A DNA stretch of 64,000 nt from Thermococcus bergensis. GTDB taxonomy: Archaea; Methanobacteriota_B; Thermococci; Thermococcales; Thermococcaceae. Shown here in pieces: positions 1 through 64,000 of this stretch. The number at the start of each line of letters is the position of its first letter. Position 1 is the first letter of the stretch. The stretch spans positions 124,001 through 188,000 of the forward strand of contig NZ_JABFNK010000003.1 of NCBI RefSeq assembly GCF_020386975.1, read 5' to 3'. Both the position numbers and the translations under genes were made by a program. Below the pieces are notes generated by a model, which saw nothing but the letters and a program-made list of their open reading frames with translations, had not been told where the DNA came from and made no database searches.

Positions 1-120
1 GAGTTTCTTCTGAAGCCGAGCAGGAGTGTTAGTTTGAGGGGGTTGGTTGTCAGGATTTTAGGGGCGATTCTGGCCGTGAATCTGGACAGATTATACAACT
101 TCACAGATGGTGGGAACTAG
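1..120 (+). pseudogene. C-terminal end of a probable transposase (partial at window edge)
   Basis: Frame 1 is open from the window edge to a TAG at 118-120 and encodes about 39 residues, including LLKPSRSVSLRGLVVR and AVNLDRLYN. This Arg/Leu-rich helical tail resembles the C-termini of DDE transposases of the IS4/IS5 type, but that is recognition by eye only. It is not part of the 869-bp element found elsewhere in the window, because the sequences differ. Whether the gene is complete upstream cannot be seen. Confidence 0.35.
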
Positions 121-379
121 GGTATAGCCTATTTAAAATTAACTGTCCAAAAATGGCTTTTGAGCCCATAAAATAATGCTTTAAAATTTTTAAAAACTAA
201 AAAGTCTGAAACTCCAGAATTTTATCTGAAAAGTTCACTGGCATTCTTAGCGCCGTTGGAAGCTAGTGATTGTGTATTCATTCTTTCTGTGATGTTGCTT
301 TTTGGTGGAGAGCCTGTTTGAAGTATATATCAAAAGGTTAAAATACAAATTTAAACCAATTATTTTTTGGTGATCCTTT
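121..379. other. Intergenic region with promoter of the M20 gene
   Basis: No open frame is convincing here. The left half is A/T-rich. Around 320-331 lies a BRE/TATA-like stretch (AAGTATATATC) and around 338-346 a second candidate (GGTTAAAATAC). A GGTGATC ribosome-binding site at 369-375 precedes the ATG at 380. Confidence 0.5.
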
Positions 380-1522
380 ATGAACCCCCTTGAAGAAGCC
401 CTCAAAATTAAAGACCAAATAATCGCCTGGCGCAGAGATTTTCACATGTATCCCGAGCTTGGCTATGAGGAAGAAAGAACTTCAAAAATTGTTGAGGAAC
501 ACTTGAGAGAGTGGGGATACATAATTAAGCGCGTTGGAACCGGGATAATCGCAGATATCGGAGAAGGCGAAAAAACCATAGCCCTAAGGGCGGATATGGA
601 TGCCCTACCAGTTCAGGAGGAAAACGATGTCCCCTATAAGTCAAAGATTCCCGGGAAAATGCACGCTTGCGGTCACGATGCTCACACGGCAATGCTTCTC
701 GGAGCGGCGAAAATAATAGCTGAGCACAAAGATGAGCTTCCCAACAGAGTAAGGCTAATCTTTCAGCCAGCAGAAGAGGGAGGAAACGGAGCTCTGAAAA
801 TGATAGAAGGAGGAGCTTTAGAAGGCGTTAACGCCATCTTTGGCCTCCACGTATGGATGGAACTACCGAGCGGTGTTGTTGGTATAAGAGAAGGCCCCTT
901 CATGGCTGGAGTGGGAAGGTTTGATGTTGAGATATTGGGAAAAGGCGGACACGGAGCTTCGCCACATGAAACCATCGACCCAATTCCAATAGCGGCCCAA
1001 GCTGTTTTAGCTTTCCAGACAATCATAAGCAGGAACCTTAATCCCCTGGAAAGTGGAGTTGTGAGCGTGGGCTCAATAAAAGCCGGAGAAGCTTTTAACG
1101 TGATTCCAGAGAGAGTTTATATGAGCGGCACCTACAGATTTTTCACGCCTGAAACAAAAAGCCTTGTTGAAAAAAGAATTGAGGAGATTTTAAAAGGCAT
1201 AACATTAGCCAACAATGCCTCGTATAAGCTCAAAATAGAAGAAGTTGGTCCGCCAACAATAAACAACCCACAAATGGCCTCTCTCGCCAAGAGAGTTGCC
1301 CAAAATCTGGAATTGAAAGTGGAAGAAGTTCCAAAGACCATGGGAGCTGAAGACTTTGCCTTCTATCTCCAAAAAGTACCGGGAGCATTCATAGCTTTAG
1401 GCATTAGAAACGAGGAAAAGGGCATAGTATATCCACATCACCATCCAAAGTTCGATGTTGATGAAGATGTTCTTCACTTGGGAACTGCGTTGGAAGTGGG
1501 ATTAGCTTTTGAAAGAATTTGA
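380..1522 (+). CDS. M20-family amidohydrolase/carboxypeptidase (CPSA/aminoacylase type)
   Basis: A cytosolic zinc enzyme that hydrolyses N-acyl amino acids or removes C-terminal residues from peptides, feeding amino-acid fermentation. The 380-residue length is typical. Visible motifs are MHACGHDAHT near residues 94-103 (metal ligand Cys/His and the adjacent Asp), the general-base pair in AEEGG near 131-135, LHVW near 156, and a C-terminal HHHPKFDVD near 353-361. The start follows GGTGATC by five bases. The gene stands alone between a possible transposase tail and the subtilase gene. Whether it acts as aminoacylase, carboxypeptidase or indole-acyl hydrolase cannot be decided from sequence. Confidence 0.9.
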   Translation: MNPLEEALKIKDQIIAWRRDFHMYPELGYEEERTSKIVEEHLREWGYIIKRVGTGIIADIGEGEKTIALRADMDALPVQEENDVPYKSKIPGKMHACGHDAHTAMLLGAAKIIAEHKDELPNRVRLIFQPAEEGGNGALKMIEGGALEGVNAIFGLHVWMELPSGVVGIREGPFMAGVGRFDVEILGKGGHGASPHETIDPIPIAAQAVLAFQTIISRNLNPLESGVVSVGSIKAGEAFNVIPERVYMSGTYRFFTPETKSLVEKRIEEILKGITLANNASYKLKIEEVGPPTINNPQMASLAKRVAQNLELKVEEVPKTMGAEDFAFYLQKVPGAFIALGIRNEEKGIVYPHHHPKFDVDEDVLHLGTALEVGLAFERI

Positions 1523-1683
1523 GTTATTGTTTAACCTTTTCATTTACTTAACGAACTCATTTTGAATTGAAGCTACACATATAAATTATTGACTTCTTGC
1601 TATCTATTGAGCATTAATGGGCTTTATGTCCCATTATCGCAGACAACCAAAACGCTATGAAACTATTTTTATACACCAATGCC

Positions 1684-1741
1684 GAAATGTTTATATCGAT
1701 ACACATTACAATAGTATAGTGAACTATCTTATAGGAGGGAT
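1684..1741 (+). promoter_or_regulatory. Promoter and ribosome-binding site of the pyrolysin gene
   Basis: A BRE/TATA-like GAAATGTTTATATC lies at about 1684-1697, and a strong GGAGGGA ribosome-binding site at 1734-1740 sits a few bases before GTG at 1746. This makes 1746 the start rather than the in-frame codon at 1617, whose upstream part (1617-1745) contains the promoter and no signal peptide. Confidence 0.6.
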
Positions 1742-1745
1742 AGTA

Positions 1746-4700
1746 GTGAAAAAGTTGAGCCTGTTTTTGATAATCCTGGTAGTGCTCTCAGTGCTTCCTG
1801 TAGGGGCGACAACCGCAACAGAAACCCAAGAAACTCCTTATCCAGCCAATTTTATACCCGGAGAAGTCCTAAAACAAGATATAGCTCCAGAGAAAGAATA
1901 CGCCCTTGATGTATTTGAAGCCCTCAAAGAACTTGGAATGATAGACCCAATAAGCAAACCAGAATATCAGTTTATAGTCGTTGAAATGCCAATTGGAAAT
2001 GTACAAAAACTCCTTGAGATTCCGGGGGTACTTCACGTATGGAGAGACAAGACCGTAAAAATCCTAGAACCTGTTTCAATTGAGGAAAACACACTTCCAT
2101 TAAAAGCTGAACCCTCTTCTCCCGACATGTTCATGAGCATCTTTGAGATAAATGCCTACGACACGTGGGTTAACTACGGCGTCCTTGGAGACAACGTTAC
2201 CGTTGCTGTTCTGGACACTGGTATTGATGTTGGCCACCCATTCCTCCAAGTCACTCTAGACGGAAGGCCGAAGATTATCGACATATACGACGCAAGCGAT
2301 GAGGGAATTGCCCAGCTGTACTACGCAACTAATACCACCCTGAACGGCACGATAGTCGTCAACATGGAGGTTCCCGTGTACTGGGGTGCCTATTATCCCT
2401 ACTACGGCCACGACAAGATCACCACCTATTACAACATGACCTCCTACTTCGTTGGCAACATAACCGGTGACGAGTACTACCTCGGCCTCCTCCCAGAGAG
2501 GTACTTCGACCTCAACAACTTCTTCGGCACTCCAAACGACCCGTATAACTTGGGCCTCTTCGGCGACCTGAGCGACGTTTACCCGGTTCTCATTGTCGAA
2601 AACAACGGCACTTACACTGCATACATAGACTACAACCTCAACAACAACTTCACCGACGACCAGCCCATAGGGCTGTTCACCGAGACCGGTGACTACTTCC
2701 AGACTCCAGACACTCTCGTGAGCATAGCCCTTGCAAAGGTTCACATTGGCGACATGGATAACCCCGACAACTATCCGTACATCGTCCCCTATGGAGACGG
2801 TATAGGCTACGCCATGTTCATGTGGGATCCCCACGGTCACGGAACCCACGTCAGCGGTACCGTTGCCGGTGTTGGTCAGCCTGATGATCCAATGTTCAGG
2901 GGAGTCTACGGTGTTGCTCCAAACGCCCAGCTCATCGAGGTTAAGGTTCTCCCCGGTGAGGTGGGATTTGGTAGAACCAGCTGGATCATCAACGGAATGT
3001 TCTACGCAGCTCTCAACGGTGCCGACGTCATCAGCATGTCCCTTGGCGGTGGGGGAGAGATAAACGACGGCATTGAGAGCCCCGAGAACTTCTATGCTAA
3101 CATGATAACCGACTTGTTTGGAGTCGTTTTTGCAATAGCCGCTGGAAACGAAGGGCCATCAACCAACACCGTTCACTCACCCGGTACGAGCGACCTCGTC
3201 ATAACGGTCGGTAACTACGTGGGCAACGAGAGGGAGGCCTACTGGTACGGAGTTGACTTGGGCATCATGAGTGGACCTTCAATGAGCTCAAGCAGGGGAC
3301 CAAGGGACGACGGTATGCTCGATCCGGATGTCATGGCTCCCGGTACGGACATATTCTCAAGCCTGCCGATGTGGTACACTGTGCTCTATGGAAACCCGTA
3401 CAGGTACTACGGAATCTGGAGCGGTACCTCGATGGCCACCCCGCACGTCAGCGGTACCGTTGCTCTTATGATAAGCTACGCCAAGCAACATGGCATCAGA
3501 TACGACCCGTTCATGATAAAGCGCGCCCTCGAACTCAGCGCGAAGCCCGTTAACGGAACGCTCATAGACCAGGGCTTCGGTCTCATTCAGGTTGACAAGG
3601 CTATCGAGAAGCTTGAGGAGCTCAGCCAGGAGCCAACCACCTATATCTACGGTGGAACCACCTTCACCAGCTTCAAGAACCCAATTGAAGCTCCACTTAT
3701 TCCGATATCACCAGCCTATGTGGAGTTTAACAGCTACTTCTATGGTGTGTTTGGACTCCCGTACCTCTATCGTGGTGTCTACATAAGAAATGAATATCCT
3801 TCAGGTGTCCCACTATACTTCTACCCACTTAAATACTATGATGGATATGGCCTCTGGTACACGACATCCGAGAAGACTTACACCATAAGCACCAACGTCG
3901 ACTGGATAATCCCGAGCACCAACACCGTTGTTGCCGGGGGCAATATCATAGGAGAGTTCTCAATAAACATCGACTATTCTCAATTGCAGAGCACAGGAGT
4001 ACACATAGGACTCGTCTACATTGACGACCCAGACACGAGCTACATAGATGGCTTTATCCCAGTAATTGTTGACTATCCAATGAATTCGAACGGCGAGACC
4101 CACATCAAGTTCTCAGACACTGAGAAGCCAGGAGAGGCCAAACACTACTTCGTGAAAGTCCCGAGAGGAACCAAAGAGCTCCGTGTCACACTTCGCGTGC
4201 CAGCTGACGAAAACGGAATGCCTATGGGCAGAACCAAGCTGGTAATAGCGAGGCCTTTAGGCGGTGTTGTATATGATGGTGTTCCAGGCTACTATTACGT
4301 TGGAGCAAACCCCTCCGGAAACATCTACGAGTACACATGGGTAGTGGAGAATCCTGTCGAGGGAACCTGGGAGATAACAGCATACTCAAGCACATTCACC
4401 AAGTACTGGAGTGGATATGATGAGTCCCACTACGAAATAGAAGTCGAACTCGCATCGGTCTCTATATCACCTCAGCTCATAAGAAAGGATGTTGATTCAC
4501 CTTCTGTAGTTGATGTAAATGCTGTAGTTACAAATAACTATGGCACCTTCAACGCAAGTGCCATAGGCTATGGGCTTGGCAGACTCGATGTCAGCAATGT
4601 TATGGCAAGAAACGTTGGCCAAGACGAGTGGGATGTTGTTGGTGTGGTCTACGTCGACCCAACTACATACTTCATAAGGTTCGGCATCACCCAACCAGAA

Positions 4701-5954
4701 GACCCGAGCGCTGATCTCGACCTCTACGTCTACTACTTCCCAACCTATGAGGACCTCTTAAACTTTGAAAACTACATCCTCTACTATGAGCAAATTGGCC
4801 CAACCAGCGACGAGGTCTTTGAGCAGTTCATGCCTGCACCAGGATACTACCTCATAGTAGTCCATGGATATGACACCGTCGGCTACAACCCAATTGGCTA
4901 CGTGTTCTACTACCAAATCCTCGGAGACAACGGTGATGTGAGTGTAGACCCAACACCATTCACATTCAGTTCTGGCTCAAAGACGATAAGCGCTCAGGTC
5001 AACCTAACTGGTGAGGGCACTTACCTTGGCATCCTCGGACTTGTTGACACAGACACTGGGGAGTCCATGGTGTACGCTCCAATGATATTCCAAGTCGGTC
5101 AGCCAGAAATGTATGTGGGGCTAATGGGAACTCCCACAATAGGAGAACCTACAACTATGACACTCAAAATACTTGATAAAGCCACACTTGAGCCTATTCA
5201 GGGAGAAGTGAAGGTACTCATAGATGGCAAAGAGTACTACGCAGTTGATGGTGAGCTCAAGTTTATATACACAGCAACCTCCCTTAATGACGCTATCTTT
5301 AACGTCAAAGTAATCAGCGACAAATACAAAGACTTTGAAGGACAGTTTAGGGTCTCCGTCAAAGAACCGTTTACTGAATTTGCAAGTGAAAGCAACATAA
5401 GTGCAGCAGTTCTCACAGGTCCCGGAGAGATTACAAACTTCCAGGCAGTTCACGGAAAAGTCTCGGTAACTGTAAGCGGAGAGACAGGCACTACATCCAC
5501 AGTTAGAATAACACTACCGCTGGATGCCTACTTCATCGAAGTCCAGAGCGACCATGTGGTTAACTACTACATCGAGAAAGGAAAGTATGCACAGTACCTC
5601 TTTGTCACAGTGAAATTTGCATCAGAGGTTACTATAGAAGTAACTTACAAGACAAGCTATGACATAATGAGAACAATGTACATGACTTGGTACCTCCTCT
5701 ACAACAGTTATTCCAGAAAGTTTGACGACCTATATGCAAAAGCCATAGAACTGGGAGTTGACAACGAAACACTACAAGAAGCCCTCACCTACAAAGAGCT
5801 CGCCGAAGAAAACTACAATGCAATAGCAGAGAAATTTGGCATTCCAATACAACCAAAGATACAAGCAATTCCATATATAAGAAGAGCATACATCAACATA
5901 AAAACGGCGTATGAAATTCTAAGTGAAGCCATAGAAGACCTCGAAACCTCTTGA
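1746..5954 (+). CDS. pls: Pyrolysin/stetterlysin-type secreted subtilisin-like protease
   Basis: A large extracellular serine protease (about 1402 residues) for peptide scavenging. The GTG start gives a classical signal peptide (VKKLSLFLIILVVL...VGA), then a propeptide, then a subtilase domain. The triad is visible: Asp in AVLDTGIDVGHPF (about 157), His in HGHGTHVSG (about 364) and Ser in SGTSMATPHVSG (about 562), with the oxyanion Asn in AAGNEGPS (about 467). The roughly 200-residue insertion between Asp and His is the hallmark of the pyrolysin/tripeptidyl-peptidase II branch. About 840 residues follow, Tyr-, Thr- and Asn-rich beta domains (many N-x-S/T sequons) and a helical tail. No CGP tail is present. 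The catalytic part is visibly richer in GC than the rest. Confidence 0.93.
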   Translation: MKKLSLFLIILVVLSVLPVGATTATETQETPYPANFIPGEVLKQDIAPEKEYALDVFEALKELGMIDPISKPEYQFIVVEMPIGNVQKLLEIPGVLHVWRDKTVKILEPVSIEENTLPLKAEPSSPDMFMSIFEINAYDTWVNYGVLGDNVTVAVLDTGIDVGHPFLQVTLDGRPKIIDIYDASDEGIAQLYYATNTTLNGTIVVNMEVPVYWGAYYPYYGHDKITTYYNMTSYFVGNITGDEYYLGLLPERYFDLNNFFGTPNDPYNLGLFGDLSDVYPVLIVENNGTYTAYIDYNLNNNFTDDQPIGLFTETGDYFQTPDTLVSIALAKVHIGDMDNPDNYPYIVPYGDGIGYAMFMWDPHGHGTHVSGTVAGVGQPDDPMFRGVYGVAPNAQLIEVKVLPGEVGFGRTSWIINGMFYAALNGADVISMSLGGGGEINDGIESPENFYANMITDLFGVVFAIAAGNEGPSTNTVHSPGTSDLVITVGNYVGNEREAYWYGVDLGIMSGPSMSSSRGPRDDGMLDPDVMAPGTDIFSSLPMWYTVLYGNPYRYYGIWSGTSMATPHVSGTVALMISYAKQHGIRYDPFMIKRALELSAKPVNGTLIDQGFGLIQVDKAIEKLEELSQEPTTYIYGGTTFTSFKNPIEAPLIPISPAYVEFNSYFYGVFGLPYLYRGVYIRNEYPSGVPLYFYPLKYYDGYGLWYTTSEKTYTISTNVDWIIPSTNTVVAGGNIIGEFSINIDYSQLQSTGVHIGLVYIDDPDTSYIDGFIPVIVDYPMNSNGETHIKFSDTEKPGEAKHYFVKVPRGTKELRVTLRVPADENGMPMGRTKLVIARPLGGVVYDGVPGYYYVGANPSGNIYEYTWVVENPVEGTWEITAYSSTFTKYWSGYDESHYEIEVELASVSISPQLIRKDVDSPSVVDVNAVVTNNYGTFNASAIGYGLGRLDVSNVMARNVGQDEWDVVGVVYVDPTTYFIRFGITQPEDPSADLDLYVYYFPTYEDLLNFENYILYYEQIGPTSDEVFEQFMPAPGYYLIVVHGYDTVGYNPIGYVFYYQILGDNGDVSVDPTPFTFSSGSKTISAQVNLTGEGTYLGILGLVDTDTGESMVYAPMIFQVGQPEMYVGLMGTPTIGEPTTMTLKILDKATLEPIQGEVKVLIDGKEYYAVDGELKFIYTATSLNDAIFNVKVISDKYKDFEGQFRVSVKEPFTEFASESNISAAVLTGPGEITNFQAVHGKVSVTVSGETGTTSTVRITLPLDAYFIEVQSDHVVNYYIEKGKYAQYLFVTVKFASEVTIEVTYKTSYDIMRTMYMTWYLLYNSYSRKFDDLYAKAIELGVDNETLQEALTYKELAEENYNAIAEKFGIPIQPKIQAIPYIRRAYINIKTAYEILSEAIEDLETS

Positions 5955-6008
5955 TAGTTCTCCCTTAATTTTTTAAATCCTCTTTCTATTTTTACCCTGT
6001 GATGACTC

Positions 6009-6311
6009 ATGAAGATTTACGTGAAAGTTTACCGTGTTCAGGGAGAAGTTCTTGTAGCAGCATGTGATGAAGAGCTTCTGGGTAAAACGTTTAGAGAAGG
6101 GGAGCTTAAATTGGAAGTGAAAGAGAGATTTTATAAAGGAGAACTTAAGGATGTTGACGCCCTCGAAGAGCTTCTAGAAGAAGCCACAATAGCCAACCTC
6201 ACCGGAGAGAGATGCGTAAAAAAGGCCATTGAGCTGGGCTATGTAGATGAAAAGAGAGTCCTATACATCCAGGGAGTTCCCCACGCGCAGATGGCGAAAA
6301 TACTATATTGA
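6009..6311 (+). CDS. DUF424 family protein
   Basis: A 100-residue archaeal protein of the DUF424 family. The family's ending pattern is visible: ANLTGERCVKKAIELGY, then GVPHAQ near the C-terminus. Its molecular role is not established. It lies 32 bp upstream of the NMD3-like gene and probably shares its transcript, which suggests a link to ribosome assembly or translation (inference). A T/A-rich promoter (TTTTTTAAATCC, about 5968-5979) and GTGATG upstream of the ATG support this start. Confidence 0.8.
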   Translation: MKIYVKVYRVQGEVLVAACDEELLGKTFREGELKLEVKERFYKGELKDVDALEELLEEATIANLTGERCVKKAIELGYVDEKRVLYIQGVPHAQMAKILY

Positions 6312-6343
6312 GCTTTTTAACCACAGTGTAAAGGGTGAGAGAA

Positions 6344-7501
6344 ATGAGCGAGAGATTTTGCTACAGGTGTGGAATCAGTGAGAGTGAGGGTGGGCCTTTG
6401 ATAGAGGGTCTCTGTCAGGTGTGCTTTAGAAAAGAAAACCCCGTGCTCCTCATAGAAGATGAAATAAATACCGAACTCTGTCAAAACTGCGGGAGTTATA
6501 AAGTCAGGGGGACATGGGTTGACCCAAGGAATTACGAACTTGAAGAGCTCATCTTCGAAGTTGCGGATAATGCTCTCGTTGAGAATCTACTCCTTGATGA
6601 GAGGATTAAAGAAGTAAAGATAGTTCCCAAAGATGAACTCGAAGAAATAACAGAGTTACCAGTAGGAACTGCATATGTGAGCTTTGAGCCCGTTGACTGG
6701 CACATAGAGTACTTTCCAGCAATAATCAACTATGAAGTGGAGGTTAAAGCGAGAATCCACGAAATGCAGAAAGAGCTCCACCATGAGAAGAAGATAGTAA
6801 CAGTTTATGTAAGGCAGACGGTTTGTCCAAGGTGTCAGAAATTCTTAGGAGGCTATTTCGAGGCAATTTTGCAGGTGAGAGCTGAGGACAGAGTATTAAC
6901 AAAAGAGGAGAAAGAAAAGATTTCAAAGCTCGTTGAGGAAAAGGTCGACGAAATAATGAAGCGAGACAGAATGGGCTTCATTCAGGACACCATAGAGAAA
7001 GAAGAAGGAATAGACTTCTACATGGGCTCAACGAGTGCCGCAAGAAAGCTCGCCCAAATGATACGGGACAAATACGGCGGAAGTATAAGCGAGGCATATC
7101 AGCTGGTCGGGCAGGACAGAATGACAAGCAAAGAAGTTTACAGGACGAGCGTTAGTGTTAGAATCCCGAAGTTTAAAGTAGGGGACATCGTTGAGGACAA
7201 AAAAGGCAACATATACAGGGTTGAGGGAGTTAGCGGGAAAGGCTTGTCTCTGAAAAATCTTTCCACACATGAAAACGAACACAAAGACTGGAAAACAGTA
7301 AAGCGAGATGAAATCGATACAGTGGAGCATGAGAGATTAGATGCCATGGCAACGAGCTCGACCCCACGAGAAGTCCAGTTTATGGACATGAAAAACTATG
7401 AGACCTTTGAACTCGAAAAGCCAGAATTTGAAATAGAAGAAGGAGAAGTTTACAAACTTGTCAAGGTCAAAGGAAGATACTACATCGAAGAAAAGAAGTG
7501 A
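6344..7501 (+). CDS. Archaeal NMD3-like ribosome assembly protein
   Basis: Homologue of eukaryotic NMD3, the 60S maturation/export adaptor; in archaea presumably a late large-subunit assembly factor. About 385 residues. The N-terminal zinc-binding part has paired cysteines CYRCG (about 5-8), CQVC (about 25-28), CQNCG (about 45-48) and CPRCQ (about 160-163), followed by the alpha/beta NMD3 core and an OB-like region (KVGDIVEDKKGNIYRVEGV). GGTGAG at 6334-6339 selects ATG 6344 over the in-frame GTG at 6335. It lies between DUF424 and DUF1464 genes on the same strand. Confidence 0.85.
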   Translation: MSERFCYRCGISESEGGPLIEGLCQVCFRKENPVLLIEDEINTELCQNCGSYKVRGTWVDPRNYELEELIFEVADNALVENLLLDERIKEVKIVPKDELEEITELPVGTAYVSFEPVDWHIEYFPAIINYEVEVKARIHEMQKELHHEKKIVTVYVRQTVCPRCQKFLGGYFEAILQVRAEDRVLTKEEKEKISKLVEEKVDEIMKRDRMGFIQDTIEKEEGIDFYMGSTSAARKLAQMIRDKYGGSISEAYQLVGQDRMTSKEVYRTSVSVRIPKFKVGDIVEDKKGNIYRVEGVSGKGLSLKNLSTHENEHKDWKTVKRDEIDTVEHERLDAMATSSTPREVQFMDMKNYETFELEKPEFEIEEGEVYKLVKVKGRYYIEEKK

Positions 7502-7546
7502 GACAAGCTTTCTTAGAATTCTATCTTTCTCTACTTGGGTGAGAGG

Positions 7547-8614
7547 ATGAGGGTTGTAGGCGTTGATCCAGGCACGAAGAGCTTCGACATTATTGGCCTT
7601 GAAAATGGAAAGATAAAGCTCGACCTCAGCTTTCCGAGTGAGATAGTTGCGGAAGAACCTAGCAGAATCGTCAAATCAATAGAGGATTTTGAAGCAGACC
7701 TTATAGTTGGTCCTTCGGGATACGGTGTTCCCCTCAAGCATATAAGCGAACTAACCGATAGAGCCCGCTTTGAAATGACTCTTGTTAGAGAAGAAGAGAT
7801 GAAGAGAATACCTGTCCTTATTGGACTGCAGAAGATGATAGATGAAATGGCAGAAAAGAATATGAACGTCTGGTTCATTCCCGGCGTTATACACCTTCCA
7901 ACGGTTCCAGAGTGGAGAAAGTACAATAAAATTGATATGGGAACTGCGGATAAGATGGCCTTAACTGTTCTTGCCATTTATGACCAGGCAAAAAGGCTCG
8001 GGATTGATTACTCCAACGTCTCCTTTGTCCTCCTTGAGGTTGGCTTCGGCTACAACTATGCGGGAGCCGTTGAAGAAGGGAAAATAGTTGACGGAATTGG
8101 TGGCACAATTTTTCCGGGGCCTGCATATGTAAACAGCGGTGCTCTTGATGGAGAGGTAGCTTACTTAATGGGAAACATCAAGAAGTGGCACCTCTTCTGG
8201 GGAGGGGCAAGCATAATAGCGGCCGAAAAGATATTGCCGCCAGAGGAATTTGCAAAAAGGCTTGACGAAGAGCCCTTTGCAAAGGCTTGGGAGGCCATGA
8301 AAGATGGATTTGTTAAGGCTGTCGCCAGCGAGCTCGCAGTTGTTAGGGAAGCAAAGGAGATAATACTCTCAGGCAGGCTTATGCGCATAGATGAGCTTAG
8401 GAAGGACGTTGAAGACTTATTCGAGGAGCTTTTTGGCATTCCGGTAGTTAAACAGCGCGGCCTTGAAGGTAGGGCAAAGGAAGCCGCTCAGGGGAGCGCA
8501 ATAATTGCGGACGGACTTGCTGGGGGAGAGTTTAAGGAGCTTGTGGAGCATGTTGAAATAAAGAAGAGCTACGGGAGCGTCCTTGACTACGTGAAGCTTC
8601 CCTTGAACATTTGA
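7547..8614 (+). CDS. DUF1464 family ASKHA-fold protein (kinase-like)
   Basis: About 355 residues with an actin/sugar-kinase/Hsp70-like ATPase fold. MRVVGVDPGTKSFD at the start is the phosphate-1 motif (Asp-Gly-Thr-like loop), LLEVGFGYNYAGAV near 165-180 is the phosphate-2 region, and ILSGRLMR near 275-280 resembles the adenosine motif. The DUF1464 family is archaeal and its substrate is unknown; it has been compared with butyrate kinases. GGTGAGAGG immediately upstream picks ATG 7547 rather than TTG 7535. Confidence 0.75.
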   Translation: MRVVGVDPGTKSFDIIGLENGKIKLDLSFPSEIVAEEPSRIVKSIEDFEADLIVGPSGYGVPLKHISELTDRARFEMTLVREEEMKRIPVLIGLQKMIDEMAEKNMNVWFIPGVIHLPTVPEWRKYNKIDMGTADKMALTVLAIYDQAKRLGIDYSNVSFVLLEVGFGYNYAGAVEEGKIVDGIGGTIFPGPAYVNSGALDGEVAYLMGNIKKWHLFWGGASIIAAEKILPPEEFAKRLDEEPFAKAWEAMKDGFVKAVASELAVVREAKEIILSGRLMRIDELRKDVEDLFEELFGIPVVKQRGLEGRAKEAAQGSAIIADGLAGGEFKELVEHVEIKKSYGSVLDYVKLPLNI

Positions 8615-8639
8615 GTTTTCATTAACTTTTTAACCTTAG

Positions 8640-8648
8640 GTTTACAAC
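8640..8648 (+). promoter_or_regulatory. SurR-like binding site at the sulfur reductase promoter
   Basis: The sequence GTT-TAC-AAC fits the SurR half consensus GTT-n3-AAC. It lies just downstream of a TATA-like CTTTTTAACC (about 8627-8636) and about 18 bp before the start codon, i.e. over the expected transcription start. In Pyrococcus furiosus, SurR is known to bind and repress the homologous gene when sulfur is absent. The position here fits repression. Confidence 0.55.
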
Positions 8649-8666
8649 CCTTTTTTGGTGATGAGT

Positions 8667-9992
8667 ATGAAAAAGACAGTCGTTATCATAGGTGGTGGAG
8701 CTGCTGGAATGAGCACCGCATCGAGAGTGAAGAGACTAAAACCTGAATGGGATGTTAAAGTCTTTGAGGCTACTGAATGGGTAAGTCATGCTCCATGCGG
8801 TATTCCTTACGTCGTTGAGGGGATTTCTCCGAAGGAAAAGCTCATGCACTATCCGCCGGAGTTTTTTATCAAAAAGAGAGGAATCGACCTGCACCTGAAT
8901 GCAGAAGTGATAGAAGTTGAGCAGGGAAGCGTGAGAGTAAGGGAGAATGATGAAGAGAGAACCTACGAGTGGGACTACCTGGTTTTTGCAAACGGTGCCT
9001 CGCCCCAAATTCCTCCGATAGAAGGGGTAGGGCTGGAGGGAGTATTTACGGCTGACCTGCCCCCAGATGCTCTCGCAATAAGGGATTACATGGAAAACAC
9101 CGATGTAAAGGACGTCGTTGTAATTGGAACCGGCTATATAGCGCTTGAGATGGCAGAGGCTTTCGTGGCTCAGGGAAAAAACGTAACACTCATCGGCAGA
9201 AGCGAGAGAGTCTTGAGAAAAACCTTTGACAAGGAGGTAACTGACATAGTGGAAGCAAAACTAAAAGAGCATTTGAACCTTCGCTTGAACGAGAAAACTC
9301 TCGCAATTGAGGGAAGAGAGAGGGCCGAGAAGGTAATTACCGACGCAGGAGAATACAAAGCCGATCTGGTTGTCATAGCCACCGGAATAAAGCCAAACAC
9401 AGAACTTGCACAACAGCTGGGAGTCAAGATTGGAGAGACAGGAGCAATATGGACGAACGAAAGGATGCAGACGAGCGTTGAGAACGTTTATGCTGCGGGA
9501 GACGTTGCAGAGACAAACCATATGCTCACAGGCAAACGGGTGTGGATGCCTCTTGCTCCAGCAGGAAACAAGATGGGCTACGTGGCCGGGAGCAACATAG
9601 CAGGTGTTGATGTAACATTTCCTGGTGTTCTTGGAACGGCTATAACCAAATTCATGGACCTGGAAATTGGAAAAACCGGGCTAACAGAAGATGAGGCACT
9701 AAAAGAAGGTTACGAGGTTGAAACAGCATTCATAGAGGCAAATACAAAGCCCCATTACTACCCGGGAGCAAAGAAAATATGGCTCAAAGCCGTGGCAGAC
9801 AAAGAGAGCAAAAGGCTCTTAGGATTGCAGGCAGCTGGGGCAGAAATACTCCCAAGAATAGACGCATTTGCAGTCGCTTTGCAGGCAGGATTTACGACAA
9901 AAGACCTCTTCTTTGTAGACTTAGCATATGCGCCACCCTTTGCTCCGGTCTGGGATCCGCTGATTGTTATAGCCAGAGTCTTGAAGTTCTAG
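8667..9992 (+). CDS. nsr: NAD(P)H:elemental sulfur oxidoreductase / CoA-disulfide reductase
   Basis: A flavoprotein of the pyridine nucleotide-disulfide family that, in Pyrococcus (PF1186-type), reduces sulfur with NAD(P)H in a CoA-dependent manner; also called NADH oxidase or CoADR. About 441 residues. Visible are the FAD dinucleotide motif [10 protein letters not shown] (5-14), the single redox Cys in SHAPCGIPY (about 44), the NAD(P)-binding [12 protein letters not shown] (about 150), the second FAD motif VYAAGDVAE (about 270), and a C-terminal [12 protein letters not shown]. The only redox Cys at 44 is typical of CoADR-like enzymes. GGTGAT at 8657-8662 indicates ATG 8667. Confidence 0.92.
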
Positions 9993-10124
9993 CTCTTTCT
10001 TAATTTATAATTTCTGAATGCCTAAGCGTACTATTCCTGTCCACAATGGTTCACAAAGACAGGAGAAGATAGAAACTCAAAAAAAGTCCCAAAGGAAAGA
10101 CAAAACAAATGAAAGATGGAAACT

Positions 10125-11270
10125 TCATTGCCACTTCTCCAAAAGGTAATCTTTCTCCTTTAAGAAAGTCTCTGCCCTTTCTAAAACCAGCTTTTCAGCT
10201 TCCTCCGTTGTCATGTCCCTTGTTTTTTCCACGAAGTCTGCAGTTTTTGCAAAGTAGAGCGCCACTAAAGGTTCGGCATTCTTGAGCACTCCGTTCTTAT
10301 ATGCCACCGCCCCATCAAAGAGAACGTGGCTCCAAAGGACGTCATCAAACTCGAACGTTTTCAAGGCTTCTGTAACCTCTTCAAACGTTTCTTTTGAGAG
10401 TGCCTTCTCTAAAATCGGCTTATTTTCCTCAAAAAGATTCCTTGCCTTTTCTTTTAACAGATCTAAGCTGACTTTAACTGGTTCCGGTTCCCTAACCTCC
10501 ATCTCGCCGAAAACCGGGACAGGTTTTATCTCTCTGACGTTTCTCCAGTTATCCTCATACTTTTGCATCAGCATGAATAGAGTCCCCACGACCTGGTTGA
10601 ACATTGGTCCCAGAGAAGCTGCTGGGTCCTTTGGATCGTGAATCTTAACTCCCAGAGCAGCCTGGGTAACTCTGAATCCTTCTGCTATTGCCGTGGTTGT
10701 AAGGAATATATCCACTCCAAATCTTGCTACATCGCTTTTCCAAACCTCTTCGTCACTAAGGTATGTATCTATAAGCTTTGCGCTGATTCCAAAGTCGCCT
10801 CCTATTGGCTGTCTGATATTGTATCCATAGAGAGAAGCTGTCATTGGATACGCTATGTTGTTTGTTATTGTTCCGTCATATTTGTGTCTTAAATACAGAG
10901 GGGCAACGAAATGATATCCCTCCTCAAGTGGTTTAGCTAATTTGTAAATCCACTCCGGGGTTATGCTTCTCAAGTCGCTATCAACAAACACTACCGCATC
11001 AGCACCTTCATCTTTTGCTATTTCCAGGACTTCTTTCATGGCACTGCCCTTGCCAGATATCGGCCACCTGTAGACCAAACTTCTTACTTCAACCCCTTCT
11101 GGTACTGGAGTTTTCATAACAACATCTCTCGTACCGTCACTACTTCCACCGTCCGAGTTGATAATTAATCCTCCTCCAAAATATTTCTTTAGTCCTTCTG
11201 CAGCTTGTCTAACAACGTATCCAATTGTATCAGCGTTGTTGTAACTTGGAATACCTACAATGACCTTCAT
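10125..11270 (-). CDS. GT2-type glycosyltransferase, glucosylglycerate-synthase-like
   Basis: A 381-residue GT-A enzyme. The N-terminus MKVIVGIPSYNNADTIG and NSDGGSSDGT are the nucleotide-sugar site of family-2-like transferases, and VFVDSDLRS near 105 holds the DxD-type metal motif. The C-terminal third is helical. Overall it resembles proteins annotated as glucosylglycerate/mannosylglycerate synthase-like, makers of thermolyte solutes; substrate assignment is tentative. It is divergent from the dehydrogenase/ABC operon. On the minus strand GGTGATG lies just before ATG 11270. The IS at 11343 now sits 72 bp upstream of it. Confidence 0.7.
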   Translation of the reverse strand: MKVIVGIPSYNNADTIGYVVRQAAEGLKKYFGGGLIINSDGGSSDGTRDVVMKTPVPEGVEVRSLVYRWPISGKGSAMKEVLEIAKDEGADAVVFVDSDLRSITPEWIYKLAKPLEEGYHFVAPLYLRHKYDGTITNNIAYPMTASLYGYNIRQPIGGDFGISAKLIDTYLSDEEVWKSDVARFGVDIFLTTTAIAEGFRVTQAALGVKIHDPKDPAASLGPMFNQVVGTLFMLMQKYEDNWRNVREIKPVPVFGEMEVREPEPVKVSLDLLKEKARNLFEENKPILEKALSKETFEEVTEALKTFEFDDVLWSHVLFDGAVAYKNGVLKNAEPLVALYFAKTADFVEKTRDMTTEEAEKLVLERAETFLKEKDYLLEKWQ

Positions 11271-11400
11271 CGCCCATCACCAAAATACAACCATTCATAG
11301 TGGTTTTAAAATAAAAATGCTTAAATATCTTTTGGTACGTATGGGCGTGTTTATAGTAACCTTTATTAGGGTTTTTGCCGAATTCTTTCAGGTGGTTGCC

Positions 11401-12197
11401 GTGATCCCCAGATGGGATCACAGACTCAAAGACCCTGAAAGCGTGGCATTCACAATTCTTGACGTTTTAGCAGACTTCGAATCAGAAGGAAAGCTGAAGA
11501 ACCTGCCAAAATCCAAAAAATTTCCAGTAAAAACAATACTGGCAATACTCCTCTTTAAACAATACTACAACCTACCCCTCAGAGACGCCCAGCACTACGG
11601 CAGAAAATTCTTCGGAGCAAACATTCACTACTCAACCCTCCACAACTGGGAGAAAAAGCTGAACCTCGAAGAACTGACAAACCACCTCCTGAAAAAACTC
11701 CAGAAATTACCCTACGCCAGCACTCAAGCAGACTCAACCATTATCACAAATAAAAAAAGGGCAGGATAGAAGTTCAGGCAATAACGAGAATCCTGCCGGG
11801 TTTACTGTATCCGGTTGCTGTGAGGATCACAACTTCTGAGAACGAGCTGATTGAACTCCTGCCGGAGGGTTCTGGGAATTTTTATGCTGATGGGGCTTAT
11901 GATTCAAAGAAAGTTCTGAACACTGTGGTGGAAAAGGGTTATCGGCCGATTGTTAAGAAAACTAAGAACCCTCCAGGTGGTTTTGGTAGTAAGAGGAGAG
12001 ATAGAGTGTTTTCTGAAGAAGAGTACAGGCATAGGAATCCTCATGAGGGGTTCTGGGGTGCGTTTACAACGTGGTTTGGCAGTAGGATCCCCTGTTTTCT
12101 GAAAAAGACTACTGTAACCCGAATCCTGCTTGGGGTAATGTGTTATGGTCTGAAAATCCTCCTCAGAGTCAAATACTGTTTAAATAACAGGGGGTGA
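11401..12197 (+). CDS. DDE transposase of the 869-bp IS, expressed through a -1 shift at A7
   Basis: Two overlapping frames encode one transposase of about 265 residues. The first frame ends at 11769 (ITNKKRAG stop). A run of seven A at 11752-11758 allows a -1 slip, after which the second frame reads KGRIEVQAITRILPG and continues to 12197. Catalytic residues are split: Asp in STQADSTII before the slip; Asp in FYADGAYDS and Glu in NPHEGFWG after it. The proposed GTG start at 11401 follows AGGTGG; an upstream GTG at 11347 inside the left end is also possible. Both copies in the window carry the same A7, so the shift looks programmed rather than decay. Confidence 0.8.
12178..12188 (+). promoter_or_regulatory. 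TATA-like sequence at the right end of the IS, facing outward
   Basis: CTGTTTAAATAAC lies about 55-65 bp before the ATG at 12242 and points toward the dehydrogenase operon. It could supply the promoter that the insertion separated from the operon. This is inference from position and sequence only. Confidence 0.3.
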
Positions 12198-12226
12198 AAC
12201 TAAACACGCCCTGGTACGTATATACT

Positions 12227-12244
12227 CATGAGGGATCCCTCATG
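12227..12244 (+). promoter_or_regulatory. Perfect 18-bp palindrome covering the ribosome-binding site and start codon
   Basis: CATGAGGGATCCCTCATG reads the same on both strands. It contains the GAGGGAT ribosome-binding site and the ATG (12242) of the first dehydrogenase gene. It may be an operator for a dimeric regulator, or form a hairpin in mRNA (7-bp stem, GATC loop) that hides the start. Confidence 0.55.
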
Positions 12245-13267
12245 GGAAAGCTGAAAGTTGGGATAATAGGATGCGGAAATATATTTAATTTGGCCCATAA
12301 AAACGCTCTTAAAAATCTAAAAGAAGTAAAAGTCGTTGCTTGCATGGATATCAAAGAGAAAAGGGCAAAAGAATGCGCAAAAGAGTTTAATGCTAAGCCA
12401 TACACAAATTTAGATGAGTTCCTTGATCTGGACTTGGATGTTGTTGAAATTCTAACTCCAACTTACACTCACGCCGAATTAGCCACAAAAGCTCTAAAAA
12501 GCGGCAAACACGTGATTGTAGAAAAACCCATAGCTCTTACAACTGAAGATGCCCAAAAAATGATAAAAACTGCAGAAAAAGAAGGACTGTGGCTTCTGGT
12601 TGGTCATACGAGAAGATTCGATAAAAGGTGGGTACAGATAAAGGAAGTAATAAAAAAGAGAAACATCGTGCCAATGCAGATAAGAAAGGCGGAAGTCCAA
12701 AGATTGCCATTTCCAGAGACTGCATGGTACTGGAAGCCAAATAAAGGGGGAGGAGTTGCAATAGACTTAGGCGTTCACGTTACAGATTTTCTCAGGTGGT
12801 ATTTCGAAAGCGAACCCGTAAAAATCCTTGGAATCGGAAAAGCCATAAGAAAAGAGGCAAAAATTAACGGAACATACGACCACTTTGTGATGATGATAGA
12901 GTTTGAAGGTGGTAAAACAGGATTGGCAGAAGTAAGCTGGGCTTATTCGTATCCAGCCCGTTATGGTGTCTTCTACCACCACCTAGATGTTCTAGGAAAG
13001 AACGGAAGGATAAGATACACTCCCCTAGACACCCCTGTTGTTGGAGTGGTAAAGAGCCACTTTGAAATGCCACGCTTTTCACCATTGCTCTCAGCGTTCC
13101 CTGAGGCATTTGAAGCCGAACTGAGACATTTCTTCAGAGTAATAATGGGAGAAGAAGAGCCCGTGATAACTGCAAAAGACGCACTAATAGCCCTCCAAAT
13201 GGCAGAGACGGCGATAGAATCAGCAAAGAGAGAAGAACCATTGGAGTTTAAGGGGGTGATAGAATGA
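12242..13267 (+). CDS. Gfo/Idh/MocA family NAD(P)-dependent sugar dehydrogenase
   Basis: A 341-residue oxidoreductase. The N-terminal Rossmann motif is VGIIGCGNI (about 6-14), VIVEKPIALT near 97-106 carries the EKP motif with the catalytic-region Lys, and IDLGVHVTDFLRWY near 177-190 has the conserved D-x-x-x-H. Members oxidise sugars, inositols or sugar acids at a ring hydroxyl; the substrate is unknown. Its stop overlaps the next dehydrogenase start by ATGA, so the two are translationally coupled. GAGGGAT at 12230-12236 sets the ATG at 12242 rather than an in-frame start inside the IS. Operon context (ABC importer, TrmB-like regulator) points to a carbohydrate pathway. Confidence 0.88.
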   Translation: MGKLKVGIIGCGNIFNLAHKNALKNLKEVKVVACMDIKEKRAKECAKEFNAKPYTNLDEFLDLDLDVVEILTPTYTHAELATKALKSGKHVIVEKPIALTTEDAQKMIKTAEKEGLWLLVGHTRRFDKRWVQIKEVIKKRNIVPMQIRKAEVQRLPFPETAWYWKPNKGGGVAIDLGVHVTDFLRWYFESEPVKILGIGKAIRKEAKINGTYDHFVMMIEFEGGKTGLAEVSWAYSYPARYGVFYHHLDVLGKNGRIRYTPLDTPVVGVVKSHFEMPRFSPLLSAFPEAFEAELRHFFRVIMGEEEPVITAKDALIALQMAETAIESAKREEPLEFKGVIE

Positions 13268-13820
13268 TAAATGTTGGAATAATCAGCTACGCTCACCCCC
13301 ACGCACTTAGGTACGGAACAACCTTTGCCTCCAATCCCAAAGCAAGACTCTACGCGATTTCCGGTGATGGAGCAAACAGAGACGTTGCTAAGTTAGAAGC
13401 AGAAAAACTGAAGGCAAGATTTTACCAAAACTATGAGGCCCTCCTCAAAGACAATAAGGTGGATGCCGTGTACATAGCAATTGAAACCTATCGGCATAAA
13501 GAAGTTGCCATAAGAGCTGCCGAAGAGGGGAAGCACATCCTCCTAGAAAAGCCAATTGCTTTAACTCTCGAAGACGCAGATGAGATTATCAAAGCAGCGA
13601 AAAAAGCGGGAGTAAAGCTCATGGTTCCCTTCAATCCCCGGTTCACAATACCCCTCAGAAAGGCAAAAGAAATGATAGAGGCCGGAGAGATAGGAGAGCT
13701 CGAGTATATATATTCAATCTCGGAGTACGTTAAACCTCCAGTCTTCCTCGAAGGCCTGGATATGAGCTGGTTCTTAGATGTTAACAAAGCAGGCGGCGGG
13801 GGGTTCATGGATACTGCACC

Positions 13821-13990
13821 GTTTCTCCCTACCGCTTCATTTTGTGTGAGAGTGTATCACTTTGTGTCGGTGGTAAGGAGTTCCACCTCAACCATCTGGA
13901 TTGAGAAATCCAGATGGCATCACTGGTGGCGGTCGAGGCTAACGGCACGAGCCTCCCATCCACGAAAAACCCTTCAGGACTCGGAGCGTT
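13821..13990 (-). ncRNA. Candidate omega (re)RNA at the tnpB 3' end
   Basis: On the minus strand, the last part of tnpB and the element end contain strong hairpins: 13892-13917 (10-bp perfect stem CCATCTGGAT/ATCCAGATGG) and 13869-13887 (GGTGG/CCACC), plus CTTCAGGG/CCTGAAGG complementarity near 13968-14007. TnpB nucleases use a guide RNA made from this position, whose guide lies just outside the element. Here the guide would be dehydrogenase sequence left of 13821 (minus strand GGTGCAGTATCC...). This is inferred from family knowledge and foldability. Confidence 0.45.
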
Positions 13991-15118
13991 GCTCCCATCA
14001 CCCTGAAGGGCCCTCAAATACAAATTCCAGACAGCAAGAACATCACGATGCCAAACCTCACCACCAGCAGAGCAAACCCCAAACCGACCATCCTCATACT
14101 TCACAACAGTATTGTGAACAGGACAAACTCTTGAAGTGTTCTTCGGATTCACTCTTATCACAGGAACCCCATACTCCCTTGCCTTCTCCTCAATAGCCTT
14201 CTGTACTCCCAAGAATGCTGACTGATAAATCCTGTGCCGAAGCTGCTTATCGTGGATCCTTTCCAGCATTTTATTCTGGACGTTCTTCGGGAGGTCCTCC
14301 AGGATGATTCCCGCGTCCCTCTTTCTGGCTTCCTCAACGATTATCCGCGCAAGCTTGAGGCGAACGTCCCTCTTTTTGTCCCCCTCCCGAAGTTTCCTCA
14401 GGATTTTGTTCTTTTTCCTGTTCCGCGGGCCGAGCCTATTATCCCACCGCTCCTGAACCCTCTTCCTCCTGTAATAATACCCGAGGGTCTGTTTCTTCAG
14501 CCCGGTCTCGAAGATGACGGGCGTGAAGTCGATGAGGGCCGTAACGTTGTCCTCGTTCACGTCGATGCTCACCCAGGATTTCGCCTCGTAAGGCTCGACT
14601 TCCTTGTGAAAAGTGAGGTAAACTACCAACCGCCTTTCTTTTTTGTCAGGCTTTATTCTCGCTTGAGAGGCCAGTTTCCAGCCCGAATTTACTGTCTTCC
14701 AATAATGCTTGTGCGCCTCAAGACCAACCTCAATCCAGCCCTTGTGCGTGGCGATCTTTATAACAGTTAGTCCAGCACGCCACAGGTGGTCATCAAGCCA
14801 TATTGAAACATTCCTGACTTCTGGAAACACCTTCTCGGCGAGGCCTTTCTTCTTCCTCTTCAGAAAGCTTTTTGCCCTCAAGGCTGAATCCTGGCAGACT
14901 GTGTATGCATAGTGGGAGGGAAGTTGTGGATAAAGCTCTCTCAAAAATCTGTATTTTTCAGCCTTCAGCTTTACAAAAGAAGTTGTTTCATTCTGAACTG
15001 CAAACAGGACAGTCTGAAGGAGCATTTCTCGATACATTCCCTCAAGCTCGACGAATATTTTGAAAACCTTTTTCGGAAGCCTTTCAGACTTCAAAACAAC
15101 GGTCCTCGTAACTCTCAT
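13829..15118 (-). CDS. tnpB: TnpB, RNA-guided RuvC-like nuclease of IS607
   Basis: 429 residues. The RuvC centre is visible: Asp in SWVSIDVNEDN (RuvC-I), Glu in IILEDLPKN (RuvC-II) and Asp in WHRDVLAVWN (RuvC-III). The zinc ribbon is degenerate: CPVH then CSAGG instead of two CxxC pairs, a form that also seems common in archaeal IS607 TnpB. The last 60 or so residues are encoded across the hairpin-rich 3' end, so this segment may serve mainly as guide-RNA scaffold. It promotes element retention by cutting empty sites (family knowledge). ATG 15118 overlaps the tnpA stop. Confidence 0.9.
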   Translation of the reverse strand: MRVTRTVVLKSERLPKKVFKIFVELEGMYREMLLQTVLFAVQNETTSFVKLKAEKYRFLRELYPQLPSHYAYTVCQDSALRAKSFLKRKKKGLAEKVFPEVRNVSIWLDDHLWRAGLTVIKIATHKGWIEVGLEAHKHYWKTVNSGWKLASQARIKPDKKERRLVVYLTFHKEVEPYEAKSWVSIDVNEDNVTALIDFTPVIFETGLKKQTLGYYYRRKRVQERWDNRLGPRNRKKNKILRKLREGDKKRDVRLKLARIIVEEARKRDAGIILEDLPKNVQNKMLERIHDKQLRHRIYQSAFLGVQKAIEEKAREYGVPVIRVNPKNTSRVCPVHNTVVKYEDGRFGVCSAGGEVWHRDVLAVWNLYLRALQGDGSNAPSPEGFFVDGRLVPLASTATSDAIWISQSRWLRWNSLPPTQSDTLSHKMKR

Positions 15119-15744
15119 TCAGCCTCAACCTCTTTCAATAACTGCTTGAAACTTTGGACAAGCTTTTTCTTTTTGTGGGAACGCATTCCGTAGAGTTTTC
15201 CAGCGAAGGATGTTACTATTGCAATCAAGTCCTCAACGAATTCTTGTTGGGCACCCTTCTTCTCGTTCCCGTGTATTGCCTCAATCCTCACACCAAACTG
15301 GTTGAAGAAGTATTCGAGGTATTCGTAGCCGAAGCGGGTGAGTCGGTCCTTATGAGTTATGAGGACAACATCAACTTCCCTCTCGGAAACGAGTTTGAAC
15401 AGTTTTTGCAAGCCTTTACGCTTTGCATTCAAGCCCGAAGCAATGTCGGTAATTATTCGGACAAGCTTGTAACCCTTGGCGGAACAGTAACTCGTGAGGT
15501 ATTCGACCTGTCTCTCAAGGTCTTTCCTCTGGTCTGAGCTTGAGACTCTTGCATAGATGACTGCCCTCGTCTCTTCTGGCGATTTTTCGCTGAGGATTTT
15601 CTTCACCTCACTCTCTGGAATCCTCCACTTGCCCGTTGGGAGTTTTACTGCCTTTATTTTACCAGAATAAATCCATCTCTTGATTGTTATGAAACTAACA
15701 CCAAGAACTTCAGCGACTTGTCTTGGAGTAAGCATTCTCTCCAT
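15115..15744 (-). CDS. tnpA: IS607 serine recombinase TnpA
   Basis: About 209 residues. It has an N-terminal MerR-like helix-turn-helix (LTPRQVAEVLGVSFITIKRWIYSGKI) followed by a resolvase domain with AVIYARVSSSDQ (catalytic Ser near residue 70) and THKDRLTRFGYEYLEYFF. The HTH-before-catalytic-domain order is diagnostic of IS607 recombinases. An AGGTG upstream favours ATG 15744, though GTG 15753 is also in frame. The stop overlaps the tnpB start (ATGA), so the genes are coupled. Confidence 0.92.
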   Translation of the reverse strand: MERMLTPRQVAEVLGVSFITIKRWIYSGKIKAVKLPTGKWRIPESEVKKILSEKSPEETRAVIYARVSSSDQRKDLERQVEYLTSYCSAKGYKLVRIITDIASGLNAKRKGLQKLFKLVSEREVDVVLITHKDRLTRFGYEYLEYFFNQFGVRIEAIHGNEKKGAQQEFVEDLIAIVTSFAGKLYGMRSHKKKKLVQSFKQLLKEVEAE

Positions 15745-16277
15745 GGCATACACCTACACATAACGATACACAATGAAACTTATAAAGTTTTCTGCCCCAC
15801 GGAATAGATTCTCTGCTCTGGCTTACAAACAGCGAACCGGAGAGTGTCTACGCAAGCATAGGGTCAAAAATATATGGATTCCCTGTAGATGATATAGGAA
15901 CTGCAGTGTTGAAATTCAAAAATGGTGTTGTAGCGGTTCTCAACGCAGGATGGGGCAACCCAAAAGGATACGCATACGGACTGGAAATCAAATATTACAT
16001 ACTCGGAAAGGAAGGCTTCCTCGACATCAGAACGGCATATCCGGATTTCACTGTATATCAGGATAGGGCAGAGAAGATATACTGGGAGAGAGCCGACGTC
16101 AGCAGTATCGTAGAGTCATTTTTGGAGTCAATAATAGAAGATAAAGACCCCCCAATAACTGGAGAGCTTGCCAAAAAGAATCTAGAAATAATTCTGGCTG
16201 CGTATGAGTCTTCAAAAACTGGAAAGACCATCAAACTCTGATTTTTCATTTTCCCATTTTAAATACAACTACAAAAA

Positions 16278-16310
16278 GTGGTTTATATCATAAGATTTAT
16301 ATATTTTGAG
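16278..16310 (+). promoter_or_regulatory. Promoter of the sugar ABC operon
   Basis: GTGGTTTATATCATAAG and GATTTATATATTTTG provide two overlapping TATA-like boxes about 45-70 bp before the ATG at 16350. A regulator site may overlap, but no clear palindrome was found. Confidence 0.5.
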
Positions 16311-16349
16311 TTAGCAAAATCAAACAGAATACTTCAGAGGTGTTAGGCC

Positions 16350-17657
16350 ATGAGCCGAAAAGTACATTTGGTAGGAGTTTTGGTTTTGGTTCTTTTAGGA
16401 GCAATAGTGAGTGGTTGCATTGGGGGAGAACAAACCACAACACAAACAACCGCCACAGAAGAAGTCACAATAACGTGGCTTTCAACACAGTTAAACCCCC
16501 CAGAGGAGAGAGCTTTTGTACAAGAGCAATTACTTAAGGAGTTTAGTGACCAAACAGGTATTGATGTAAACTTTATACCTATCAGTTATGCCGATTTGGC
16601 CACAAGACTTGAGGCAGAGGAAAAAACTGGCAAGGTAACCATCGATTTGATAGCTGATCTTCACGGTGGATTGGACTTCTTCGCCTCAAAGGGATGGCTT
16701 GAAGACCTAAGCGGAAGAAAACTTGAAGGAAGAACCTTCATAAGCACCTTCGAGAAATATGCAACCATAAACGGAAAGAAAGTTTACATCCCATGGATGA
16801 GTGCCACCTATGTAATGGTTGTAAATAAGAAAGCGTTCGATTACCTGCCAGCTGGACTTACCCAAGAGGACGTCATGAAAGGGACAGAGAAGTGGACGTA
16901 CGACGCTCTTCTTGAATGGGCTAAGAACTTGAAAGATGCAACAGGACAACCACAGCTCGGATTCCCAGCTGGACCAAAGGGTCTCTTGCACAGATTCCTC
17001 CACGGTTACATCTACCCAAGCTTTACCGGCTACCAGGCTAAAAACTTCGACAGCCCAGAAGCCGTAGAAATGTGGAAGTACCTTAGAGAGCTCTGGCAAT
17101 ATGTCAACCCAGCAAGCACAACATGGGACGCTATGGGTGAGCCGCTCCTTAGGGGAGAAGTTATGATTGCCTGGGATCACACCGCAAGAATAAAGAACGC
17201 AATAGAAACCAACCCAGATCAGTTCGCAGTAGTCCCAGTGCCAAGAGGGCCAAAGGGAAGAGGGTTCATCCTCGTAGTTGCAGGATTGGCAATTCCAAAG
17301 AATGCTCCTCACCCAGATGAAGCTTGGAAGTTAATAGACTACCTCACAAAGCCAGAAACCCAGGTGAAGATCCTCGAAAACGTTGGATTCTTCCCGACAG
17401 TCCAAGAAGCAACTGGTGCAATCCCCTCAGGTCCACTTAAAGTCATCGCAGAAGGTGTCACTGCACAATCAGCAACTCCCGATGCAGTTGTAGCCATGAT
17501 TCCAAACCTCGGCGAAAAGGGAGGACAGTTCACAGACGCTTACAGAACTGCATTCCAAAGGATCGTCCTTAAAGGCGAAGACCCAGAAGCAGTAGTTAAA
17601 GAACTCGGCCCACAAGTAAAGCAGCTCTTCCAAGAGATGGGACAAGAGATTCCATGA
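16350..17657 (+). CDS. Sugar ABC transporter substrate-binding lipoprotein
   Basis: 435 residues, family-1 binding protein (MalE/COG1653 class). The lipobox is seen in the signal peptide as VSGCIGG, followed by a Thr/Gln-rich linker (EQTTTQTTATEE), so the protein is tethered to the outer face of the membrane. The body shows the periplasmic-binding fold with PWMSATYVMVVNKKAF and a C-terminal helical lobe. GAGGTG precedes the ATG. It heads an operon with two permeases, an ATPase and a TrmB-like regulator. The two dehydrogenases upstream suggest a sugar or polyol, not identified. Confidence 0.88.
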   Translation: MSRKVHLVGVLVLVLLGAIVSGCIGGEQTTTQTTATEEVTITWLSTQLNPPEERAFVQEQLLKEFSDQTGIDVNFIPISYADLATRLEAEEKTGKVTIDLIADLHGGLDFFASKGWLEDLSGRKLEGRTFISTFEKYATINGKKVYIPWMSATYVMVVNKKAFDYLPAGLTQEDVMKGTEKWTYDALLEWAKNLKDATGQPQLGFPAGPKGLLHRFLHGYIYPSFTGYQAKNFDSPEAVEMWKYLRELWQYVNPASTTWDAMGEPLLRGEVMIAWDHTARIKNAIETNPDQFAVVPVPRGPKGRGFILVVAGLAIPKNAPHPDEAWKLIDYLTKPETQVKILENVGFFPTVQEATGAIPSGPLKVIAEGVTAQSATPDAVVAMIPNLGEKGGQFTDAYRTAFQRIVLKGEDPEAVVKELGPQVKQLFQEMGQEIP

Positions 17658-17667
17658 GGGAGGTGCC

Positions 17668-18522
17668 ATGAAGGTCAAATCCTCCTACATTCCTTATCTT
17701 TTAATTTTACCCGCATTTGCATATCTGCTGTTTTTTGTTGGATATCCCCTTGTTCAAGCCCTCTATACTGCGTTTACCCAAAATGGGCAGTTTTCTCTCG
17801 CAACTGTTAGAAAAACATTTGCCGATCCTTATTTTTGGGAGGCTTTAAAATATACCATAGCCCTTGCGGGAGTTATTGTCCCAACCCAAGTTGGGTTAGC
17901 CCTTATATTGGCCCTTGCTGTTAATAGGGCGTTTAAAGGAAAGGATCTTACTATTTATGTCCTCACGATCCCGTTAACTATAAGCGATGTAGCTGCGGGT
18001 TTGATATGGTATTCCATGCTCTCCCCAAGCGGATTCTTAAATAAGCTTCTTCTCAAGATTGGACTTATCAATCAGCCCATCTACTTTTTTGGGTATCAAT
18101 ATCGTCATATGGAGTTTCTGGCTATTGTTTTAGCCGAGCTCTGGAGGGCAACATCAATAGTTTTTGTCATAATCCTTGCCGGACTTCAGATGATAAGCAA
18201 TGAGTATCTAGAGGCAGCAGAGGTCTTTGGAGCAGATTACTGGACAAGGCTGAGGAAGATAGTGATTCCCCTCTTAAAGCCAAGCATCCAGAGTGCTTTG
18301 ATCATCAGGACTCTTTTCGCAATGCAGATATTCGGTATTGTATGGATTTTGGCTGGAAGAGACATCCCAATCCTGGCTGGAGAAGGTTTCTATAGGCTAA
18401 CAGAGCTCAAAGAATACGACGTGGCATCAATTTACGCTCTAGTAATAGCGGGACTTTCACTGTTGCTTGGAGCACTCTATATTAAGTTCATGAAGGCTGA
18501 GTATCTGGAGGTGAGAAGATGA
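17668..18522 (+). CDS. Sugar ABC transporter permease 1 (MalF-like)
   Basis: 284 residues with about six hydrophobic segments. The EAA loop is visible as EYLEAAEVFGADYWTRLRKIVIPLLKPS near residues 178-206, which docks on the ATPase. GGAGGTG lies just upstream of the ATG, ten bases after the binding-protein stop. The stop overlaps the second permease start by ATGA. Confidence 0.88.
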   Translation: MKVKSSYIPYLLILPAFAYLLFFVGYPLVQALYTAFTQNGQFSLATVRKTFADPYFWEALKYTIALAGVIVPTQVGLALILALAVNRAFKGKDLTIYVLTIPLTISDVAAGLIWYSMLSPSGFLNKLLLKIGLINQPIYFFGYQYRHMEFLAIVLAELWRATSIVFVIILAGLQMISNEYLEAAEVFGADYWTRLRKIVIPLLKPSIQSALIIRTLFAMQIFGIVWILAGRDIPILAGEGFYRLTELKEYDVASIYALVIAGLSLLLGALYIKFMKAEYLEVRR

Positions 18523-19352
18523 ACCAAGAAACAAAGTTCATGCTAAAAAGGCTAGCCTTCTATGCGTTTATTTTTACTGTAGTTGCTTGGATAGTAATCC
18601 CGATAATAATCTCAACGCTTTATGGCTTTGCTCTTCCAAAAGACTATTACGATCCGAAGAAGGTCATCCCAACAAGCTTCACAATAAAATACGTCAAAAC
18701 CCTTCTCTTCACGCTCGGAGCATTAGATGGAATTAAGAACAGCGTTATTGTTGCACTTATCACAATAGCAATAAGTTTTGCCCTTGGAATTCCTGCTGGT
18801 TATGCAGTTGCAAAGTTTATTTTCCCTGGAAAGGACACCATAAAACTATCAATAGTAGCCCTTAGAATGTTCCCAATACCTGTGATGGCAATTCCCCTCG
18901 TAATCCTTTACATAAAGCTCAACCTCATTGATACTCTACTGGGAGTTGCACTTGCCCACACAGCAATGGCACTTCCCTTTGTAGTCTTAATAACCTCAAG
19001 CATCTTTGCAGGTGTTTCAACCGAGCTTGAGGAAGCAGGCATGGTGTTTGGACTCACGAGGTTAGGTTCGTTCTTCAGAATTACCCTGCCCCTAGCATTA
19101 CCCGGCTTAGCTGCTGCGGCTATGTTTACCTTCGTCATGTCATGGAACGAAGCTTTTGTAGCGTCAATTTTAACCCTATCCCACAGAACTTTACCGGCTC
19201 AAATTTTGTCAATAATGGCCGGAGCGAGTGGAGGAGCAGCACCCGATTACTACAAGTTTGCAGCAGCATTCATCATGATACTTCCTGCTATAACGTTCAT
19301 ATTCTTTGCTAGGAAGTATTTGGTAACAATGTGGGGTATAACACTGAAATGA
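18519..19352 (+). CDS. Sugar ABC transporter permease 2 (MalG-like)
   Basis: 277 residues, six predicted membrane spans. Its EAA loop reads ELEEAGMVFGLTRLGSFFRITLPLALPG near residues 169-196. It pairs with the upstream permease to form the channel. The ATGA overlap with the preceding gene indicates coupled translation. Confidence 0.88.
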   Translation: MNQETKFMLKRLAFYAFIFTVVAWIVIPIIISTLYGFALPKDYYDPKKVIPTSFTIKYVKTLLFTLGALDGIKNSVIVALITIAISFALGIPAGYAVAKFIFPGKDTIKLSIVALRMFPIPVMAIPLVILYIKLNLIDTLLGVALAHTAMALPFVVLITSSIFAGVSTELEEAGMVFGLTRLGSFFRITLPLALPGLAAAAMFTFVMSWNEAFVASILTLSHRTLPAQILSIMAGASGGAAPDYYKFAAAFIMILPAITFIFFARKYLVTMWGITLK

Positions 19353-19362
19353 GGTGTTAAAA

Positions 19363-20478
19363 ATGGTGGAAGTCAGGCTTGAAAACCTCAAGAAGTATTT
19401 TGATAAAGGAAGGGTAAAGGCCGTTGATGGGGTAAATCTCACTATAAAAGACGGAGAATTCCTTGTACTCCTCGGACCGAGCGGTTGTGGTAAGACCACA
19501 ACGCTTAGAATGATAGCAGGCTTAGAAACGCCAACAGGCGGAAAGATATGGTTTGGGGAGAGAGATGTAACTTACCTTCCTCCCAAAGACAGAAACATAT
19601 CAATGGTTTTCCAGAGCTATGCTGTATGGCCTCACATGACAGTTTATGATAACATAGCGTTTCCATTGAAAATTAAAAAGTACCCAAAGGACGAGATAGA
19701 TAAAAGGGTTAAATGGGCCGCGGAGCTGCTTCAAATAGAGGAGCTCCTTGACAGATATCCCGCTCAACTCAGTGGTGGTCAGAGACAGAGAGTGGCCGTT
19801 GCAAGGGCAATAGTGGTCGAACCGGATGTTCTGCTTATGGATGAACCGCTCTCCAACCTCGATGCTAAGCTCAGAGTTACAATGAGGGCGGAAATCAAGA
19901 AGCTCCAAACGAAGTTAAAGGTCACCACAATATACGTTACCCATGATCAAGTTGAGGCCATGACAATGGGAGATAGGATAGCGGTAATGAACAAAGGGAA
20001 GCTCCTTCAAGTCGGGCCTCCAACGGAGGTTTATTTGAAGCCCAACTCGATATTCGTTGCAACGTTCATAGGCGCTCCGGAGATGAACTTACTTGAGGTG
20101 AGTGTTAAAGAGAAAGATGACTCCATTATCCTAGAGGGAGAAGGGTTTGAGATTCCACTTTCAAGGGACTTTAAAGAGCTCCTAGAGAGGTATATCGACA
20201 AAACAGTTGTCTTCGGTATAAGACCTGAACACATGACTATAGAAGGTATCTCATCTCTAGAGCACGTGAAGAGAAGCACAACAATAGAGGGAACAGTAGA
20301 TTTTATTGAGGCTTTGGGAACAGACACGATCGTCCATGCCAATATAGGAAGCGGCCAAATCATAAAGGTAAAGCTCCCAGGCCACATACCCCTTGAGGTC
20401 GGGAGTAAGGTTAAAATAGTTATTGACCTAGATAACATCCACGTATTTGACAAGGACACTGAAAAAGCCATAATATGA
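19363..20478 (+). CDS. Sugar ABC transporter ATPase (MalK/UgpC-like)
   Basis: 371 residues. Walker A is GPSGCGKTT (about 37-45), the signature LSGGQRQRVAVARA (about 132-145), Walker B DVLLMDEPLSNLDAKLR (about 150-165), and the H-loop YVTHDQ (about 190). A C-terminal TOBE/regulatory domain (FGIRPEHMT) is typical of sugar-importer ATPases. GAGGTG at 19351-19356 picks ATG 19363 over the GTG at 19354. A second paralogue lies at 30605. Confidence 0.9.
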   Translation: MVEVRLENLKKYFDKGRVKAVDGVNLTIKDGEFLVLLGPSGCGKTTTLRMIAGLETPTGGKIWFGERDVTYLPPKDRNISMVFQSYAVWPHMTVYDNIAFPLKIKKYPKDEIDKRVKWAAELLQIEELLDRYPAQLSGGQRQRVAVARAIVVEPDVLLMDEPLSNLDAKLRVTMRAEIKKLQTKLKVTTIYVTHDQVEAMTMGDRIAVMNKGKLLQVGPPTEVYLKPNSIFVATFIGAPEMNLLEVSVKEKDDSIILEGEGFEIPLSRDFKELLERYIDKTVVFGIRPEHMTIEGISSLEHVKRSTTIEGTVDFIEALGTDTIVHANIGSGQIIKVKLPGHIPLEVGSKVKIVIDLDNIHVFDKDTEKAII

Positions 20479-20488
20479 GGGAGAGCAA

Positions 20489-22182
<1,694 letters not shown>

Positions 22183-22217
22183 CTATCACCTCTTTTAGAT
22201 AAAGTTAAAGCAAAAAA

Positions 22218-24182
22218 TTAAAGAGTCCAATCAACTCCCAAAATTCTGCTGTATTCTGCCAAAACTCTCCTGAGATACTCCTTTGCAGTAACAACTTTGT
22301 CTTTCTTAAATTGCTCTGCCCACTTCTGGTTGCCAAACTCTTCAGCACCTTTTGCAATCAAATCTACAACTCTCATTGAATCCCAGAATACCGGCTCATA
22401 ACCGGCCTTTTTGAGGAAGTTAACGAGTTTTCTTATCGTCTTTTTGGCCTGTTCTTCCATGTCTACATTTTCTCCATAAGCTTCCATGAAGAGTGCTCTC
22501 AACACAGGTGTCGCCCATCCACGGTGGAACCTGCACCATCCAACGTTGTCGTACCAGTACTCATTAAGGGCACTTGCAACTATCTTGTTTGCAAGCTCTT
22601 CAGGCTCAAGAAAGACTCCAAACTGGTAGAAAGTCCAATAGCGGCCCTGAATTGGCAGAGGTATGTAGTTTCCTATCGCCCAGTACATAGTTGGTACCAT
22701 TTCTCCATTTGCCCCGAGCGGGGTATAAACTCCATAATCCTTGAAGCTCTCTCCATAACTCAGCCTGTCCTTGAACTTCTCGTCAAGTACCTCGCTTGCC
22801 CTCCTTATACCCTCTCCAATTATCTTGGCAATTTCCGTTTCAGCAAAAGCAACCCTACGGGCTAATTCAGCAACAAGCTTGGCATTCTTTTCACTGGTCT
22901 CGACAGGCTTTAGGAGAAGGGAGTCCTTATCAAATTCGGGCTTGTCGCTGATTCCAACTTCCTCTGGCTTGAGCAGTCCTCTATAGACAAGCTCCAAAAC
23001 CCATGCGGCAGTGCCTCCAAAGCTGATAGCATCAAATCCCATAGCATCAACTGCGTGAACGCTTACATCACTTGCCCTAAGAGTTATCACACCAGTTAAG
23101 GGCCCGTTAGCTTCTCTCGGCTCGTATTCTATGTGGTGACCGTTGGCGTATTTCTTACACACCACCGGGCACGGCTCTCCACAGTTAGTCCAGTTTTTAG
23201 TTTCTATCGCCTCTTTGTTGAAGGGCTCCCAGTAATATTTCATTATGTTCTCGTGGATTTTAATACGGTCTTCTTTTGGAATGTAGGGCATCTGCCAGTT
23301 GAGTATGGGCACTAAATCTCCTTCAGCTGGATAGTTTCCTCCAAAGGTTCCTCCCGTGTTGAGCTTAGGATTGTATTTGTATTTCACGGTCTTTTCTGAT
23401 ATGACCTCGTTCATGGGCTTCTTGTGAACGCCTTCAACTATCTGCTTTGCCACCGTTATGTTGCTTATATCACCCTTTGGGAACTTTCTCTTTGCTCTTC
23501 CACCAAATATTACGGCAACAACGTTGTGTGCCCTTAGCAGAACGCTTCCGGTACCCCCTCTTGCAGCCCAGTCCTCGCTTCCAACAACCCTCTTGCCGTT
23601 TCTCAAAGTCTGAGAGAACACCGCTCCCATATGGGTGTTTAGAGAAGCCGGCCCAACACAGGCTATTCTATACTCCATGCCGTCAAACTTGTTGTGGAAG
23701 TTATCTATGAGGTATTGAGTGAGGGCATAAACTCCTTCTTCCCCTTTGTAGCCCTTCCATATCTCGATTACCTTTTCAAGTTCAATCTCATGAAGCTCAA
23801 CGTTCAGGTTTTCTCCATCGTTGAAAAGAACTACAACTGTAGGCTTTTCCCTTTTGCCTTCAAGAACCACAAAATCTACTCCAACCCTCTGGAACTGATA
23901 TGCAGCACCGCCCATCGTTGATGGAAAAACTCCTCCGTACTGGGGTGACCTATAAACAAAGGTCATTCTATGAGCGCCCGGAAGAACAGAACCAGCGAAT
24001 GGTCCTTTTCCAAAAATCATGACGTTTCTCGGATCATACGGATCATCAAGCTCATAGGTTTTGTAAACCTCATCGTGCAAATACAAGGCATAGTCAATTA
24101 TGCCATAAACCCCCTCTCGCTCAAATTCTTCACTTTCAACTTTCTTTTCATTGAGGTTTATCTTAAGTACTGAAAACCTCAT
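22218..24182 (-). CDS. gor: Glyceraldehyde-3-phosphate:ferredoxin oxidoreductase (GAPOR)
   Basis: 654 residues. A tungsten-pterin, [4Fe-4S] enzyme that replaces GAPDH/PGK in the modified Embden-Meyerhof pathway, oxidising glyceraldehyde 3-phosphate to 3-phosphoglycerate with ferredoxin. It is close to the P. furiosus protein in my recollection. Pterin-binding segments such as STMGGAAYQF and EDWAARGGTGSVLLRAHN, and cluster Cys residues in CGEPCPVVCKK plus a distal Cys in VGWCRFHRG, are visible. GGGAGGGAGGG precedes ATG 24182; the in-frame ATG at 24197 lies inside the regulatory TGM and is less likely. It probably shares expression with tpi. Confidence 0.95.
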   Translation of the reverse strand: MRFSVLKINLNEKKVESEEFEREGVYGIIDYALYLHDEVYKTYELDDPYDPRNVMIFGKGPFAGSVLPGAHRMTFVYRSPQYGGVFPSTMGGAAYQFQRVGVDFVVLEGKREKPTVVVLFNDGENLNVELHEIELEKVIEIWKGYKGEEGVYALTQYLIDNFHNKFDGMEYRIACVGPASLNTHMGAVFSQTLRNGKRVVGSEDWAARGGTGSVLLRAHNVVAVIFGGRAKRKFPKGDISNITVAKQIVEGVHKKPMNEVISEKTVKYKYNPKLNTGGTFGGNYPAEGDLVPILNWQMPYIPKEDRIKIHENIMKYYWEPFNKEAIETKNWTNCGEPCPVVCKKYANGHHIEYEPREANGPLTGVITLRASDVSVHAVDAMGFDAISFGGTAAWVLELVYRGLLKPEEVGISDKPEFDKDSLLLKPVETSEKNAKLVAELARRVAFAETEIAKIIGEGIRRASEVLDEKFKDRLSYGESFKDYGVYTPLGANGEMVPTMYWAIGNYIPLPIQGRYWTFYQFGVFLEPEELANKIVASALNEYWYDNVGWCRFHRGWATPVLRALFMEAYGENVDMEEQAKKTIRKLVNFLKKAGYEPVFWDSMRVVDLIAKGAEEFGNQKWAEQFKKDKVVTAKEYLRRVLAEYSRILGVDWTL

Positions 24183-24196
24183 GTCCCTCCCTCCCA

Positions 24197-24213
24197 TATC
24201 ACTCTAAGTGTTA
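24197..24213 (-). promoter_or_regulatory. TGM (Tgr binding site) at the gor promoter
   Basis: On the plus strand TATCAC-TCTAA-GTGTTA, one mismatch from the Thermococcales glycolytic motif TATCAC-N5-GTGATA. It lies downstream of the minus-strand TATA box CTTAAATAATTT (24225-24236), covering the expected start of transcription. That placement is the repressing arrangement of glycolytic genes. Confidence 0.65.
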
Positions 24214-24310
24214 TGTAGAAGAACAAATTATTTAAGATTTTGGGTAATTCAAGTGAATTTCATGAATTCCCAGAAACTAACAAAGAGAACAAGCAAAAAG
24301 ATAAAGAAAA

Positions 24311-25435
24311 TCAGACTGGCTCAAACCTGTCCTTAAGCCTCTCCAGAACACCAGGCAAGGTTGTGTACTCCATTTCCTCAAGCGGCAAGCGGTGTGGCTC
24401 AAATGGTCCATGCCTTCTCATGTAGTCTGCAATTTCCACTGCCTTCTTTCTTGCGTCATCAAATGCTATATCATCAAAGAGGTCAACTGGGCCTATCAGC
24501 TTTCCGTCTTTATTGATCTGCCATCCTAATGCCACAACCCTTGGAGGCCCATCGAACCTCGTGGGAGTTGCGTACTTAAGAGGAACGGGCACTATTGGGC
24601 CGTTGTGGGAACCTCTCATCCACCCACTCACAAGGTGTGGGAATGCAAATGGCTCAAGAACTTCTCCAAGGGCTGGAAGTCCGCTTTGAGCCCTTACTAT
24701 TGCCACTGGGTCATCTTTTCCCACGTATTCCCCCGCAATTTCATACAGCTTTTCGGTGCTTATAACTGCCACCGGCTCGTCTTCGGGCAGATTGTGTCCT
24801 TTCTTTGGATACACGCGTTTTATCACGTATCTAGACTTTGCGCCTATGAGGGCCAAGATGTCATAAAGTTCTTCGGGTGAATTCAGGATAACTCTCTTGT
24901 GCTCCTTTATGTCCCATATCTCAAACCTGAAGCCCATATGCATGTGAGGATCGATGACAAGTCCGGCGGTGTTGAATGGATCGGCAAACATCCTGAAGAT
25001 CGGCAGGTTGAATGCTCCCGGTTCTGTCTTATCCATGTGAAACGTAACTATGGGCTCGCTTTTTCTCAGGGTAATCTCCATCTCAGCTACTCCGGGGCCC
25101 ATTCCCCTGACATTTCCGCTGAAAGCATCTTTAAGCAAATCCTGGCCAGCCCCGTAGAGACCGAGCTCTTTTGCTATTTCAGTTGCCTCTTTAAACACAT
25201 CCCAAGCCAAGCCATGTACTTTCTCACTATCAACACCGTGTTTGTGCGTCATAATGAGCTGCAGATCATCACCACAATATGTGGCGTAGAAATCGATTAT
25301 CGTTCCTTCTTCTTTTGCCTTACTCAAAATCTCGTTGGCCTTATCTATCAACGCTGGATGAACCTTGCAGTGTCCTGGCCATCCTCCGATATCAGCCTTT
25401 ATCACACTAATGGTTATTTTTTCTCCAACCGCCAC
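24311..25435 (-). CDS. fbp: Bifunctional fructose-1,6-bisphosphate aldolase/phosphatase
   Basis: 374 residues, the archaeal type V FBPase that condenses triose phosphates and dephosphorylates the product to fructose 6-phosphate, the committed gluconeogenic step. Highly characteristic segments include KADIGGWPGH, YCGDDLQLIMTH (metal-binding Asp pair), DAFSGNVRGMGPGVAE and GWMRGSHNGPI with the aldolase/phosphatase loop residues. The start is GTG 25435 (protein begins MAVGEKI), preceded by GGTGATG on the minus strand. It sits upstream of gor in the same direction but has its own TGM-controlled promoter. Confidence 0.95.
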   Translation of the reverse strand: MAVGEKITISVIKADIGGWPGHCKVHPALIDKANEILSKAKEEGTIIDFYATYCGDDLQLIMTHKHGVDSEKVHGLAWDVFKEATEIAKELGLYGAGQDLLKDAFSGNVRGMGPGVAEMEITLRKSEPIVTFHMDKTEPGAFNLPIFRMFADPFNTAGLVIDPHMHMGFRFEIWDIKEHKRVILNSPEELYDILALIGAKSRYVIKRVYPKKGHNLPEDEPVAVISTEKLYEIAGEYVGKDDPVAIVRAQSGLPALGEVLEPFAFPHLVSGWMRGSHNGPIVPVPLKYATPTRFDGPPRVVALGWQINKDGKLIGPVDLFDDIAFDDARKKAVEIADYMRRHGPFEPHRLPLEEMEYTTLPGVLERLKDRFEPV

Positions 25436-25465
25436 ATAGCATCACCAATAATATGTTTACTTTCA

Positions 25466-25480
25466 GTTTTATAAAATTTT
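25466..25480 (-). promoter_or_regulatory. TATA region of fbp
   Basis: On the minus strand TAAAATTTTATAAAAC lies about 30-45 bp upstream of the GTG start, at promoter distance, and just downstream of the TGM at 25495-25511. Confidence 0.5.
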
Positions 25481-25494
25481 ACCACCATAAAATA

Positions 25495-25511
25495 TATCAC
25501 TTCCAATGATA
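25495..25511 (-). promoter_or_regulatory. TGM (Tgr binding site) upstream of the fbp promoter
   Basis: TATCAC-TTCCA-ATGATA has one mismatch to TATCAC-N5-GTGATA. It lies about 15 bp upstream of the fbp TATA region, the position reported for activation of gluconeogenic genes by Tgr. It also lies 22 bp beyond the stop of the small gene at 25533. Confidence 0.65.
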
Positions 25512-25532
25512 CCAAAGGAAAAACAAAAGAGT

Positions 25533-25772
25533 TCAGCAGATATCCGTCCAGCCGAATTCCTCTCTTGCAACTCTTATAAGTTCCCTAAGTTCCTCTTTCT
25601 TGATGTTGACGCTGCTTACCGCGCCCACAACAGCTATAATTCCATGAACTTCCTCCTGGACCTGAATGACGTCGTCACTTATCTTTGTCACCTTAAGCTC
25701 CCTTCTTGCAACTTCCTCCTCTGTAATCCTGAACTTGTCCTCCCCAATTTTTACATGCTTTATCTCCGTCAT
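25533..25772 (-). CDS. Small conserved hypothetical protein
   Basis: 79 residues, charged, probably a small alpha/beta protein (MTEIKHVKIGEDKFRI... EEFGWTDIC). Even codon use and a good acidic/basic balance make it more likely real than not. Not recognised. It precedes fbp on the same strand by about 98 bp; the fbp promoter and TGM lie between them. Confidence 0.55.
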   Translation of the reverse strand: MTEIKHVKIGEDKFRITEEEVARRELKVTKISDDVIQVQEEVHGIIAVVGAVSSVNIKKEELRELIRVAREEFGWTDIC

Positions 25773-26209
25773 GGATATCCCTCAAATAACATACGATTTC
25801 AAATATGATAAGCTTTACTATAATGTTGAACAATGTAAAGATAAAAGCACCAAAGTGATTAACATCAAGGATTAAAGAGAACAACAGTGAAGGCAGTTTT
25901 AGCTCAGAAAAAAATAAATGGCGACGTATTTATCGATTAAACCCATCAAAGCCGATTCTTATGGGAGAGAAGTGGAACACAAGAAAAAGCACGAGAAAGG
26001 ATGTGAAGAACATGCAATGTAAAGTTTAACTTTATAATATATCTTATTCCATTTGAGGCAGAAAAGGGATCTTTAAGCTTCGCTTTCGACTCTAGCACTT
26101 TTTGAATGAATTTAAGAGAATAATATCCCCCTATTATCGTACGCAGTATCGTTCTCACAGTCAAAAATCTTATAACTTTCAAATTTTATAAAATACTTTG
26201 GTGAACGCC
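25773..26209. other. Long intergenic region, A/T-rich
   Basis: No convincing gene. An inverted repeat TAAAGTT-T-AACTTTA lies at 26020-26034, followed by AT-rich TATAATATATC. A minus-strand frame of 78 codons (25946-26182, TTG start) is open, but lacks a ribosome-binding site and recognisable features. A CTTATAACT box (about 26169-26177) probably drives the plus-strand gene at 26210. Confidence 0.5.
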
Positions 26210-27265
26210 ATGAGGAAGCTTTCGATACTAATTTCAGTTTTTGTATTGTTTGGTCTTTTTGGTATGGCTTTTGCCAGCGCAGCAACAGTTGCAGTGGATT
26301 TAGCCCACGGAGAAAACGAGAAGTACCTTGCAGAGGATGTGCTTGAATACGGAACTAACAAGACTCTTGCCCATGGAATTGTAAAGACCATTACCGATGT
26401 CGAATGGGGCTATTTTGGTGACCCGATGGCCGCAGACACGCTCGGTATTAATCACCTTGGAGAAAAGATAACTGCCGATGCCCTTGCAAACGTTGACATG
26501 CTCATTCTCGGACAACCAACAAGCCCGTTCCAACCCGATGAAATCCAGGCCATTGCTGAATGGTTCAAGCAAGGAGGAAAAGTTCTCTGGGTTGCCGCCG
26601 ATAGTGACTATGGTAGCGGTACCCAAGCCCAAGACATCGCAAACTCCGTTCTTGAACAACTCGGTGTTGGACACTTAAGAATTGACCTCTGTTCTGTTGA
26701 AGACCCAACAAGCAACGCTGGGGCTTCTTACAGAGTTGTTGGTCTTGTGCAGCCAGATGATAACACCCCAGACAAAGAAAAGCTCACCCAGAACTTCCAG
26801 CACGGAGGAAAAGTCCTCTACCACGGCCCCGCAATAGTTGCATGGGTTGATGACAACGGAAACTGGCAAAAACTCGTTGACGGAAACATCCCAGAGAACG
26901 TTTATAGGATTGTAAAGACTTCACAAGACGGTACTATTGTAGAGAACAATGATCCTCCCGCATATGCATACAGCGCTGGAGACGTAGGAGTCTTTACGCT
27001 CTTAGCGGCAGAAATAATTAAATTTGATAACGGAAAGCAGAGCGTCCTCATCGTAAGCGGTGAGAGCCCATACGGTGACTACACCCCAACATGGGAGGCA
27101 AAGTACCACGGTGTTGACTTAGATGGCCCAGCGTTCGTCACAAACATGATACACTGGTCATTAGAGCAAGCCTCAAAAACAGAAACCAGCAGCGGAGGAG
27201 TTTGTGGCCCAGCGGCTTTAGTAGGGCTAATCCTAATCCCACTAGCCTTTAGAAGGAAGAAGTGA
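26210..27265 (+). CDS. Secreted protein with CGP-CTERM tail
   Basis: About 351 residues. The signal peptide (MRKLSILISVFVLFGLFGMAFASA) leads into a mostly alpha/beta domain (DMLILGQPTSPFQPDEIQAIAEWFKQGGKVLWVAADSDY) reminiscent of DUF4350/ThuA-like, class-I-amidotransferase-fold modules. The C-terminus CGPAALVGLILIPLAFRRKK is the Thermococcales CGP sorting tail: invariant Cys-Gly-Pro, a hydrophobic stretch and basic residues. It is presumably exported and membrane-anchored or processed. ATG 26210 follows GGTGAACG. The ABC importer starts 91 bp downstream; ligand capture is possible but unproven. Confidence 0.75.
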   Translation: MRKLSILISVFVLFGLFGMAFASAATVAVDLAHGENEKYLAEDVLEYGTNKTLAHGIVKTITDVEWGYFGDPMAADTLGINHLGEKITADALANVDMLILGQPTSPFQPDEIQAIAEWFKQGGKVLWVAADSDYGSGTQAQDIANSVLEQLGVGHLRIDLCSVEDPTSNAGASYRVVGLVQPDDNTPDKEKLTQNFQHGGKVLYHGPAIVAWVDDNGNWQKLVDGNIPENVYRIVKTSQDGTIVENNDPPAYAYSAGDVGVFTLLAAEIIKFDNGKQSVLIVSGESPYGDYTPTWEAKYHGVDLDGPAFVTNMIHWSLEQASKTETSSGGVCGPAALVGLILIPLAFRRKK

Positions 27266-27300
27266 TTTTCCTCTTTCCATTCTTTTTGTTTAATTTTAAC
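27266..27300 (+). terminator. T-rich transcription terminator
   Basis: Runs of T (TTTTCCTCTTTCC then TTCTTTTTGTTTAATTTT) follow the stop codon directly, the usual archaeal intrinsic termination signal. Confidence 0.45.
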
Positions 27301-27356
27301 ATCTTTATGGCAAAATTTAAAAATGGGCATCTGAACTCCAAAAGGGGTGAAGCTTG

Positions 27357-28754
27357 ATGAAAAAATTTGCGAGCCTTTCGATTTTGATCATTGTATTGCT
27401 CAGTACAGTCGCCGCAGGATGTATTGGCGGAGAAGGAACCCAGACAGGAACACAAACTGGAGGAGAGGGAATAACCCTTGTCGTTTTGACGAGACATGAC
27501 GTGACAATACAAGTGATGGCAAAGAAGATGTTCCTCCAAAGCGACATAGCAAAACAGTACAACATCAAGGATGTGAAGTTTATAAAAGCTCATGAGTCAC
27601 TGTGGCCGGACTACATAGAAAAAGGAGCCGACGTTGGATGGGGAGGAGGGCCAACACTCTTTGATGACCTCTTCAAGAACAATTACCTCGCTCCCATAGA
27701 AGACCAAAATGTTCTCGGGCTTATTGGCACCCAAATCCAAGAAACAATTGCTGGAATGCCCATGGTAAGAAAAGGAGATGATGGAAAAGTATACTGGATC
27801 GCAGCGGCATTATCTTCATTTGGATTCACTGTGAACCATGATGTTCTTGAGAGATGGAGCCTTCCTGTTCCCCAAGGGTGGGAGGACATAGCAAGTGAAA
27901 CCTTCGCCATGGATCCACCTCAAGTAGGAATTGCCGATCCAACAAGAAGTACTTCAAATACGAGGATTTACCAGATAATTCTCCAGGCTTTTGGATGGGA
28001 TGAAGGATGGAAGGTTCTCACGCTAATTGCTGCAAATTCAAAGATTTATGACGCCAGTGATGCCGTTAGAGAAGCGGTAATTGCAGGAGACATAGCTGTC
28101 GGAAGTACAATCGACTTTTACGGATACACTGCAATGAAGTTGAATCCTTCTTGTGAGTACATCATTCCAAAGGGACAGAGCATTATAAACGGTGACCCAA
28201 TAGCCCTTCTTGTGAATTCAAAACAAAAAGAGGCTGCACAGGCGTTTATTTACTGGGTTCTAACGGAAGGGCAAAAGATATGGCTTGATGAGGAGATAAA
28301 CAGATTACCAGTCAATCCAAGCGTATTTGATACTCCAGAAGGACAAAAGAGACCCGACCTGAAGAAAGCTTATGAAAGCGCTCTAACCACACAAGGAATA
28401 GAATTCGACGACAATAAAGCTCTAGCTACAATAAACTCAATGCAGCTCTATTTCAAGGCTACATTAGTCGATGCAAACCAAGAGCTCCACAGAGCATGGG
28501 TTTCATTAGCTAAGGCCTACAAAGAAGGAAAGATAAGTGAAGAGAAATACAAAGAGCTAAAAGCAAGGCTCCTTGAGCCTGTAAAGTTCAAAGACCCAGA
28601 TACGGGAGAAATTGTGACCTTAACAGAGGAATACGCAGAAAAAATCAACGACAGACTTGCAAAGGATGCTTCGTTTAGAGACACCTTGATGCAAGAATGG
28701 AGAGATGCTGCAAGAGAGAAATATCAAAGCATCCTCGCGGAGGTGCAAGGATGA
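27357..28754 (+). CDS. ABC substrate-binding lipoprotein, iron/thiamine/aminoethylphosphonate class
   Basis: About 465 residues. Lipobox AAGCIGG near residue 21 and a Gly/Thr linker anchor it to the membrane. The fold is that of COG1840-type binding proteins, with GWGGGPTLFDDL, AALSSFGFTVNHDVL and DPTRSTSNTRIYQIILQAFGWDEGW (about residues 180-204). It is longer than usual because of a charged, helical C-terminal extension after about residue 340. GGGGTGAAG precedes ATG 27357. The stop overlaps the permease start (ATGA). Ligand unknown; neighbouring phosphoesterase argues for a phosphorus compound but iron or thiamine are equally compatible with the family. Confidence 0.82.
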   Translation: MKKFASLSILIIVLLSTVAAGCIGGEGTQTGTQTGGEGITLVVLTRHDVTIQVMAKKMFLQSDIAKQYNIKDVKFIKAHESLWPDYIEKGADVGWGGGPTLFDDLFKNNYLAPIEDQNVLGLIGTQIQETIAGMPMVRKGDDGKVYWIAAALSSFGFTVNHDVLERWSLPVPQGWEDIASETFAMDPPQVGIADPTRSTSNTRIYQIILQAFGWDEGWKVLTLIAANSKIYDASDAVREAVIAGDIAVGSTIDFYGYTAMKLNPSCEYIIPKGQSIINGDPIALLVNSKQKEAAQAFIYWVLTEGQKIWLDEEINRLPVNPSVFDTPEGQKRPDLKKAYESALTTQGIEFDDNKALATINSMQLYFKATLVDANQELHRAWVSLAKAYKEGKISEEKYKELKARLLEPVKFKDPDTGEIVTLTEEYAEKINDRLAKDASFRDTLMQEWRDAAREKYQSILAEVQG

Positions 28755-30595
28755 AGGTTAGCAAATGGAGTGAGAGACTGTTTGGGACTCCACTGTTCGA
28801 CCCCCTTGTCGCTTTCTCTTATATTTTTCCACTGTTGTACCTGATAGTGTTTTTGATAGTCCCCGTTCTATCTATGCTGCTTATAGCCTTCACGTATGAT
28901 GGAAATATTTCCCTCCACTGGTTTAAGAGCATACTCACCGATTCTTACTATATCCAAATACCCCCACGAGGGGAGTTTGCCCAAAAATTGGCGACCTCCA
29001 CCGGAGAAAGCTTATATTTAATCAGAGGGCTAGACTTCGGGGTCGTATTGAACTCTCTTGTTGTCGCCATATTAGTAACGCTCCTTACGGCAATATTAGG
29101 AACTGTCTTTGCCTTTGTGATGGCGAGATACAACTTCAAAGGGAAGAATTTCTTTAGAATTGCCCTCTTCATCCCACTGCTGGTAACTCCATTTGTGAAT
29201 GCCTACGTCATAAAGCAAATGTTCAGCGAATATGGCCTTATAAACTACATCTTTCACGAAGTCCTCCACATCCTTCCGTTTAGGATTAAAATAGACGGTT
29301 TAGCCGGTGTGGTTTTAGCTCAAGCTATGGCATACTACCCGATAGTTTACCTGAACGCCTATGCGAGCTTTATCAACATAGACCCAACCCTTGAGGAGCA
29401 GGCAGAAAACCTTGGAAGCAGGGGATTTCACCTCTTTAGAACGGTAACATTCCCCCTCGCTCTCCCTGGAATTGCTGCAGGGGCAACCCTAGTCTTTATA
29501 TTCAGCCTCGAGGACTTAGCAGCACCCGTTGTTTTCCATGGGGACCCATTAGCCAAGAAGCTCATGTCATACCAGATATTCAGCAAGTTCATCTATGGTC
29601 TTGGTGAAAGAAGCCCAGAAATAGCCGCCCTTTCAATAATAATGCTCGCCTTAGCAGTAATTGCTTTCCTCGGCATAAGGAAGTACGTGGGCTTGAGACA
29701 GTATGCAATGTTAAGTAAAGGCGGAAGATGGAAGCCAAGAATAAGCGAGCCAAAACCATGGCAGACCCTTTTGATCTACTTAGTCCTCCTCCCAGTGTTG
29801 TTAATCACAATCTTCCCACAATTGGGTGTGGTCATGCTTGCTTTTTCAGAAAGATGGACCACAACCGTCCTTCCGCAGGGATTCACAATTGACTACATCA
29901 AAGAAATGATACTGAACCCCGACGTGAGAAGGTTTATTGTAAACAGCCTTGTCTACTCCGGAGCAGCTGTAATTCTCATAGTACTGCTCTCAATAACCTC
30001 ATCCTACGCTACAAGCAGATTCAAAGGCATTCTAAGTCCCGTCCTTGAGAGCATAGTGATACTCCCAATTGCGGTACCGGGAATCGTGGTAGCAATGGGA
30101 TACTTCTATTTCTTCTCAGCGGTAACTCCAGAGAATTCACCGCTAAATCCAACATCGCTCTATGGATTTAACCCGGCACTGGTGTTGATACTTGCTTACT
30201 CTATAAGAAGGCTCCCGTTTGCAGCAAGATCCGTTTATGCTGGCCTGCAGCAGGTTCATGTTTCTCTAGAAGAAGCCTCCATGAACCTCGGCGCCTCAAG
30301 ATGGAAAACGATAATTGGAATTTTGTTGCCGCTGATATCTCTGAACGCTTTTGGAGGAGCAATGCTGAGCTTTGTTTATTCAATGAGCGAAACAAGCGTT
30401 GGAATAACCCTTGGTTCAATAAACATGGAACAGGCACCAATAACGGCATTCATGAAAGAAGTCCTGATGTCCGCAGCGGGCAGTATAAACATAGCAGCAG
30501 CATTAGGTGTTCTCTTGATAGTTGTGCAGATAACTGCTATTGTGGTAGTTAATATAATCACAAAGCAAAGATACTCCTTCATTGGGCTAACATGA
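28751..30595 (+). CDS. ABC permease with two fused transmembrane domains (FbpB/ThiP/PhnU-V-like)
   Basis: 614 residues with about twelve membrane spans, the fused arrangement typical of Fe3+ and thiamine importers. Two EAA loops are visible: TLEEQAENLGSRGFHLFRTVTFPLALPG in the first half and SLEEASMNLGASRWKTIIGILLPL in the second. ATG 28751 overlaps the binding-protein TGA; GGAGGTG lies nine bases upstream. The ATPase follows after nine bases. Confidence 0.88.
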   Translation: MKVSKWSERLFGTPLFDPLVAFSYIFPLLYLIVFLIVPVLSMLLIAFTYDGNISLHWFKSILTDSYYIQIPPRGEFAQKLATSTGESLYLIRGLDFGVVLNSLVVAILVTLLTAILGTVFAFVMARYNFKGKNFFRIALFIPLLVTPFVNAYVIKQMFSEYGLINYIFHEVLHILPFRIKIDGLAGVVLAQAMAYYPIVYLNAYASFINIDPTLEEQAENLGSRGFHLFRTVTFPLALPGIAAGATLVFIFSLEDLAAPVVFHGDPLAKKLMSYQIFSKFIYGLGERSPEIAALSIIMLALAVIAFLGIRKYVGLRQYAMLSKGGRWKPRISEPKPWQTLLIYLVLLPVLLITIFPQLGVVMLAFSERWTTTVLPQGFTIDYIKEMILNPDVRRFIVNSLVYSGAAVILIVLLSITSSYATSRFKGILSPVLESIVILPIAVPGIVVAMGYFYFFSAVTPENSPLNPTSLYGFNPALVLILAYSIRRLPFAARSVYAGLQQVHVSLEEASMNLGASRWKTIIGILLPLISLNAFGGAMLSFVYSMSETSVGITLGSINMEQAPITAFMKEVLMSAAGSINIAAALGVLLIVVQITAIVVVNIITKQRYSFIGLT

Positions 30596-30604
30596 GGTGA
30601 GAAT

Positions 30605-31669
30605 ATGGTTGAGGTCAGGCTTGAGAGTATAGTGAAAACTTTCGGTGAAACCGTTGCTCTGAAAGGTATCGATCTCCACATAAAACACGGAGAGCTATTT
30701 ACACTGCTCGGGCCAAGTGGATGCGGAAAATCGACCACGCTGAGGATAATTGCTGGTCTCGACTTCCCTGACAAAGGGCACCTGTACTTCGATGATGAAG
30801 AAGTGACCTACAAAAGTTCAAGTGAAAGAGGAGCTGTGCTGGTTTTCCAGAACTACGCATTATGGCCCCACATGACAGTTTATGACAACATTGCATATGG
30901 ACTCAAAATAAGAAAGCTCCCCAAGCAGGAAATCGAAAGAAGAGTAAAATGGGTCCTTGAGTTGGTTAAACTCCAAGGATACGAGGACAGATATCCCACA
31001 CAGCTCAGTGGTGGTCAGCAGCAGAGAGTTGCCATAGCCAGGGCACTTGTGGTAGAACCCAAGTTACTTCTGCTTGACGAGCCCCTCTCAAATCTGGACG
31101 CAAAACTCAGGTTAGAGATGAGGTCTGAAATAAGAAGGATACAGAGAGAACTTGATATCACAGCCATATACGTCACTCACGACCAAGAAGAAGCAATGGC
31201 AATAAGTGACAGGATAGCTGTGATGAACATAGGACAGATAGAACAAGTGGGCACACCAAAGGAAATCTACGAAGAGCCAAAAACCGAGTTTGTCGCATCG
31301 TTTATGGGAAAAACCAATGTAATTCCAGCCGAAGTTGTGGAAAGAGAGGGAGATAAAGTAACGGTTGAATTTGAAAACTTCAGACTTGATGGGCTTACAT
31401 ACAAAGACAAAAACGATAAAGTTGTCATAGTGATAAGACCAGAGCGCATCAGCTTACACCCCATCGAAAATGCCGTGGCAATAACGGGCAAAGTTGATCT
31501 TATAGAGTACTATGGATTTTTCATTGAAGTCGTTGGACTGTTTGGAGAAACTAGAATAATTGCCAGAACAATAAATGACAAGGACGTTGTCCACTTAAGA
31601 CCACAAGGCGAAGTGACATTCTACATAGACAGAAACGACATTCTTGTGCTCCCCAAACAAAACCTCTAA
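30605..31669 (+). CDS. ABC transporter ATPase (FbpC/PotA-like)
   Basis: 354 residues. Walker A GPSGCGKST (about 36-44), signature LSGGQQQRVAIARA, Walker B LLLLDEPLSNLDAKL, H-loop YVTHDQEEAM, and a C-terminal TOBE-like domain. GAGGTGAG precedes the ATG. It energises the fused permease encoded upstream. Confidence 0.9.
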   Translation: MVEVRLESIVKTFGETVALKGIDLHIKHGELFTLLGPSGCGKSTTLRIIAGLDFPDKGHLYFDDEEVTYKSSSERGAVLVFQNYALWPHMTVYDNIAYGLKIRKLPKQEIERRVKWVLELVKLQGYEDRYPTQLSGGQQQRVAIARALVVEPKLLLLDEPLSNLDAKLRLEMRSEIRRIQRELDITAIYVTHDQEEAMAISDRIAVMNIGQIEQVGTPKEIYEEPKTEFVASFMGKTNVIPAEVVEREGDKVTVEFENFRLDGLTYKDKNDKVVIVIRPERISLHPIENAVAITGKVDLIEYYGFFIEVVGLFGETRIIARTINDKDVVHLRPQGEVTFYIDRNDILVLPKQNL

Positions 31670-31701
31670 TTCTCTTTTTTCTTCCGTCGGAGGGTTTGAT
31701 A

Positions 31702-32304
31702 ATGGAAATTTTAAAAGAAGGTCAGATCTACGAAGTCCTCCTTGTAACCAAGTCAAACATAACTCCAGTTGGGGTTACCAGAAAAAACAAGAGACTGAAT
31801 TTCAAGCTTTTTGAGGGGAAGAGTGCCAGAGATATAAAGGAATATCCCTATGGAGCGATTCACATAACATGGGACGTTGAACTGCTGGTAAAAACCGCCC
31901 TAAATCTGCCGGTTGAAGTTGAGTTCGAAGATGCAAAATCAGTTCCCATCAGGAAAATCAAGGGGCTTCCCAGCATAGAAGGAAGGATAAAATTTTCCGA
32001 GAAGGAGATCGAAGACAAATTGGGGAAAGCACGTATTTTGGAGTGCTCATTGATTCCAACTTATGACGACCTACACCCGGTTTTAGTTCCTCCTCCCAGC
32101 CGGGTTGACTTCTACCTGCTGGAGATGGCCATACACCTCACAAGGCTGTATGTGACAACTAGATCATTGAATGTAGGAGAATCTCAAAAGCTCTACTCAA
32201 AGATTTGGGAAAGTTATCGGCTTTACAAAAAGCTTGGAGGCAATAGCGAACTCGCAGAGAAGATTATGGGGTTTGCAACTGCAGCTTTGAGATGGAACCC
32301 CTGA
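31702..32304 (+). CDS. DUF447 family protein (flavin-reductase-like split barrel)
   Basis: About 200 residues. The beginning EGQIYEVLLVTKSNITPVGVTRK matches the DUF447 family, archaeal proteins whose known structures show an FMN-binding split-barrel fold. The function is not settled. GGAGGG upstream supports ATG 31702. It lies 32 bp after the ABC ATPase and may be part of that operon, though a T-rich stretch (TTCTCTTTTTTCTTCC) separates them. Confidence 0.75.
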   Translation: MEILKEGQIYEVLLVTKSNITPVGVTRKNKRLNFKLFEGKSARDIKEYPYGAIHITWDVELLVKTALNLPVEVEFEDAKSVPIRKIKGLPSIEGRIKFSEKEIEDKLGKARILECSLIPTYDDLHPVLVPPPSRVDFYLLEMAIHLTRLYVTTRSLNVGESQKLYSKIWESYRLYKKLGGNSELAEKIMGFATAALRWNP

Positions 32305-32357
32305 GAAGGGGTGATAACTTTTTTAACGTTTGACTTCTCTATTATTTCGGTGATGTT

Positions 32358-34286
32358 ATGAAGCGAATACTCGCGTTTTTGCTGGCGTTTCTGACTTTGT
32401 CCTTGATTAATGTAAACCCGGCAAGTGCAGAAGCACTTCCCGGAGATATCCTAAAGATGCCGATGCCCGGAGCCCCTGCTATAGCACTTCCGGGGGAAAC
32501 AATAGAAATACAACCCCAAGAAGGCGTTGACATTACTGAGATTACAATTGTTTCTGTTATGAACGGTCCATACAAGCTTGAAATCCTGGAAAAGGGAAAT
32601 ACAATAAAAGCCAAAATACCTGAAAACGTTGTTCCAGATGTGTATTTCCTTCAAGTCAAGTCAAACAAAGGAGAGGTCATCATACCTAACGGCGTGTGGG
32701 TTCTCAAAGAATATCCAAAGGTGCTTAGGATTGCCCATTTGAGCGATACCCACGTCACAAGCGGAACCAAATTCGGCTATGTATGTGGAGAATACTTCCA
32801 GAGGGATATCAAGAAAATACAGGAGCTTTGTGACGGAGGTTTAATTGTCCCCCTCCACAGTTACGTTGCTACCGATAGTGCTTACACCTACTGGAGCATG
32901 GACGATAGAGTGGATGTTATAATAAGCACTGGAGACGTTGTTGATACCGCCGGAGACAGCAAAGGATACAAAATGCTCTTTGACATAATCTCTAGAGCAG
33001 CCGCTACAGGGAGGCCAACGATAATAGTCAAAGGAAACCACGATGACCCACCAAACTACTATCCCAAGCTGATAGGTCCAACCGACTATTACCTCACCAT
33101 AGGAAAGTTCCTTATTATAGCCCTGAATTCCCATGGAGACGAAGCCCATCCCTACATGGATCAACTTGAGTGGATGGAGAAAGTCCTTGAAGAACATCCG
33201 GATAAGATTCCAATAGTGATTGTCCACCATCCATACTGGTACTCCGCTCCCCAAGGGTGGATTGGAGGAAGAATTGAAGGTTTCACAGCGTTTGACGACA
33301 AAGACTGGGCAAACCTCACCCAATATGTCGGCTATTACTGGATCGGTGGGCCGGAGAAAACAACCGAAGACATAGCAAGGAGATTCCTTCAAGATGTGGA
33401 GAAGTATAACATAAAGCTTGTTATGAGCGGACACATCCACCACGACAAGCTTCACATCTACGTAGATAAAAACGGCAACGAGCACTGGTTTGTTACGTTA
33501 ACATCAACGGGAGCACCAGACAAAGAAACTAACCCTGCATCAAAGTCAGATTACAGCCCAACATGGTATGGCTCAAACATAGTTGAAATAGACGAAAACG
33601 GAAACGTTAGGTTGCCAGCGGTTGAAGAGATGTTCGGAACGCTTTTCAACGACTTCATTTCACTTCCAGTTCCCCAAGAGTTCATCACATTTAGGTGGAC
33701 AACGGACTTTGGAAGTGCCGTGAAGTTCATAAATCTACTCGGAGAAGAGAGCGGAAAGTTTGCCATAGAAGTCCCAGAGGGAGCAGAGGTTGATGCCAGC
33801 GTTACAAATGTCACTTACAAGCTTCTTGGGGAAAGAAAGATCGGAGACAAGACTTACGAGCTGTTTGAAATAGTTGTTCCTGAAGGAGTATCCCAGCTCG
33901 TAATAAGCAAGGGCAAGGACACAGAAAAGCCCGAGATAAGCATCCCCTACTTGACTCCTTCAAAACCAGTAAAAGGAAAACCATTTAAGGTCTACATAAG
34001 TGCCAAGGACAATCTCGGAATTAGAGATATCTACGTGGAGATAGAAGCCAATGGAAAAGTTGCAACATACCCAGCAGTACAGGCAAGTGGGGGGCAAGCA
34101 GATTACTTTATGGCAGAGATTCCTGAAGTTAATGCTGATGAATACGTCATAAGAGCAGTAGCCGTAGACTTCTATGGAAACAAAGCAACATTCGAGATGA
34201 CCGTTGGCGGAACACAAACGTGCGGGCCCGCAGCAATTCTAGCATTCTCCATAATCCCGCTTGCGCTATTTAGAAGAAAGAAATGA
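32358..34286 (+). CDS. Secreted metallophosphoesterase with CGP-CTERM tail
   Basis: 642 residues. Signal peptide (MKRILAFLLAFLTLSLI...ASA), an N-terminal beta domain, then a calcineurin-like core: LSDTHV (about 128), STGDVVDTAG (about 194), VKGNHDDP (about 223), VIVHHPYW (about 290) and MSGHIHHDK (about 357), i.e. all five metal-binding blocks. A further beta-sandwich domain follows, and the C-terminus CGPAAILAFSIIPLALFRRKK-like ending is the CGP sorting tail. It is expected on the outer membrane face, releasing phosphate from organic esters. GGTGATG precedes the ATG. It lies downstream of an importer and DUF447. Confidence 0.88.
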   Translation: MKRILAFLLAFLTLSLINVNPASAEALPGDILKMPMPGAPAIALPGETIEIQPQEGVDITEITIVSVMNGPYKLEILEKGNTIKAKIPENVVPDVYFLQVKSNKGEVIIPNGVWVLKEYPKVLRIAHLSDTHVTSGTKFGYVCGEYFQRDIKKIQELCDGGLIVPLHSYVATDSAYTYWSMDDRVDVIISTGDVVDTAGDSKGYKMLFDIISRAAATGRPTIIVKGNHDDPPNYYPKLIGPTDYYLTIGKFLIIALNSHGDEAHPYMDQLEWMEKVLEEHPDKIPIVIVHHPYWYSAPQGWIGGRIEGFTAFDDKDWANLTQYVGYYWIGGPEKTTEDIARRFLQDVEKYNIKLVMSGHIHHDKLHIYVDKNGNEHWFVTLTSTGAPDKETNPASKSDYSPTWYGSNIVEIDENGNVRLPAVEEMFGTLFNDFISLPVPQEFITFRWTTDFGSAVKFINLLGEESGKFAIEVPEGAEVDASVTNVTYKLLGERKIGDKTYELFEIVVPEGVSQLVISKGKDTEKPEISIPYLTPSKPVKGKPFKVYISAKDNLGIRDIYVEIEANGKVATYPAVQASGGQADYFMAEIPEVNADEYVIRAVAVDFYGNKATFEMTVGGTQTCGPAAILAFSIIPLALFRRKK

Positions 34287-34287
34287 C

Positions 34288-34308
34288 AGCTTTCTTTTTT
34301 ATTATTTT
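34288..34308 (+). terminator. T-rich terminator after the phosphoesterase gene
   Basis: CTTTCTTTTTTATTATTTTCG follows the stop codon at once, without a stable hairpin, as usual in archaea. Confidence 0.45.
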
Positions 34309-34379
34309 CGTTTCGTATACAGATCTCCTATAGAAGAGTTTTTAAACATACTTACCTCCCCCCTTCTGGGTGATGCCCT

Positions 34380-34991
34380 TTGAAATTTAAGGGGAAAGCT
34401 TTTGGCAATTTAGTTAGAATCGAATTTGAGATACTCAACCTTAGCGAGCTCAAGATTGAGGATTTAAGGGATTTTGATGTCGAGAATTTAAAAATCGAGC
34501 TTAAACCAAATTCTTCTGGGATAAAGATAATTGGAATATGGGAGGGCGAGGTAGAGAAGGCTGGTGAAGGTATAAAAAAAGCCCTTGAAGAGAGCTATAA
34601 ATTAAGAGAGAAGATACTGAACAGGATGAAAGCCAAGATTGAGAGAATAAGGGGAGTTATGAAAAAGCTTGGATTTACCGAAGAGGTTCTGGGCTATGGA
34701 AATATGATCAAATTCACAAAGAAAATTGGTGATTACGAAATAGCGGTTGTTGCTTCATCCAAAGACGACCTCATCAGGGTAGAGGTTTACGGAAACGACA
34801 AAAAGGTAATAAGCCCGGAGATTGAGAACTTCTTTGAAGATGTGGACGTAGAGGAGCTCGAAGTCTACGGATTGGACGAAGAGACACAAGAAGAAAGACT
34901 CGTAATAAATATTGAACTGCCTGAGGAAGAAGTGCCGGAGACAAAAATAGTAGAGACAATAAGATTAATCGAAAGCCTTTTGATGACCTAA
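34380..34991 (+). CDS. Conserved hypothetical protein, charged
   Basis: 203 residues, rich in Glu/Lys, with a coiled-coil-like centre (LREKILNRMKAKIERIRG) between two alpha/beta parts. A TATA-like TTTTTAAACATA (about 34339-34350) and GGTGATG precede a TTG start at 34380. Not recognised as a known family; it reads like a Thermococcales-specific protein. It converges, without gap, on the gene at 34992. Confidence 0.6.
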   Translation: MKFKGKAFGNLVRIEFEILNLSELKIEDLRDFDVENLKIELKPNSSGIKIIGIWEGEVEKAGEGIKKALEESYKLREKILNRMKAKIERIRGVMKKLGFTEEVLGYGNMIKFTKKIGDYEIAVVASSKDDLIRVEVYGNDKKVISPEIENFFEDVDVEELEVYGLDEETQEERLVINIELPEEEVPETKIVETIRLIESLLMT

Positions 34992-37148
34992 TTATTTATA
35001 TTTTGCCTCTAGTTGCACTTTCTTTATCTTTGCCATTAGTCCCTTATTGGGCAGATTATCCTCCTCCAAAATTTTACCATTCCTCAGATCTATCTTCGCA
35101 TAGTAAATAGACTCGTTGCCTATTAGTTTTATCACTGCATATCCCTTTTCCTTGTAAACAACTATCCTCTCCGTATTGAGACTCGTTTCATTGAACTTCT
35201 CACGGACATGCCTCTTATAGTTCTCTTCAATCGCCATCTCAGTCAGAAAAACATCACTCTTTAATATTTCCCCAGAACTTCTTCCTATCAAAAGCTCCCC
35301 CACTCTTTCTTCTCCAACAAACTTAACTTTCCAATTGTCATCAAGTGTTATTTCCTTTATGGCTGCAGGTATTCCTTTCTCTTCCAGAAACTTCTTTGCT
35401 ATCTCCTGTACTACCTCAATTTTCAGCTGCCTGTCTACTTCGGTCAGGATTTTCCCATCTTTGCTGAGGGATATTCTCAGAAGAGCTCTTTTGTTCTCAA
35501 GTTCCACCTCATAGGTGTCACTCTTCCTATCCAGCTTCTTTATACTCCACCCACCATATTTCTGAAGGATTATTTCCCTAGCTTTCTGGGGACTTATCTC
35601 AACGAAATAATCTATTATGTCCCCTGTTTTCCCATCGGCATTCACCTTGATCTTCCCATCATTACTCTCAAGGAGTATCTCTAACTGAGTTGCATCATGG
35701 AACTTAAAGTCAACAAGCTTAAGCCCCTTCATGTCAAAATTCTTTTCAAGAAGGCTCTTGGCGGAATTTGCGATCTGGTAAGGGTGAAGTAGATTTGCAG
35801 TTACTGTGTGTTCGCCATTTTCCAAGTTGAATTCAAGAACCACAACTCCCTTTGGAGTCATGACATCGGTTATTGCCCTATTTTCTTTTTCATCAAAGAA
35901 GACGACCTCTCCTTCAGGATACAGCTTGGCAACCTCCGAGAATATAGCTTCCCGTTTTAGTTTTGACTTTCTTTTTATTATCCTGCCACTATAAACGTGC
36001 AAAGCAATTCCGAAGACAAACCTCTTAGTTTGTCCACTTATAATAATCACAGGGCCCTTTTCTTCTACAGAAAGTTCCTCCGGACTCTCCCCAAGAGCGT
36101 TTTTGCACTCCTCCTTGGCTATCTCCACAAGCTTCTCCTTTGGAAGGGGTGCTATATCCACTTTGGCATCATCTGTCTTAAGGTCAACTTCAGCTTTGGC
36201 AGAGTTTATGCCAACTTTAAGTTTCAATAGGGCTTTATTTGGAACATAAACCCTTCTTCTGGAACTTAGATAAATATTTGTTTGAGGAATCTTGAGTTCA
36301 TCTGCAAGTTTTAGTTTGAGGGTCACTACCGCCTCATTTTGAGAAATGGGGGATTCTGTTTCAACTTTGCTCGCTTTTATCGCAGATTCACTTTCCAGAA
36401 GAGCTTTTGAAACTTTTCTCTCCAGCTCACCATCCCTGCTCACAAGGGGAATTACATCATCCTTTGACAAAACTATTGCTTCGTCTTTTATTACCTCTTC
36501 CCCGTCCTTCGTAGCGGACCATGAAATTATATAGCCTGCAGAAAGCTCAACTACCAGCCCCTCCAGGAAAACATCTTCCCTTTTTATTTTATACCTGGAT
36601 TCCATGAGAGCCATAACAGTTTCGAGAACCTTATTTGGCGAAAACGAATACAGCAATGGTGCATCCAGGTGTATAACTTTTAACATCCCTTTCCTTTTAA
36701 CTTCTTCCTCCTCTTTCCTCTTCTTTTTTTCGAATCTCTCAAGCAGCTCATTGGATATTGGAATGTCCCTGTCATTTAACTCCTTGACGAGCCTCTCCCC
36801 ATCCCAAGGAATTATTTTTCCCTTGTACTCGCGCCCTAAGAGTACCTTCGCATCTTTTGTAAACCCATCAACAGCAATAAAAACTCCCCTGTCAGCTTTA
36901 GCTTTTATAATGGACTCCATAAATTCTTCAACTTCATTGGAAGACACCAATTCCTCTGTCTTGACCTTTATTACATATTTCTCAAGCCCGGATATTGGAT
37001 CCTCACGAAGAGCTATGAAGTCTATGTTCCAATTTTCAGCAATTACTCTCTCGGCGTCTTTAAACCCTAAAGACTCAAGAAGATGTTGAACAACACGAAT
37101 CACTTCATCACTAGTTGCCGTCTTCAGCAGTTCCAACGTCCATCCCAT
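34992..37148 (-). CDS. Mrr-like PD-(D/E)XK domain protein with long repeat-bearing C-terminus
   Basis: 718 residues from ATG 37148 (an in-frame upstream start at 37208 exists). The first 130 residues follow the Mrr/restriction-endonuclease-like pattern: WNIDFIALRE, then a strand YVIKVKTEE, then AKADRGVFIAVDGFTKDAKVL. The usual catalytic E/Q-x-K is K-V-K here, so nuclease activity is doubtful. The remaining 550 residues contain about five repeats resembling PepSY units (a helix, a strand with an aromatic, then strand-turn such as ELLIGRSSGEILKSD or AKIDLRNGKILEED). No signal peptide. Function unknown; a sensor or nucleic-acid-binding role is possible. Confidence 0.6.
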   Translation of the reverse strand: MGWTLELLKTATSDEVIRVVQHLLESLGFKDAERVIAENWNIDFIALREDPISGLEKYVIKVKTEELVSSNEVEEFMESIIKAKADRGVFIAVDGFTKDAKVLLGREYKGKIIPWDGERLVKELNDRDIPISNELLERFEKKKRKEEEEVKRKGMLKVIHLDAPLLYSFSPNKVLETVMALMESRYKIKREDVFLEGLVVELSAGYIISWSATKDGEEVIKDEAIVLSKDDVIPLVSRDGELERKVSKALLESESAIKASKVETESPISQNEAVVTLKLKLADELKIPQTNIYLSSRRRVYVPNKALLKLKVGINSAKAEVDLKTDDAKVDIAPLPKEKLVEIAKEECKNALGESPEELSVEEKGPVIIISGQTKRFVFGIALHVYSGRIIKRKSKLKREAIFSEVAKLYPEGEVVFFDEKENRAITDVMTPKGVVVLEFNLENGEHTVTANLLHPYQIANSAKSLLEKNFDMKGLKLVDFKFHDATQLEILLESNDGKIKVNADGKTGDIIDYFVEISPQKAREIILQKYGGWSIKKLDRKSDTYEVELENKRALLRISLSKDGKILTEVDRQLKIEVVQEIAKKFLEEKGIPAAIKEITLDDNWKVKFVGEERVGELLIGRSSGEILKSDVFLTEMAIEENYKRHVREKFNETSLNTERIVVYKEKGYAVIKLIGNESIYYAKIDLRNGKILEEDNLPNKGLMAKIKKVQLEAKYK

Positions 37149-37274
37149 AATACCACGCCCACATAGTATGGTGGAATTCTTCATATAAATCAGTTTTGCA
37201 CAATACATCTACCACCTTTGGTGTTTAAAATAATCTTTTAACTGCGTCCCATTTACATTTCCACAGGTGAGACA

Positions 37275-38510
37275 ATGTTTAAGCTGACAGAATTTAACTA
37301 TGACGGAAAAACAGTCTTTTTCAGGGCAGATTTAAACTCCCCTGTCAAAAACGGAAAGATAATCAGCGATGCCCGATTTAGGGCCGTCCTACCCACCATA
37401 AGGTACCTACTCGAACACAACGCAAAGGTCGTTGTTGGAACTCACCAGAGCAAGCCCTATGAGGAAGATTACCTGACTACAGAACAGCATGCCGAAGTAT
37501 TAGGCTCTCTGCTCAGTACTGAGGTAAAATACGTGGAAGATATTTTCGGAAAATGCGCAAGGGAAGCGATAAGCTCTCTAAAACCCGGTGAAATACTGAT
37601 GCTGGAAAACCTCCGATTTGCGGCAGAAGAGACCAAACAAGCACCCCTAGAAAAGTGTGAGAATACGTATTTCGTTAGGAAGCTTAGCCCCCTTGTAGAT
37701 TACGTAGTCACAGATGCATTTGCCGCAGCTCATCGATCACAGCCCTCTTTAGTTGGTTTTGCAAGGCTAAAACCTATGATATCCGGTTTTCTGATGGAGA
37801 GCGAGCTGGAAGCACTGAATAAAGCATACGAAAGCAATGAAAGACCCAAAGTCTACGTGCTGGGTGGAGCAAAAGTTGATGATTCACTTAAAGTTGCCGA
37901 GAATGTGCTGAAAAATGGAAAAGCCGACTTAATTCTAACCGGCGGTTTAGTAGGCCAAATCTTTACTCTGGCAAAAGGATTCGACCTTGGAGATGCGAAC
38001 ATAAGTTTTCTTGAGAAAAAAGGACTGATAGAGCTTATAGAGTGGGCCGAGAAAATATTGAACGAATTCTACCCATATATAAGAACTCCAGTGGACTTTG
38101 CAGTCGAATACAAAGGTGAGAGAGTCGAAATCGACTTGCTAAGTGATAAAAAGTGGATTTTTGATGAGAGACCGATCATGGACATAGGAAGCAGAACAAT
38201 AGAAAAATACAGTGAGATACTTCAAGATGCTGCAATAATAGTAGCAAACGGCCCAATGGGAGTCTTTGAGATGGAAGAGTTTGCAGAGGGAACCGTAGAA
38301 GTTTTCAGAGCCATAGGAAAGAGCAAGGCATTCTCAGTAGTTGGTGGAGGACATTCAATAGCAAGCATAGAAAAACACAACATAACAGGGATATCGCACA
38401 TAAGCACGGGCGGCGGAGCAATGTTATCCTTCTTTGCCGGAGAAAAACTTCCTCTTGTCGAAGCGCTTAAAATAAGCTACGAAAAATTCAAAAATGTGGA
38501 AAAAAGATAA
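37275..38510 (+). CDS. pgk: Phosphoglycerate kinase
   Basis: 411 residues. It transfers phosphate between 1,3-bisphosphoglycerate and ADP and in Thermococcales works mainly in gluconeogenesis. Visible are FFRADLNSPV (about 16-25, substrate-binding), RFRAVLPTI, GTHQSKP, MLENLRF, GGAKVDDSL, and the C-terminal nucleotide loop VVGGGHSIAS and STGGGAMLSFFAGE. A TATA-like GTGTTTAAAATAATC (about 37218-37232) precedes it. No good TGM was found. Its end converges with the ABC-2 permease gene. Confidence 0.95.
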   Translation: MFKLTEFNYDGKTVFFRADLNSPVKNGKIISDARFRAVLPTIRYLLEHNAKVVVGTHQSKPYEEDYLTTEQHAEVLGSLLSTEVKYVEDIFGKCAREAISSLKPGEILMLENLRFAAEETKQAPLEKCENTYFVRKLSPLVDYVVTDAFAAAHRSQPSLVGFARLKPMISGFLMESELEALNKAYESNERPKVYVLGGAKVDDSLKVAENVLKNGKADLILTGGLVGQIFTLAKGFDLGDANISFLEKKGLIELIEWAEKILNEFYPYIRTPVDFAVEYKGERVEIDLLSDKKWIFDERPIMDIGSRTIEKYSEILQDAAIIVANGPMGVFEMEEFAEGTVEVFRAIGKSKAFSVVGGGHSIASIEKHNITGISHISTGGGAMLSFFAGEKLPLVEALKISYEKFKNVEKR

Positions 38511-38512
38511 AA

Positions 38513-39283
38513 TCACCCTATTGTCGCTTTTTCAAATTCAATCATGGCTATCCCCACAAGGAGGAAAGCCAGTAAGGCTAGGACTCCAACATCAGTAGCC
38601 AGGGCAAACTTCGCTACATGCTCCCCAATGAGAAAGTGCCTCGCACCATCAACGGCATATGTCAGCGGGTTGATGTAAGCTAAGACCTTCATCCAGTCGG
38701 GCATCGTGTCTATTGGATACATCGCGCCGCTCAGGAAGGTTAGCGGTAGCATGATGACCATCACCACCATCTGGAAGCCTTCCATGCTCTCCATCTTGAG
38801 GGCCACACTGACCCCAAAGCCCAAGAATGCCATCGAGAGCAGGAAGCCGATTCCAAGGGCGGGAATGAAGCCGCTCAGCCTGAGGCTCTCCGCGAGCGGG
38901 TAGGTGAGGGCAAGTATTATGGCACCTTGCGCCAGCGTCACTAGTGAGTCGCCAATCATCCTCCCTAGGATTCCCGCCTTCCTTGAAGCGGGAGCAACGA
39001 GTAGCTCCTTCAAAAAACCGAACTGCTTGTCCCAGATGACGCTCACTCCACCCATGAAGCTCATGTTGAAGACCGTCATGGCGAAGATGCCCGGCGCGAG
39101 GAAGGTGAGGTAATCCACCCCTCCAAAGACCATTCTCGCCATGGGATTGTCGAAGACCCTGCTCCAGCCGAGGCCAAAGAAGACGAGCCAGATGAGAGGG
39201 TTGATTATCATGCCCACCACCCTTGACCTCGCCCTCGTGAACCGCTTGATCTGTCTGTAAATCATAGTCGTCAGGGCATCCAT
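38513..39283 (-). CDS. ABC-2 type transporter permease (DrrB-like)
   Basis: 256 residues with about six membrane spans and the ABC-2 signature near the end (LTFLSGAMYPIDTMPDWMKVLAYINPLTYAVDGAR). It forms an exporter with the ATPase encoded immediately upstream, four bases away. It ends tail to tail with pgk. The whole three-gene operon has more G and C than flanking genes. Confidence 0.9.
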   Translation of the reverse strand: MDALTTMIYRQIKRFTRARSRVVGMIINPLIWLVFFGLGWSRVFDNPMARMVFGGVDYLTFLAPGIFAMTVFNMSFMGGVSVIWDKQFGFLKELLVAPASRKAGILGRMIGDSLVTLAQGAIILALTYPLAESLRLSGFIPALGIGFLLSMAFLGFGVSVALKMESMEGFQMVVMVIMLPLTFLSGAMYPIDTMPDWMKVLAYINPLTYAVDGARHFLIGEHVAKFALATDVGVLALLAFLLVGIAMIEFEKATIG

Positions 39284-39287
39284 TCTC

Positions 39288-40271
39288 TCACCTCCTCATC
39301 CTCATTCTCATGAAGGCTGCCATCGGGTTTTCAGGGCTTTCGTCCCTTATCTCCCTGCCAGTCAGGTGAAGGAAGACGTCGTTGAGCGTCGGGCGGTGGT
39401 AGGTAACCTCGATGATTTTGATGCCTCTCTCATTTGCAAGCTCGAAGAGCCTCGGAAGCGCTTCGGCGGCGTTGTCCACTTCGAGAGCAACCCTGCCGTC
39501 GGGAAGAACCTTACAACCCCTGATGAACTCGCCCTGGAGGCACTTCAGCTCCTCGGGAGCGTCGAGCTTGAGGTATATCACATCGTTTCCAACGAGCTTT
39601 TTGAGCTCTTCTGCTGTGCCCTCCGCTATTATCTTCCCATGGTCTATGATGGCTATCCTGTCCGCTAACTGCTCTGCCTCATCCATATAGTGGGTCGTAA
39701 GAAAAATCGTCATGTTGTGCTCCTCCTTCATGGCCTGTATATAATCCCAGATGTGCGCCCTCGTCTGCGGGTCGAGACCTATCGTCGGCTCATCGAGGAA
39801 GAGAACCTCAGGCTCGTGGAGTAGGGAGCGCGCTATCTCAAGCCTGCGCTGCATTCCCCCACTAAAGGTCTTCACGGGCTTATCCTTGAACTCCCACAGC
39901 TCGACGAACTTGAGGAGGCGCTCTATCTTATCTTTCAACTCGCTCCCCTTCAGCCCGTAGATTCTCCCGTGAATATACATGTTCTCCCATGCGGTAAGCT
40001 CTCTGTCGAGGCTCGTATCCTGGAAGACTATACCTATCCGTTTCCTCACTTCCATCGGCTCCTTAACGACGTCGTGGCCCGCAACGATGGCCCTCCCGGA
40101 GGTGGGCTTCAGGAGGGTGGTGAGCACGTGGACTGTTGTTGTTTTCCCGGCGCCGTTCGGCCCGAGGAATGCGAATATCTCCCCCTGCTTAACCCTGAAG
40201 GAGACCCCTTTAACGGCCTCAAAGTCGCCGTACTTCTTGATGAGGTTCTCAACGATGATGGCATCACCCAT
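39288..40271 (-). CDS. ABC exporter ATPase (DrrA/CcmA-like)
   Basis: 327 residues. Walker A GPNGAGKTT, signature FSGGMQRRLEIARSL, Walker B VLFLDEPTIGLDPQTR and H-loop TTHYMDEAE. The C-terminal DrrA1 domain (about 230-327) is typical of drug or lipid exporters. It overlaps the end of the PadR gene by eight bases, so translation is coupled. Confidence 0.92.
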   Translation of the reverse strand: MGDAIIVENLIKKYGDFEAVKGVSFRVKQGEIFAFLGPNGAGKTTTVHVLTTLLKPTSGRAIVAGHDVVKEPMEVRKRIGIVFQDTSLDRELTAWENMYIHGRIYGLKGSELKDKIERLLKFVELWEFKDKPVKTFSGGMQRRLEIARSLLHEPEVLFLDEPTIGLDPQTRAHIWDYIQAMKEEHNMTIFLTTHYMDEAEQLADRIAIIDHGKIIAEGTAEELKKLVGNDVIYLKLDAPEELKCLQGEFIRGCKVLPDGRVALEVDNAAEALPRLFELANERGIKIIEVTYHRPTLNDVFLHLTGREIRDESPENPMAAFMRMRMRR

Positions 40272-40740
40272 TTTCCTTTCCCCCTGGTATCTCGCCCAAT
40301 AGAATCAGCCTGACCCTCTTCGTAAACTCGGAGAACTCCTTCGCCAGGGCCCTCTTCTGCTCCCCACTCATCTCGTTAACGGAGTTAAAGACTTCCTTGA
40401 GCACCTCTGCCAGATCCCTGCCACCTAGACGAGCGAACTCTCTAAAGCGCTCTGCGGTCTCAATAGCTTCATTCACCTCGTACTCGTGCTCTCGGAGGTA
40501 TTCTTTCCCCTTCTCGGTTATGCGGTAGAGCTTCTTGTCCCTCTTTCCCTCACCGGCGACTTCGATGAGGCCAGCCCTTTTGAGGGAAGCAAGGATTGGA
40601 TAAATCGTGCCCGGGCTGGGATGAGGCATGCCGTACCTCTTTTCCAGCTCTGCCATTATACCGTACCCGTGGAGTGGGCCTTCCTCAAGGAGCTTTAGCA
40701 CGAGGAGTTTCAAGTGGCCTTTAAACTTTGGTTTCTCCAT
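40264..40740 (-). CDS. PadR-family transcriptional regulator
   Basis: 158 residues. The winged helix is clear: KLLVLKLLEEGPLHGYGIMAELEKRY, SPGTIYPILASLKRAGLIEV and LYRITEKGKEYL, followed by a helical dimerisation part. PadR proteins usually repress an adjacent exporter and respond to the exported compound. It is first in the operon with DrrA and DrrB. GGTGAAG lies before its ATG, and a perfect inverted repeat lies at its promoter. Confidence 0.92.
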   Translation of the reverse strand: MEKPKFKGHLKLLVLKLLEEGPLHGYGIMAELEKRYGMPHPSPGTIYPILASLKRAGLIEVAGEGKRDKKLYRITEKGKEYLREHEYEVNEAIETAERFREFARLGGRDLAEVLKEVFNSVNEMSGEQKRALAKEFSEFTKRVRLILLGEIPGGKENG

Positions 40741-40750
40741 TTTTCTTCAC

Positions 40751-40772
40751 CGACATATCGATTGATATGTCG
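40751..40772 (-). promoter_or_regulatory. Probable PadR operator (9-bp inverted repeat)
   Basis: CGACATATC-GATT-GATATGTCG has perfect nine-base arms. On the minus strand it falls directly after the TATA-like TTTATAAA (about 40775-40782) and 10 bp before the PadR start codon, so a bound dimer would block transcription start. Autoregulation of the PadR-ABC operon is inferred. Confidence 0.7.
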
Positions 40773-40836
40773 AATTTATAAAGCTTTCCTCGGAACGCTT
40801 ATTACCTTCGATTCTTACTCTAGGTGGGTGGTGTTC

Positions 40837-41265
40837 ATGAGGATTATACTCAAGCCCCTCTTTGATGTTGAGCTCCCGGCCGGCTTTGAAGAAATCATTC
40901 GTTCGAAATTAAGGGGTAAAGAAGTAAAGACGGGTGAGACCGTTGAGATAGACCTCCTCGGGAAGCCTCTGACCTTTAAAGTCGTCCTCGCCGACCCCAG
41001 TCCAATGAAGGTATCAAAAAACACCAGAATAGAAATAAAGAAGAGCGAGGTAAATGAGATAACCATTGAATTCGATGAAGACGTCAGAAAAGTACTCCCC
41101 TTCTCGAAGGGCCTTGTCATTGTCCTCCAAAACGATGTTCGAATCTATAACTGGAACGGGCAAAAACTTTATAGCAGGGAGTTCGAGGAACTGAAAGAAG
41201 TTAGGGTGGCGGAAGGAAAGGTGGTGGTAGTCCATGGGAACAGAGTCACGCTCATTGAGCCTTGA
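40837..41265 (+). CDS. Conserved hypothetical protein, beta-rich
   Basis: About 142 residues. The N-terminal part (GETVEIDLLGKPLTFKVVLADPSPMKVSKNTRIEI) resembles the second N-domain barrel of CDC48/VAT-type proteins; the C-terminal part has two short beta repeats (VIVLQNDVRIYNWNGQKLYS; VVVVHGNRVTLIEP). Function unknown. ATG 40837 follows AGGTGGGTGG; an in-frame start at 40714 lies across the PadR promoter and is rejected. It overlaps nth by 32 bp, suggesting co-expression. Confidence 0.7.
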   Translation: MRIILKPLFDVELPAGFEEIIRSKLRGKEVKTGETVEIDLLGKPLTFKVVLADPSPMKVSKNTRIEIKKSEVNEITIEFDEDVRKVLPFSKGLVIVLQNDVRIYNWNGQKLYSREFEELKEVRVAEGKVVVVHGNRVTLIEP

Positions 41266-41947
41266 GGGCTTCACCTTCGAGGAGAGCTGGGAAGAAAAGA
41301 AAAAGCGGGCCGAGAAGATAGTTGAAACCCTGATGAAGACCTACCCGAGAGAGAAACTCCTCATCGGAGACCCCTATAGGACTCTGATCCACTGCATAAT
41401 CTCCCAGAGGATGAGGGATGAAGTGACTTACAAAGTGTGGGAGGAGCTGTTTAAGAAGTATAAGAACATCAAGACGATAGCTAACACGCCCGTCGAGGAG
41501 ATGCAGGAATTTTTGAGAAAAAACGGTGTTGGCCTCTGGAAAACTAAGGGCGAGTGGATAGTAAAGACATCTCAAATAATTCTCGAAAAATACAACGGCA
41601 AAGTTCCAGAGGATATCAACGAGCTCATGAAGCTCCCGGGAATAGGACGAAAATGTGCAAACATAGTCTTGGCATACGGGTTCGGAAAGCAGGCAATTCC
41701 TGTTGATACCCACGTAAATAGAATCAGCAAAAGGTTAGGCCTGGCCCCTCTAAGGGTTTCACCTGAGAAAGTCGAAGAATACCTCAAAGAGTTAATCCCA
41801 AAGGATTTGTGGATATATGTGAACCACGCAATGGTTGACCACGGAAAGAGAATTTGCAAGCCCACAAACCCCAAATGCAACGAATGCCCCCTGCAGAACC
41901 TCTGCCCCTACGCAAAAGGCCAAATAAAGGAAGAAAAGATAAAGTAA
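41234..41947 (+). CDS. nth: Endonuclease III (DNA glycosylase/AP lyase)
   Basis: 237 residues. Base-excision repair of oxidised pyrimidines. The helix-hairpin-helix reads LPGIGRKCANIV with the catalytic Lys near 139, and the catalytic Asp is in IPVDTHVNR (about 158). A [4Fe-4S] cluster is formed by CKPTNPKCNECPLQNLC (C-x6-C-x2-C-x5-C, about 207-223). The start lies within the preceding gene. The alternative in-frame start codons further in would cut the N-terminal helix. Confidence 0.93.
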   Translation: MGTESRSLSLEGFTFEESWEEKKKRAEKIVETLMKTYPREKLLIGDPYRTLIHCIISQRMRDEVTYKVWEELFKKYKNIKTIANTPVEEMQEFLRKNGVGLWKTKGEWIVKTSQIILEKYNGKVPEDINELMKLPGIGRKCANIVLAYGFGKQAIPVDTHVNRISKRLGLAPLRVSPEKVEEYLKELIPKDLWIYVNHAMVDHGKRICKPTNPKCNECPLQNLCPYAKGQIKEEKIK

Positions 41948-41993
41948 AAGACCTTATATACTCCAACCACCAAATTTCTCTGGTGTTATGTAG

Positions 41994-42662
41994 ATGAGAT
42001 ATGAGATTATTCAAAGACCAAGTTTTAGCTTAGTTGAGGTGGAGTTAGAGGATGGAGAAGCTATTAAGGCAGAACCCGGCGCTATGGTTCATATGAGCCC
42101 AAACATAGAAATGGAGACAAAGACAGGCGGGATTTTTAAAGCCCTAAAACGGTCAATGCTTGGAGGAGAAAGCATATTTATAAACACCTTTAGAGCCAGG
42201 GGAGGCAAAGGGAGCGTTGGACTGGCTCCGCCGTATATGGGGGATATAGAGGCTCTAGAGCTGGGAGGAACCCTCTATGCTCAGAGCGGAGCATTTTTAG
42301 CCAGCTCTGAGGGGATAGAGATAGATACCAAATTCGGTGGCGCAAAGACCTTTTTCTCAAGGGAGGGGCTTTTCCTGCTCAAACTAAGTGGAGAAGGAAC
42401 AGTCTTCCTTTCAAGCTTTGGCGGGATATACAAAAAGGAGCTTAGGGGCGAAAGATTTATCATAGACACTGGCCATTTAGTGGCTTTTACAGAAGGCCTC
42501 GATTTCAAAGTAAGGAGAGTTGGGGGCCTAAAAAGCACAATTCTTGGCGGCGAAGGACTTGTTGCAGAATTCTATGGCACAGGAACATTATATATACAAA
42601 CAAGGAGCATAGACAGCTTTTTAGGCTGGCTTATTCCTTTCCTGCCCAAATCACGAGAGTGA
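41994..42662 (+). CDS. TIGR00266/AIM24 family protein
   Basis: 222 residues with the beta-helix-like repeats of the AIM24/TIGR00266 family (AEPGAMVHMSPNIEMETKTGG near 24-44; LGGEGLVAEFYGTGTLYIQTR near the end). The family is widespread and its function is not known; it may be involved in membrane or stress biology. A TATA-like CTTATATACTCC (about 41953-41964) lies upstream. Confidence 0.85.
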   Translation: MRYEIIQRPSFSLVEVELEDGEAIKAEPGAMVHMSPNIEMETKTGGIFKALKRSMLGGESIFINTFRARGGKGSVGLAPPYMGDIEALELGGTLYAQSGAFLASSEGIEIDTKFGGAKTFFSREGLFLLKLSGEGTVFLSSFGGIYKKELRGERFIIDTGHLVAFTEGLDFKVRRVGGLKSTILGGEGLVAEFYGTGTLYIQTRSIDSFLGWLIPFLPKSRE

Positions 42663-42705
42663 GCTTTTTATACCCTCTCTTTTATCCCTCCCTGGTGAGG
42701 AAAAC

Positions 42706-43473
42706 GTGATAGGTACATCAACTCAGTGCCTATTTGACAAAAGCCTAAGTGTCGCTCTCAACAAAATTAAGAATCTCAGCATTGATTTTGTTGAAATTGT
42801 CAATGAAGGGTATCACGAGCTCAACAGGTATAACTACAGAGCGCACAGAGATTTTCTAGAGGAAAACGGTTTAAAAAGCGTTATTCACGCTCCCTTCAGC
42901 GATATAAACATAGGAGCGTTAAACGAAAAAATAAGAAGGACTTCGCTTAAACTCATCTTTGAAACCCTTGAAATAGCACACGAAATGGGCTCTCTGCTGG
43001 TGGTAATTCATCCAGCACACAAATCCCCCCTAAGCGGAAGGTTTCCCAAAGCATATGAAAAAGTTCAAAGACGTTCTCTCGAAGAAATAGACCGCGTAGC
43101 GGAAAAAATAGGCGTGAGGGTTGCTTTAGAGAACATGCCCTCCTTCTGGATACTCGATGGTCAAACCCCGGATAGAATAGCAGAACTCGTTGACGGCACT
43201 AATCTGGGCGTGACGTTTGACATAGGTCATTTAAATACAACAACCAAGAACTTTGACGAGTTCATTGGACTCTTAAAAGATAGAATAGTACATGCGCACC
43301 TAAGCGACAATGATGGCACAAAGGACTCTCATCTTGCTTTGGGAGAAGGCACAGTCCCCTGGAAAGAAGTCTTGGAAAAATTACCCAAAGTCCCCATGTC
43401 TGTAGAGGTAAAAACATTCGAGGGCACTACTAAAAGCATCAAATTTTTGAAGGAACTCCAAAGCAATATTTGA
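42706..43473 (+). CDS. Sugar phosphate isomerase/epimerase-like TIM-barrel protein
   Basis: 255 residues, AP-endonuclease-2/xylose-isomerase-like barrel. Metal-site segments are visible: HAPFSDIN (about 65), VIHPAHK (about 103), ALENMP (about 143), TFDIGHLN (about 172), HAHLSDNDG (about 200) and VEVKTF at the end. It could be an endonuclease IV relative, but hydroxypyruvate isomerase/epimerase-like functions are as likely. GTG start preceded by GGTGAG. Confidence 0.8.
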   Translation: MIGTSTQCLFDKSLSVALNKIKNLSIDFVEIVNEGYHELNRYNYRAHRDFLEENGLKSVIHAPFSDINIGALNEKIRRTSLKLIFETLEIAHEMGSLLVVIHPAHKSPLSGRFPKAYEKVQRRSLEEIDRVAEKIGVRVALENMPSFWILDGQTPDRIAELVDGTNLGVTFDIGHLNTTTKNFDEFIGLLKDRIVHAHLSDNDGTKDSHLALGEGTVPWKEVLEKLPKVPMSVEVKTFEGTTKSIKFLKELQSNI

Positions 43474-43539
43474 TGTTTTTTCAATTTTTGGGTAGTACTG
43501 TTCTTATTGATTCATCAAGGAGCTTATTTTACCTACATA

Positions 43540-43555
43540 AAACTTTTATACGAAG
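43540..43555 (+). promoter_or_regulatory. Promoter of the acyl-CoA synthetase operon
   Basis: AAAACTTTTATACGAAGG is a clear BRE/TATA-type box about 55 bp before the ATG at 43606. Confidence 0.5.
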
Positions 43556-43605
43556 GAAGATAAAGTTCGAATGGAAATTTATTCAAAAATTTCAGGGGTG
43601 ATACC

Positions 43606-45027
43606 ATGGAAAGTCCAAAAATTGTTGAAGAGCTCAAACCATTCTTCGAGCCCAGGGCTGTCGCAATCATCGGAGCTACAGACAAAAAGGGAAAAGTTGG
43701 AAACGTCATTTTTGAAAACTTCAAAAGGAACAAAGAAAAAGGCATTTTCAAAGGAAATATCTATCCAGTAAACCCCAAGCTTGATGAAATCGACGGGTAC
43801 AAAGTGTACAAGAGCGTAAAGGAGCTTCCAAATGATACAGATCTGGCAGTAATCTCAATTCCCGCCCCCTTTGTGCCCGGTACAATGAAAGAGATCGCTG
43901 AGAAGGGAATAAAGGCAGTGGTCATTATCACCGGTGGTTTTGGAGAGCTTGGTGAAGAAGGAAAGAAAATGGAGGAAGAGATTCTCCAAATAGCAAGGGA
44001 AAACGGAATAAGGGTCATAGGACCCAACTGTGTTGGTGTCTATGTCCCCGACACTGGTGTTGACACCGTCTTCCTTCCCGATGAAAAAATGGACAGGCCT
44101 AAGAGCGGGCCAATAGCTTTTGTTTCTCAAAGTGGTGCTTTTGCCGCAGCAATGCTCGACTGGGCAGCTTTGGCAGGAATAGGAATTGGGAAGATGGTAA
44201 GCTACGGTAACAAAATAGACGTGGACGATGCAGATTTAATGGACTACTTCATTTACGATGACTCTATAAAGGTCGTTACATTCTACATAGAGGGAGTAAA
44301 GGACGGTAGAAAATTCATGGAAGCTGCAAAGAGAATAACGAAAGTGAAGCCAGTTATAGCCCTTAAGAGCGGAAAGACAGAATATGGTGCGAAGGCTGCT
44401 TCATCCCACACCGGAAGCTTGGCAGGAGCTGATGTAATTTATGACGCAGTCTTTAAGCAGACGGGGATTTTGAGGGCAGAGGACTTCGAGCACATGTTTG
44501 ACGTCGCAAAGGCATTTGCAAAGTGCAAGCTTCCAAAAGGAGACAGAGTTGGAATAATAACAGACGGTGGCGGAGCAGGAGTTATGGCAAGCGATGCAGT
44601 TGCTAAATTTGGCCTCAAAATGGCCGAGCTTAGCGAAGAGACCATCAAATATCTAAAAGAGCACTTCCCACCACACGCAGTTGCAGGAAATCCGACTGAT
44701 GTCGTTGGAGATACCGATGCCCAGAGGTACAAATACGCAATTGAGGCTTTTGTAAACGATCCAAACGTTGATGCAATAGTAGTAATTGTTCTCTTCCAGG
44801 TGCCGCTCTTGAACGAGGAAGAGATAATAGAAATCCTCGCAGACTACGCAAAGAAGAGCGAAAAGCCAATACTCGCAGTTGCCATGGGAGGTAAGAAGAC
44901 AGAACACTATGCAAAGATACTTGAAGAGAAGGGAGTTCCCGTATATCCGACGCCGGAAAGAGGTGTTAGAGCTTTGGCAGGTTTAGTCCAATACGCTAAA
45001 TATCTTGAAAAGTTAAAGAAAGAGTGA
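43606..45027 (+). CDS. Acyl/acetyl-CoA synthetase (ADP-forming), alpha subunit
   Basis: 473 residues. With the beta subunit it converts acyl-CoA, ADP and phosphate to acid, CoA and ATP, the main substrate-level phosphorylation of Thermococcales peptide and sugar fermentation. The CoA-binding Rossmann motif is AVAIIGATDKKGKVG (about 18-32), followed by the succinyl-CoA-ligase-like domain; the phospho-His is in ASSHTGSLAG (about 268). Thermococcales have several alpha paralogues with different acid preference; I cannot assign which. GGGGTGAT precedes the ATG; the beta gene follows after 35 bp. Confidence 0.92.
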   Translation: MESPKIVEELKPFFEPRAVAIIGATDKKGKVGNVIFENFKRNKEKGIFKGNIYPVNPKLDEIDGYKVYKSVKELPNDTDLAVISIPAPFVPGTMKEIAEKGIKAVVIITGGFGELGEEGKKMEEEILQIARENGIRVIGPNCVGVYVPDTGVDTVFLPDEKMDRPKSGPIAFVSQSGAFAAAMLDWAALAGIGIGKMVSYGNKIDVDDADLMDYFIYDDSIKVVTFYIEGVKDGRKFMEAAKRITKVKPVIALKSGKTEYGAKAASSHTGSLAGADVIYDAVFKQTGILRAEDFEHMFDVAKAFAKCKLPKGDRVGIITDGGGAGVMASDAVAKFGLKMAELSEETIKYLKEHFPPHAVAGNPTDVVGDTDAQRYKYAIEAFVNDPNVDAIVVIVLFQVPLLNEEEIIEILADYAKKSEKPILAVAMGGKKTEHYAKILEEKGVPVYPTPERGVRALAGLVQYAKYLEKLKKE

Positions 45028-45062
45028 TTTACTCTTATTTCATTATTATTGGGGGGATAATT

Positions 45063-45770
45063 ATGAAAGAAGAAGCTTTGAAAGTGATTGAAGAGGTCTT
45101 GGCTCAAGGTAGGAAGGCTTTAGTTGAATACGAAGCAAAGCAGGTTTTAAAAGCCTATGGTCTGCCAGTTCCAGAGGAAAAGCTCGCCAAAACCCTCGAC
45201 GAGGCCATAAAGTACGCAAACGAAATAGGGTACCCAGTTGCCATGAAACTCATGTCTCCACAAATCCTTCACAAAAGCGATGCAAAAGTCGTTATGCTCA
45301 ACATAAAGAACGATGAAGAGCTTAAGAAGAAATGGGAAGAGATACACGAGAACGCAAGGAAGTACAGACCGGATGCTGAAATTCTTGGTGTTCTCATAGC
45401 CCCAATGCTCAAGCCCGGAAGGGAAATCATCATTGGTGTCACTGAGGACCCACAGTTCGGTCACGCAATAATGTTCGGCCTTGGTGGAATATTCGTCGAG
45501 ATCCTCAAGGATGTGACGTTCAGGATAATCCCAATTGAAGAAAAAGACGCATGGGAAATGATAAGGAGCATCAAAGGATACCCAATCCTAGCCGGAGCAA
45601 GAGGAGAACCACCAGCAGACATGAAGGCCATCGTGGACATGATGCTGAAAGTTTCACAGCTCGTTGATGACCTCAAGGATTACATAAAGGAGATGGATCT
45701 AAACCCAGTCTTCGTTTATCCCGAAGGAGAAGGAGCAGTCATCGTTGACGCAAGAATTATTTTGAAGTGA
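45063..45770 (+). CDS. Acyl/acetyl-CoA synthetase (ADP-forming), beta subunit
   Basis: 235 residues, ATP-grasp domain. Visible are YGLPVPEEKLAKTLDEA, GYPVAMKLMSPQILHKSDAK (nucleotide-binding Lys/His region, about 60-80), FGLGGIFVEILKDV and KEMDLNPVFVYPEG. The GGGGGGA ribosome-binding site selects ATG 45063 over the upstream in-frame start. It is the partner of the alpha gene just upstream. Confidence 0.92.
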   Translation: MKEEALKVIEEVLAQGRKALVEYEAKQVLKAYGLPVPEEKLAKTLDEAIKYANEIGYPVAMKLMSPQILHKSDAKVVMLNIKNDEELKKKWEEIHENARKYRPDAEILGVLIAPMLKPGREIIIGVTEDPQFGHAIMFGLGGIFVEILKDVTFRIIPIEEKDAWEMIRSIKGYPILAGARGEPPADMKAIVDMMLKVSQLVDDLKDYIKEMDLNPVFVYPEGEGAVIVDARIILK

Positions 45771-45971
45771 TGCCTCTCTTTTCATGTTTCTAACTTTTCT
45801 TTATGTAAAGTTAATGTTACTTTAGTTTGACATGATGCAAAGGTATATATCCTTTGGACACCGATACCTCCAATAATAAGTTCAGCTCAATTAGCATTTT
45901 TTGAATATCAGATACCGCCAGATGTCAACATCGGAATAACATTCAGAAGAGCATGAAAGGAGGTGATAAGA
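45771..45971. other. Intergenic region with promoter and near-palindrome
   Basis: A T-rich tail follows the beta gene (CTCTTTTCATGTTTC). A near-palindrome TAAAGTTAA-TG-TTACTTTA lies at 45806-45824, some 20 bp before the TATA box GGTATATATCC (45842-45852). AGGAGGTGAT (about 45959-45966) precedes ATG 45972 of the pseudogene. Confidence 0.5.
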
Positions 45972-46070
45972 ATGACTTCAGAAAAAGAAAAGATTCTCCA
46001 GCAAGTAGTAGAGGAAATCTGGAACACGGGAAATGTGGAGTTAGTAGACAAGTTTTATGTCCCAAACTTT

Positions 46071-46116
46071 CTGACCTCCTCCCCGCCGTGAAGGGCAAGG
46101 CTTTCAAGAGAAAGAT
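46071..46116 (-). mobile_element. 46-bp insertion resembling an IS200/IS605 terminal hairpin
   Basis: The insert interrupts the SnoaL reading frame (46 bp, frameshift). Read on the minus strand it contains CCTTGCC-CTTCAC-GGCGGGG, which folds as RNA into a seven-pair stem with two G-U pairs, then GAGGAGGTCAG. As I remember them, ends of archaeal tnpB elements look like this (GAAAGCCT...GGGGAGGAGGTCAG). It is only an end, without any gene: a solo relic or minimal element. Confidence 0.5.
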
Positions 46117-46356
46117 GTAAACCATGACCCTGTTAACCCAAATGTCAAAACTCTTGAACAGTTCAGAGAATGGGTGCTCTTTAACCATAAAGTATTTCCG
46201 GACTTTCATGTAACCATTGAAGATACCATTGCCCAAAGCGACAAGATAGTAAAACGATGGACAGCTACTGGAACCCATAAGGCTGAGATGATGGGCATTC
46301 CCCCAACCAACAGGCAAGTAACCATCCGAGGAGTTGCTATATACCGCTTTGAAGGG

Positions 46357-46602
46357 CTGTTTTGTGGATTATAACATTTGAAGCTTTTGATTGCTTTTGA
46401 TAACCAAAATTTATATTTGCATTTTTGCATACTGTTAATGGTGTAGCAGTCCCCGGTATGTGGGTTTTTAAGCCCGAATGGGGATTAAAAACGGAAGATG
46501 TGGGGAGTCACCGTTCCCCCCGAAAGCCCTCCAATGAAGACGGGAGGAGGGAAGGTTATCCGCTACGACCGTTTCACCAGTCCCAAAAGTAGCGGATAAC
46601 CA
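46357..46602 (+). other. ~246-bp insertion with strong hairpins, candidate structured RNA or tnpB 3'-end relic
   Basis: Located inside the SnoaL pseudogene. From about 46441 the sequence is dense in complementary arms: TCCCC/GGGGA (about 46450-46483), GGGGA/TCCCC (46502-46520), CCCTCC/GGAGGG (46527-46551), and a 13-bp perfect stem GGTTATCCGCTAC (46554-46566) with GTAGCGGATAACC (46589-46601). It also reads open in one frame (KPEWGLKTEDVGSH...), like the Ser/Arg-rich tails of TnpB. An omega-RNA-bearing relic of an IS200/IS605 element is the favoured reading; a MITE is an alternative. Confidence 0.45.
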
Positions 46603-46684
46603 GAACGGATATGATATGCTTAACATGCTACAGCAACTTGGTGCTTTCCCCCAAAAATGATAGTATTCCCCGCTAAGTTCTTTT

Positions 46685-46771
46685 TTATTTAATTTTACGT
46701 TCTTCATAATGGAAGAGCATTATGATAACAACCAGAACTCCCAGAAATATGCCCTTGAAATATCTTTCCAT
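46685..46771 (-). CDS. Possible 28-residue membrane peptide
   Basis: MERYFKGIFLGVLVVIIMLFHYEERKIK: a single hydrophobic helix with charged ends. It lies downstream of the small membrane protein at 46835 on the same strand. No clear ribosome-binding site; may be spurious. Confidence 0.2.
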   Translation of the reverse strand: MERYFKGIFLGVLVVIIMLFHYEERKIK

Positions 46772-46834
46772 AGGCAACACCAAGAAAGAATAGGCATTGG
46801 CATTAATCCCCTATTATGCATAGTTGTAAATTGT

Positions 46835-47053
46835 TCAAGAGTAGTGGTTCTTCTTGTTTTCTCTAACTCGGTTCAAAAATGATGGTAAATTTGCAGCTAT
46901 AATAGATATAACAAAACCGATAGATAGCATAACTGCTATGTTATCAGCTGTACCATAGTTACCAACAAAGACGGAACCTGCAGCAATCACGCTAGCAACG
47001 GAGCCAATTAGTAGACCCACACCCAATCCATTTAAAAAACTCTTCTGTTCCAA
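46835..47053 (-). CDS. Small two-helix membrane protein
   Basis: 72 residues with two hydrophobic segments (LGVGLLIGSVASVIAAGSVF, about 10-29, and IAVMLSIGFVISIIAANLP, about 39-57) and a basic C-terminus. On the minus strand an AGGAGGGA sits seven bases before a TTG start at 47053, and GTTAAGTATAAAC provides a nearby AT box. Not recognised. Confidence 0.55.
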   Translation of the reverse strand: MEQKSFLNGLGVGLLIGSVASVIAAGSVFVGNYGTADNIAVMLSIGFVISIIAANLPSFLNRVRENKKNHYS

Positions 47054-47393
47054 TACTATCCCTCCTGTTTATACTTAACATTCAGAATTAGAATATAGCT
47101 TAAGCTATCATATATATAGGTTATGCCTCAATCACCGAGGCTCAAAGCCTATAAAAATCAAGGGAGTTTCTGATACCCTTCTCAAGTTTTTGTGTAACCT
47201 GCTGTCAGTTGGCTTTTTCCTAGAAGTTTCAACACATAGCCTAGGTTGCAGGTGAGACAAGGCCCTGAGACAAAGTTCATGAAAATACCTGTTGTTGATG
47301 CAGCCGGAACAAGCCCAATTTTCTCATTTTCAGTCCCTTCCAGAGTTTGGTTCATTAGATAAATACTTAAGCTCCAAGCTTCAAAGAGATAAT
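47054..47393. other. Intergenic region, mostly unassigned
   Basis: It holds the promoter of the minus-strand small membrane protein on its left and a TATA-like AAATACTTAAGC (about 47361-47372) on its right for the peptidase gene. In between only a 27-codon frame (47279-47362, MKIPVVDAAG...) is open. No RNA gene was recognised. Confidence 0.4.
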
Positions 47394-48053
47394 ATGCCGG
47401 AAATAGACCTTAGAGGTAAGAAAATCAAGTATGACGTCAACGTTAGAAAAGTGAGGTACGTGAGAATCTACGTGAGCCCGGAGGGCATGCTTTACGTTGT
47501 TTCTCCAACGAGAAGAGTTGAAAGGTTTCTAAAAGAAAAAGAAGACTGGATACTCTCAAAGTTGGAAAGGATAGAGGAAGCAAAAAAGATTCAAGGGTTT
47601 CCATATCTCGGAAAGTTTTATCCATCCAAAGATGGAAAAGTTTTCATCGGCAACAGAGTTCTAGACCTTTCAGACAAAAGAAAGCTTGAGGGAACTCTAA
47701 AAGACGAACTTAGGGCATTGATAATGCCTCTTATTGAAGAACGTGCCATAAGTCTGGGTGTTGAACCAAGAAAAGTCTTCATTAGAAAGCAGAAGACGAG
47801 ATGGGGAAGCTGTTCCCCAAAGGGAAACCTGAGCTTCAATCTGGCAATGCTCGCTCTTCCTCCTGAGCTCATTGACTACCTTGTGACACATGAAGTAGCC
47901 CACCTTGTAGAGATGAACCACTCCAAGAGATTTTGGAAGATAGTAGAACAATTCCATCCAGACTGGAGGAGAAAGAGGAAAGAACTTAAAGATTGGTGGA
48001 TAATTGTTCATAACAACCCGGTATGGAGGGAAATTTTGGAGGGAGAAAAATGA
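47394..48053 (+). CDS. YgjP-type (DUF45) metallopeptidase
   Basis: 219 residues. The zinc site is VTHEVAHLVEMNHSKRFW (HExxH near 163-167, third His in NHS), and KTRWGSCSPKGNLSFN upstream is characteristic of the YgjP/DUF45 family, related to SprT/WLM proteases. Biological substrate unknown. ATG 47394 lies about 25 bp after the TATA box, so the transcript is probably nearly leaderless; the 34 in-frame codons upstream are not protein-like. It overlaps the next gene by ATGA. Confidence 0.85.
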   Translation: MPEIDLRGKKIKYDVNVRKVRYVRIYVSPEGMLYVVSPTRRVERFLKEKEDWILSKLERIEEAKKIQGFPYLGKFYPSKDGKVFIGNRVLDLSDKRKLEGTLKDELRALIMPLIEERAISLGVEPRKVFIRKQKTRWGSCSPKGNLSFNLAMLALPPELIDYLVTHEVAHLVEMNHSKRFWKIVEQFHPDWRRKRKELKDWWIIVHNNPVWREILEGEK

Positions 48054-48805
48054 GGGTTATCCTTCTGGGTTCCGGCTCATATAGCGGGACACCTAAAGCG
48101 TTGTGTAACTGCGAGAACTGCACGAGAGCGAGAAAGTTCCCGCAGTACAGAAGAACAAGGTTTTCTATGTATATCCCCAAGATAAAAGCCCTCATAGACC
48201 CCTCTCCAGACTTATATTACCACCTAAGGCATCTTAACGAAAAAGTCGAGAACGTTTTCATAACGCATCCTCACTTTGACCATATTGCCGGGCTTCCCGA
48301 GCTGCAGGTTTTCAAAGAGGTGACCTTCTACTCCCATGAGAAAACTCTCCACGTTGCAAAGCTATTACAGGAAACGTTCTTAGGAGAGAGGGAGTGGAGA
48401 TACACCCCATTAGACTTCAATAGATGGTATGAGTTTGGAAACTTTAGGGTGAAGCATTTTCCGGTTGTTCACCAGCCAGGAGAGGTTGCAGGAGGCTTTA
48501 TCTTGGAGATAGGAGAAAAGAAAATCGCCATAACCGGGGACACCGGACCGGAGATCTTGAAAGATGAAAGGGTACTACAGGAGATCCAAGGAGCTGACCT
48601 TCTGGTTTCCGAGATGACCCACAAACACTCAATCCCCAAAACTCATCTTGGAGTTGAGGATGCCATTAAGCTTGCCCAGATGGTTGGTGCGAATAAAACG
48701 CTCTTCGTGCATATAAGCCACTCAAACTACACCCACGAGGGGCTGGAAGAAAAAGTTAGAGAGATAGGAATAGTTGGAAGGGACTTCATGCATCTTAAAA
48801 TTTAG
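48050..48805 (+). CDS. Metallo-beta-lactamase-fold phosphodiesterase (PhnP-like)
   Basis: 251 residues. LLGSGSYSGTPKALCNCENCTRAR has the N-terminal CxCxxC-type structural zinc site of PhnP-like phosphodiesterases; HPHFDHIAGLP is the HxHxDH motif (about 75), with VVHQ, TGDTGPE and HISHSN completing the metal centre. It probably hydrolyses cyclic phosphates or small nucleotides. It is translationally coupled to the peptidase gene (ATGA). Confidence 0.87.
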   Translation: MRVILLGSGSYSGTPKALCNCENCTRARKFPQYRRTRFSMYIPKIKALIDPSPDLYYHLRHLNEKVENVFITHPHFDHIAGLPELQVFKEVTFYSHEKTLHVAKLLQETFLGEREWRYTPLDFNRWYEFGNFRVKHFPVVHQPGEVAGGFILEIGEKKIAITGDTGPEILKDERVLQEIQGADLLVSEMTHKHSIPKTHLGVEDAIKLAQMVGANKTLFVHISHSNYTHEGLEEKVREIGIVGRDFMHLKI

Positions 48806-48866
48806 TAAGAACCCTCACAAGGCCCTCCAAAGAAAAATCGTTAAAACGGGAAGCTCAGGCGATACT

Positions 48867-49280
48867 TCACTCTCCCATTACCTGAACAACCACCTTTCTC
48901 CTTCTTGGTCTTACGTCAAGCTCCACAAAGAATATCTGCTGCCATATTCCCCTAACGACCTTCCCATCAACAACCGGAAGCACCAGTGAAGGGCCCAAAA
49001 GAGTAGCCCTTAGGTGGGAGTGGGCATTGTTGTCTATCAAATCATGCTTGTAGCCGGCACTTTTAGGCACGATCTCTTTCAGAATTCTTTTAAAATCTTC
49101 AAGAAGACCAGTTTCGTGTTCTATCGTCACCACAGCCCCAGTTGCTCCGGGAACAAACACAAGAACCTGGCCATTTGTGATTTCACTCCTTTCCACTATC
49201 TCCTCAACTTCAGAGGTTATATCTATCAAGTCGATTTCGCCTTTCGTGGAAAATCTAAGTTCTTCCGTTACCACTTTCAT
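48867..49280 (-). CDS. YjbQ/UPF0047 family protein (thiamine-phosphate-synthase-like side activity)
   Basis: 137 residues. Motifs of the family: FVPGATGAVVTIEHETGL, SAGYKHDLIDNNAHSHLRATLLGPS (His cluster at the trimer interface) and GIWQQIFFVELD. Escherichia coli YjbQ can replace thiamine phosphate synthase weakly. Here it is followed upstream by VanZ and an HTH-ThiN regulator on the same strand, overlapping VanZ by 26 bp, supporting a thiamine connection. Confidence 0.87.
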   Translation of the reverse strand: MKVVTEELRFSTKGEIDLIDITSEVEEIVERSEITNGQVLVFVPGATGAVVTIEHETGLLEDFKRILKEIVPKSAGYKHDLIDNNAHSHLRATLLGPSLVLPVVDGKVVRGIWQQIFFVELDVRPRRRKVVVQVMGE

Positions 49281-49551
49281 TCCACCACCTCCAGATTAAG
49301 TAACCCACTCCGAACCCTATTAGATTTGCGGCCATGTCCATAAAAGAAAAAGTTCTTCCCGGAATAAAGAGCTGTAGAGATTCAAAAACGACCGGAAAGA
49401 CCATATAGGTCTTTTCACCCATCAGGCCAAGAGCGAAGAACTCCAAGAAATGGGCTATTTTGTCTCCTCCTGCTATTCCAGCAGAGGGGACTTTGGGAGA
49501 GAGATTAGCACAGGCCAAAAAGATAAGGTATAGATACCTCAAAAGCCTCAT
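49255..49551 (-). CDS. VanZ-like membrane protein
   Basis: 98 residues, about three membrane spans, with DKIAHFLEFFALGLM and FESLQLFIPGRTFSFMDMAANLIG as the VanZ signature. Function in archaea unknown. It overlaps both neighbouring genes, so it belongs to the ThiN-regulator/YjbQ transcript. Confidence 0.8.
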   Translation of the reverse strand: MRLLRYLYLIFLACANLSPKVPSAGIAGGDKIAHFLEFFALGLMGEKTYMVFPVVFESLQLFIPGRTFSFMDMAANLIGFGVGYLIWRWWNESGNGRT

Positions 49552-50444
49552 AGGAGACTCTCCAGCTTCTTAACCTTTTCAACAACCTCCACGGGGTTTT
49601 TACCAAAGATATAAACGCAGGGCTCTATCCCAAATCCACCCTTGTCTATTATAGCATCAAGAACGCCTTTTTTCTTGAATTCATCGAGGATCAGCTTAAC
49701 TGTTTCCTCCTCACTCCTCTCGCTTTTTTCCACAGTACCGACCTTGAAGCCAGCTTTTCTAAGAGCGTCAGATATTTTCTCATCGTACCTTATGTTCAGA
49801 ACGCTTCTAATCTCGGGGAAAATTTCAGACAACCCTATTAAAACCTCCGCCATGTGCTCACTTGCCCCAAACTCCGGAGGCAAAGCATAAACTTTTCCTT
49901 TTACTACCGTTATCCTTCCTGGAATTGCTGCGACATCATTCTTTTCTTTTGGATTTGGAAGAGAATAGGCAAAGTTGCTCCTAATTTCAGGTATGAGCTC
50001 TAAGAACTTCTCATCACGAAGCAGTTCATTTAAAGCCAAGGATAGCTCCTCTAAAATTTGGGTTCTTGAGGGTTCTTCAGTAAATATCTCCCCACATAAC
50101 GACTCATCCGTACTTCCGACGTATTCTAAATAACCTTTGCAGAGAACGCCACTTTTAAACATTTCAAAGAACTTCCTGTTCAGAAACCTCACCACGTCCT
50201 CTTTCCTAGCCCCATACAAAATAAGCCCCGCAACTTCTTCAGAAACTTTTTCAATTTCTCTGCCGAGCTCACCACCCAACTTCTTATACTTCCCGGTTAG
50301 GTATTTGCTGACCATTGCCTGGGTAATTCCCAGATGTTCCGCTATTTTCATCTGGGTTAAGCCTTTGGAGTATAAAATCCGAGCAACATTCGCCCTAAGG
50401 TTGGGCATAACTTCCTCAGCCCAGAATTCACAAGGGGTTTTCAT
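49548..50444 (-). CDS. HTH-ThiN transcriptional regulator (ThiR-like)
   Basis: 298 residues. An N-terminal XRE-like helix-turn-helix (KGLTQMKIAEHLGITQAMVSKYLTGKYKKL) is joined to a C-terminal ThiN domain (about residues 125-298; e.g. SNFAYSLPN, VAAIPGRITVVKG, DKGGFGIEPCVYIFG). ThiN alone makes thiamine phosphate; HTH-fused forms are described as thiamine-phosphate-sensing repressors of thiamine genes in archaea. ATG 50444 follows GGTGAAGG; GTG 50453 is an alternative. It is divergent from the lipoprotein gene at 50540. Confidence 0.85.
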   Translation of the reverse strand: MKTPCEFWAEEVMPNLRANVARILYSKGLTQMKIAEHLGITQAMVSKYLTGKYKKLGGELGREIEKVSEEVAGLILYGARKEDVVRFLNRKFFEMFKSGVLCKGYLEYVGSTDESLCGEIFTEEPSRTQILEELSLALNELLRDEKFLELIPEIRSNFAYSLPNPKEKNDVAAIPGRITVVKGKVYALPPEFGASEHMAEVLIGLSEIFPEIRSVLNIRYDEKISDALRKAGFKVGTVEKSERSEEETVKLILDEFKKKGVLDAIIDKGGFGIEPCVYIFGKNPVEVVEKVKKLESLL

Positions 50445-50539
50445 GACCTTCACCAGTTGTTCATTTTTAAAACTAAGTTATAAACCTTTTCCAGAAAAGC
50501 TTATATCTCTAACCCTCTTTTTAACCACTGTGAGGAAAT

Positions 50540-52054
50540 ATGAAACTAATTAAAATAATACCCATTTTCCTGATAATTTTTTCTCTCGGATGCATTACCG
50601 TTGAAGATGGGCTCTACTCATCCCCCATAAACTCTAATGTCAAAGTATACGTGCAGATAGAAGAAAAAAGCGCAGTTTTTGACTTTTCAGAAGTAGAAAT
50701 AAAAGTGGGAGATAAAACGATAAGTGAATTCAATAAGCCCGTTTTTGTTGGATATGCAAGAGGAGAGAACGGAGAAGTCAACGTTGCATTCATTGCGGAA
50801 GCAAGAGTAAAAAACTGGTATGGAAAAAAAGGGCATGCTAAAAACCTGATTACACTTAAGCTCCCCTATGGAGAAGAAGTACTTGTTACCCTGGAGCTCT
50901 ACTATCAAGATGAGAGCATTAGGATAAGAGCAGATAGAGATAAATCAGGAGTTATCGGTGAGAGCATTCCAAAAGATGTTTTTCTATCTCCAGAAGAAGC
51001 CCTGCTTGGAGAGATAAGAGATCTCTATGGAGAAATTCCACAAGGTATTCTGAAAGAAATCGAGAGAAACAAAAAATTGAGCAGTTTTTTCCTGCAAAAG
51101 TATTTCGAAACAGGTAACATCACGTATCTTATATCCTATAGGGATTCCTCCTATGTATTACGGGCTTTTGGAGAGCTTGCAAAGTGGAAAGCCCTCACAC
51201 CTGTTGACCTAAAGGTCTTCAACCTAACTCTGAAAGCCAATAACGAGTACTACTCCCGCTTTACTTCACCACAAAAGGACTTTTTTACTGTGATATTCTC
51301 GGATAGCACTCCCTATTACTCTCCTATAAGGATAAAGGGAGAGCTAAACACCTCCTTGCCCTTCATATATTATCGGGGAAGGGGGATAAATCTCTATGCG
51401 GTGAGTGCCCTTCACTGGGTTGACCTGTACTTCCAAAGGGGAGATAATGAAAAAGCTCTAAGACTCCTGGACGAGCTTCAGGGGCTCCTCTATTACGGAA
51501 ATTACAACGGCGAAGATTACGCTTTGTTTTTGAATTATTTTCATTTTGAGAATTCTTCTGTTCCCTGGGTTTCTGGTTATGCCCAAGGCTTGGGAGCAGG
51601 ATTATATGCAAAAGCCTACCAAACAACAAAAAACAAAACATACCTAAAAACAGCAAACCTGCTATTAAATTCATTTGACCTGCCTTTAGAAATGAACGGA
51701 TTTGTTGCAGATACAAAATACGGGCCATGGTATCTCGAATACAACTACAATTCAAATGAGCTGGTCTTAAACGGCCACATAATAGCTTTGCAAGGCCTCT
51801 ACTACTACTGGGAAATCACGAAAGATGAAAAAGCATGGAGACTATTCAAAGCTGGAGTAGAGAGCACAAAGAGGGCACTCCCAATCTTTGACACCAACTC
51901 GTGGAGTTTATACTCAAACATTCATGGAAAAGCAATGAGAAAATACCACGAACTCCATATCCAGCTCTTGGAATGGCTCTATGAAAAAACGGAAAATGAG
52001 ATCTTTAAAGAATATGCAGAAAAATGGAAGAGATCACTCAAGGATGTGCGGTAG
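50540..52054 (+). CDS. Lipoprotein with D-glucuronyl C5-epimerase-like C-terminal domain
   Basis: 504 residues. Lipobox SLGCITVE near 15-18 shows membrane anchoring. The N-terminal third is beta-rich; the C-terminal half (about 270-500) is an alpha/alpha toroid with family-typical pieces SVPWVSGYAQGLGAGLYAKAY, GPWYLEYNY, LNGHIIALQGLYYYWEI and NSWSLYS. This domain occurs in glucuronyl C5-epimerases and bacterial relatives acting on polysaccharides. Substrate unknown; a role in surface glycan processing is a guess. A TATA-like GCTTATATCTC lies at about 50498-50508. Confidence 0.75.
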   Translation: MKLIKIIPIFLIIFSLGCITVEDGLYSSPINSNVKVYVQIEEKSAVFDFSEVEIKVGDKTISEFNKPVFVGYARGENGEVNVAFIAEARVKNWYGKKGHAKNLITLKLPYGEEVLVTLELYYQDESIRIRADRDKSGVIGESIPKDVFLSPEEALLGEIRDLYGEIPQGILKEIERNKKLSSFFLQKYFETGNITYLISYRDSSYVLRAFGELAKWKALTPVDLKVFNLTLKANNEYYSRFTSPQKDFFTVIFSDSTPYYSPIRIKGELNTSLPFIYYRGRGINLYAVSALHWVDLYFQRGDNEKALRLLDELQGLLYYGNYNGEDYALFLNYFHFENSSVPWVSGYAQGLGAGLYAKAYQTTKNKTYLKTANLLLNSFDLPLEMNGFVADTKYGPWYLEYNYNSNELVLNGHIIALQGLYYYWEITKDEKAWRLFKAGVESTKRALPIFDTNSWSLYSNIHGKAMRKYHELHIQLLEWLYEKTENEIFKEYAEKWKRSLKDVR

Positions 52055-52621
52055 CGACCTAATAACCGGCAGAGCGACGAGAACACCGATCACAACATCC
52101 ACAGCACTTTGAATGGCATTTGGAATGCCTATCACTAGCCAGAATGGAATATGGAACCACTCTTCAATAGTTGGAATTACTTGTTCTCTTGGAATGCCCA
52201 GCCACAGCGGTAGGGCATAGTAGTAGTTCATTGCAACCATTGCGGGGATCCTTATCGCAATTCCTATCAGATACGCCACGAGCACAAATATTACAAGGTC
52301 TCTCTCCCTCTTGTAGTTCTTGAAGTCAAACCTTGTGATCCTTTTAGCAATTTCAAGGCCTATTACCACACTCAAGGTTGCAAAGAACTTCATACTGGCT
52401 CCCAACCAAGAGGCAGACGATACTAAACTCAAACCCAAAAACAATAATACTAAGGCCGTTACACTGCTCCAAAAGCCCAACAAAATGTAGATAACCACTA
52501 TCGGGACGGCTACAAGATCAATTGTCATTCCCCATTGAGTCGGAACCTTAAGCGGGGAAATCTGCAATACCAAAGATAAGCTCAGCAGCAGTCCGATTAA
52601 TCCTATCTCCCTAGCCTTCAT
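52034..52621 (-). CDS. ECF transporter S component (vitamin uptake)
   Basis: 195 residues with about six membrane spans. Features are an N-terminal helix (LIGLLLSLSLVLQI), MTIDLVAVPIVV, IRIPAMVAMNYYYALPLWLGIP and NAIQSAVDVVIG. It would bind a vitamin and use a shared ECF energising module encoded elsewhere. The NYYYALP segment recalls riboflavin-type S components, but thiamine would suit the neighbourhood; unresolved. Its end overlaps the lipoprotein gene by 21 bp tail to tail. Confidence 0.8.
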   Translation of the reverse strand: MKAREIGLIGLLLSLSLVLQISPLKVPTQWGMTIDLVAVPIVVIYILLGFWSSVTALVLLFLGLSLVSSASWLGASMKFFATLSVVIGLEIAKRITRFDFKNYKRERDLVIFVLVAYLIGIAIRIPAMVAMNYYYALPLWLGIPREQVIPTIEEWFHIPFWLVIGIPNAIQSAVDVVIGVLVALPVIRSLPHILE

Positions 52622-52706
52622 TTAAACCACCACCCGTGCTTTTGTTCCAATCTTTATAAAATTTTGTTCCATAATCGGAATATTTGGGAGGACAAAAATG
52701 AGAAGC

Positions 52707-52720
52707 AAAGCATTTATATG
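52707..52720 (+). promoter_or_regulatory. TATA box of the cysteine desulfurase gene
   Basis: AAAGCATTTATATGTTCC lies about 35-45 bp before ATG 52752. The in-frame ATG at 52698 is upstream of this box, so the shorter start is preferred. Confidence 0.5.
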
Positions 52721-52751
52721 TTCCATGAAAATAAATTCTACGGTGGTTGGC

Positions 52752-53948
52752 ATGAGAATACCCGAAGATGTCCGGAAAGACATTCCCTTAACCCAAGAGG
52801 TCATATATTTTGACAATACGGCGACTTCTCTAACCCCCAAACCAGTTATTGAGGCTATGGATGAGTATTATTTAAAATACAGGGCAAATGTCCACCGTGG
52901 AGTGCACAGGCTCTCTCAAAAGGCAACCCACGAGTATGAAAAGGCAAGGGAGATTACAGCAAAGTTTATCGGAGCTAAGTTTGAGGAGATTGTTTTCACA
53001 AAGAACACGAGTGAAAGCTTGAATTTGGCGGCTCTCGGACTGGAAGGAGTTTTCAAGAAAGGAGACAAGATAGTGACAACTCCCTATGAACACCACTCCG
53101 ACTTGCTGCCCTGGCAGAGGCTGGCTAAAAAACTTGGATTGAAACTTGAGATAATTGAGGGAGACAACGAGGGCAACCTCGACCTAACAGATGCAGAGAA
53201 GAAAATCAAAGGTGCAAAGCTTGTAGCTATACAGCACGTCTCAAATGCCCTTGGAGTCATCCACGAGGTAGAAGAAATCGGAAAGATGGCAAAAGATGAG
53301 GGAGCAATCTTTGTGGTTGATGCAGCTCAAAGCGTTGGCCATATGGAAGTTGACGTTAACAAGCTTCACGCAGACTTCTTGGCATTTTCGGGACACAAGG
53401 GTCCAATGGGCCCAACCGGAATAGGAGTTCTCTACATAAGAGAAGAGTTCTTTGATGTGTTCGAGCCTCCTCTGATAGGTGGAGGAACGATTGAAGATGT
53501 TGATATTTACGATTACAAGCTCACAAATCCACCAGAAAGATATGAAGCCGGAACACCCAACATAGGCGGAGCGATAGGTCTCGCTGCCGGAATAAAGTAC
53601 ATCGAAAAGATAGGCCTGGACAAAATCGAAAAGCAGGAGCACAAGCTCGTGACGAGGACAACTGAAGGCTTAACGGAGCTTGAAGTTCCGTGGTACGGGC
53701 CAAGAGACCTCAAAAAGCATGCGGGAGTTGTAAGCTTCAACGTTCCCCCGCTTCACCCACATGATGTCGCCGCAGTTCTGGATGAGCACAACATTATGGT
53801 GAGGAGCGGCCACCACTGTGCACTGCCGGCAATGAAGAAGTTGGGCATAAATGGAACAGTTAGGGCGTCTTTCCATGTGTATAACAGCATTGAAGAAGTT
53901 GAAACGTTCCTTGGAGTAATGGAGGAGCTTGTAAGAAGCTTAAAGTGA
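52752..53948 (+). CDS. Cysteine desulfurase (SufS/CsdA class)
   Basis: 398 residues. A PLP enzyme that takes sulfur from cysteine for Fe-S clusters and thio-modifications. YFDNTATSLTPKPV at the start, EHHSDLLPW, DAAQSVGHM, the PLP Lys in FSGHKGPMGPTG (about 222) and the persulfide Cys in RSGHHCALPAM (about 359) are all visible. It is divergent from the ECF gene and followed by a compact operon that includes a TudS-like protein. Confidence 0.93.
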   Translation: MRIPEDVRKDIPLTQEVIYFDNTATSLTPKPVIEAMDEYYLKYRANVHRGVHRLSQKATHEYEKAREITAKFIGAKFEEIVFTKNTSESLNLAALGLEGVFKKGDKIVTTPYEHHSDLLPWQRLAKKLGLKLEIIEGDNEGNLDLTDAEKKIKGAKLVAIQHVSNALGVIHEVEEIGKMAKDEGAIFVVDAAQSVGHMEVDVNKLHADFLAFSGHKGPMGPTGIGVLYIREEFFDVFEPPLIGGGTIEDVDIYDYKLTNPPERYEAGTPNIGGAIGLAAGIKYIEKIGLDKIEKQEHKLVTRTTEGLTELEVPWYGPRDLKKHAGVVSFNVPPLHPHDVAAVLDEHNIMVRSGHHCALPAMKKLGINGTVRASFHVYNSIEEVETFLGVMEELVRSLK

Positions 53949-54029
53949 TTTCTTTTTTCAACTTTTTGGGAATCGCCCGGGATTTTCTAAACCCTCTTGA
54001 GAGGCAATGTCCCCTGTTAGCACAATAGA

Positions 54030-54051
54030 TTTATGAAGTACAGTTCATAAA
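54030..54051 (+). promoter_or_regulatory. Inverted repeat at the promoter of the TBP-like mini gene
   Basis: TTTATGAA-GTACAG-TTCATAAA: perfect eight-base arms. It overlaps the probable TATA/start region 18-39 bp before ATG 54069. A dimeric regulator could bind here; none is assigned. Confidence 0.5.
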
Positions 54052-54068
54052 TTCAAGTTGGTGATTCT

Positions 54069-54344
54069 ATGCTGGTGGCGAAGCCGTGTACAAGTATGAA
54101 AGCGATAAACGTTATTCCACAGGCAAAGTTTGATTTAGACCTCGAAGAGGTCTGTGAATGCTTAGCGGAGAAAGGCTACCAGATAAAGCGAGTAACCAAG
54201 TTCTTAGCCCTTGTTAGAAAAACCTATGACATAAGCATATTTCCAAGCGGAAAAATTATAGTCAAGGAGACCGACAACAAGGAGGAAGCTTTAAAAATTG
54301 CCCAGGAAATCTACGAGTGCATCAAGGCATACAGGGTGGGCTGA
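54069..54344 (+). CDS. Small protein resembling one TBP repeat
   Basis: 91 residues. The segment YDISIFPSGKIIVKETDNKEEALKIAQEI resembles the FxSGK...tGaks-eeA part of a TATA-binding-protein repeat, also found in RNase HIII N-domains. There is only one repeat, so it could act as a homodimer. Function unknown. GGTGATTC precedes the ATG. It overlaps the next gene by one base (TGATG), starting a five-gene operon. Confidence 0.6.
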   Translation: MLVAKPCTSMKAINVIPQAKFDLDLEEVCECLAEKGYQIKRVTKFLALVRKTYDISIFPSGKIIVKETDNKEEALKIAQEIYECIKAYRVG

Positions 54345-55144
54345 TGTTTACGGCGGAAGCGATAGCAGAACGGGTCAATAAGATAAGAAAAGAAAACGGT
54401 TTTCCTCTGGTGCCGTTTGTGATAGATGAAATTAGGTACGATAGCGAGAACGACAAGCTGTTTATAATAGCCCGAGACAGAAGCGACAAAAGCGCAATAA
54501 TCGGGAACAGTTTTGTAATCGGGAAGCTTAGAGAAGAGCTCGGTGTGAAGCAGGTTACGGTATATTCAAAGCTGGACCTGCTTATAAAGCAGAAAAAGCT
54601 CAAGGAGAACCTAGAAAGAATTAAAGGGACTTTTCTGGAGTTCCTAACCCCAATAATCGAGGCAGAGCTCAGTTTTCCTCCTCGAAAGTGGCCCGAGCTA
54701 AAAGTAAATGAAAGAGCCCTTGTTTTTCTAAGCTTCAACGCAAAGGCAATGATAGGCTTTGCTGAAAAACTCGGGCTGGACGCTGAGAAAGTTGGCCTCA
54801 AATACACATTTCCAAAAATAAGTTATGAACCAATAGAAGGCTCCCTTAGAGAGCTGTTTTACCCAGATGAGAAAAAGCTGAAGGATATTGCCACCGATAA
54901 AGGCATTGAGCTTGTCATCGCAGATTTTCCTTTCGATTTGAAGTTTATTGACGATGTTGTCCTCTTAAACCCCTTAAGATTCCTCCACATCGGATTCTTT
55001 GAGGCCAAATACTTTTTCGGCTTTGAGAAGCCCGTTCAGATTGACAAAGAGGCTATGATCAACTTCGTAGTGGATATGGTAGCTGAGGGACTCATGGAAT
55101 CCACGGATGGGGCAAACTTAATATGGTGGGCATGGAAAAAGTAA
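54344..55144 (+). CDS. Conserved hypothetical protein of a five-gene operon
   Basis: 266 residues, alpha/beta, soluble. Noticeable pieces are FVIDEIRYDSENDKLFIIARDRSDKSAIIG, FLSFNAKAMIGFAEKLGL and a hydrophobic C-terminal FFEAKYFFGFEKP. Not recognised as a known family. ATG 54344 shares a base with the previous stop; an in-frame upstream start (54317) would overlap the previous gene more. The kinase gene follows after 12 bp. Confidence 0.6.
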   Translation: MFTAEAIAERVNKIRKENGFPLVPFVIDEIRYDSENDKLFIIARDRSDKSAIIGNSFVIGKLREELGVKQVTVYSKLDLLIKQKKLKENLERIKGTFLEFLTPIIEAELSFPPRKWPELKVNERALVFLSFNAKAMIGFAEKLGLDAEKVGLKYTFPKISYEPIEGSLRELFYPDEKKLKDIATDKGIELVIADFPFDLKFIDDVVLLNPLRFLHIGFFEAKYFFGFEKPVQIDKEAMINFVVDMVAEGLMESTDGANLIWWAWKK

Positions 55145-55156
55145 CCCGGTGGTATA

Positions 55157-55738
55157 ATGATAATAGGAATTGTCGGTAAAATCGCAGCCGGGAAAACCAC
55201 GGTCGCAAAGTTTTTTGAAGAGAGGGGGTTTTGCAGGGTTTCATGTAGTGACCCGCTAATTGACCTTCTAACCCACAACCTGAGCGAATACTCATGGATC
55301 CCAGAAGTCCCAGAAAAAGCCGAACCAACGAGGGATAAGCTCATCGAATACGGCAAATACCTGAAAGAGAAGTATGGAGAGGACATCCTGATAAGACTTG
55401 CACTGGATAAGAAAAGAAACTGCGAAAACGTCGTCATCGATGGAGTCCGCTCAAGAGGAGAAATAGAAGCAATAAAAAAGCGGGGCGGGGTTATAATTTA
55501 TGTTGAAGCAAGCCCAGAGAAAAGGTACGAACGCCTAAAAAAGAGAAACGCAGGGAAGGACAAAGTGATAAAAAGCTTCGAAGACTTTTTAAAAGCCGAC
55601 GAAGCCGAGGAGAAGCTTTATCACACAAGCAAGCTCAAATATTTGGCTGACTTTCTAATCGTAAACGAGGGGACTCTGGAAGAACTGAAGGCAAAGGTCG
55701 AGGAAATCATAAGCGCTCTGAACTCGAAAAAAGTTTAA
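55157..55738 (+). CDS. P-loop nucleotide kinase (UPF0200/dephospho-CoA-kinase-like)
   Basis: 193 residues. Walker A is GIVGKIAAGKTTVA (about 4-17); the LID-like ERLKKRNAGKDK and a Walker-B-like NVVIDGVRS follow the layout of adenylate and dephospho-CoA kinases. UPF0200 proteins are archaeal and their substrate is unknown. A TudS-like protein follows. Confidence 0.8.
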   Translation: MIIGIVGKIAAGKTTVAKFFEERGFCRVSCSDPLIDLLTHNLSEYSWIPEVPEKAEPTRDKLIEYGKYLKEKYGEDILIRLALDKKRNCENVVIDGVRSRGEIEAIKKRGGVIIYVEASPEKRYERLKKRNAGKDKVIKSFEDFLKADEAEEKLYHTSKLKYLADFLIVNEGTLEELKAKVEEIISALNSKKV

Positions 55739-55771
55739 GGTTCGGGAGCGTTATTTTTGCTGGTGAGATTC

Positions 55772-56353
55772 ATGATAATGATAGTCCTCGCTCCCTGTCT
55801 CCTCAGCCCTTTTTACGTTTATCGCGGCCCAAAAGAAAAGGAGTACAAGACAAGTGAAAAGCTTTTGAACTTTCTCTCAGAGCACAAGACGGAGATAAAA
55901 ATCCTAACATATCCCTGCCCGGAATATGAGCTCATAGGCTGGCCAAGGCCTCCGATGAGCAAGGAAGTTTTTGAAAAGCTTGGAATGAGAGAAAAAGCCG
56001 AAAACATTGCGGACTTCATTGGAAGAGTTTTAACGGAAGAAAAGCCAGAAAAGGTCATTTTTCTTGGAGTCAAGGGCTCGCCAACGTGTGGAGTGTTCAA
56101 CACAACCTCCAGCAATCCGGAAAAGTTTCCCTATAAAGCCGTTCAGGAGTTCTTCTACCTTTCCAAGGGAGAAAGAATAAAGCGGTCAAAAGAGCTGATG
56201 AGAGAGCAGGGCTTTGAGATAGTTCCTGGAGAAGGGGTGTTATTTGAAATTCTAAAAAAGAGATTCCCTGATGCTGTTTACTTAGAATTTGACAAAGATA
56301 ATATTGACGAGAGCATTGAAAAATTGAAAAAAGTTGTGGAGGATGCAGTATGA
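55772..56353 (+). CDS. TudS/DUF523-related putative desulfidase
   Basis: 193 residues. Three conserved Cys blocks, VLAPCLLSPF (about Cys 8), TYPCPEYELIGWPRPP (about Cys 44) and VKGSPTCGVFN (about Cys 105), match the layout of DUF523/TudS, in which three Cys hold a [4Fe-4S] cluster used to remove sulfur from thiouracil-like compounds. Activity here is inferred. GGTGAG selects ATG 55772. It overlaps the flavodoxin gene by ATGA, suggesting a redox partner. Confidence 0.7.
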   Translation: MIMIVLAPCLLSPFYVYRGPKEKEYKTSEKLLNFLSEHKTEIKILTYPCPEYELIGWPRPPMSKEVFEKLGMREKAENIADFIGRVLTEEKPEKVIFLGVKGSPTCGVFNTTSSNPEKFPYKAVQEFFYLSKGERIKRSKELMREQGFEIVPGEGVLFEILKKRFPDAVYLEFDKDNIDESIEKLKKVVEDAV

Positions 56354-56832
56354 ACGCTATCATCGTTTACGTCTCCATCCACCATAGAAACACTGAAAAG
56401 ATAGCCAGAGCGATGGCAGAAGTTCTCAACGCGGAACTCGTTAAGCCGTGGGAAATCATGCCTGAAGAGCTCTTAAACTACGACCTCATAGGCTTTGGCT
56501 CCGGAATCTACTACTGGAAGCACCACAAAGCCCTCTTCGGCCTCATAGAAAAGCTCCCGACGGTAAAAGGAAAGAAAGCCTTCATTTTCTCAACGGCCGG
56601 GATAAATATCCCATTTATCAACCACCGGAAGCTAAGAAACGCTTTAAGGAGGAAAGGGTTTGAAATAGTTGGAGAGTTCTCCTGCAGGGGCTGGGACACG
56701 AACGGCTGGCTGGCGAAAATAGGCGGGCTGAACAAAGGGCATCCGGATGATAGGGACCTGGAAAGAGCAAGAAGGTTTGCAAAAAGGTTGGCCTCACTTC
56801 AACGAGACCAAAATGGCGCCGATAACTATTAA
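56350..56832 (+). CDS. Flavodoxin-domain protein
   Basis: 160 residues. The N-terminal phosphate loop VSIHHRNTEKIARAMAE (about 8-24), FGSGIYYWKHHKAL and FSTAGIN (FMN-side loops) are those of the flavodoxin/HemG-like group. It probably carries FMN and transfers electrons, possibly to the TudS-like protein with which it is coupled. It overlaps the convergent EamA gene by 39 bp. Confidence 0.85.
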   Translation: MNAIIVYVSIHHRNTEKIARAMAEVLNAELVKPWEIMPEELLNYDLIGFGSGIYYWKHHKALFGLIEKLPTVKGKKAFIFSTAGINIPFINHRKLRNALRRKGFEIVGEFSCRGWDTNGWLAKIGGLNKGHPDDRDLERARRFAKRLASLQRDQNGADNY

Positions 56833-57216
56833 TAAAGCCCCAATGAAAGCCCTCAAAGTTACCTCTTCTCCGAGCAAGAGCCATGCAAATGCTATTGCAA
56901 AGACCACGCTAGTCCTGTCTATAGCCACAACAGCCTTGACACTTCCCGTTTTTAGTGCCAAAAAGTAGAAAAGCCAAGAAAGCGCCCCAGCAATGCCAGA
57001 CAAGACTATAAAGACAAATTGCCTTGAAGTTATTCCTCCCTTCAGCTTTCCTTGAAATGCTGAAACTAAAAGCAGAAACATGAACATGATAAACGCCCTA
57101 ATCGTAGTGGCCAGAGTTGAATCTATCCCCTCAAGACCAATTTTTCCAAATATCGCAACCAGGGCTGCAAATATTGCCGATAGGAGAGCATAAAATATGT
57201 AGATGGGAATTTCCAA
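56794..57216 (-). CDS. EamA-family small membrane transporter
   Basis: 140 residues, one EamA domain with four or five hydrophobic helices (half of a ten-helix DMT transporter), so it probably works as a dimer. The end VVFAIAFAWLLLGEEVTLRAFIGALLIVIGAILV is typical. It is two bases downstream of the phosphohexomutase on the same strand. Confidence 0.85.
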   Translation of the reverse strand: MEIPIYIFYALLSAIFAALVAIFGKIGLEGIDSTLATTIRAFIMFMFLLLVSAFQGKLKGGITSRQFVFIVLSGIAGALSWLFYFLALKTGSVKAVVAIDRTSVVFAIAFAWLLLGEEVTLRAFIGALLIVIGAILVSLK

Positions 57217-57218
57217 GT

Positions 57219-58568
57219 CTAAGCCTCCCTTATGGCCCTCTCCACGAGCTTCCTTGCCTTCTCCATAAGCTCCTTCGCCTTCTCCTCCGTGTGTGCCTCA
57301 AGGGTTATGCGCATTATAGGCTCCGTCCCGCTCGGGCGGAAGAGAATCCACCAGTCGTCGTTCTCAATCCTTACCCCGTCGATGTCTATTAGTCTCTTGT
57401 AATCAAAGCTCTCCAGAGCTTCCCTAGCTATGAGCTCCATCGCCTTTGCTTTCTTCTCGTTGGGGCAGGGGATTTTGGCTCTTAGCGTTACGTAGCGCGG
57501 GACTTCCTTCGCCAGTTCACTCAGAGGGCCAAGCTTGTCGATCATTTCAAGAACTAAGGCTCCAGCAAAGATTCCATCAGGAGTGAGGTTCCACTGCGGA
57601 ATTATCCAAGTTCCAGAGGGCTCCCCTCCGAAGACGGCTTTTTCCCTCGCTATCCCCTCTGCAACCGCAACGTCTCCAACCTTCACCCTAACGACTTCTC
57701 CACCCAAGGGTCTAACGTAGTCATCCAGGGCAAAGCCAGCATCAACCGTGGTGACAATCTTTCCTTTTCCAAACTTTCTCAGCATGTAACCGCTTATGAG
57801 GGAAAGCATTACCTCGTACTCAACAAAGTTCCCCTGATCATCAACAACGCCAATTCTATCTGCATCTCCATCGTGTGCTATGCCGACATCAGCCCCAAGG
57901 GACTTCACCGTCTTCGAAAGAGCTGAAAGGCTCTTGGCGTTCGGCTCAAGCTCCCTTACAAAAAATCCAGATGGATGGGAGTTAAGTGAGACAACCTTAT
58001 TTCCAAGCTCTCTCTGAAGATAGGGCGAAACTATGCTCCCGGCACCGTTTCCACAGTCAACAACAACTTTATAGCTTTTTGAAAGCTCTATCATCTCAAG
58101 GGCTTTTTTTATGTACTCCTTTTTTGGGTCAGCTCTTGTTAGCTCGCCTATTCTATCCCAAGATGCCTGCTGGAACTTCTCCTTTTCAAGGATTCGTTCC
58201 AGTTCATTTTCCATCTCGCTTGTGTAGGCCATTCCGTTTGGCTGCCACACCTTTATGCCGTTGTACTCGGGTGGATTGTGCGAAGCTGTTATCGTTACGC
58301 CAGCATCGGCTTCATACAGCTTTATTGCAAAGCCCGTTAACGGAGTGGGAGAAAGGCCGATATCAATGACATCTATTCCGGTGCTTAAAAGACCAGAAAT
58401 TAAGGCATTTTTAAGCATCTCACCGCTCGTCCTGGTGTCCATCCCTACAACTACCCTCCCATCACCAAGAAAAGTGCCCAAAGCCTTTCCGACTTTTAGA
58501 GCAAGGTCAGGGGTTAATTTCTCGTTGACGACTTCCCGTATACCGCTTGTCCCAAAGTACTTTCCCAT
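57219..58568 (-). CDS. Phosphohexomutase (phosphoglucosamine/phosphomannomutase family)
   Basis: 449 residues. It moves phosphate between C1 and C6 of a sugar. The phospho-Ser is in [11 protein letters not shown] (about 96), the metal loop is DGDADRIG (about 235), the sugar-binding loop GGEPSGTWI (about 318) and the phosphate loop [11 protein letters not shown] (about 416). Archaeal paralogues act on glucosamine-, glucose-, mannose- or pentose phosphates; specificity is open. GGTGATCC precedes ATG 58568. Confidence 0.9.
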
Positions 58569-58643
58569 GAGGATCACCTTTTATGAATGCTAAACGCTAG
58601 GGAGTACAAGGACAAGTTAAAAAGATTTTTTATTCTGCCTCCA

Positions 58644-59099
58644 TCAAAATCTTCTCACATATGTTTTCTTTTCAACAACTCTACCCTCTTCGAGCTTATA
58701 AACATCAACTTTATCCATCCCCATCGTTTCGCGCTTATAAGCAATCAGATAATCCACAAAATCTTTGAGGGCGTATCTAAAGAGGGAATCCCTAAGATAC
58801 TTGGGTTCGTATATGAGAATAAGCTTGTCCCTATGTTCTGATATGAACGAATAATACCTAACCCTCTCCGATTTTGGCCTGGAGAGGAGTGAATAGAGCA
58901 AATAGCCGTCAAATCCAACCCCCTCTTCAATGCTCCCTACAAACACATTTTCTGGATAGTCAATCTCAAAAGGTAGGTATTCCGCAAGAAAAACTTTGCC
59001 TTTAGAAAGCCACGAGTTAAGAAATATCTTTGCAAGCTTCCTAGCATCCCCCGTAAGTAAAACCACACCTTTCTCAAGGCTCGCTATCTCCTTAAGCAT
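58644..59099 (-). CDS. Conserved hypothetical protein, RecA-like fold possible
   Basis: 151 residues. The start EIASLEKGVVLLTGDARKLAKIFLNSWLSKGKVFLAEYLPF has the strand-loop-helix order of RecA-like or KaiC-like modules but lacks a proper Walker A (TGDARK instead of GxxxxGK). Not recognised. It precedes the phosphohexomutase by 75 bp. Confidence 0.55.
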   Translation of the reverse strand: MLKEIASLEKGVVLLTGDARKLAKIFLNSWLSKGKVFLAEYLPFEIDYPENVFVGSIEEGVGFDGYLLYSLLSRPKSERVRYYSFISEHRDKLILIYEPKYLRDSLFRYALKDFVDYLIAYKRETMGMDKVDVYKLEEGRVVEKKTYVRRF

Positions 59100-59154
59100 G
59101 TTCTCCCTCCACTTGGTAGAGCTAAACCCCTTAAAAACCTGAGGCTGTTATCCA

Positions 59155-60043
59155 AAAATGACCAGGGCGTGTTTAGTTTCACCCCCTGTTATTTAAACAG
59201 TATTTGACTCTGAGGAGGATTTTCAGACCATAACACATTACCCCAAGCAGGATTCGGGTTACAGTAGTCTTTTTCAGAAAACAGGGGATCCTACTGCCAA
59301 ACCACGTTGTAAACGCACCCCAGAACCCCTCATGAGGATTCCTATGCCTGTACTCTTCTTCAGAAAACACTCTATCTCTCCTCTTACTACCAAAACCACC
59401 TGGAGGGTTCTTAGTTTTCTTAACAATCGGCCGATAACCCTTTTCCACCACAGTGTTCAGAACTTTCTTTGAATCATAAGCCCCATCAGCATAAAAATTC
59501 CCAGAACCCTCCGGCAGGAGTTCAATCAGCTCGTTCTCAGAAGTTGTGATCCTCACAGCAACCGGATACAGTAAACCCGGCAGGATTCTCGTTATTGCCT
59601 GAACTTCTATCCTGCCCTTTTTTTATTTGTGATAATGGTTGAGTCTGCTTGAGTGCTGGCGTAGGGTAATTTCTGGAGTTTTTTCAGGAGGTGGTTTGTC
59701 AGTTCTTCGAGGTTCAGCTTTTTCTCCCAGTTGTGGAGGGTTGAGTAGTGAATGTTTGCTCCGAAGAATTTTCTGCCGTAGTGCTGGGCGTCTCTGAGGG
59801 GTAGGTTGTAGTATTGTTTAAAGAGGAGTATTGCCAGTATTGTTTTTACTGGAAATTTTTTGGATTTTGGCAGGTTCTTCAGCTTTCCTTCTGATTCGAA
59901 GTCTGCTAAAACGTCAAGAATTGTGAATGCCACGCTTTCAGGGTCTTTGAGTCTGTGATCCCATCTGGGGATCACGGCAACCACCTGAAAGAATTCGGCA
60001 AAAACCCTAATAAAGGTTACTATAAACACGCCCAAAATGACCA
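59155..60043 (-). mobile_element. 869-bp insertion sequence, copy 2, with 10-bp target duplications
   Basis: The element spans 59165-60033, inverted relative to copy 1, with the same ends (GGGCGTGTTTA) and the same length. Direct repeats AAAATGACCA lie at 59155-59164 and 60034-60043. Translations of both frames are identical to copy 1, so the two copies are recent. It lies 68 bp upstream of the BMP lipoprotein start, but leaves that gene's proximal TATA region intact. Confidence 0.93.
59179..59975 (-). CDS. DDE transposase of IS copy 2 (-1 frameshift at A7)
   Basis: Same arrangement as copy 1: first frame to a stop at 59607-59609, second frame ending at 59179, joined by a -1 slip on seven A (plus-strand T7 at 59618-59624). 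The catalytic Asp lies before the slip; the second Asp (YADGAYDS) and Glu (NPHEGFWG) after it. Identical protein sequence to copy 1. Confidence 0.8.
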
Positions 60044-60058
60044 TAAAGTTTATATTCC
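60044..60058 (+). promoter_or_regulatory. Promoter of the BMP/nucleoside ABC operon, immediately after the IS
   Basis: TAAAGTTTATATTCCC begins at the first base after the target duplication and lies about 45-58 bp before ATG 60102. The TATA box therefore survived the insertion, but any operator or activator site upstream is now 879 bp away. Confidence 0.5.
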
Positions 60059-60101
60059 CTTATTCTCACCCCCATACGATAACCCCCTGGAGGTTGAACT
60101 A

Positions 60102-61355
60102 ATGAAAAATAGAGGATTAACAGTGCTTTTAGTAGGAATTTTACTATTTAGCGTTGCTGTAAGCGGCTGTATAGGCGGAGAGACAACAAGCACGCCCCAA
60201 TACGAAGGAAAAATCGCACTGGTTTATGACGTCGGTGGAAGAGGTGACTTAAGCTTCAACGATATGGCATACCTTGGAGCCTCAAAGGCCGCAAAGGACT
60301 TCAACCTTGAACTTAAAGAGGTACAAAGCAACAGTGAGTCCGATTACTTACCAAACCTTAGAAGTTTGGCCCAAAAGGGCGACTATGACCTCATTATCGC
60401 AGTTGGATTCATGATGGAGGATGCCGTAAAGCAGGTGGCAGAGGAGTTCCCCGACCAGAAGTTTGCCATCGTTGATGGGTATATCCCAGATAAGCCAAAT
60501 GTCGTGAGCATTATCTTCAAAGAAAACGAAGGTTCTGCTTTAATCGGAGCTTTGGCCGGGTTAATAGCTGCAAACGACGGTAAAGACAAAGTAGGCGCTG
60601 TTCTTGGTGTTGAAATCCCACCACTCTATAAATTCGAAGGCGGTTACATGTTCGGTGTTGCCTGGGCTGAAGATTACTACAAACAAAAAACTGGAAAGGA
60701 CGTTGATATCAAGGTCTTATACACCTATACCGGTGCTTTTAACGACCCTGCAAAGGGTAAGACCGCTGCTCAAGCTCAGCTTGGACAGGGAGCATGGGTT
60801 ATCTACCAGATAGCAGGTGCGACGGGATTAGGTGTATTTGATGCGGTCTATGAATACCTCCAGAGCCAAGGAAAAGACATGGGGCCACCATTTGCCGTTG
60901 GTGTCGACTCAGCGCAAGACTGGATTAAGCCGGGAGTTATAATTGCCTCAATGATGAAGAGAGTTGACGTCGGTGTCTACAAGGCTGTAGAAAGTGTCGT
61001 CAAAGGAACATGGAAAGGAGGAGTAATGGAGCTCGGACTAAAAGAGGATGGTGTTGGAGTAAGCAGCATTGATGATGTTAAGGAGATGTTCAACTCATTG
61101 CCAGAAGACGCCAAGGAGCAGAAACTTAAAGAGCTCGGCCTTAACAGCGAGGATGAACTCTTCGCCAAACTTGAAGAGACAAGAAACCAAGTTCCGGACT
61201 GGATTTGGCAAGCGGTGAGCGAGCTTGAAGAGAAGATCAAGAGCGGAGAAATAAAGGTTCCAATGGCAACCACAAAAGACCAGATAGAAGCCATAAGAAA
61301 CGCCGAAACCTGGCAAGAGATGGAAGAATTAGCGAAAGAATGGGAAAGCAGCTGA
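60102..61355 (+). CDS. BMP-family nucleoside-binding lipoprotein
   Basis: 417 residues. Lipobox VSGCIGGE near residue 21 anchors it outside the membrane. The BMP/PnrA fold is seen in LVYDVGGRGDLSFNDMAYLGASKA, VGFMMEDAVKQVAEEFPDQKFAIVDG, GGYMFGVAWAEDYY and VGVDSAQDWI. Members bind purine or other nucleosides. It has an extra charged helical C-terminus (about 325-417). GGAGGTTG precedes ATG 60102; upstream in-frame codons run into the IS and are excluded. It heads the importer operon. Confidence 0.9.
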   Translation: MKNRGLTVLLVGILLFSVAVSGCIGGETTSTPQYEGKIALVYDVGGRGDLSFNDMAYLGASKAAKDFNLELKEVQSNSESDYLPNLRSLAQKGDYDLIIAVGFMMEDAVKQVAEEFPDQKFAIVDGYIPDKPNVVSIIFKENEGSALIGALAGLIAANDGKDKVGAVLGVEIPPLYKFEGGYMFGVAWAEDYYKQKTGKDVDIKVLYTYTGAFNDPAKGKTAAQAQLGQGAWVIYQIAGATGLGVFDAVYEYLQSQGKDMGPPFAVGVDSAQDWIKPGVIIASMMKRVDVGVYKAVESVVKGTWKGGVMELGLKEDGVGVSSIDDVKEMFNSLPEDAKEQKLKELGLNSEDELFAKLEETRNQVPDWIWQAVSELEEKIKSGEIKVPMATTKDQIEAIRNAETWQEMEELAKEWESS

Positions 61356-61382
61356 TTTTTCCTTTCTATATTTTAAATTTTA
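61356..61382 (+). terminator. T-rich stretch after the BMP gene
   Basis: TTTTTCCTTTCTATATTTTAAATTTTAC follows the stop. It may terminate part of the transcripts, raising binding-protein levels over the membrane components, or act as a second promoter (TATATTTTAAA). Confidence 0.35.
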
Positions 61383-61403
61383 CAGCTCCTTGGAGGTGCA
61401 TTC

Positions 61404-62933
61404 ATGGAAGAAGTTCCAATTATCGAAATGAAAGGAATCGTCAAGGTATACCCAGATGGTACAAAAGCATTGAAAGGTGTTGATTTTTCCGTAAAAAAAG
61501 GTGAGATTCACGGTTTATTGGGAGAGAATGGAGCTGGAAAAACAACCTTAATGAAAATCCTCTCCGGAATGCTCCATCCAACAGAGGGTAAAATCTTTGT
61601 TAATGGAAAAGAAGTGAGATTTAAGAGTCCTGCCGATGCCCTTGCAAATGGAATCGGCATGGTTCACCAGCATTTTACTCTTGTTGATGTTTTTGATGGA
61701 CTTCACAATATCATACTCGGAATGGAAGGTCATGGTCTTTTCTCAAAGATAGATGTTGAGAAAGCGAAGGAGAAGTTGCAAAAACTCATGGATGAGTTAA
61801 ATTTCCAAGTTCCTCTTGACGTGCCAGTTGAAAAACTCCCAGTCGGTGTCCAGCAGAGAATCGAAATACTAAAAACCCTCTATAGAGACGTCGATGTCCT
61901 CATACTTGATGAGCCAACAGCAGTATTGACACCGATAGAGGTTAAAGAGCTCTTTGAGGTTCTCAGAAAGCTAAAGTCCCAGGGCAAAACGATAATATTC
62001 ATAAGCCACAAGCTGAGGGAAGTCATGGAGATAACCGACAGGGTAACCGTTCTAAGAAAAGGAGAGCTAATCGGGACTGTCAATACAAGAGAAACAACTC
62101 CAAAAGAGCTCGCCAAAATGATGGTTGGGAGAGAGGTTGTTCTCAAAATAGAGAAGCCACCGAAAGAAGCTGGAAAGCCCGTGCTTGAAGTAAAAGACCT
62201 GTGGGTAAAGGGAGACAGAGGGGAAGACGCAGTAAAAGGGCTGACATTTGAAGTGAGAGCCGGAGAGATATTCGGTATAGCCGGTGTAGAGGGCAACGGG
62301 CAGACCGAGCTTATAGAAGCAATAAGCGGGTTGAGAAAAGTAGAAAAAGGCAAAGTAATTCTCAACGGGAAGGATATAACCGGCAGGCCACCGAGGGAGC
62401 TTTACGACCTTGGAATGGCACATATCCCAGAAGATAGAATTCACATGGGTCTTGTAATCGAAATGAGCGTGGCTGAAAATTCAATTCTTGGACTCCACTG
62501 GAGAAAGGCCTTTAGAGGGCCGTTGGGACTTATAAGGTGGGACAAAGTTAAAGAACATGCTGCAAAACTTGTGAGGGACTTCGAGGTTTCCGTCCCAAGT
62601 ATAGAAGCCCCCGCAAAGAGTCTAAGTGGAGGAAACCAGCAAAAGCTCATAGTTGCAAGGGAGGTTAGCAAAGAGCCGGAATTTATAATCGCCTCTCAGC
62701 CAACGAGAGGTGTAGATGTTGCATCAACTGAGTACATAAGAAACTACCTCATAAAGCTCAGAAACGAAAACAAAGCAGTTCTTTTGGTTTCTGCAGACTT
62801 GGATGAGGTGCTGCAGCTCAGTGATAGAATGGCAATAATCTACGAGGGCAAATTCGTGGGTATAGTCAAGCCCGAAGAAGTTACTGAGGAGCAAATAGGA
62901 CTGATGATGGGAGGTATCAAGAATGAGAGTTGA
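61404..62933 (+). CDS. Nucleoside ABC importer ATPase with two NBDs (RbsA/NupO-like)
   Basis: 509 residues, two fused nucleotide-binding domains. First domain: Walker A GENGAGKTT (about 38-46), Walker B VLILDEPTAVLTP. Second: degenerate Walker A GVEGNGQTE (about 294), signature LSGGNQQKLIVAREV and SQPTRGVDV. This asymmetric pair is typical of ribose/nucleoside class-II importers. GGAGGTG precedes the ATG. The stop lies inside the next gene (11-bp overlap). Confidence 0.92.
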   Translation: MEEVPIIEMKGIVKVYPDGTKALKGVDFSVKKGEIHGLLGENGAGKTTLMKILSGMLHPTEGKIFVNGKEVRFKSPADALANGIGMVHQHFTLVDVFDGLHNIILGMEGHGLFSKIDVEKAKEKLQKLMDELNFQVPLDVPVEKLPVGVQQRIEILKTLYRDVDVLILDEPTAVLTPIEVKELFEVLRKLKSQGKTIIFISHKLREVMEITDRVTVLRKGELIGTVNTRETTPKELAKMMVGREVVLKIEKPPKEAGKPVLEVKDLWVKGDRGEDAVKGLTFEVRAGEIFGIAGVEGNGQTELIEAISGLRKVEKGKVILNGKDITGRPPRELYDLGMAHIPEDRIHMGLVIEMSVAENSILGLHWRKAFRGPLGLIRWDKVKEHAAKLVRDFEVSVPSIEAPAKSLSGGNQQKLIVAREVSKEPEFIIASQPTRGVDVASTEYIRNYLIKLRNENKAVLLVSADLDEVLQLSDRMAIIYEGKFVGIVKPEEVTEEQIGLMMGGIKNES

Positions 62934-63954
62934 TATCAAAGGGTTCACAAAGCCACTTGTAGAGAGCCTAGTAGCAATAGTTATTGGAATCTTAGTAGGT
63001 GCGATTATACTGGCATTCTCCGGATACAGCCCAGCTGAAGCATACATAGCACTTTTCAACGGAGCTTTAGGCTCAAAGTACGGATTAGCCATGACACTGA
63101 GCTCCGCAACTCCCATAATACTAACAGCTTTGACCTTTGGAATAGGAGCGAGAACAGGGCTTTTCAATATCGGTGGAGAAGGTACGGTGTATTTCGGAGC
63201 GATAATGGCAATCATACTAACAAATCTCTGGGGAAACGTTTTAATGGGCCTGTTTGGTGGAATACTAGCAGGAATGGCCTGGATGGCAATTCCAGCAATT
63301 CTAAAGGTTCTAAGAGGAGTAAACGAAGTTGTATCCACCATCATGCTTAACTGGATGGCATACTTCATAGCCCTTTACATCGTCCTGCAGAAAATACCTA
63401 ACCCAGAAGACCCGAATAAGACACTGGCAGTCCCGGTGAGCGCAAGATTCCCAATAATAATGAAAGGAACCGAGCTTTCATGGGCATTTGCGATTTCCGT
63501 AATAGCGGCCCTCATAACGTACTACATCTTATGGCACACGGAACTGGGCTACGAGCTCAGAGTGAGCGGGTACAATGAGAAAGCAGCCCGTTATGGTGGA
63601 ATAAATCCGAAGAAAGCAATTATATGGTCATTCTTACTTGGAGGTATCATGAGCGGCCTTGCTGGAGCAACAGAAGTCATGGGGAGGCCCCCAAGCTATG
63701 CAATAAGCCAGGGAATGGCGAACATATACGGCTATGGATTTGATGGAATAGGGGTTTCCCTCGTAGGAAGAAATCACCCGCTTGGAATAATATTCAGCGG
63801 CATCTTCTTTGGAATGCTTAGAGCTGGAGCAACAAGCATGCAGATTGAGGCAGGAGTGCCATTAGAGATGGTAAAAGTTGTCCAGGGAGTTATAGTTGTG
63901 ACCATTGCAATTCCAGGACTTTTAGACCTTCTAAAGAAGGTGGTGAGAAGATGA
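62923..63954 (+). CDS. Nucleoside ABC importer permease 1
   Basis: 343 residues with eight to ten hydrophobic spans, BPD_transp_2 type (like YufP/NupP). SYSPAEAYIALFNGALG-type N-terminus, LFNIGGEGTVYFGAI and GFDGIGVSLVGRNHPLGI are typical of nucleoside permeases. GGAGGTATC precedes ATG 62923. Its stop overlaps the next permease by ATGA. Confidence 0.92.
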   Translation: MRVDIKGFTKPLVESLVAIVIGILVGAIILAFSGYSPAEAYIALFNGALGSKYGLAMTLSSATPIILTALTFGIGARTGLFNIGGEGTVYFGAIMAIILTNLWGNVLMGLFGGILAGMAWMAIPAILKVLRGVNEVVSTIMLNWMAYFIALYIVLQKIPNPEDPNKTLAVPVSARFPIIMKGTELSWAFAISVIAALITYYILWHTELGYELRVSGYNEKAARYGGINPKKAIIWSFLLGGIMSGLAGATEVMGRPPSYAISQGMANIYGYGFDGIGVSLVGRNHPLGIIFSGIFFGMLRAGATSMQIEAGVPLEMVKVVQGVIVVTIAIPGLLDLLKKVVRR

Positions 63955-64000
63955 TCGAGGCAGTTATTTCAACACTTATTGGAGCACTGACGGCCATGGT
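63951..64000 (+). CDS. Nucleoside ABC importer permease 2 (partial, runs off the window)
   Basis: Only about 16 codons are present (MIEAVISTLIGALTAM). The ATGA overlap with permease 1 and the hydrophobic start fit the second permease of such operons. Confidence 0.75.
   Translation, partial: MIEAVISTLIGALTAM

What the first reader, a model, noticed from the sequence alone, without database searches (positions are those of the whole stretch)
46357..46602. Highly structured ~246-bp insertion inside a pseudogene
The insert carries at least four strong hairpins, the last a 13-bp perfect stem (46554-46566 with 46589-46601), and no complete gene. It interrupts a SnoaL-like gene whose C-terminal codons resume right after it. 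It looks like the omega-RNA end of a lost tnpB element or a MITE; a free-standing guide RNA of this kind could still be used by a TnpB made elsewhere in the genome.
Basis: partly seen in the sequence, partly recalled or inferred. Interest (0 to 1): 0.6.

Follow-up and report, generated by a model that had tools for sequence, protein, structure and literature searches.

The report
Mobile mini-element carrying TnpB guide RNA
The insert is a tiny mobile DNA element, found in many related heat-loving archaea, that has lost its protein genes but kept a promoter and the guide-RNA end of a 'TnpB' DNA-cutting system, so it may supply guide RNA to TnpB enzymes made elsewhere in the genome.

Summary
The insert (46356-46606, between GG dinucleotides) is a non-autonomous IS607-family element. 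The same genome holds 21 copies of its right end: 8 mini-elements of about 260 bp and 13 copies with tnpB, at least 8 of them full 1.85-kb tnpA+tnpB elements. Copies occur in 57 of 94 genomes of the family. The right-end hairpins covary strongly (95.6% of cells paired; 12 double-changed pairs), also among the 28 distinct mini-elements alone; Rfam holds no such family. In 26 of these 28 a TATA box lies 38-42 nt before the first RNA helix, even where the left end is shortened, so they read as promoter-driven, free-standing TnpB guide-RNA (omegaRNA) genes. Identical copies at different sites show recent movement. Transcription and TnpB loading are inferred, not shown. The window's copy belongs to an RNA subclass matched by no tnpB in its own genome (78% identity at best), so it may be an orphan. 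The host SnoaL gene carries a second, 46-bp insert with the HgcC-type right end of a different TnpB family, and lost 27 bp between two GGs beside the main insert.

The parts
45972..46660 (+). SnoaL-family pseudogene that holds both inserts
   Evidence: Orthologues without inserts in seven genomes; Pfam SnoaL 2.4e-37 for one of them; reading frame resumes after each insert
46071..46116 (-). 46-bp ends-only insert with the right end of a second TnpB family (HgcC-like)
   Evidence: HgcC 27.7 bits, below its gathering score; similar short copies in L037, L051, L052; right end shared with a guided_TnpB element; absent from orthologue L102
46356..46606 (+). IS607-family mini-element (MITE)
   Evidence: Left end GGGCTGTT and right end AGAACGG shared with full elements
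46354..46355 (.). left core GG (one of three G; exact register ambiguous)
   Evidence: All copies with a recognised left end have GGG here; flanks otherwise random
46607..46608 (.). right core GG
   Evidence: Right ends CAGAACGG; orthologues have GG before TAYGAT
46404..46416 (+). predicted promoter: A-rich BRE (46404-46409) and TATA box TTTATAT (46410-46416)
   Evidence: Conserved block and constant distance to the RNA in mini-elements
46440..46608 (+). predicted omegaRNA scaffold; start inferred from the TATA box, end set by the right end
   Evidence: Covariation; start is an inference from TATA position near -27 (PMC5316973)
46448..46486 (+). helix A (46448-46454 with 46480-46486), with inner stem 46462-46464/46473-46475
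   Evidence: 96.9% of cells paired, 3 pairs with double changes, in 28 mini-elements
46502..46519 (+). helix C (46502-46506 with 46515-46519)
   Evidence: Almost invariant, so neither supported nor refuted by covariation
46527..46551 (+). helix D (46527-46532 with 46546-46551)
   Evidence: 3 of 6 pairs with double changes
   Evidence: 9 of 13 pairs with double changes
46609..46628 (+). predicted guide: flanking host DNA after the right end (length of ~16-20 nt assumed)
   Evidence: Inference from known TnpB omegaRNAs; not tested

Best explanation
A non-autonomous IS607-family mini-element. It derives from a tnpA-tnpB element by loss of both genes, leaving left end and promoter joined to the omegaRNA and right end. 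It moves when the serine recombinase TnpA of a full element acts on its ends, by crossover at GG (GG junctions shown; TnpA in trans inferred). Its promoter would drive a guide RNA of about 169 nt plus a guide copied from the flanking DNA (inferred). TnpB from another copy would load it and cut the matching empty site, which favours keeping the element (inferred by analogy with studied IS607 TnpB).
For: Full elements with the same ends in the same genome, TnpA an IS607 transposase, TnpB a guided_TnpB with RuvC motifs. GG at both ends with random flanks. Covariation over all copies and in the gene-less copies alone. Pairs kept in mini-elements more than by chance. TATA box at constant distance from the RNA in 26 of 28 copies. 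Identical mini-elements at different sites.
Against: No transcript data. The window copy's right end is at most 78% identical to tnpB copies in its own genome, so it may be unused. Compensated changes could partly be inherited from coding copies, with which mini-element right ends are mixed on the tree.
Confidence: 0.72

Rival explanations
1. A purely parasitic mini-element: kept only because TnpA recognises its ends. The RNA end is a passenger that is not expressed or not used.
For: Ends-only elements from tnpB transposons are known (PMC3119063), and the 46-bp insert in the same gene is one. The window copy has no matching tnpB in its genome.
Against: Mini-elements keep about 170 bp of structured right end with covariation, and a promoter at fixed distance from it, more than an ends-only element needs (inference).
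Confidence: 0.25
2. The hairpins serve DNA transposition (as in IS200/IS605 single-strand transposition) rather than an RNA.
For: Hairpins at element ends are typical of IS200/IS605 elements (established knowledge).
Against: The parent TnpA is a serine recombinase of the IS607 type, which moves double-stranded DNA (PMC10711439). Covarying helices extend about 160 nt inward.
Confidence: 0.03
3. Native SnoaL sequence or a chance run of hairpins.
For: None found.
Against: Orthologues lack it; more than 150 copies of the right end in 57 genomes.
Confidence: 0.005

Closest known systems
IS607-family elements with TnpB and right-end RNA (ISXfa1, PMC10711439; ISFba1, PMC11061315)
   Same: Serine-recombinase TnpA, TnpB, GG crossover (ISXfa1), structured RNA at the right end, guide from the flank
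   Different: Here the element has no genes, a promoter sits directly before the RNA, and a stretch between helix A and the right-end helices present in full elements is missing; the RNA has no Rfam match
PATEs and ends-only tnpB elements (Haloquadratum, PMC3119063; Halanaerobium, PMC7290912)
   Same: Gene-less derivatives of tnpB transposons; the 271-nt Halanaerobium element also keeps the last tnpB codons and the whole right end
   Different: Those derive from IS200/IS605-type elements; no covariation or promoter is reported in the passages read
HgcC RNA (Rfam RF00062)
   Same: Repeated RNA in AT-rich hyperthermophiles, transcribed from inside transposase genes (PMC4247193)
   Different: Belongs to another TnpB family; it matches the second, 46-bp insert, not this element
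Stand-alone omegaRNA loci reported for IscB (from memory, not checked here)
   Same: Guide RNAs encoded away from the nuclease gene
   Different: Here TnpB/IS607, and the guide loci are themselves mobile

Membership tests
IS607-family non-autonomous element | Same ends as an autonomous element whose TnpA is an IS607 transposase | tested here: met
   Shared left and right ends; TnpA NF033518 transpos_IS607, 243.7 bits over cut-off 110
IS607-family non-autonomous element | Insertion at GG, no target duplication | tested here: met
   GG at both junctions, flanks random; orthologue has GG at the right junction. The left junction lost 27 bp to another GG
IS607-family non-autonomous element | No functional genes; moved in trans | tested here: met
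   No tnpA or tnpB in mini-elements; identical copies at different sites. The moving enzyme itself is inferred
TnpB omegaRNA (reRNA) | Conserved RNA structure at the right end, overlapping the 3' end of tnpB in coding copies | tested here: met
TnpB omegaRNA (reRNA) | Pseudoknot between the 3' end next to the guide and an upstream loop | tested here: inconclusive
   CCG (columns 27-29) can pair with the terminal CGG in nearly all copies, but the pair hardly varies, so covariation cannot test it
TnpB omegaRNA (reRNA) | Transcribed, processed, bound by TnpB and guiding cleavage | not testable with these tools
   Needs RNA sequencing and biochemistry
HgcC (RF00062) | Match to the covariance model | tested here: not met
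   Main insert: no match up to E 10; second insert 27.7 bits, below the gathering score of 50
RAGATH-18 and other Rfam families | Match to the covariance model | tested here: not met
   No match up to E 0.5 in L059, L009, L117 and none credible in the window

The most novel reading that the evidence does not exclude
Mobile, promoter-driven omegaRNA genes that spread apart from the nuclease gene and program a shared pool of TnpB in trans, each insertion adding a guide against its own empty site: a dispersed guide repertoire in Thermococcaceae.
Probability: 0.4. Interest if true: 0.75.

Novelty: new variant of a known kind. Interest (0 to 1): 0.52.

Why it matters
TnpB guide RNAs are usually treated as part of the tnpB transcript. 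Here an IS607 family has given rise to a size class of gene-less elements that keep a promoter and a shortened natural guide scaffold, in many diverged copies. If expressed, they would show that TnpB can be programmed in trans by mobile guide genes, and they offer naturally minimised scaffolds for a thermophilic TnpB. The side finding suggests that HgcC, an orphan small RNA of these archaea, is a TnpB guide RNA of another family.

Tried and rejected
Rfam search for a known family: none for this element. Phage, plasmid and viral-contig searches: no copies. Deriving a TAM from flanks: flanks are random apart from GG, as expected if the transposase and not TnpB chooses the site. Frequent swapping of the right end between mini-elements and coding elements: mini-element right ends are scattered among coding copies on the tree (at least 13 changes forced by well-supported branches), but body and right-end distances correlate about as weakly in mini-elements as in coding copies (r 0.31 against 0.30-0.48), so repeated origin and swapping cannot be told apart. 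Bacterial-type promoter and terminator scan: nothing found, and not suited to archaea. A P. abyssi small-RNA paper that could have held transcript evidence is not in the library.

Full report
Observation. The insert is real. The 13-bp stem is present and the right part folds better than every shuffle. SnoaL orthologues in seven other genomes have no insert, so it is not native sequence. Its limits are GG 46354-46355, element 46356-46606, GG 46607-46608.

What it is. In the window's genome the right end occurs 21 times. Eight copies, the window's included, are mini-elements of about 260 bp. Thirteen carry tnpB; among these at least eight are full elements of about 1.85 kb with tnpA and tnpB, and four are forms of about 1.4 kb without tnpA. 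TnpA is an IS607 transposase (resolvase domain plus helix-turn-helix). TnpB is a guided_TnpB protein that keeps its RuvC and zinc-finger motifs. Copies with a recognised left end begin GGGCTGTT, nearly all end AGAACGG, and the flanks are otherwise random, as expected for IS607 crossover at GG, described for ISXfa1 (PMC10711439). A covariance model of the last 115 nt finds more than 150 copies in 57 of 94 genomes of the family, and none outside the family among 115 genomes of the phylum. Exact pattern matches also occur in some metagenome bins labelled with other archaeal groups, which may be misbinned.

RNA structure. In 39 copies 95.6% of cells pair and 12 pairs change on both sides; no shuffle or slid control comes near. 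In 28 distinct mini-elements alone 95.9% of cells pair and 15 pairs change on both sides, including an upstream helix (46448-46486) whose counterpart in full elements lies in the zinc-finger codons of tnpB. Against the nearest coding copy, 31 of 52 changed pairs remain paired, against 17% expected for random single changes. If half of the changes fell on the coding branch the excess remains (P about 0.005); this is a rough test that does not model relatedness. Because IS607 moves as double-stranded DNA (PMC10711439), covariation points to RNA rather than to DNA hairpins (inference).

Promoter. Mini-elements share a conserved block CGTAATTTTTAAATA, then a variable stretch, then the RNA. The TATA-like motif starts 38-42 nt before the first helix in 26 of 28 distinct copies; two copies whose left end is shortened by about 13-15 nt keep that distance (in one search the helix positions of L147 and L149 are mis-hits, the right ones are). 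With the TATA box centred near -27 in Thermococcus (PMC5316973), transcription would start just before the RNA, near 46440 in the window. A simple motif scan puts the TATA box 31-33 nt from the left end in 30 of 31 distinct full elements, at 55 nt or more in 14 of 16 tnpB-only elements and 21 of 27 mini-elements. A promoter moved away from the transposase-bound end might escape repression by TnpA; this is a guess.

Mobility and fate. Three mini-elements in the genome are identical at different sites, and another two likewise: recent movement. The window copy is different: its right end is 92% identical to that of an element in another genus but only 78% to any tnpB copy in its own genome. It may be a relic of an element no longer present there, and whether resident TnpB accepts it is open.

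The host gene. Relative to orthologues, 27 bp between two GG dinucleotides were lost at the left junction, as if a second GG had been used; a later deletion is equally possible. The same gene has a 46-bp ends-only insert at 46071-46116 with the right end of a second TnpB family. That right end belongs to what Rfam calls HgcC. In this genome the better HgcC matches overlap the 3' ends of genes of 438-447 codons, and two of these, the ones tested, are guided_TnpB proteins. HgcC transcripts from inside transposase genes are known in T. kodakarensis (PMC4247193). HgcC therefore looks like the omegaRNA of that family; no paper found here says so, but the library is incomplete.

Verdict. An IS607 mini-element that keeps a promoter and a TnpB guide RNA. 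Its identity as a transposon derivative is near certain; expression and use in trans are inferred, at about even odds. Ends-only tnpB elements are known (PMC3119063, PMC7290912), so this is a new variant of a known kind. No paper found here describes IS607 mini-elements in Thermococcus, again within an incomplete library.

Noticed in passing
46071-46116 (minus strand): A second, 46-bp insert in the same SnoaL pseudogene, with the HgcC-like right end of another TnpB family; similar short copies elsewhere in the genome (L037, L051, L052).
   Followed up: yes
L029-L058 (own genome): Rfam HgcC matches (36 in the genome at E up to 1) overlap the 3' ends of TnpB genes in the best cases: HgcC looks like the omegaRNA of a second TnpB family.
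   Followed up: partly
46353-46357: 27 bp of the SnoaL gene between two GG dinucleotides are missing at the left junction: use of a second GG by the transposase, or a later deletion.
   Followed up: partly
Left ends of L059-L190 elements: The TATA box lies at 31-33 nt from the left end in tnpA-bearing elements but at about 55-58 nt in most tnpB-only and mini-elements.
   Followed up: partly
L196-L198, L201-L205: Exact right-end matches in metagenome bins labelled Thermoproteota, Hestiella, Desulfurococcales or Archaeoglobales: spread beyond the family or misbinned contigs.
   Followed up: no
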